Source: a virus. From it: a DNA stretch of 20,845 bases. The notes under the pieces are model-generated. The model had not been told where the DNA came from and searched no databases. It saw only the letters and a list, made by a program, of their open reading frames with translations. This document shows, piece by piece, positions 1 to 20,845 of this stretch; positions within the stretch are counted from its first letter, which is position 1, and the number at the start of each line of letters is the position of its first letter. The stretch covers positions 1 through 20,845 of the IMG/VR virus record IMGVR_UViG_3300021343_000069; one strand, given 5' to 3'. A program made the translations under genes and the position numbers.

Positions 1-336
1 ATGGAACTAGACAGCAAAACCAAGGCGCTACTTCACGATCCCGAGAAGCGCTGGGCCTGGATTCGTTATCAACTCAACTTACAGGGCATCACCATCCGGC
101 ACATCGCCCTTTGCAACGGCGTAAAACCGCAAACCGTTGCCAGGGCACGGCACCAGCCCTACCCCAAAATGGAAAAAGCCCTTGCCGATGCGCTCGATCT
201 CACACCCCAAGAGCTTTTTCCCGACCGCTACGGCGAGGACGGCCTTCCGGCCCGCTTGTTTCCCGGTCGCAGTGTGTACTGTCAAGTAAGCAAGCATACA
301 GGGCAAGACCCGAGCTGCAAAGTTGCGGTGGGCTGA
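1..336 (+). CDS. ner: Ner/Nlp-like early DNA-binding regulator
   Basis: This is a 111-residue protein of the Ner/Nlp (SfsB-like) helix-turn-helix family, which in Mu binds the operator between repressor and early promoters and damps early transcription. The recognisable part is residues 15-80: an RYQLNLQGITIRHIA segment, a turn with PQTVARAR, then YPKMEKALADALDLTPQELFPDRY, which closely follows the YPKxE-IADALG-P-EIWPxRY signature of the family. After residue 80 the sequence (PARLFPGRSVYC...) no longer resembles the usual Ser/Arg-rich Nlp tail, so the C-terminus may be divergent or recombined. The ATG is the first base of the window, so its ribosome site and promoter cannot be seen. It is the leftmost early gene; the repressor would be expected further left, on the opposite strand. 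Confidence 0.8.
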   Translation: MELDSKTKALLHDPEKRWAWIRYQLNLQGITIRHIALCNGVKPQTVARARHQPYPKMEKALADALDLTPQELFPDRYGEDGLPARLFPGRSVYCQVSKHTGQDPSCKVAVG

Positions 337-405
337 GATCGGCGAGTTTGAGGAAATTTGTGGCATGGCGTTTCTCCTTGTGTGTTTTTTGAGCTTAGGC
401 GCCAG

Positions 406-433
406 TTGAGCCGTGGCATAGAGGCATTAAAAG
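406..433 (+). promoter_or_regulatory. weak candidate promoter before the GTG-481 gene
   Basis: In the 144-bp gap 337-480 a TTGAGC (406-411) is followed after 16 bases by TAAAAG (428-433). Both boxes match the sigma70 consensus only partly. A second TTGAGC lies at 389-394. The gap otherwise holds a minus-strand Shine-Dalgarno plus ATG (see findings) and an AGGAG at 466-470, ten bases before the GTG at 481. Readthrough from an early promoter to the left of the window is an equally good explanation for expression of the downstream operon. Confidence 0.2.
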
Positions 434-480
434 AGAATGTTTAGAAGAACAAAAAACAACCAGGCAGGAGTGGGGGCACA

Positions 481-951
481 GTGAAGCGTCGGATTCAGTG
501 GTCAAAAATCAATCCCAAAAACATGTGTCACGCGATTGAGCTTTGCGTGAAATATGCCCAGGACAAAAGAAACCTGAGTGTGGAGCGGATCGCCGATCTC
601 ATGGGGCTTGAATGTCACCGAACGCTCTATAAGTGGATTGCGGAGGGGCGCATTCCGGCGATCAAAATTCTCGCGTTTGAGCATGCGTGTGGGATTCACT
701 TTATCACCCAGTACCAGGCCCACAGTTCGGGCATGTTGTTGATCCCTATCCCCACCGGTCGCCTGGCGGAGCACAAGGAAATCAACGAGTTGAGCCTGTT
801 TATGAGTGAAACGGTGCAGCTGTTGTATCGCCATCAGGAGGGGACGACAAGCGCCGAGGACACCGTGGGGGCACTGACAAAGTTAATGGAGAGTCTCGCT
901 TATCAGCGAGGCAATGTGGAAAAAGAACAGCAACCCGAGCTGGAGCTATGA
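481..951 (+). CDS. small HTH-type phage regulatory protein
   Basis: A 156-residue protein starting at GTG with AGGAG ten bases upstream. Residues about 30-60 (NLSVERIADLMGLECHRTLYKW) look like a helix-turn-helix in which the YKWIAEGRIPA segment would be the recognition helix and wing, followed by a hydrophobic middle (HSSGMLLIPIPTGR) and an acidic C-terminal tail. Proteins of this kind sit directly before the transposase in several Mu-like phages, and I infer a role in early gene control or in the lysis-lysogeny choice, but I cannot name a family. Its stop codon overlaps the start of a 31-codon ORF (ATGA), which in turn overlaps the transposase start, so translation is probably coupled through to the transposase. 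Confidence 0.65.
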   Translation: MKRRIQWSKINPKNMCHAIELCVKYAQDKRNLSVERIADLMGLECHRTLYKWIAEGRIPAIKILAFEHACGIHFITQYQAHSSGMLLIPIPTGRLAEHKEINELSLFMSETVQLLYRHQEGTTSAEDTVGALTKLMESLAYQRGNVEKEQQPELEL

Positions 952-1043
952 GCAACATGAACGACGTGCTGCGCAATTGCCAACAAATGCAACGTTATGC
1001 TGAGCCGTTCCGTCTTGAGCAGCATTTAGGAGGTGGCCTGTGA
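948..1043 (+). CDS. 31-codon bridging ORF between regulator and transposase
   Basis: ATG at 948 overlaps the previous stop by four bases (ATGA), and its TGA at 1041-1043 overlaps the GTG of the transposase by four bases (GTGA). The predicted peptide begins MSNMNDVLRNCQQMQRYAEP and ends in HLGGGL. The transposase ribosome site GGAGGT (1029-1034) lies inside this ORF. The exact fit at both ends suggests a translated leader that couples regulator and transposase translation, or a real micro-protein. No family is recognised, and a chance short ORF remains possible. Confidence 0.4.
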   Translation: MSNMNDVLRNCQQMQRYAEPFRLEQHLGGGL

Positions 1044-3166
1044 AGGAGTGGTATAGCGCGGCAGAGCTGGCTGGTTTGCCGGAAATGCCAGGCACAGAAA
1101 GGGGCGTGAAAAAAGCCGCCGTTCGCGAGGCGTGGGGCAGCCGAAAGAGGAAGCGGGGAAAAGGCGTTGAGTACTGTATCAGCAGCCTGCCCGCTGCCAC
1201 TCAGGCTGCGCTTGTGAAACCGCTGCAATCGGCACAGGCGCCTGCCAAACCCGCAGCGGTTGTCAACACCAGCGAATCCCTCTGGTTGCGCTACGAGCAG
1301 GCCCCGGGCTCCATGAAAGCCGAAGCCCAGCGCCGCCTGCAGGCGTTGCAGCTTTGTCAACGTTTGATAGAGCTGGGCAGCGCAAAGAGCGTTGTGGTCA
1401 ACCAGGTGGCGGAGGAGTATGCCACCAACCGGGCCACGCTTTATCGCTGGGAGAAGGCGGTCAAGGCTTACCATGCGAGCGATTGGCTGGCGGTGCTGGT
1501 GCCCCGTTACACCGGGCGCACCAAGGGCGCTGATTGCACCCCGGCAGCCTGGGAATTTTTTAAAGCCGACTTTTTACGCCCGGAAAAACCGACTTTAACG
1601 GCCTGTTACGAGCGCTTAAAACGCGCGGCCCAGGAGCACGGCTGGGAGATCCCGGCAGCGCGCACGATCAACCGCTGGTCCCAGGAGCGCATCCCGCTCA
1701 CGGTGACTATTTTAAAGCGTGAAGGTGAGCATGCCCTGATGCGTCGCTACCCCTCACTGGAGCGGTCGGTGCGTGATCTGCATGCGCTGCAATGGATCAA
1801 CGGCGACGGCTATCAACACAACGTCTTTGTGCGCTGGCCCAATGGCGAGATCGCGCGGCCGAAGACCTGGTTCTGGCAGGACATCTACAGCCGCAAAGTT
1901 CTGGCCTATCGGGTGGATACCACTGAGCACACCGACCAGATTCGCCTCTCCTTCGGCGACCTGGTGGAGCAGTATGGCATCCCGGAGCACGTCACCATCG
2001 ACAACACCCGCGCAGCGGCCAACAAGTGGATGACCGGCGGTGTCGCCAACCGCTACCGCTTTAAGGTGAAAGACGACGATCCCTTGGGTCTCTTCCCCTC
2101 CCTCGGCATTCAGATTCACTGGACCAGTGTGATCGCGGGCAAGGGCCACGGCCAGGCCAAACCCATCGAGCGCACCTTTGGCGTCGGCGGCCTGGGCGAG
2201 TACGTGGACAAACACCCGGCCTTCGCCGGCGCCTACACCGGTGAGAATCCCATGGCCAAGCCTGACAACTACGGCGATAAAGCCGTTCCGTTGGAGGAGT
2301 TTCTGCAGCGTTTGAATGAGGAAATTGTGGAATGGAATGCGCGGACAGCGCGCCGCACCGAGATCTGCGCGGGCAAACGGAGCTTTGATGAGGCCTTTAA
2401 CCACAGCTATGCGGCCGCCCCCATCCGCAAGGCCACCGCCGAGCAGCGCCGCCTATGGCTGCTGAGCGCGGAGGCGGTGACCGTGAAAAACGACGGCACC
2501 TTTACGCTGGAGGCCGGCGCCAAGGTCGGCGGCGGCCGCAACCGCTACTACGCCCCAGAGCTGCAAGCCCTGGGCGAGGCGCGGCAAAAGATCATTGTGC
2601 GCTTCGATCCGGCCAGCCTGCATGAATCCATGCACTGCTACACCTTGGATAACCGTTACATTGCCGAGGCGCTGATTATGGATAGCGCGGGCTTTGGCGA
2701 TACCCATACCAGCCGTGTGTATAACCGTACTCGTAAACAATTTATCAAAGCCCAGAAAGAGGCGGCCAAGGCGGAGGTGTCCATGACGACGCTGGAAGTC
2801 GCCGCACAGTTGCCGGCGCCGAGCCTGCCCGATCCGGTAAGCAATAAAGTGTCCCGTATCGGCGGCCACGCGCAGCAGATAGAGCCGCCAGCCCCGAAAC
2901 CGGCCGAACCCAGTGCGGCCGTTGTTGAAGCGCAAGCGCGTGCCGAGCAGCAACTGGCAGAGATCTTAACCCTAAATCAGCAACCCAAGCTGGAGGAGGA
3001 AACCGACGAGCAACGCTACCACAAATGGCTGGCATTGGATGAGCGTGTCCAAGCCGGACAGCAGTTGGAGGGCCGGGAGGCCATCTTCTACGACACGTTC
3101 CAGGACACACCACAATTCAAGACGTACAAGGATTTGGCGGCCATGGGCCTGTTGCAGCAGGCCTAA
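1040..3166 (+). CDS. A: Mu-type DDE transposase (MuA)
   Basis: A 708-residue homologue of MuA (663 residues in Mu), which pairs the phage ends, nicks them and joins them to target DNA in the transpososome. Residues 1-60 form the Mu-type winged helix that binds the internal activating sequence (WYSAAELAGLPEMPGTERGV). Residues about 70-235 are the end-binding I-beta/I-gamma region. The RNase H-like core follows with D256 in INGDGYQHNVFVRWP, D321 in VTIDNTRAAANKW and E377 in GKGHGQAKPIERTFG. The spacing, 65 and 56 residues, is nearly that of Mu D269-D336-E392, so the catalytic triad is intact. The Mu_transpos_C beta-barrel covers about 470-570. The C-terminal Ala/Pro/Glu-rich tail, as in Mu, should contact the B protein and ClpX. 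GTG start with GGAGGT six bases upstream. Confidence 0.97.
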   Translation: MKEWYSAAELAGLPEMPGTERGVKKAAVREAWGSRKRKRGKGVEYCISSLPAATQAALVKPLQSAQAPAKPAAVVNTSESLWLRYEQAPGSMKAEAQRRLQALQLCQRLIELGSAKSVVVNQVAEEYATNRATLYRWEKAVKAYHASDWLAVLVPRYTGRTKGADCTPAAWEFFKADFLRPEKPTLTACYERLKRAAQEHGWEIPAARTINRWSQERIPLTVTILKREGEHALMRRYPSLERSVRDLHALQWINGDGYQHNVFVRWPNGEIARPKTWFWQDIYSRKVLAYRVDTTEHTDQIRLSFGDLVEQYGIPEHVTIDNTRAAANKWMTGGVANRYRFKVKDDDPLGLFPSLGIQIHWTSVIAGKGHGQAKPIERTFGVGGLGEYVDKHPAFAGAYTGENPMAKPDNYGDKAVPLEEFLQRLNEEIVEWNARTARRTEICAGKRSFDEAFNHSYAAAPIRKATAEQRRLWLLSAEAVTVKNDGTFTLEAGAKVGGGRNRYYAPELQALGEARQKIIVRFDPASLHESMHCYTLDNRYIAEALIMDSAGFGDTHTSRVYNRTRKQFIKAQKEAAKAEVSMTTLEVAAQLPAPSLPDPVSNKVSRIGGHAQQIEPPAPKPAEPSAAVVEAQARAEQQLAEILTLNQQPKLEEETDEQRYHKWLALDERVQAGQQLEGREAIFYDTFQDTPQFKTYKDLAAMGLLQQA

Positions 3167-3188
3167 GCTGTGATGCCGCCGGGAACAC

Positions 3189-3206
3189 CCGCTACAGCAA
3201 TAGCGG
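3189..3206 (+). other. small hairpin between A and B
   Basis: CCGCTA (3189-3194) and TAGCGG (3201-3206) form a perfect 6-bp stem with a CAGCAA loop in the 67-bp gap between the transposase stop and the B start. There is no T-run after it, so it is not a classic terminator. It might stabilise or process the A-B mRNA. The B ribosome site GAGG (3223-3226) lies just beyond it. Confidence 0.35.
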
Positions 3207-3233
3207 ATATAACCAAAACAACGAGGAACCATT

Positions 3234-3977
3234 ATGAGTGACACTCTTGCCATCGGCAATACCGTCGCACCCATACAAACCGTTGTGCGTTGCATGACGG
3301 CCCTTAATCAGGCCATGAACCGCGCCGAGCACCTGCCGGGCATTGTCTCGCTGTACGGCCCGAGCGGTGTTGGCAAGTCCATTGCGGCGGCCTTCACCGC
3401 CAATAGCACTAACGCGTACTACGTGGAGATGCGCAGCGCCTGGACGAAAAAGAAATTTCTGCAGGCGATCCTTAAGGAAATGGGCATCAAGCCAGAGCTG
3501 GTGATCAGCGATATGTTGGACCAGATCTGCGAGCAGCTGGCGCTATCGCAACGGCCGTTGATTGTCGACGAAGCCGACTATGCCGTTGAGAAAAACATGT
3601 TGGATCTGATCCGCGATATCTATGAGGGCTCCAGCACGGCGATCCTGTTGATCGGTGAAGAGCACTTGAGCACCAAGATCCTGCGTAAATCCGAGCGTTT
3701 CCACAACCGCATGCTGCACTGGGCGAAGGCCGAGCCGGCCAGCCACGCCGATGCCAAGGTCCTGCGCGACTTCTATGGCAAACGCTCCGGCGTGTTGGTA
3801 GAGGATGATTTGGTCGAGCACATCCGCCAATACATCAAGGGCTGTGTACGCCGGCTGTGCGTCAATATGGAGCTAGTGCACCAGGAGGCCAAGCGCCAGG
3901 GCCTCACCACGATCAATCGGGAACAGTGGGGCAATCGCGAGTTGTACAGCGGCGCTCCTCACGTGGGGGGACGCTAA
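3234..3977 (+). CDS. B: Mu B-type transposition target ATPase
   Basis: A 247-residue AAA+ ATPase of the MuB type, the target-DNA-binding protein that activates transposase A and gives target immunity. Walker A is YGPSGVGKS (residues 41-49), Walker B is LIVDEAD (109-115), a sensor-1-like strand is AILLIGEE (136-143), and basic residues of ERFHNRM follow (about 154-160). The C-terminal helical part (about 185-247) matches the MuB C-terminal DNA/A-contact domain. MuB has 312 residues with an N-terminal helix-turn-helix of some 60 residues; this one begins almost at the ATPase domain, so that module is absent, as it is in some other Mu-like phages. The ATG follows GAGG, and its stop abuts the next ATG (TAAATG). 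Confidence 0.93.
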   Translation: MSDTLAIGNTVAPIQTVVRCMTALNQAMNRAEHLPGIVSLYGPSGVGKSIAAAFTANSTNAYYVEMRSAWTKKKFLQAILKEMGIKPELVISDMLDQICEQLALSQRPLIVDEADYAVEKNMLDLIRDIYEGSSTAILLIGEEHLSTKILRKSERFHNRMLHWAKAEPASHADAKVLRDFYGKRSGVLVEDDLVEHIRQYIKGCVRRLCVNMELVHQEAKRQGLTTINREQWGNRELYSGAPHVGGR

Positions 3978-4643
3978 ATGAGCAACATCGTCCCTATGCC
4001 CGGTCGCCAGCGCGGCAAGAAACCCGTGGATCTGGTGGCGGCTTCCGGCTACCAAACACCACAGGATTGCGTGTGGGAAGCCATTCGGGAATTGAAGACG
4101 TTTAACCAGGTGGAACTGGAGCTGTGGCTGGTGCAGCAGAAGAAAAGCGGAATCAATTCCAAGACCATTAAAAGCTTTCTTAAGCGGCTGTTAAAAGGCG
4201 GCTACATCACTTTGACGGAGGTGGTGAAGTATCGCGGCAATGCCAAAACCCACAACTATGTGCTGTCGAAGGATGTTGGCGTACACGCCCCCCGTTTAAC
4301 CAAAGAGGGCACTGTGTCCCTGCAAGGGCGTGGCCGCGAAAACCTCTGGCGCGCCATGAAGGTGCTGAACAGTTTTGATTTCCGGGAGTTGGCCCAGGCG
4401 GCCAGTACCGAGGAAGTGAGCGTCAAGCCGATGGAGGCCAAAGACTACATTCGCCACCTCAAGGGAGCGGGTTATCTGCTGCAGCTCCAGGCCCATGATC
4501 GCAGAGCGCGGACACCGGCGCGCTATCGGTTGTTACCACGGCGCAATACCGGCCCACGGCCGCCGATGGTGCAGCGGGTTAAGCAGGTCTTTGACCCGAA
4601 CCTCAATCAGGTAATGGGTGTCGAACAGGGAGGCGAGCAGTGA
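3978..4643 (+). CDS. early protein with two winged-helix-like repeats
   Basis: This 221-residue protein begins on the base after the B stop. It contains two similar winged-helix-like units: residues 28-85 (DCVWEAIRELKTFNQVELE ... SKTIKSFLKRLLKGGYITL) and about 112-175 (ENLWRAMKVLNSFDFRELA ... AKDYIRHLKGAGYLLQLQ). Both have the order 'W-A-(I/M)-----FN/D--E' then a recognition-like helix, then '(L/H)LKG-GY' and a strand, which suggests an internal duplication. The C-terminus is basic and Pro/Arg-rich. Proteins of this shape follow B in many Mu-like phages of Pseudomonas and Burkholderia type, without a proven function. I infer DNA binding, perhaps early regulation. Its stop overlaps the start of the next gene. 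Confidence 0.7.
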   Translation: MSNIVPMPGRQRGKKPVDLVAASGYQTPQDCVWEAIRELKTFNQVELELWLVQQKKSGINSKTIKSFLKRLLKGGYITLTEVVKYRGNAKTHNYVLSKDVGVHAPRLTKEGTVSLQGRGRENLWRAMKVLNSFDFRELAQAASTEEVSVKPMEAKDYIRHLKGAGYLLQLQAHDRRARTPARYRLLPRRNTGPRPPMVQRVKQVFDPNLNQVMGVEQGGEQ

Positions 4644-4981
4644 TGGAGACAATCGCCGTGGAAACGCCGCGCTGGCTGCTGGAGCTGCGCAACCAGTGCC
4701 GAAAAAAGCCCCAAACCAAGGTGGCGGCAGAGCTGGGCTATTCGCCGGCCACCGTGAACCAGGTCTTGGCCGGCAAGTATAAGGGCAGCCTGGCTCGGGT
4801 GGCGGAGACCGTCTGCAGTGTTTATCTGGGGGAAACCGTGATCTGCCCGGTGATGGGGGAGCTGGAAAAGCATCGTTGCCGCCAGTTTCAAAAGGAGCCT
4901 TTTGCAGCCACCAATCCGGTGCGGGTGCGGCGCTACCGCGCCTGCCGCATGGGCTGCCCGAACAGTCAACTACAGGAGTGA
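4643..4981 (+). CDS. small HTH protein with a Cys-rich C-terminus
   Basis: A 112-residue protein from ATG 4643; GTG 4640 in the same frame is an alternative, and GGAGG at 4629-4633 serves either. The N-terminal half (TKVAAELGYSPATVNQVLAG, residues 25-44) is an XRE/LacI-like helix-turn-helix. The C-terminal half has four Cys: C68 in VICPVMGEL, C79 in KHRC, and C101 and C105 in YRACRMGCPNS. The spacing, C-x10-C-x21-C-x3-C, could bind a metal, although it is not a standard zinc finger. I recall similar HTH-plus-Cys proteins in the early region of transposable phages, but no function is established. It may be a metal- or redox-sensitive regulator; that is inference. The start overlaps the upstream stop (TGATG). 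Confidence 0.65.
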   Translation: METIAVETPRWLLELRNQCRKKPQTKVAAELGYSPATVNQVLAGKYKGSLARVAETVCSVYLGETVICPVMGELEKHRCRQFQKEPFAATNPVRVRRYRACRMGCPNSQLQE

Positions 4982-4985
4982 CACC

Positions 4986-5294
4986 ATGAGTGAGTACTAC
5001 AGACGCACCGCGAACAAACCGGAGAAAAACGTCAATCGACAAAACCTCCACATCTCGCTGGCCTACGAGATGGCCAATTTTGCGCTGCTTGAACTGATGA
5101 AGATGGGCATCACGGTGATCAAGGTCACTATCGAAGGGCGCAACCCGGCTATCGAAGTCATGCCCAGCAAAGCTTGCCAGGCGCTGGATGGTCACGTCCA
5201 CGCTACCATCAACCGGCCTGGGAGGCGCACGGTTATCAAGCGCGCCTATCTCAATCACTGCCTGGTGCAGTGGGAAACCCGCAATCTGCACTGA
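4986..5294 (+). CDS. small early protein, first of three paralogues
   Basis: 102 residues from the ATG at 4986, four bases after the previous stop. The frame is open further upstream to 4902, but the upstream part overlaps a better-supported gene. The core (residues 30-97) runs ANFALLELMKMGITVIKV, then EGRNPAIEVMPS, then ends in HCLVQWE (C92, W96, E97). The same pattern, amphipathic helix, 'G--V--V', 'GR-PAI-I-P' and final '-C-V-WE', occurs in the proteins at 5936-6199 and 6202-6459, so the three are paralogues. No known family is recognised. The alternating strand pattern suggests a small alpha/beta domain. It lies in the early operon, so it should be made soon after infection or induction; host takeover or inhibition of host nucleases is possible but unproven. 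Confidence 0.65.
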   Translation: MSEYYRRTANKPEKNVNRQNLHISLAYEMANFALLELMKMGITVIKVTIEGRNPAIEVMPSKACQALDGHVHATINRPGRRTVIKRAYLNHCLVQWETRNLH

Positions 5295-5306
5295 GGAGAC
5301 AGCTAG

Positions 5307-5924
5307 ATGAACGAACAAACAATACCTGCCGGGTTTATGCAAGACAGCCAGGGCCGCCTGGTGCCGGAGAACATGGTCAAGCCGATTGATCGCCAGCGCG
5401 ATGAAATCGTGACAGAGATTGTCGTTAAAGCAATGGCGCTGCAGCAGCAGATCAAGGCCTTTAAGACTGACTGCCTGGGGGATCTGCAGGCGTTCATTGA
5501 TCTGAGCGCGGAGCAGTACGACACCCAACTGGGTGGCATCAAGGGCAATGTCACCCTGACCACCTACGACGGCCAATACAAAATCGTGCGCTCCATTGCC
5601 GAATATCTCAGCTTTGACGAGCGCCTGCAGGTGGCCAAAGAGCTGATCGACAAATGCATTCACCGCTGGTCCGAAGGGGCGCGCTCGGAGATCCGGGTGC
5701 TGGTACAGGATGCCTTTCAGACCGACCGCCAGGGCAAGATCAGCACTTCCCGCGTGTTGGGCCTCAAGCGCCTGGATATCCAGGACGAGGAGTGGCAACA
5801 GGCCATGCAGGCGATATCGGATTCTATCCAGGTGACCGGCAGCAAGACCTACGTGCGTCTGTACAAGCGCATTGGTCAGAGCGATCAGTGGCAGCCGATC
5901 CCCCTGGATATCGCGGCACTGTAG
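5307..5924 (+). CDS. DUF3164 family phage protein
   Basis: 205 residues, ATG with GAGGAG (5293-5298) eight bases upstream. The sequence matches the DUF3164 pattern common in the early region of Mu-like phages: an N-terminal QDSQGRLVPENMVKPIDRQR segment, a central LxAFIDLSAEQYDTQLGGIKGNVTL, then TTYDGQYKIVRSIAEYLSFD, the helical AKELIDKCIHRWSEGA, and a C-terminal half with DAFQTDRQGKIST and LDIQDEEWQQAMQAISDSI. The function is unknown. Its position, in the same early operon as A/B and GemA, suggests a role during replicative transposition. It separates the first of the small paralogues from the other two. Confidence 0.85.
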   Translation: MNEQTIPAGFMQDSQGRLVPENMVKPIDRQRDEIVTEIVVKAMALQQQIKAFKTDCLGDLQAFIDLSAEQYDTQLGGIKGNVTLTTYDGQYKIVRSIAEYLSFDERLQVAKELIDKCIHRWSEGARSEIRVLVQDAFQTDRQGKISTSRVLGLKRLDIQDEEWQQAMQAISDSIQVTGSKTYVRLYKRIGQSDQWQPIPLDIAAL

Positions 5925-5935
5925 GAGGTAGGCAC

Positions 5936-6199
5936 ATGTCACACGGAACTCACCGGGCCAACTATGGCTATATCCAGTGGACCAACGGCGAGGCCAGGCG
6001 CTGTATCCGCGCCCTGAGCGACAGGGGCTGCATCGTGCAGCGGGTGGACTTGGCCGGCGGTCGACCGGCCATCCGCATCAAGCCGGATGTGGCCAGCCGA
6101 CAGTTTGATAAGGCCACACCGGTCCGACGCGGCGAAATATTGTATGCCGAGGTACCGCTCTGCGGCTGCACGGTGTATTGGGAAATCAAGGAGCACTAA
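5936..6199 (+). CDS. small early protein, second of three paralogues
   Basis: 87 residues with a strong ribosome site (GGAGGT, 5924-5929, which begins on the last base of the DUF3164 stop). The order is NYGYIQWTNGEARRCIRAL (helix), DRGCIVQRVDLAGGRPAIRIKP (strands), a variable middle, and the ending CGCTVYWEIKEH. C78, W82 and E83 match the C-x-V-x-W-E ending of the other two copies. It is closer to the third copy in its N-terminal IQW/FQW segment and to the first in the 'GR-PAI' strand. Function unknown; see the entry at 4986 for the shared pattern. Confidence 0.65.
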   Translation: MSHGTHRANYGYIQWTNGEARRCIRALSDRGCIVQRVDLAGGRPAIRIKPDVASRQFDKATPVRRGEILYAEVPLCGCTVYWEIKEH

Positions 6200-6201
6200 C
6201 C

Positions 6202-6459
6202 ATGCCAAGCAGCTTTTCACAAAACGCCCCCTATTTTCAGTGGGTGAACAATGTGCACAACTGCCTGCTGGCGTTGAGTGGCCTGGGGGCCGAAGTGGAG
6301 CGTGTCCAGGTCAAGCCCGGCGGAGTATTGATCCAGGTGCGCGAGGGTTGGCACGGCGCCGAACAGGCCCTGCCCAGCCATGTGGAGCTGGGCGGTACCC
6401 AGTACCAGCAAGTGAATATGGACGGCTGCCGGGTCGTCTGGGAGGTGTCCAATGCGTAA
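6202..6459 (+). CDS. small early protein, third of three paralogues
   Basis: 85 residues, ATG preceded by AAGGAG (6188-6193) at eight bases. The fold pattern is the same as in the two upstream copies: YFQWVNNVHNCLLALSGLG (helix), EVERVQVKPGGVLIQV (strands), ending MDGCRVVWEVSNA (C76, W80, E81). The middle differs most (GWHGAEQALPSHVELGGTQY). The stop lies eight bases inside the following GemA gene, so the two are translationally coupled. Function unknown. Confidence 0.65.
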   Translation: MPSSFSQNAPYFQWVNNVHNCLLALSGLGAEVERVQVKPGGVLIQVREGWHGAEQALPSHVELGGTQYQQVNMDGCRVVWEVSNA

Positions 6460-7081
6460 GCAGCTAATCGCCAAAATCCATATCGCCAAGAAAGAGCTGG
6501 TCCTGGATGACGAGACCTACCGGCAGGCCCTACAGGGGGTGACCGGCAAGGCCAGCTGTGCCGGCATGTCCAACGCCGAGCTGGAGCGGGTGTTGGCCCA
6601 CTTCAAGCAGTTGGGTTGGCGGCCGTCCCGAGCCGCTGGCCGCCGATACAGCCCCAAATCCCGAGATCGCCAGACGCATGACCAAGTGGATGTGATCCGG
6701 GCGATCTGGATCGACATGTACCAAGCTGGGGCCATCGACAATGGCTCCGAGGCGGCACTGGACGTCTGGGTCAAACGTACCACCAGCCGGCTCAACAAGG
6801 GCGCGGGCGTGGCCAGGACGGAGTGGTTGCGGGGCAACCATCATAGGCTCGCCACCAAAGTCCTGGAGAGCTTGAAGCAGTGGCAGGCCCGTATTCAGGT
6901 CCAGTGGAAAAACGAGGACTTGCGCCGCATCTCCCAGGAGCAACAGCGCACCGATCAGCACCAAACGGTGGTCATCCGGCAGCTGCTGGAAGCTGGCGGT
7001 ATTTTCTGGTGGCCGCTGTTTGGGGAACTGGGTATCGAATACCAGGAGGGCTATTGCCGTGACCGCCGACAACTACTCTGA
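6452..7081 (+). CDS. gemA: GemA-like regulatory protein (DUF1018)
   Basis: A 209-residue protein with the GemA/DUF1018 signature. The start is IAKIHIAKKELVLDDETYRQAL, then GVTGKASCAGMSNAELERVLAHFKQLGW (residues 28-56), then a basic linker and a second helical region with VIRAIWIDMYQAGAIDN and a DVWVKR--- RLN segment, followed by EWLRGNHHRLATKVLESLKQW. In Mu, GemA (gp16) changes host gene expression and DNA supercoiling through effects on gyrase-related functions, although the mechanism is poorly known. Here the core is followed by an extra tail of about 50 residues (QWKNEDLRRIS to the end). ATG 6452 is five bases from GGAGGT (6441-6446). The 3' end overlaps the Mor/C gene. Confidence 0.88.
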   Translation: MRKQLIAKIHIAKKELVLDDETYRQALQGVTGKASCAGMSNAELERVLAHFKQLGWRPSRAAGRRYSPKSRDRQTHDQVDVIRAIWIDMYQAGAIDNGSEAALDVWVKRTTSRLNKGAGVARTEWLRGNHHRLATKVLESLKQWQARIQVQWKNEDLRRISQEQQRTDQHQTVVIRQLLEAGGIFWWPLFGELGIEYQEGYCRDRRQLL

Positions 7082-7493
7082 GGAGCAGCTGGATATCCTG
7101 GGGAGCGACAGCTACACCGAGTCGCTGCTGTCGCACCTGGATGAGGTGCCGGCGGAGGAGATCCGCAGCCATTGGCCGCAGGACGCGGCCGCGCTGCTGG
7201 ATATCTTCACGGCCCGTCTGACCTCCAGCGGGGCTGAGCCTGAAGTGGCGGTCAAACAGGCCATCAAGCTGCTGGCCGACGCCGCCGAGTACGGCGGGGG
7301 CCGCAACTGGTATCTACCCACCAAGGAAAGCTTGCTGCAACAGCTGCGGGACCAGCAAATCTACCGGGACAGCCGCAAGATGCAGGTGCGCGACCTGGTG
7401 AAGAAGTACAAGCTCAGCGAACCCCATATCTACCGCATTATCAAGCGTCAACAAAGTCTCTTCATCAAACGCCGTCAGGGCGATCTTTTTTAA
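7059..7493 (+). CDS. mor: Mor/C-family middle or late transcription activator
   Basis: 144 residues from the GTG at 7059, chosen because AGGAGG (7044-7049) lies nine bases before it; the frame is open further upstream to 7020 without a ribosome site. The Mor/C signature is clear: GGGRNWYLPTKESLLQQLRD (residues 79-98), then IYRDSR and a helix-turn-helix VRDLVKKYKLSEPHIYRIIKRQQ (110-132). Mor and C of Mu are dimeric activators that bind dyads near -40 of the middle and late promoters and recruit RNA polymerase. Only one member of the family is seen before the late genes, so it probably activates the late operon directly. It is the last gene of the early transcript; a terminator follows four bases after its stop. 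Confidence 0.93.
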   Translation: MTADNYSEEQLDILGSDSYTESLLSHLDEVPAEEIRSHWPQDAAALLDIFTARLTSSGAEPEVAVKQAIKLLADAAEYGGGRNWYLPTKESLLQQLRDQQIYRDSRKMQVRDLVKKYKLSEPHIYRIIKRQQSLFIKRRQGDLF

Positions 7494-7497
7494 CCAG

Positions 7498-7521
7498 GGC
7501 TCTTGTATTAAGAGCCTTTTT
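7498..7521 (+). terminator. intrinsic terminator after the activator gene
   Basis: GGCTCTT (7498-7504), loop GTATT, AAGAGCC (7510-7516), then five T's (7517-7521). This is a perfect 7-bp stem with a U-tract, placed directly after the Mor/C stop. It should end the early operon and keep early transcription out of the cargo and late genes. Confidence 0.9.
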
Positions 7522-7854
7522 CGCGTCAAAACAAACCTTTGTTTGATAAATGAACACTGGTGTGTTGACCGGCTATCTAAAATGCTCGGTCTCGTGGGCG
7601 ATTGATGTGATTGGCCGATTTACCAATTCTGGGTTTGATAAATAAGCTTCGGCTTACAGATACCTAAGTTAATTGGTGGTTGGTCATAAAATAAGCGGCC
7701 ACAGTCATCTATATAAAAAATGTTTAATATACGATTTAATAGTGCCACTACATATTGATTTAGGTTGTTGAATATTGGTAATTCCAGTATATATTTTACT
7801 CATGCCAAACAGTTTGCAGCTCTACTCAACCTAGCTTTGCTTGGAAGGTAAAAA
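7522..7854 (+). promoter_or_regulatory. AT-rich regulatory region with dyads and a UUCG hairpin before the SIR2-like gene
   Basis: No gene is seen in this 333-bp stretch, but it is rich in signals. A perfect dyad AAACAAA-CC-TTTGTTT lies at 7529-7544 and could be an activator or operator site. The 11-mer GTTTGATAAAT occurs twice, at 7541-7551 and 7633-7643. ACCAATT (7622-7628) and AATTGGT (7671-7677) are perfect complementary arms enclosing a TAAGC-TTCG-GCTTA hairpin (7643-7656), whose UUCG loop is a very stable RNA tetraloop. A candidate host promoter is TTGTTG (7765-7770) with TATATA (7788-7793) after 17 bases, or TATATT two bases further on. GGAAGG (7843-7848) is the ribosome site of the next gene. 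The function of each element is inferred. Confidence 0.5.
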
Positions 7855-10332
7855 ATGAAGCGTTCAGAATTAAAAGGAATAAAAGTTAAAAATAGTTACG
7901 ATAAGGATTCCTTAGAATCAGTGATATCTAAAGTGTATGCTGAAAATACCTTATTGTTTATTGGTGCAGGTTTCTCTCTAGGAAGTAAAGATCAAACAGA
8001 GGAATCTGTACTGCTAGCCAAAGATCTATCAATAAAAATATGTAAGCTAGGTGATTTTGACGAGGATGAAGATCTGGCGTACTCTGCAGATTACTATCTT
8101 AAATACCATGACGCTAGTGCGCTGATCGGATTGCTGAAAAATTGTTTTACTGTCAAAGATGTGTCTCCATCCCACGAAAAAATTGCGCGAGTAAACTGGC
8201 GTCGAGTCTACACTACAAACTATGATAATTGCTTTGAGTTAGCCTCGGGTAAGGTTGGAAAAGTTATATCGCCAATTACGCTTGAGGACAGTCCAGCTAA
8301 ATACTTCCGTAGTCGGGATATATGCATACATATCAATGGGGCAATTCAGCTCCTTGATAATGAATCTCTAGAAAAATCGTTCAAATTAACTGAATCATCC
8401 TATACGAACTCTGATGCATTTTCAGATTCTTCATGGGCATATCGCTTCAAAAAAGACCTGGAGGTTTGTAGTCAGATTATATTTGTCGGTTACTCACTAT
8501 ATGATATGGAGATTAAGCGGCTACTAATAAGCAATGAAGCCATAAAAGGAAAAACATTTTTTGTTACTAGGGAAAATGTTTCAAATAAGGAACATCATAG
8601 GATTTCCTCGTTCGGCGAGGTTTTTCCTATTGGTATAAATAAATTTGCAGAGCTTATAGAGAAAAATAAGCCAAAAGAACTACCTAAAGGTATTGATTAT
8701 CTGTCCTCCCTGCAGAGAGAAGAGATAAAGTATGAGGCGGAGTTTAGCGATTCTGATGTAAGAGATTTTTTGCTTCGAGGGAAATTAAATTCCGATTACA
8801 TTGCGTCATCTTTGACGTCGGATAATGACACTTATGCAATCAGAAGAAAACAGATTTCTGAGTCATTGGATATTTTTAATTCAACTAATATCATTGTTAT
8901 CCACGGTGCTTTGGCAAACGGTAAAAGTGTTTTAGCGAGGCAAATCGCATCGCAACTTCTTCTTGAAGGTAAGCTTGTGTATACAGTTAAAGATGAAGAG
9001 GCTGATTATGAGGCTGATATAGAAGCTTTAGCCAATCTAAATCAAAAGGTGTATTTACTAATAGATGACTTTGAGCGGAGCCTAGATGTCGTCAGGTATT
9101 TTTCCTCCTGTTTGGCAGATAATGGTAAGATGATACTAACAGAGCGCCCTCATCGTTATAGACGTGCAATGACGAAATTGACTGAGTACGGTTTAAGTTG
9201 CTATTGCATAAATGTTGACTATCTGCATGAAACCGAAGTTAAAGAACTGGCTAATATTTTGTCTAACACAGGTTTGTGGGGCGATCTTGGGGGCGATAGC
9301 TGCGACAGGCAAATTCGATACCTAACCGAGAGATGTGAGTCGCAAATATCGATAGTATTATTGAATTTATTAAAATCTTCCCATGTGTTGAGTAGGTTTC
9401 AGTCCGCATTCTCAGAGATTCTAAAATATCCAGAAACAAAAAAAGCGGTTTATGCGATCTGCCTCATACAACACATTTATCCTTCGGCATGTAAAAAAAG
9501 TTTCATCTCAGACATTGCAGACTCCAATCATGTATATAGTAAGGATTTCGATGACCGTGTTCTCGGATCGGGACTTTTTGAATTTAGAGGTGATAGCTTA
9601 GTTACTCGTTCTTCTATTTTTGGCACATTTATTTTGAGTAGCCTTTATAGGGCAAGTTATTCAATAGATCAAATGGTCAGAATTGTTGAAATGCTGCAGC
9701 GGAGAAAGTCAACTAGAACTGTTGAAGAAAGCGAGATTTATCGGAGTATTATGACCTTTGGTACTTTGTCTGCAATACTGCCAGACGATAATAAATCGAA
9801 TTCCTATATGCAGTTTTATGAAAAAGTTAAGTCTGCAGTTCCATCTGTTACCTACAATCCTCACTACTGGTTGCAATATGCAATGGCCGTAATGAGTGAC
9901 GACAATCTGTCGGATGCGGAAATTATTCTTAAGACTGCTTATTCTAAAGCTGAAAATAATCCCGATTACGATACAACTTATATTGATAACCAGTTCGCAA
10001 GGCTTAATCTTAAGAAGGCGATTTCAGAAAAAGAACAAAGTATAAGTATTGAGTACTTCATGGAAGCACATAGAATTCTAAGAAGAGAAAGAAATGATAT
10101 CTACAAATTTAGGCAGGCCGGATTGTATTTGCCTTATTATGATGAGATGTACAAAAATCTTTCGAGAAAAAATAAAGTAAATTTTGAACACGCATTAAAG
10201 GAAATTACAGAAGATTTTAAAAGGTTTGTTGAGACGGAGTACCCTTACGGTATCATTCCTCCTTTTCAGGAGAAAATTCTAAGTGATTTTGAGGGTGCTA
10301 TTGACGAAATAAAAAATAATAGAGGTGAGTAA
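7855..10332 (+). CDS. SIR2-like / P-loop NTPase protein, probable anti-phage effector
   Basis: An 825-residue protein with an N-terminal SIR2-like domain: FIGAGFS (NAD-binding GAGxS, residues 35-41), TTNYD (120-124), IHINGA with the likely catalytic His at 159 in place of the usual HG motif, and FVGYSLYD (210-217). It is followed by a P-loop NTPase: Walker A HGALANGKS (350-358), Walker B VYLLIDDFE (399-407), and an arginine-rich ERPHRYRR (430-437) as possible sensor. The C-terminal third (about 640-800) is helical and TPR-like. SIR2 domains fused to STAND-type or related ATPases are known in defence systems such as Avs5-type proteins, where phage sensing triggers NAD+ depletion. I infer that role here; the exact family is not identified. 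The gene is far more AT-rich than the phage core, has its own candidate promoter, and sits between terminator and late operon, as a moron does. Confidence 0.82.
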   Translation: MKRSELKGIKVKNSYDKDSLESVISKVYAENTLLFIGAGFSLGSKDQTEESVLLAKDLSIKICKLGDFDEDEDLAYSADYYLKYHDASALIGLLKNCFTVKDVSPSHEKIARVNWRRVYTTNYDNCFELASGKVGKVISPITLEDSPAKYFRSRDICIHINGAIQLLDNESLEKSFKLTESSYTNSDAFSDSSWAYRFKKDLEVCSQIIFVGYSLYDMEIKRLLISNEAIKGKTFFVTRENVSNKEHHRISSFGEVFPIGINKFAELIEKNKPKELPKGIDYLSSLQREEIKYEAEFSDSDVRDFLLRGKLNSDYIASSLTSDNDTYAIRRKQISESLDIFNSTNIIVIHGALANGKSVLARQIASQLLLEGKLVYTVKDEEADYEADIEALANLNQKVYLLIDDFERSLDVVRYFSSCLADNGKMILTERPHRYRRAMTKLTEYGLSCYCINVDYLHETEVKELANILSNTGLWGDLGGDSCDRQIRYLTERCESQISIVLLNLLKSSHVLSRFQSAFSEILKYPETKKAVYAICLIQHIYPSACKKSFISDIADSNHVYSKDFDDRVLGSGLFEFRGDSLVTRSSIFGTFILSSLYRASYSIDQMVRIVEMLQRRKSTRTVEESEIYRSIMTFGTLSAILPDDNKSNSYMQFYEKVKSAVPSVTYNPHYWLQYAMAVMSDDNLSDAEIILKTAYSKAENNPDYDTTYIDNQFARLNLKKAISEKEQSISIEYFMEAHRILRRERNDIYKFRQAGLYLPYYDEMYKNLSRKNKVNFEHALKEITEDFKRFVETEYPYGIIPPFQEKILSDFEGAIDEIKNNRGE

Positions 10333-10456
10333 GAAATTATCCCTGTATTGGGTGTTTGTGATGATTTTCTGTCAGGCTGCTAACTTTTTTAGAGCGGTAG
10401 GGGTGTGCTGATTTTCTCTACTTTGCTGTGCTTTTTTATTTGGCTGTCGGATAGTA

Positions 10457-10485
10457 TTGAAAACGTCTAGCAATGTAATTATAGG
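10457..10485 (+). promoter_or_regulatory. candidate promoter of the 207-aa cargo gene
   Basis: TTGAAA (10457-10462) and TATAGG (10480-10485) are separated by 17 bases in the 189-bp gap 10333-10521. The -35 box matches TTGACA well, the -10 box less well. The gap otherwise shows T-rich runs (for example CTTTTTTAG near 10383 and GCTTTTTTATT near 10430) without a convincing stem. A separate promoter would let this gene be expressed independently of the SIR2-like gene. Confidence 0.4.
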
Positions 10486-10521
10486 CGTGATGTATTTCGT
10501 TAAAGCTAGGTGGAAGTATAG

Positions 10522-11145
10522 ATGAATGAAGAGTTTAACCCAGTTGAAGTTTGGATGTATTACGGCTTGTCAGATCTTTATTTTGGTTGGAAAAATCAGG
10601 AGTATAGCATTCATCGTTACGGGACCTTCTTTTATATAATGGCTGCCGAAAAGCATTTAAAGTCGGTTTTGATATGCTCCAATGCGAAGGAGTACGAAGG
10701 GAAAGGCTCTGTCGACGAAAAGAAGCTTGCCGTGGAAAAGATAGCTAAAGGATATTCGCATAATTTTAAGAAAATGATCAATGATGTTGGTTCGATATAT
10801 TATAAAGAGATGCATAAAAGGTTTGTCGACGATAGTCATCTAGGCTTCGAGTCAGAAATAATAATTAAGGCTATGGTTGAAGGCTATATGGAAACTCGAT
10901 ACCCAAGTCTGAAAACTACCTCAAGGCATTTCCCAGTGAAGAGTCACCCTAATGTTTACCATGATCCCTTGGGGTCATCGTTTTTTACTGAGTTTGTCGA
11001 AAGATTGTGCATTCAATGCTGGAGTTGTTTGGTGAAAAAAGGATTAAATGCAGCAGAAGTCCTCTCAAGGGTTAGGGTGAGGTTTTCTAATAATGAAGAT
11101 TTTGGTCGATTCGAAAGCTTATATTTTGAGAGATTGAATGTATAG
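10522..11145 (+). CDS. unknown AT-rich cargo protein with HEPN-like features
   Basis: A 207-residue protein, ATG with AGGTGG (10508-10513) eight bases upstream. No family is certain. Visible features: a helical N-terminus with YGTFFYIMAAEKHLKSVLI (residues 33-51), GYSHNFKKMI (77-86), and VEGYMETRYPSL (119-130). The order AAEK-LK ... HN(L/F)-K(M/L) ... RYP recalls HEPN-domain proteins, in which such helices form the four-helix bundle of RNases and toxins. A clear catalytic R-x4-6-H is not obvious; K141-x-H or R-x-F-P-V-K-S-H (135-142) would be candidates. HEPN genes commonly accompany defence or toxin systems, so a link to the upstream SIR2-like gene is plausible. It shares that gene's low GC and is separated from it by 189 bp, so it may be an independent moron. 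Confidence 0.55.
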   Translation: MNEEFNPVEVWMYYGLSDLYFGWKNQEYSIHRYGTFFYIMAAEKHLKSVLICSNAKEYEGKGSVDEKKLAVEKIAKGYSHNFKKMINDVGSIYYKEMHKRFVDDSHLGFESEIIIKAMVEGYMETRYPSLKTTSRHFPVKSHPNVYHDPLGSSFFTEFVERLCIQCWSCLVKKGLNAAEVLSRVRVRFSNNEDFGRFESLYFERLNV

Positions 11146-11294
11146 CCTTAGCAATTACATGCATTAAAAATCTTCCGCACTACAATTGAAAGTGATGTAG
11201 AGAGCTTAGTGAAAAGGGGTGGCCTTTTCAGCTGCTTTAGATTTTTCGACATAAGATAATCCAGCTTTCCATAAAGCCTCAGTACGCTGGGGCT
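11146..11294 (+). promoter_or_regulatory. junction region expected to hold the late promoter
   Basis: This 149-bp gap joins the AT-rich cargo to the GC-rich lysis genes, so the activator-dependent late promoter is expected here. A hairpin GAAAAGG-GGTGG-CCTTTTC lies at 11211-11229, and TAAGAT/GATAAT (11252-11260) resembles a -10 box. No good -35 box precedes it at 16-18 bases, which is what one expects for a Mor/C-dependent promoter. No strong Shine-Dalgarno is seen before the endolysin ATG (only CTGGGG). The assignment as late promoter is inferred from position. Confidence 0.4.
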
Positions 11295-11822
11295 ATGAAA
11301 ACACATCCCTACTCCAAAGTCTTTGAAGCCGCCTTTCGGCACCTGCTGGAGCTTGAAGGTGGCTATTCTGATGACCCCGATGATCGCGGTGGCCAAACCA
11401 AATACGGTATCTCCAAGCGAGCCCACCCCGATGTCGACATTCCCAACCTAACTCTTGGGCAAGCCAAAGCCATTTATTGGCAATCCTATTGGTGCGCCAA
11501 TCACTGCGACAAACTATCAGAGCCGTTGGCCTTGGCGCTGTTTGACGGCGTGGTCAATCACCGGGCCAAGGTTGCCCGCAAATTGCTGCAGCTTGCATTG
11601 AGCGTCAATCCCGACGGCATCTTGGGGCCGGTGACATTATCCACTGCTGCTAGTGCGGATTGCAAACGGGTAATCGCCCGTTACTTTGCCGGCCGCGCAA
11701 ACCTCTACCGGGAAATTATTGCCGCCAACAGCAGTCAGGCAAAGTTCGCTTACGGCTGGTTTAAGCGCCTTTTTAAAGTTCAGCAATACATCCTGGAGGA
11801 ATGCTGGCCATGGCACCCTTAG
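11295..11822 (+). CDS. GH108 endolysin with PG_binding_3 domain
   Basis: A 175-residue peptidoglycan-degrading enzyme. The N-terminal GH108 domain (residues about 10-98) carries the signature LELEGGYSDDPDDRGGQTKYGIS with the catalytic Glu at residue 21 (EGG). It continues with LTLGQAKAIYWQSYW and ALALFDGVVNHR. The C-terminal part, from about 100, has the PG_binding_3 pattern LLQLALSVNPDGILGPVTLSTA and RANLYREII, ending in a Trp-rich tail. There is no signal peptide, so release depends on the holin-like protein encoded next. It is the first gene of the lysis cassette and acts at the end of the lytic cycle on the cell wall. Its 3' end overlaps the next gene by 13 bases. Confidence 0.92.
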   Translation: MKTHPYSKVFEAAFRHLLELEGGYSDDPDDRGGQTKYGISKRAHPDVDIPNLTLGQAKAIYWQSYWCANHCDKLSEPLALALFDGVVNHRAKVARKLLQLALSVNPDGILGPVTLSTAASADCKRVIARYFAGRANLYREIIAANSSQAKFAYGWFKRLFKVQQYILEECWPWHP

Positions 11823-12391
11823 TGCAATTGTTATTGAGTGCCGGGCCAACTGTCATTCGTTTAATTGGGGAGCGGTTTGGCGATAAAGGCAAAGATGTGG
11901 CCCACAAGGTGGCAACGGTGGTGGAAGCCGTCCAGGGTAAGCCGCCGACAGAGGCCGCCGGAGATATTAATACCGCTGTGCAGGGTATGAGCCCGGATGA
12001 AATGGTCGTATTCAGTCAGATGCAGATTGAGCTAGCGCGCATCGCAGCAGAAAGGGAAAAGCAGGCCCTGGATCACGAGCTGGGGATGTACACCCAGGAG
12101 CAGCAAACCCACCGCACTGAAGCGACCGAGGGTACCGACTTTGTCAAAGAAACCCGCCCGCGCATTGCCAGGCAGTCGGCGGCAGCCTGTTTTATTTATG
12201 TGTTGGTGTTTGAACTGATCGAAGCTATTGGCAAGTTGGTGGATAAAACCATTGCTGGCGCCGACTGGGAAATTGCCACCGCCTTGCTGGCCCCCTGTTT
12301 GGGCTACATGGGGATGCGTACCCTGGACGCCTTCAGCAAATGGAAAACAGCCCCCGCCGATTTACTACATAAGATAGAGGGACGCCGTTGA
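11810..12391 (+). CDS. holin-like membrane protein (GTA_holin_3TM type)
   Basis: 193 residues. The start at ATG 11810 is preferred over ATG 11801 because GGAGGA (11795-11800) gives nine bases to the former and none to the latter. The layout fits the 'holin of 3TMs' family: a short hydrophobic N-terminus (APLVQLLLSAGPTVIRLI), a long charged helical stretch (about 65-115), then two hydrophobic segments, AAACFIYVLVFELIEAI (about 124-140) and IATALLAPCLGYMGM (155-169). Proteins of this kind follow the endolysin in Mu-like phages and gene-transfer agents and are thought to let the endolysin through the inner membrane. The holin role rests on family resemblance and context. Its stop overlaps the next start (TGATG). 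Confidence 0.75.
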   Translation: MAPLVQLLLSAGPTVIRLIGERFGDKGKDVAHKVATVVEAVQGKPPTEAAGDINTAVQGMSPDEMVVFSQMQIELARIAAEREKQALDHELGMYTQEQQTHRTEATEGTDFVKETRPRIARQSAAACFIYVLVFELIEAIGKLVDKTIAGADWEIATALLAPCLGYMGMRTLDAFSKWKTAPADLLHKIEGRR

Positions 12392-12624
12392 TGGATCAGT
12401 TAGACAGAGCCAAACAGATTGAGATGCGGCAGCGTCAACAGGCGCTGGAATCGCAACGCGCCAAGGCGCGTGAAACAGAAGCTCCCGATGAGGTCGGCGG
12501 TGTACGCTACTGCCTAGATTGCGGCGATGCCATTCCCAAAGCGCGACTGACCGCGCGGCCGGAATCCGTACGCTGCGTGGAGTGTAAAGGTTTCACGGAA
12601 AAGCGAGGGGCGCACTATGCCTGA
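12391..12624 (+). CDS. TraR/DksA-type zinc finger protein
   Basis: 77 residues from ATG 12391 (TTG 12388 is in frame but less likely). An N-terminal coiled-coil-like helix rich in Gln, Arg and Glu is followed by a four-Cys zinc finger: YCLDCGDAIP (C41, C44) and VRCVECKGF (C62, C65), C-x2-C-x17-C-x2-C as in DksA and TraR. TraR and short phage relatives bind in the RNA polymerase secondary channel and mimic DksA plus ppGpp. That role is likely but not shown here; the short helical part may lack the acidic DxxDxA tip. The gene belongs to the lysis/packaging operon of Mu-like phages, with eight bases of overlap to the next gene. Confidence 0.88.
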   Translation: MDQLDRAKQIEMRQRQQALESQRAKARETEAPDEVGGVRYCLDCGDAIPKARLTARPESVRCVECKGFTEKRGAHYA

Positions 12625-12970
12625 AACGGATTACAAGGCTCTGACGTTTTACCTGCATGTATTCGAGTTTATCTGCATTGGTGTGGTTGGCGTATACACC
12701 TGGCTGGTAAATCGCCACAAGGCCAACGCCGATGCGATCGGCGATTTGGGTAAGGCCCTGCGCACGGAAATGAACGAGCTGGATGACAGGGTGATCCGTG
12801 TGGAAAAAAGCATTGAGCACCTGCCCACCCACAAGGATATCGAGCAGCTCAATCGCCGGATTGACGATGTGGCCCAGGAAGTGCGCAAACTGGAGGGCAC
12901 GCTGGTACAGGTCAATAACAGCGTGCAGATGATTCACCAACACCTACTGAACGCCAAGGAACCCTCATGA
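12617..12970 (+). CDS. DUF2730 membrane-anchored coiled-coil protein (Mu gp25-like)
   Basis: 117 residues: a hydrophobic segment near the N-terminus (LTFYLHVFEFICIGVVGVYT, residues 9-28) followed by a basic VNRHK stop-transfer and a long heptad-like helical domain (LGKALRTEMNELDDRVIRVE, EQLNRRIDDVAQEVRKLEG, VNNSVQMIHQHL). This matches the DUF2730 family, equal to Mu gp25, encoded just before the terminase genes. The function is unknown. A spanin-like or inner-membrane role in lysis would be compatible with the topology, but that is inference. The start and stop both overlap neighbouring genes. Confidence 0.82.
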   Translation: MPETDYKALTFYLHVFEFICIGVVGVYTWLVNRHKANADAIGDLGKALRTEMNELDDRVIRVEKSIEHLPTHKDIEQLNRRIDDVAQEVRKLEGTLVQVNNSVQMIHQHLLNAKEPS

Positions 12971-13263
12971 GCTACCGTGATATTTTGGATGAAAATCAGC
13001 GCTTGTGTATTTTGCTGGCACTTGAAGAGATGCCGGTCTACCAGGCCAACGACAGCATCTTGCACACGGTGCTGGAGCGTTACGGCCACAGTCTGAGCCG
13101 TGACCAGGTGCGCACTCATATCAGCTGGCTGCAAGAACAGGGGTTGCTGACTGTGGACATGGTGAGCCGTACCCAAGTAGCCACCCTGACCGGGCGCGGC
13201 ATTGATGTGGCCCGAGGGCGCGCTTTCCTGCCCGGCGTCAAGCGCCCCGAACCGAAGGGGTAA
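12967..13263 (+). CDS. winged-helix phage protein (VpaChn25_0724 / Mu gp26 type)
   Basis: 98 residues. The order of helices and wing, ENQRLCILLALEEMPVYQAN, SILHTVLERYGHSLSRDQVR, HISWLQEQGLLTVDMV and VATLTGRGIDVARGR, matches the VpaChn25_0724 family, the Mu gp26-like protein encoded between DUF2730 and the small terminase. The pattern 'L--W L-EQGLL-------VATLT-RG-DVA-GR' is especially typical. It is probably a winged-helix DNA-binding protein, but no role has been proved. The ATG overlaps the upstream stop (ATGA). Confidence 0.85.
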   Translation: MSYRDILDENQRLCILLALEEMPVYQANDSILHTVLERYGHSLSRDQVRTHISWLQEQGLLTVDMVSRTQVATLTGRGIDVARGRAFLPGVKRPEPKG

Positions 13264-13268
13264 TGGTG

Positions 13269-13832
13269 ATGACCGAACGCCGCACCCGAGGGCGACAGTC
13301 CAAAATCATGCAGTTGCCGGATCATATCAAGGCGCAGCTAGATGCCATGTTGCGCGAGGGCTATCCGCAGACAGCGATCCTGGCACATATCAACGTGCGA
13401 CTGGAAAATGAAGGCGTTGAACCGGTCTCTTACAGCAGCCTCAACCGCTACAGCACCAACATGGAGAGCATCGGTCGGGAAATTCGCGAGATGCGCGAAG
13501 TGGCCGATGTATGGGTGGCACAGCTGGGCAGCAAACCCACCGGCGAGATGAGCAAGCTGCTGGTGGAAATGTTGCGCGGGCAGGTCTTCAAGTTGATGAC
13601 CGAAACCTTCAACGACCCGGAAAGCGTGATTGATCCCGGCATGGTAAAGGATTTGGCGCTGGGCATTCAGCGCTTGGAAAATGCCGCGCTCAGCAGCCAC
13701 AAGCGAGAAAAAGAGATCCGCAAAGCCTTTGCCGAGGAGGCAGCCAAAGAGGTGGAAGCGGCGGCGGTTTCTCAGGGCCTCACCCAGGAAGGCGTCAAAG
13801 CCATTAAAGAACAGATCCTGGGTATTGCGTAG
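13269..13832 (+). CDS. DUF3486 family small terminase subunit (Mu gp27-like)
   Basis: About 187 residues. ATG 13269 is preferred since GAAGGGG ends at 13260 (eight bases away); ATG 13263 in the same frame would leave only two bases. The N-terminus is a helix-turn-helix (IKAQLDAMLREGYPQTAILAHINVRLENEG, then SYSSLNRYSTNM), as in DUF3486, and the rest is a long helical oligomerisation region (LVEMLRGQVFKLMTE, DLALGIQRLENAALSSHKREKEIRK). Small terminases bind phage DNA near the left end and bring in the large subunit to begin headful packaging. Mu gp27 is the counterpart. The stop overlaps the terminase GTG (TAGTG). Confidence 0.88.
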   Translation: MTERRTRGRQSKIMQLPDHIKAQLDAMLREGYPQTAILAHINVRLENEGVEPVSYSSLNRYSTNMESIGREIREMREVADVWVAQLGSKPTGEMSKLLVEMLRGQVFKLMTETFNDPESVIDPGMVKDLALGIQRLENAALSSHKREKEIRKAFAEEAAKEVEAAAVSQGLTQEGVKAIKEQILGIA

Positions 13833-15424
13833 TGAGCGCCATGACCACTATCACCGAAACCCCGCTGGGTGCCATTGCCGAGGGTAACTATCAAACCTTA
13901 AAAGCCTTTGATAGTACCGAGGTTCTGTTGGGGTATCAAAAGCGCTGGATCGCCGACGAGTCGCCGCTCAAGATCGCGGAAAAGTCGCGCCGGACCGGTT
14001 TGACCTGGGCGGAAGCGGCCGACGCCACCCTGTGCGCGGCCACCGCCAAAAGCGAGGGCGGCTGCAACCACTTCTATGTCGGCTCCAACAAGGAAATGGC
14101 GCGGGAGTTTATCGAAGCGGCCGCCATGTGGGCCAAAGCGTTCGATAAGGCGGCCGGTGATATTCGGGAAGAGATCTTTGTGGACGATGGCCAGGAAGGC
14201 CGCGAGATCCTGACCTTTGTCGTTTACTTTGCTAGCGGCTTTAAGATTCAGGCGCTCAGTTCCAACCCGGCCAACCTGCGCGGTATGCAGGGCAACGTCA
14301 CCATCGATGAGGCCGCTTTTCACGACCGTTTGGCGGAAGTGCTCAAGGCGGCCCTGGCGCTGACCATGTGGGGTTCGCGGGTGCGTTTAATCTCCACCCA
14401 CAACGGCGCTGACAACCTGTTTAATGAATTAATCCAGGACAGCCGTGCCGGTAAGAAGCGCTACAGCGTGCACCGCATTACCCTGGATGAAGCCTGCACC
14501 GAGGGACTGTATCAGCGGATCTGCCAGGTCACTCGTCATCCGTGGAGCCAGCAGGCGGAGGACGACTGGAAGACGAACCTGCTGCGCGATACCGCCACCG
14601 AAGAGGACGCCCTGGAGGAATATTACTGCGTGCCCAAGCAGGGTGGCGGTGCCTACCTGTCCCGCGCGCTGATTGAGTCGCGCATGGAGCCGGCACCGGT
14701 GGTGCGCTTTACCGGCACTGAGGCCTTTAACCGTCAGAGCAAGGCCCAGCGTCGGGCGGAGATGAAAGCGTGGCTGGAAGCGCATATCCAGCCGCTGCTG
14801 GAACAGTTGAACCCAAATGAGGATCATGTCTTTGGTGAGGACTTTGCTCGTACCGGAGATTTGACCGTGCTGGCCCCCGCTGCCATCAAGCCGGATCTAC
14901 GCCGCGTGGTGCCCTTTATGGTCGAGCTGCAGAACGTGCCCTTCAACCAACAGAAACAGGTGATTTATTACATCCTGGATGGCATGCCCCGCTTCCGCTT
15001 TGCAGCGTTTGATGCGCGGGGCAACGGCCAGAACCTGGCCGAGGACACCGCCGACGATTACGGTACCCAACGGATTGAGCAAGTGATGCTCTCACAGAGC
15101 TGGTATCTGCAGAACATGCCGCACCTCAAGGCGGCCTTTGAGGACGACACCATCACCATCCCCCGCGACAGCGAGATTGTGGACGATCTGCGGGCGGTAC
15201 AGGTGATTAAAGGCATCCCCAAGGTGCCCGAGGGCAACACCGGCAACAGCCAGAAGCAGCGCCACGGGGACGCGGCGATAGCCCTGGCCATGATGTATTA
15301 CGCCTCGCTCCAGGACGGCTACGAAATTGACTATACCGCTGCCCCGCTGACCAAGAGCCGCTGGGATGGCAGCAGCGATGACGACGATGACATGACTGAC
15401 TATGGAGGTAAGCGCGGATGGTAG
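13832..15424 (+). CDS. terminase large subunit (Mu gp28-like)
   Basis: A 530-residue packaging motor (Mu gp28 has 551). The N-terminal ATPase has a variant Walker A KSRRTGLTWAEA (residues 51-62), the strand FYVGSNKEMA (81-90), Walker B VTIDEAAFH with D159 and E160, and LISTHNGADN as the coupling motif. The C-terminal RNase H-like nuclease has GEDFARTGDLTVL, with an acidic residue for metal binding, and the later FDARGNGQNLAEDTADDYG. Translation could begin at GTG 13832 or ATG 13841; neither has a strong ribosome site, so coupling to the small terminase is likely. It cuts concatenated or integrated phage DNA with flanking host DNA and pumps it into the prohead through the portal. Confidence 0.95.
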   Translation: MSAMTTITETPLGAIAEGNYQTLKAFDSTEVLLGYQKRWIADESPLKIAEKSRRTGLTWAEAADATLCAATAKSEGGCNHFYVGSNKEMAREFIEAAAMWAKAFDKAAGDIREEIFVDDGQEGREILTFVVYFASGFKIQALSSNPANLRGMQGNVTIDEAAFHDRLAEVLKAALALTMWGSRVRLISTHNGADNLFNELIQDSRAGKKRYSVHRITLDEACTEGLYQRICQVTRHPWSQQAEDDWKTNLLRDTATEEDALEEYYCVPKQGGGAYLSRALIESRMEPAPVVRFTGTEAFNRQSKAQRRAEMKAWLEAHIQPLLEQLNPNEDHVFGEDFARTGDLTVLAPAAIKPDLRRVVPFMVELQNVPFNQQKQVIYYILDGMPRFRFAAFDARGNGQNLAEDTADDYGTQRIEQVMLSQSWYLQNMPHLKAAFEDDTITIPRDSEIVDDLRAVQVIKGIPKVPEGNTGNSQKQRHGDAAIALAMMYYASLQDGYEIDYTAAPLTKSRWDGSSDDDDDMTDYGGKRGW

Positions 15425-16980
15425 ACAGCCGCATCGTGGATCAGTATGGCCAGCCCTTACGCCTGGCCGACATTGACCAGATCCAAACCGAAGAGGCCCG
15501 CCTGGGCTTTTTGTCGAAAGAGTTCGGCGAACACCCCACCCGTGGACTGACCCCGAACAAGCTGGCGCGCATTCTGGACGATGCCGAACGCGGCAACTTG
15601 GTGGCGCAGTGTGAGCTGTTCGAGGACATCGAGGAGAAGGACGGCCATGTCTTTTCGGAGATGGCCAAGCGCAAACGCGCACTGCTGGGTGTGGATTGGC
15701 GGATTGATCCGCCGCCCAACGCCACACCGGCGGAGGTGAAACAGACCGAGCTGCTCCGGGAGCTGGTGCAGGAGCTGACCGACATTGAAGATCTGTTCCT
15801 GGATATGGCTGACGGTATCGGCAAGGGCTACAGCTGCACAGAGATCGAATGGGCGCACGAGGCCAAACTGTGGCTGCCCAAGGAGCTGCATCACCGCCCC
15901 GCCAGTTGGTTCACTGTGGCCGAGGATGACCGCAACGAGCTGCTGCTGCGCACCCAGGATAATAACCCTGAAGCCCTTCAGTCCTTTGGTTGGATCAGGC
16001 ATATCCACAAGTCCAAGTCGGGTTATCTGGCCCGTGGCGGCCTGGGGCGGATCTTGGCCTGGCCGTTCCTGTTCAAGAACTTCAGCGTGCGGGATTTGGC
16101 CGAGTTCCTAGAGATCTACGGCCTGCCCCTGCGTCTCGGCAAATACCCCAGTGGCGCTGACGACCGGGAGAAGGCCACACTGCTACGGGCCGTGATCGGC
16201 ATCGGCCACAACGCCGCCGGCATCATTCCACAGGGCATGGAGATAGATTTTAAGGAGGCGGCCAAGGGCGCGGCCGATCCCTTCGAGGCCATGATCAGCT
16301 GGTGCGAGCGCACCCAGAGCAAGACGATCCTGGGCGGCACCCTCACAAGCCAGGCCGACGGCAAAAGCTCCACCAATGCTCTGGGCAACGTACACAACGA
16401 AGTGCGCATGGATCTCCGCGACAGCGATTTGAAGCAGGTGGCCAGTACTTTAACCCGCGATCTGCTTTACCCCATGCTGGCCATTAACAGCGGGGGTGTG
16501 TCCAGCCTGCGCCGTTGCCCGCGCTGGGTGTTCGACGTCCAGGAGCCGGAAGACCTCAAGCTCTATTCCGAAGCGCTACCCAAGCTGGCCGAGGCCGGCG
16601 CGCAGATCCCGGTCAGCTACGTCCATGACAAGCTGCGCATCCCGGAGCCGGAAGAGGGTGAAGCGGTGCTACGGGGGGCGGCGCTACCGGCCGAACCGGT
16701 GGCCACGGCTGCCCTGTCCGCCAAACCTAGCAGCGGGGATTTATTCCCGGATCAAGTGGCCATTAACACGCTGTTAAATGGGCTGGATAGTGAGATGCAA
16801 AAGGCGCAGTCGGCGACGCTGCTGGAACCGATCCTGGCCAAGATCTACGGCGGCGCCGACCTGCAAACGTTGGAAGATGAGTTGGCGACGCTTTACCCGG
16901 AGCTGGAGACTGAAGCGTTGGAGGCCAAGTTGGCGCAACTGTTTTTCGTGGCAGAGGTTTGGGGGAGACTGAGCAGTTAG
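15418..16980 (+). CDS. portal protein, DUF935 (Mu gp29-like)
   Basis: A 520-residue DUF935 portal, the dodecameric ring at the head vertex through which DNA enters and leaves. Typical segments are DIEEKDGHVFSEMAKRKRAL with LGVDWRIDPP, GIGKGYSCTEIEWA, WLPKELHHRPASWF, WPFLFKNFSVRDLAEFLEIY followed by GLPLRLGKYPSGADDREK (about residues 215-250), and GGTLTSQADGKSSTNALGNV. ATG 15418 has GGAGGT (15404-15409) eight bases upstream, inside the end of the terminase gene. In Mu-like phages the MuF gene normally starts immediately after or within the portal gene; here a 546-bp insertion with an antisense gene follows the stop. Confidence 0.95.
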   Translation: MVDSRIVDQYGQPLRLADIDQIQTEEARLGFLSKEFGEHPTRGLTPNKLARILDDAERGNLVAQCELFEDIEEKDGHVFSEMAKRKRALLGVDWRIDPPPNATPAEVKQTELLRELVQELTDIEDLFLDMADGIGKGYSCTEIEWAHEAKLWLPKELHHRPASWFTVAEDDRNELLLRTQDNNPEALQSFGWIRHIHKSKSGYLARGGLGRILAWPFLFKNFSVRDLAEFLEIYGLPLRLGKYPSGADDREKATLLRAVIGIGHNAAGIIPQGMEIDFKEAAKGAADPFEAMISWCERTQSKTILGGTLTSQADGKSSTNALGNVHNEVRMDLRDSDLKQVASTLTRDLLYPMLAINSGGVSSLRRCPRWVFDVQEPEDLKLYSEALPKLAEAGAQIPVSYVHDKLRIPEPEEGEAVLRGAALPAEPVATAALSAKPSSGDLFPDQVAINTLLNGLDSEMQKAQSATLLEPILAKIYGGADLQTLEDELATLYPELETEALEAKLAQLFFVAEVWGRLSS

Positions 16981-17041
16981 CGAGTTTACACAGTAATTTG
17001 GTTGCGTCGCCTGCCTCTCGAAGTTGAAATACTTTGTGGTG

Positions 17042-17311
17042 CTACCAATTGCGATCTGGTTTGTTCAGCCAATCCGCGCAATCGAAATTGCTAGCGGCCC
17101 AGATTCTCTGGAGTTTGGCAACAAACACAGTGTCTCTAGCATAAACTTTTGATTTGAGATCGTCACGAATGTTGGTAATAGATTGAATTGTGTCTATGAA
17201 CCACAAAGACTCCATTTTTTTGCAATGTGGGAAGGTGTTTAAATAATCGAAAAGCGCGCTGTAATTTTTTTCAGGCGCTGTTAGATCGTAGGTGACGCAA
17301 TAAATTGCCAT
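17042..17311 (-). CDS. stand-alone Cas2/SinR-like small protein, antisense moron
   Basis: An 89-residue protein on the strand opposite to all late genes, between portal and MuF. It begins MAIYCVTYDLTAPEKNYSAL, then FDYLNTFPHCKKMESLWFID, a VYARDTVFVAKL strand and ADWLNKPDRNW. The first strand ending in an aspartate (YCVTYDL, D9) followed by a helix and a 'S-W-(I/F)' strand is the layout of the Cas2/VapD ferredoxin-like fold, and it strongly resembles short proteins annotated as 'SinR family' in bacteria. Cas2 uses the equivalent Asp for metal binding; related toxins such as VapD are RNases. No cas1 or CRISPR array is nearby, so an adaptation role is unlikely. A small nuclease, toxin or anti-phage factor is possible. 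No obvious Shine-Dalgarno is seen upstream of the ATG. Confidence 0.62.
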   Translation of the reverse strand: MAIYCVTYDLTAPEKNYSALFDYLNTFPHCKKMESLWFIDTIQSITNIRDDLKSKVYARDTVFVAKLQRIWAASNFDCADWLNKPDRNW

Positions 17312-17417
17312 AATGCCGGTCTGTTACTTTTGCGATAAGCGAGTTGGTACTTACTACTGTGCCAGCCGGCCGCAGAGCGGCTCATGCCTTTGTTGGCTAT
17401 TTCCTGTGTGTAGATTT

Positions 17418-17454
17418 TAGCGACAATTAAATCCTATTTCCATAGGAGATTGTC
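17418..17454. repeat. imperfect inverted repeat upstream of MuF
   Basis: In the 215-bp gap 17312-17526, GACAAT (17422-17427) pairs with ATTGTC (17449-17454), and inside it TCCTAT (17432-17437) pairs with ATAGGA (17442-17447) around a TTCC loop. The outer arms extend with one mismatch (AGCGACAAT against ATTGTCACT). It lies near the right edge of the inserted cargo, about 70 bases before the MuF start. It could be an operator, a transcript hairpin or a remnant of insertion. The remaining gap has a short GCCGC-AGA-GCGGC hairpin near 17370-17382 and no further gene. Confidence 0.55.
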
Positions 17455-17526
17455 ACTGCAAAATGTAAGGGATAAGCCAAAGTGAAAATATTAATCGTGC
17501 TACCGTAGGAAGTAGGAAATACAAGT

Positions 17527-18828
17527 ATGCCAGAAGCGCCTAATCTTATTTACGCAATGGGCCTGGCTCCCGTTAAAGCGATTGAGTATTTCGAGGCCAA
17601 GGGTTACACCATCAGCTGGAATTGGTACGACACCTGGCAGGAAGCAAACGCCAAGGCCTTTACTGTGGCCAAGGCCGCCCGGTTGGATGTGCTCCAAGAT
17701 ATCCGTGCGGCGGTGAGCAAGGCGCTGGTGCAAGGTCAGACACTGAAGCAGTTCCAGGATAATCTAGAGCCGCTGCTGACAAAGAAGGGCTGGTGGGGCC
17801 GCCAGGAGGTGGCGGGGCCGAATGGCAAGGAGCTGGTGCAGCTGGGCAGTCCTCGACGCCTGGCCACCATCTACCGCACCAACCTGCAGACAGCCTATAT
17901 GGCCGGTCGCTACCAGGGCATGGTGGCCAATGCCGAGCGTCGCCCCTATTGGCAGTATATCGCCGTCAACGACAGCCGCACGCGCCCCGATCACGCCGCC
18001 ATGCATGGCCGGGTGTTTCGCTGGGACGATCCGATCTGGCAAAGCCTCTACCCGCCTAACGGCTGGGGCTGCCGGTGCCGGGTACGGGCGTTGACCGCCA
18101 GACAGGTCGAGCGCGGCAAGTTGCGGGTGGAGTTCGGAGCCGGCAAGCTGCGCACTGAGCAAAAGCTGGTGAGCCAGAAAACCGGCGAGTTGCAACCGGT
18201 GACCGCCTACAGCTACGGCAGTGACGGTCGCAACAAGCTCTGGTTTACCCCCGATGTGGGCTGGAGCTACAACCCCGGTATGGCCCATTGGCACCCGGCT
18301 CTCAATCGTTACCCCTACGCCACGGCCAAGCGCTATGTGGAGGGCACGATGACCGGTCCGCCCTTCGACCATTTTTATCGCCGCACCCAGGCGTTGGTGG
18401 AGAAGGTAAATGCACAGCACCCCTCGGCCACGAAAAATGAGCTGCGCAAGTTGATCAGGCCCTACTTGTCTAATGAGGCATTTCCCGTAGCGGTAATCAG
18501 CCGTGATATGGCCAAGGCCCTGGGGACTAACACCCAGGCCGTGCTGCTGAGTCAGGACACCCTGGCCAAGCAAATCATCAACCGGGAAAATCAGCCCATC
18601 GATAGGGTGACCTACCAGATGCTGCAGGCCAACATCGAGTCGGCCAGCCCGGTGGTGCAGAAAGACGAACTCAACCAACTCTATTTTTACGACGATAAGG
18701 GCAGATTACACCGGGCCGTTATTAAGCGAACACGCGACGGCCGCGAGCTGTACCTACAGAGTGTTCATTTATCCAATGAGAAAACCAAGCGCAAGAACGT
18801 GAAAGAGGGAGCGGTGGTGCGGGAGTGA
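17527..18828 (+). CDS. F: MuF head morphogenesis protein with toxin-like C-terminal domain
   Basis: A 433-residue homologue of Mu gpF, a minor head protein needed for prohead assembly. Residues 1-80 have the typical start (NLIYAMGLAPVKAIEYFEAK, then WNWYDTWQEANAKAFTVAKA). The Phage_Mu_F core is about 105-190, with TIYRTNLQTAYMAGRYQGM and the hallmark NDSRTRPDHAAMHGRVFRWD followed by LYPPNGWGCRCRV. A separate C-terminal domain (about 315-430) carries FPVAVISRDMAKAL, VLLSQDTLAKQI, LYFYDDKGRLHRAVIKRTRD and LYLQSVHLSNEK; this resembles the phage barnase/EndoU/colicin E5-D/RelE-like (PBECR) nuclease domains often fused to MuF. I infer that the domain is injected or acts in the host. The usual tight coupling to the portal gene is broken by the 546-bp insertion. 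Confidence 0.92.
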   Translation: MPEAPNLIYAMGLAPVKAIEYFEAKGYTISWNWYDTWQEANAKAFTVAKAARLDVLQDIRAAVSKALVQGQTLKQFQDNLEPLLTKKGWWGRQEVAGPNGKELVQLGSPRRLATIYRTNLQTAYMAGRYQGMVANAERRPYWQYIAVNDSRTRPDHAAMHGRVFRWDDPIWQSLYPPNGWGCRCRVRALTARQVERGKLRVEFGAGKLRTEQKLVSQKTGELQPVTAYSYGSDGRNKLWFTPDVGWSYNPGMAHWHPALNRYPYATAKRYVEGTMTGPPFDHFYRRTQALVEKVNAQHPSATKNELRKLIRPYLSNEAFPVAVISRDMAKALGTNTQAVLLSQDTLAKQIINRENQPIDRVTYQMLQANIESASPVVQKDELNQLYFYDDKGRLHRAVIKRTRDGRELYLQSVHLSNEKTKRKNVKEGAVVRE

Positions 18829-18912
18829 GGGCTGCGCCTGGTAGCCCTCTGTGCTTTGCGTACCGGGCTGGAAATCACCGGTATCCAAACTCGACCCTGC
18901 CAGGCACAGGGT
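18828..18912 (+). other. cluster of three hairpins in the F-G gap
   Basis: Three perfect short inverted repeats lie in a row in the 170-bp gap 18829-18998: AGGGCT (18828-18833) with AGCCCT (18843-18848); TACCGG (18861-18866) with CCGGTA (18878-18883); and ACCCTG (18894-18899) with CAGGGT (18907-18912). None is followed by a U-tract, so terminator function is doubtful. The first overlaps the last base of the MuF stop codon. They may affect mRNA processing or stability, which would alter the F:G ratio, or be the remnant of a deleted gene. No coding region is seen in the gap, and the gpG start has no strong Shine-Dalgarno. Confidence 0.45.
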
Positions 18913-18998
18913 ACGCCCGAAGGCGCGGCATTCGCATCCAGATTCTTTCCCGCAAAGCCTTTATATTAGTTTAGCTTAAATAATAAGCAGGCAGCAAT

Positions 18999-19472
18999 AT
19001 GACCCACTTCAAGATTGAAGTTAAGGACCAGCCGGTGTTGGAAGCCTTGGTCGAGCTGGCCCGGCGCAGTGACAACCTGGCCCCGGCCATGCGGGAGATC
19101 AGCGAGACCATGCTGGATTCGGTGGAGGAGTCCTTCGACCAGGAAACCGATCCGGCCACGGGGATGCCCTGGCAGACCCTGTCGCCCGTTACCCAAGCCC
19201 TGCGCACGGAGAAGGGTAGCTGGCCCGGCAAGATGTTGCAGATCAGCCAGGGCGGTCTTGCGGCCTCTGTGCAGGCGGACTCCGGGGATGACTATGCCGA
19301 GGTGGGCAGCAACAAGCCGTATGCCCGGATACAGCATTTAGGGGGGAAGGCGGGTCGTAATCGCAAGGTGGAGATCCCGGCCCGCTCCTATTTGGGGTTA
19401 TGGCCTGAGCATCAAGAGGAGATAGTGGATGTAATACAGCGGCATCTGCTGAAAAACATACAAAACGGTTAA
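18999..19472 (+). CDS. G: virion morphogenesis protein (Mu gpG / phage tail S family)
   Basis: 157 residues, the usual length of the family. The signature is present: an N-terminal strand (FKIEVKDQPVLEALVELARR), helix MREISETMLDSVEESFDQET, then DPATGMPWQTLSPVTQALR, GSWPGKMLQISQGGLAASV, YAEVGSNKPYARIQHLGGKA and a final IPARSYLGL with helix EEIVDVIQRHLLK. Mu gpG and P2 gpS are thought to act in head or tail completion; in Mu, G lies after F and before the protease/scaffold gene. Here the protease does not follow directly; an AT-rich cargo does. Its start context is weak (AAGCAGGCAGCAAT before the ATG), so some dependence on upstream translation or mRNA structure is possible. Confidence 0.9.
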   Translation: MTHFKIEVKDQPVLEALVELARRSDNLAPAMREISETMLDSVEESFDQETDPATGMPWQTLSPVTQALRTEKGSWPGKMLQISQGGLAASVQADSGDDYAEVGSNKPYARIQHLGGKAGRNRKVEIPARSYLGLWPEHQEEIVDVIQRHLLKNIQNG

Positions 19473-19570
19473 ATGGCGTCCGCCTTCGAGTTTCCGCCTG
19501 TGAGGGCCTGTAAGCCCGCAGTAGGTGGTAGGGGCGGCATTGGTATTCAGGAGAGAGGGGAAGTGCTTTA

Positions 19571-19607
19571 TAGCGCAATTTAAAAGGGTTTTAAACCTAT
19601 TGCGATA
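19571..19607. repeat. long inverted repeat before the right-hand cargo operon
   Basis: TTTAAAA (19579-19585), GGG, TTTTAAA (19589-19595) is a perfect 7-bp dyad. Outside it CGCAA (19574-19578) pairs with TTGCG (19600-19604) across a CCTA bulge, and TA/TA pairs further out after one mismatch. This large dyad lies 100-135 bases before the ATG of the cargo gene, so it is a good candidate operator or regulator-binding site. It could also be an insertion boundary. The rest of 19473-19570 contains no gene that I can support. Confidence 0.55.
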
Positions 19608-19628
19608 TGAAGGGATTGGCTAGATATC

Positions 19629-19671
19629 TATAATTCAATACAATGTGGCGATTTTTCGCCCTCTCAGGGCG
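19629..19671 (+). promoter_or_regulatory. -10 box and two alternative leader hairpins of the cargo operon
   Basis: A perfect TATAAT lies at 19629-19634. No matching -35 box stands at the usual distance (TTGCGA at 19600-19605 is 23 bases away), so the promoter may need an activator or use TAGATA (19621-19626). Just downstream GGCGA (19647-19651) can pair with TCGCC (19656-19660) around TTTT, while CGCCCT (19657-19662) can pair with AGGGCG (19666-19671) around CTC. The two stems share bases and exclude each other. AAGGA (19691-19695) is the only ribosome site seen. Confidence 0.4.
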
Positions 19672-19706
19672 ACTAGGGTTAATAGATTTTAAGGATAATG
19701 CCTGCC

Positions 19707-20573
19707 ATGACGAATACCCCCTCCAGCGTTTCAAAGTTCTGCTTTTACTATGATGGTGAAGACCATAGAGATCATGAAATGAACATTCTTGCGTTGGGGA
19801 AATCCCTTACTGCCTTGGGCAAAACCATATATGCAGCCAATGGGGTGCTAAATGGCTATAAGGACGATGCAAGAATAGATGTAAGGGTTAATGCTGACTT
19901 TATTGAGGGGTCATTCGGTGTAGAAGTTGAAATCTTCCAGTTTCTGCACAATGCTAAAGATGTGGTGGTTGCGTTAGGGCTGACCGCTGTTAGTGGAGGC
20001 GGCTTGCTTGCAGTAGTCGATTGGTTAAAAGGTAAGCAAATAGATGTTATTGAAAAGACTGGAGATGGGAAGTCCGTTATAAAGGTCGGTTCAGAAGAGC
20101 TTAATTGTGATGAAGATATTTCTAAGCTTGTTGCTGATAATCAAGTCAGAAAGTCATTAGAGCAGTTTATATATGAGCCATTGTTGAATGAGGGAACAGA
20201 TACCTTTGCCGTTAAAGGAACAAGACGGGATACCGTCGCCGCTGTTGAAATTAACAAGGAGCATGCTGAGTATTTTAAAGCACCTACGAGAACAGTAAAA
20301 GATAAAGTGGAAGGCAAAGAGAGCGAGGCGAAAGTTCAATTTGTCAACGCTAGTGTGGCCAAAAAAGCTGGCTGGAAAATGATATACAAGGGTGAAGAGT
20401 ATTCAGTTAGGATGAATGATGAAGCTTTCTTGGCTCGCCTTCAGAATATGGAAGAGGCTTATGTATTTGGAAAGACCTTTAACGTGAAGCTTAAAGAGAT
20501 TAAAACAACATCTTCTAGTAGTGAAAGGATTCGTTATGAAATTTCAAAAGTGCATCATAGGTCAATGGGCTGA
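19707..20573 (+). CDS. unknown AT-rich cargo protein, possibly DUF7946-like
   Basis: 288 residues from ATG 19707; ATG 19698 in the same frame is only two bases from AAGGA, so the later start is preferred. The N-terminal part, FCFYYDGEDHRDHEMNILAL, GKSLTALGKTIYAANGVLNG, IDVRVNADFIEGSFGVEVEI, has the 'DG---H-M----L---L-A-----A---L-G----I-V-V-----GSF----' pattern of a hypothetical family scattered over phages and genomic islands; I believe it is the one called DUF7946, from memory only. A hydrophobic stretch VVVALGLTAVSGGGLLAVVDWL (about 86-107) could be a membrane segment. The C-terminal half is Lys/Glu-rich with FVNASVAKKAGWKMIYKGEE. The function is unknown. Its AT-rich composition, own -10 box and location between gpG and the expected protease mark it as horizontally acquired cargo. 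Confidence 0.6.
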   Translation: MTNTPSSVSKFCFYYDGEDHRDHEMNILALGKSLTALGKTIYAANGVLNGYKDDARIDVRVNADFIEGSFGVEVEIFQFLHNAKDVVVALGLTAVSGGGLLAVVDWLKGKQIDVIEKTGDGKSVIKVGSEELNCDEDISKLVADNQVRKSLEQFIYEPLLNEGTDTFAVKGTRRDTVAAVEINKEHAEYFKAPTRTVKDKVEGKESEAKVQFVNASVAKKAGWKMIYKGEEYSVRMNDEAFLARLQNMEEAYVFGKTFNVKLKEIKTTSSSSERIRYEISKVHHRSMG

Positions 20574-20593
20574 CTTTATTATCGGTTACTGAA

Positions 20594-20845
20594 ATGCTAA
20601 ACCTTATTGCGATCCTAATTGGCGTTGTAATATTGCTGGTGACATTGTTCATTCTCGGCTTTGTCTCCTTTCGTTTTGCTCTTAGCTATTTCCTAGGGGA
20701 AAATATCACAGTAACAGTGATGGATGAGTTTGGTCACAAGAGGTCTAGGCGCTTTAATTGCAGTCGGGATGAGGAGTTAGTCAAGGTTATTGATGAACTG
20801 AAGCAGCAGACGAGGCGACAGCGAAAAATGAGGGCGGCTCAGTGA
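20594..20845 (+). CDS. small inner-membrane protein of unknown function
   Basis: 83 residues, 20 bases after the preceding gene and with no clear ribosome site, so translation may depend on the upstream gene. A strongly hydrophobic N-terminus (LNLIAILIGVVILLVTLFIL and FVSFRFALSYFL, about residues 2-34) forms one long or two short membrane helices. The rest, ITVTVMDEFGHKRSRRFNCS then ELVKVIDELKQQTRRQRKM, is a small soluble domain of two strands and a basic helix, expected in the cytoplasm. Proximity and shared composition suggest an operon with the 19707 gene, perhaps sensor/effector and membrane partner. No family is recognised. The stop codon is the last base of the window, so what follows is unseen. 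Confidence 0.6.
   Translation: MLNLIAILIGVVILLVTLFILGFVSFRFALSYFLGENITVTVMDEFGHKRSRRFNCSRDEELVKVIDELKQQTRRQRKMRAAQ

Follow-up and report, generated by a model that had tools for sequence, protein, structure and literature searches.

The Mu-like carrier and its cargo site

The window, by which the whole stretch of DNA analysed is meant, is a virus record of 20,845 bases that ends within head genes. As judged by PHROGs and Pfam matches, the carrier is a Mu-like transposable phage, with genes for a repressor, a MuA-type transposase, a MuB-like ATPase, a Mor activator and a GH108 endolysin, and on the head side for the small and large terminase, the portal, a gp30-like head protein and a neck/gpG protein. 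The portal is ~50% identical to those of Pseudomonas Casadabanvirus-type phages, e.g. JBD30 and JD024. An avs5-like gene and an orphan open reading frame (ORF) occupy the interval between the Mor and endolysin genes, and the features that define this cargo site are as follows.

1040..3166, + strand: MuA-type transposase (E 4e-181), by which the carrier is recognised as Mu-like and transposable
7020..7493, + strand: Mor/C-type late transcription activator, which bounds the cargo site on the left
7496..7524, + strand: terminator-like hairpin directly 3' of the Mor gene (z -2.87), which sets the cargo apart from the middle operon of the phage
7855..10332, + strand: avs5-like gene; SIR2-like NADase domain at residues ~17-270, nSTAND NTPase at ~329-466, helical/TPR-like sensor C-terminus at ~500-825
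10522..11145, + strand: orphan ORF of 207 aa, GC 0.38, in the same AT-rich cargo block as the avs5-like gene; putative partner
11295..11822, + strand: endolysin (GH108 and PG_binding_3), which bounds the cargo site on the right

The initial annotation proposed a comparison of the same locus in Mu-like phages, and this revealed that the interval holding the avs5-like gene is enlarged. Mor and the endolysin or holin gene are 3.8 kb apart in the window, as against often 0.1-1.4 kb in Mu-like relatives, where the interval often holds one small AT-rich ORF. The Mor-endolysin interval of Mu-like phages is thereby indicated as a cargo site. In three of the Mu-like relatives (L022, L023 and L025; e.g. 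L023:7955-9420), the Mor-to-lysis region includes two lower-GC genes on the reverse strand, for products of ~174 and 314 aa, and the longer of these products matched nothing in Pfam or PADLOC.

Because a good terminator-like hairpin ends the Mor gene, its position suggests that the cargo is transcribed separately from the Mor operon. The avs5-like gene was also said to have a promoter-like sequence of its own, but this has no statistical support, as 11 promoter-like matches were found in the cargo block and 11.3 are expected from shuffled sequence. An Rfam scan of the window returned no RNAs.

The avs5-like ORF begins with ATG, is preceded closely by a Shine-Dalgarno-like GGAAGG and runs for 825 codons without an internal stop, the chance of such a stop-free run at the base composition of the gene being ~1.5e-28. 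Its GC content is 0.37 and its GC3 0.33, as against 0.53-0.62 and 0.59-0.80, respectively, for most other phage genes in the window and a GC content of about 0.58 for this Mu-like phage as a whole, which confirms the description of an AT-rich gene within a GC-richer phage. As most copies of Avs5 have a low GC content (0.26-0.38, in contigs of 0.32-0.51), the AT-richness can be regarded as a trait of the family.

The 207-aa product of the orphan ORF has no match in Pfam, PHROGs, PADLOC, phages, plasmids, viral contigs or 395 genomes of one order, and no relative beside any other Avs5 locus examined. A single-sequence model of it is mostly helical with poor confidence (pLDDT 43.5), and a fold search with this model was empty; a HEPN-like first half had been suspected by eye, and for these reasons no such claim is made. 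A 208-aa protein encoded next to avs5 in Pseudoalteromonas sp. SMS1 (locus L002) was considered as a counterpart and discarded, being an unrelated LysE transporter.

Domain architecture and relationship to Avs5

The 825-aa product of the avs5-like gene consists of an N-terminal SIR2 domain, an nSTAND NTPase and a helical-repeat C-terminus. In Pfam, SIR2_2 (PF13289) matches residues 117-233 (E 2e-12, 47.8 bits versus a cut-off of 24.5), nSTAND_NTPase5 (PF25199) residues 329-439 (39.8 bits, cut-off 34) and nSTAND3 (PF20720) residues 332-466 (30.5 bits, cut-off 27.2), and an AlphaFold2 model is helical from ~498 to 822. The ORF, the Pfam matches and the model thus bear out the initial annotation as to an intact reading frame in which a SIR2-like domain is joined to a P-loop NTPase and a helical C-terminus. 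The profile search that it recommended matched both SIR2 and STAND profiles above the cut-offs, and its remark that an obvious STAND signature is lacking does not hold. The motifs are located as follows.

7963..7977, + strand: GAGFS, residues 37-41, NAD binding, conserved among relatives
8212..8226, + strand: TTNYD, residues 120-124, with catalytic N122
8329..8340, + strand: HING, residues 159-162, in which N161-G162 corresponds to the sirtuin HG as its NG variant
8905..8928, + strand: Walker A GALANGKS, residues 351-358, with invariant K357
9055..9075, + strand: Walker B region LLIDDFE, residues 401-407
9145..9147, + strand: invariant R431, at a spacing that matches R438, the arginine-finger candidate of PaAvs5-1
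9817..9876, + strand: Y655, W672 and Q674, counterparts of the conserved Tyr, Trp and Gln at the Avs5 ATPase-repeat hinge

These catalytic and ATP-binding motifs are intact; GAGFS, TTNYD, HING, GALANGKS with K357 and LLIDDFE, together with GYSLYD at residues 212-217, lie at the residues at which they had been read by the initial annotation. In an alignment of 11 sequences, N122, D124, G162, K357, R431, Y655 and W672 are invariant and Q674 is nearly so. Three distant relatives (L088, L100 and L101) read HLHG in the columns where the window protein reads HING, and the alignment thus assigns N161 to the place of the canonical HG histidine, with H159 two residues upstream. H159, at which a mutant had been proposed, is therefore off that position, and the change should be made at N161 instead.

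The identity of the protein was apparent from comparison with solved structures. A phmmer search of PDB sequences gave 9jap_A as the best match (E 2.8e-130, query residues 17-823), and the next matches (9v0g, DSR2 and KomC, at 1e-10 to 1e-7) extend over the SIR2 domain only. The AlphaFold2 model, built from 11 natural sequences (mean pLDDT 82.8, pTM 0.57), likewise had 9jap, 'Helical structure of EfAvs5(SIR2-STAND)', as its first Foldseek match (E 4.5e-50, probability 1.00), followed by 9nc9, 'Helical assembly of AVAST5 filament', and the structure prediction that had been advised thereby placed the protein with a SIR2-STAND. The full-length TM-score to 9jap is low (0.38), though the alignment covers the whole chain; to judge from the model, the AlphaFold monomer and the filament probably differ in how their domains are arranged.

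EfAvs5 of Escherichia fergusonii (PDB 9jap) can be aligned with the window protein over the full length and shares its three-part architecture, the NG (HING) motif, the GNGKS-type Walker A and the hinge Y, W and Q. An E. coli plasmid protein (L004), which is a near-identical match to 9jap, has 32% identity with the window protein, and through it the identity to EfAvs5 is put at ~32% and the length at 849 aa, similar to the 825 aa found here. The two proteins differ in an insertion of ~15 residues in EfAvs5, absent from the window protein after residue 68.

Avs5 comprises SIR2 (PF13289), nSTAND3 (PF20720) and C-terminal repeats, and PaAvs5-1 of Pseudomonas aeruginosa requires N110, D112 and E202 of SIR2, G362 and K363 of Walker A and the C-terminal helices, with a partial loss of protection in R438A (PMC12931631). 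About half of the Avs5 homologues have NG where sirtuins have HG; PaAvs5-1 retains part of its activity as N153H and none as N153A or N153Q, and Tyr661, Trp675 and Gln677 are conserved at its hinge (PMC12931631). The window protein resembles PaAvs5-1 in its order of SIR2, nSTAND3 and helical repeats, in the NG motif, and in a conserved Arg and a Y / W-x-Q at similar spacing, the correspondence of N122, D124, N161-G162, K357, R431, Y655, W672 and Q674 being based on motif identity and spacing. The Walker B differs, with a canonical LLIDD in the window protein versus a single acidic residue (IIFIE) in PaAvs5-1. The trigger of PaAvs5-1 is JADA, which has no known bearing on the window protein.

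The features of an Avs5 are accordingly found together in one chain: a SIR2 domain with GAGxS and TTNxD, an nSTAND3-type NTPase with Walker A and B, a helical-repeat C-terminus with the hinge Tyr and W-x-Q, the HG/NG motif, and homology over the full length to a characterised Avs5. A distinct subtype, which had been suggested on the basis of the ATPase part and of HING, is not borne out on those grounds, as nSTAND3 and nSTAND_NTPase5 are present and the length is normal for Avs5; HING does stand in place of HG, but as a published Avs5 variant it is no sign of a separate subtype.

Sequence branch, carriers and database coverage

A maximum-likelihood tree of 19 relatives places the window protein on a branch of its own with the proteins of Pseudoalteromonas sp. 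SMS1 (64% identical) and Desulfospira joergensenii (L003, 56%), with a support of 100/100 and a long stem. The three align end to end and share their motifs, and the latter two genes are surrounded by ordinary genes for metabolism and transport, outside any recognised phage. The window protein is EfAvs5-like, being ~30-34% identical to the EfAvs5-like proteins of plasmids and prophages. Since tested members of different Avs5 clades share only 18-21% identity (PMC12931631), these values place it most probably within or beside clade 3, that of EfAvs5, in the four-clade Avs5 tree.

The gene is sporadic, with matches at 1e-10 in 4 of the 395 genomes sampled from one bacterial order. Among plasmids, 69 records have a relative, 13 of them with 80% coverage. 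Eleven relative loci were found in IMG/VR with an alignment as query, and none among viral contigs searched with the single sequence; 50,697 phage records and 80 Mu-like loci fetched by their transposase were likewise devoid of relatives of the window protein. EfAvs5-like genes with a GC content of 0.31-0.32 lie between replication gene A and the portal gene in P2-like prophages (L094:9875-12382, L095:7481-9988 and L098:9739-12288). Hotspots of P2-like phages and P4 satellites are known to hold NLR-like and SIR2-STAND genes (PMC9122126), and plasmids and P2-like prophages are the usual setting of mobile defence genes. EfAvs5 itself has such plasmid or P2-like prophage carriers, whereas the window protein is found in a Mu-like phage and on a separate branch of the tree. 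Avs5 as a family had been described before, and what is new is confined to the carrier and the sequence branch; a Mu-like transposable phage hence joins plasmids, P2-like prophages and chromosomes as carriers of Avs5.

In the comparison with PADLOC that had been recommended, models of ThsA and Dsr1 match the SIR2 part only, and no Avs5-named match was obtained; an NCBIfam search did not name the window protein either. As L004, nearly identical to the solved EfAvs5, was missed as well, the silence of PADLOC reflects a gap in the library. In a comparison of L004:5902-8451 with PADLOC-DB 2.0.0, no model recognised the EfAvs5-like branch by name. The PADLOC 2.0.0 models thus miss the EfAvs5-like part of Avs5, and EfAvs5-like genes have probably been missed in PADLOC surveys.

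Proposed function and further insert-like genes

The proposal of a SIR2-STAND/Avs5-like defence effector that would deplete NAD+ is well supported at the sequence level by the full-length EfAvs5 match, the retained Avs5 motifs and the phage-cargo context. The preferred reading, with a probability of about 0.9, is that the window protein is an Avs5 (AVAST type 5, SIR2-STAND) which a Mu-like temperate phage carries among its accessory genes and which acts as an NAD+-hydrolysing abortive immune receptor. Its most likely function would be prophage-borne abortive NADase immunity against superinfecting phages, in which the loss of NAD+ probably arrests or kills the infected cell. NADase activity and phage defence have been demonstrated for PaAvs5 (PMC12931631), and activation of Avs5 depends on filaments, as cited in PMC12700824 and as the titles of 9jap and 9nc9 reflect; from the Avs5 proteins studied we infer sensing, filament formation, NADase activity and defence for the window protein. 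In the lysogen, the protein would be kept inactive until a protein of an incoming phage binds to the C-terminal helical repeats. With ATP bound by the nSTAND ATPase, the protein would then assemble into filaments, whereupon the N-terminal SIR2 domains would hydrolyse NAD+ and the infection would be aborted. The gain for the carrier would be that the resident prophage or lysogen and its sister cells are shielded from competitors.

A narrower role is possible, if rather unlikely, in which the protein is an Avs5 by descent that serves mainly in superinfection exclusion among related transposable phages and is triggered by a component of Mu-like phages, e.g. a structural protein. The gene is indeed phage-carried and inserted near late genes, and defence genes of prophages often act on competitors (PMC9122126). 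However, the closest relative, in Pseudoalteromonas, has no adjoining recognised phage genes and the neighbours of the Desulfospira copy are metabolic too; this location outside a phage context indicates that the family is not specialised for the Mu-like phage type, and a trigger from relatives of the carrier would risk self-activation. Quite improbable is a two-gene system, in which the 207-aa protein would be a co-sensor, or a brake that silences Avs5 during multiplication of the carrier. The two genes are on the same strand and in one AT-rich block between Mor and endolysin, with GC contents of 0.37 and 0.38, but they are 190 bases apart, no relative of the 207-aa protein turned up near the other Avs5 loci or in the phages, plasmids, viral contigs and 395 genomes, and both EfAvs5 and PaAvs5 function as single genes (PMC12931631).

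A passenger ORF that is decaying or goes unexpressed, and has no function at present, would agree with an upstream promoter-like sequence no better than chance and with a composition that points to foreign origin. Against this are the 825 open codons, the intact catalytic motifs, the ribosome-binding-like site, and relatives that align end to end at 56-64% with the frame kept, which make such a passenger very improbable. Another SIR2 effector, such as DSR1/DSR2 or ThsA, is next to excluded. The SIR2 part does match the PADLOC ThsA models (E 7e-10) and the DSR2 and 9v0g PDB chains, but these matches span the SIR2 domain only (~20-234) and are ~120 orders of magnitude weaker than that to EfAvs5, and the STAND domain exceeds the Pfam cut-offs. 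DSR2 has a similar SIR2 NADase effector logic and, in the fold search, a related overall architecture, but its sequence similarity is confined to SIR2. DSR1/DSR2 were rejected, as only residues 33-234 align and the Dsr1 model matches 117-220 at E 0.0035, and so was ThsA of Thoeris (SIR2 followed by SLOG), whose models align only within residues 18-224, the remainder being nSTAND and helical repeats.

An extension of the Avs5 reading is that the branch of the window protein, Pseudoalteromonas and Desulfospira is an Avs5 lineage with its own sensor range, and that the orphan 207-aa protein controls the receptor so that the Mu-like phage replicates without self-triggering; this combination is a long shot. 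Were the gene active, it would become testable to which phage proteins this branch of Avs5 responds, and by what means a phage can harbour a suicide receptor for phages and not set it off itself.

Other insert-like genes are present in the same phage. An AT-rich gene for 291 aa (19698-20573, + strand, GC 0.41) matches the PADLOC phage-defence candidate PDC-S42 (E 3e-45) and phrog_3243 (9e-59), and the one relative of its product in phage records (27%) is in a tailless Vibrio phage; no literature on PDC-S42 was found. The gene lies directly 3' of the neck/gpG gene, which is the place of AcrF1 and an HTH gene in JBD30, and is from its sequence a candidate defence gene at the position of an anti-CRISPR locus. 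It is followed by an 83-aa ORF (20594-20845, + strand) with a hydrophobic N-terminal segment. A third insert-like spot lies between the portal and gp30-like genes, where a small AT-rich gene (17042-17311, - strand, GC 0.41) belongs to phrog_1090 of unknown function.
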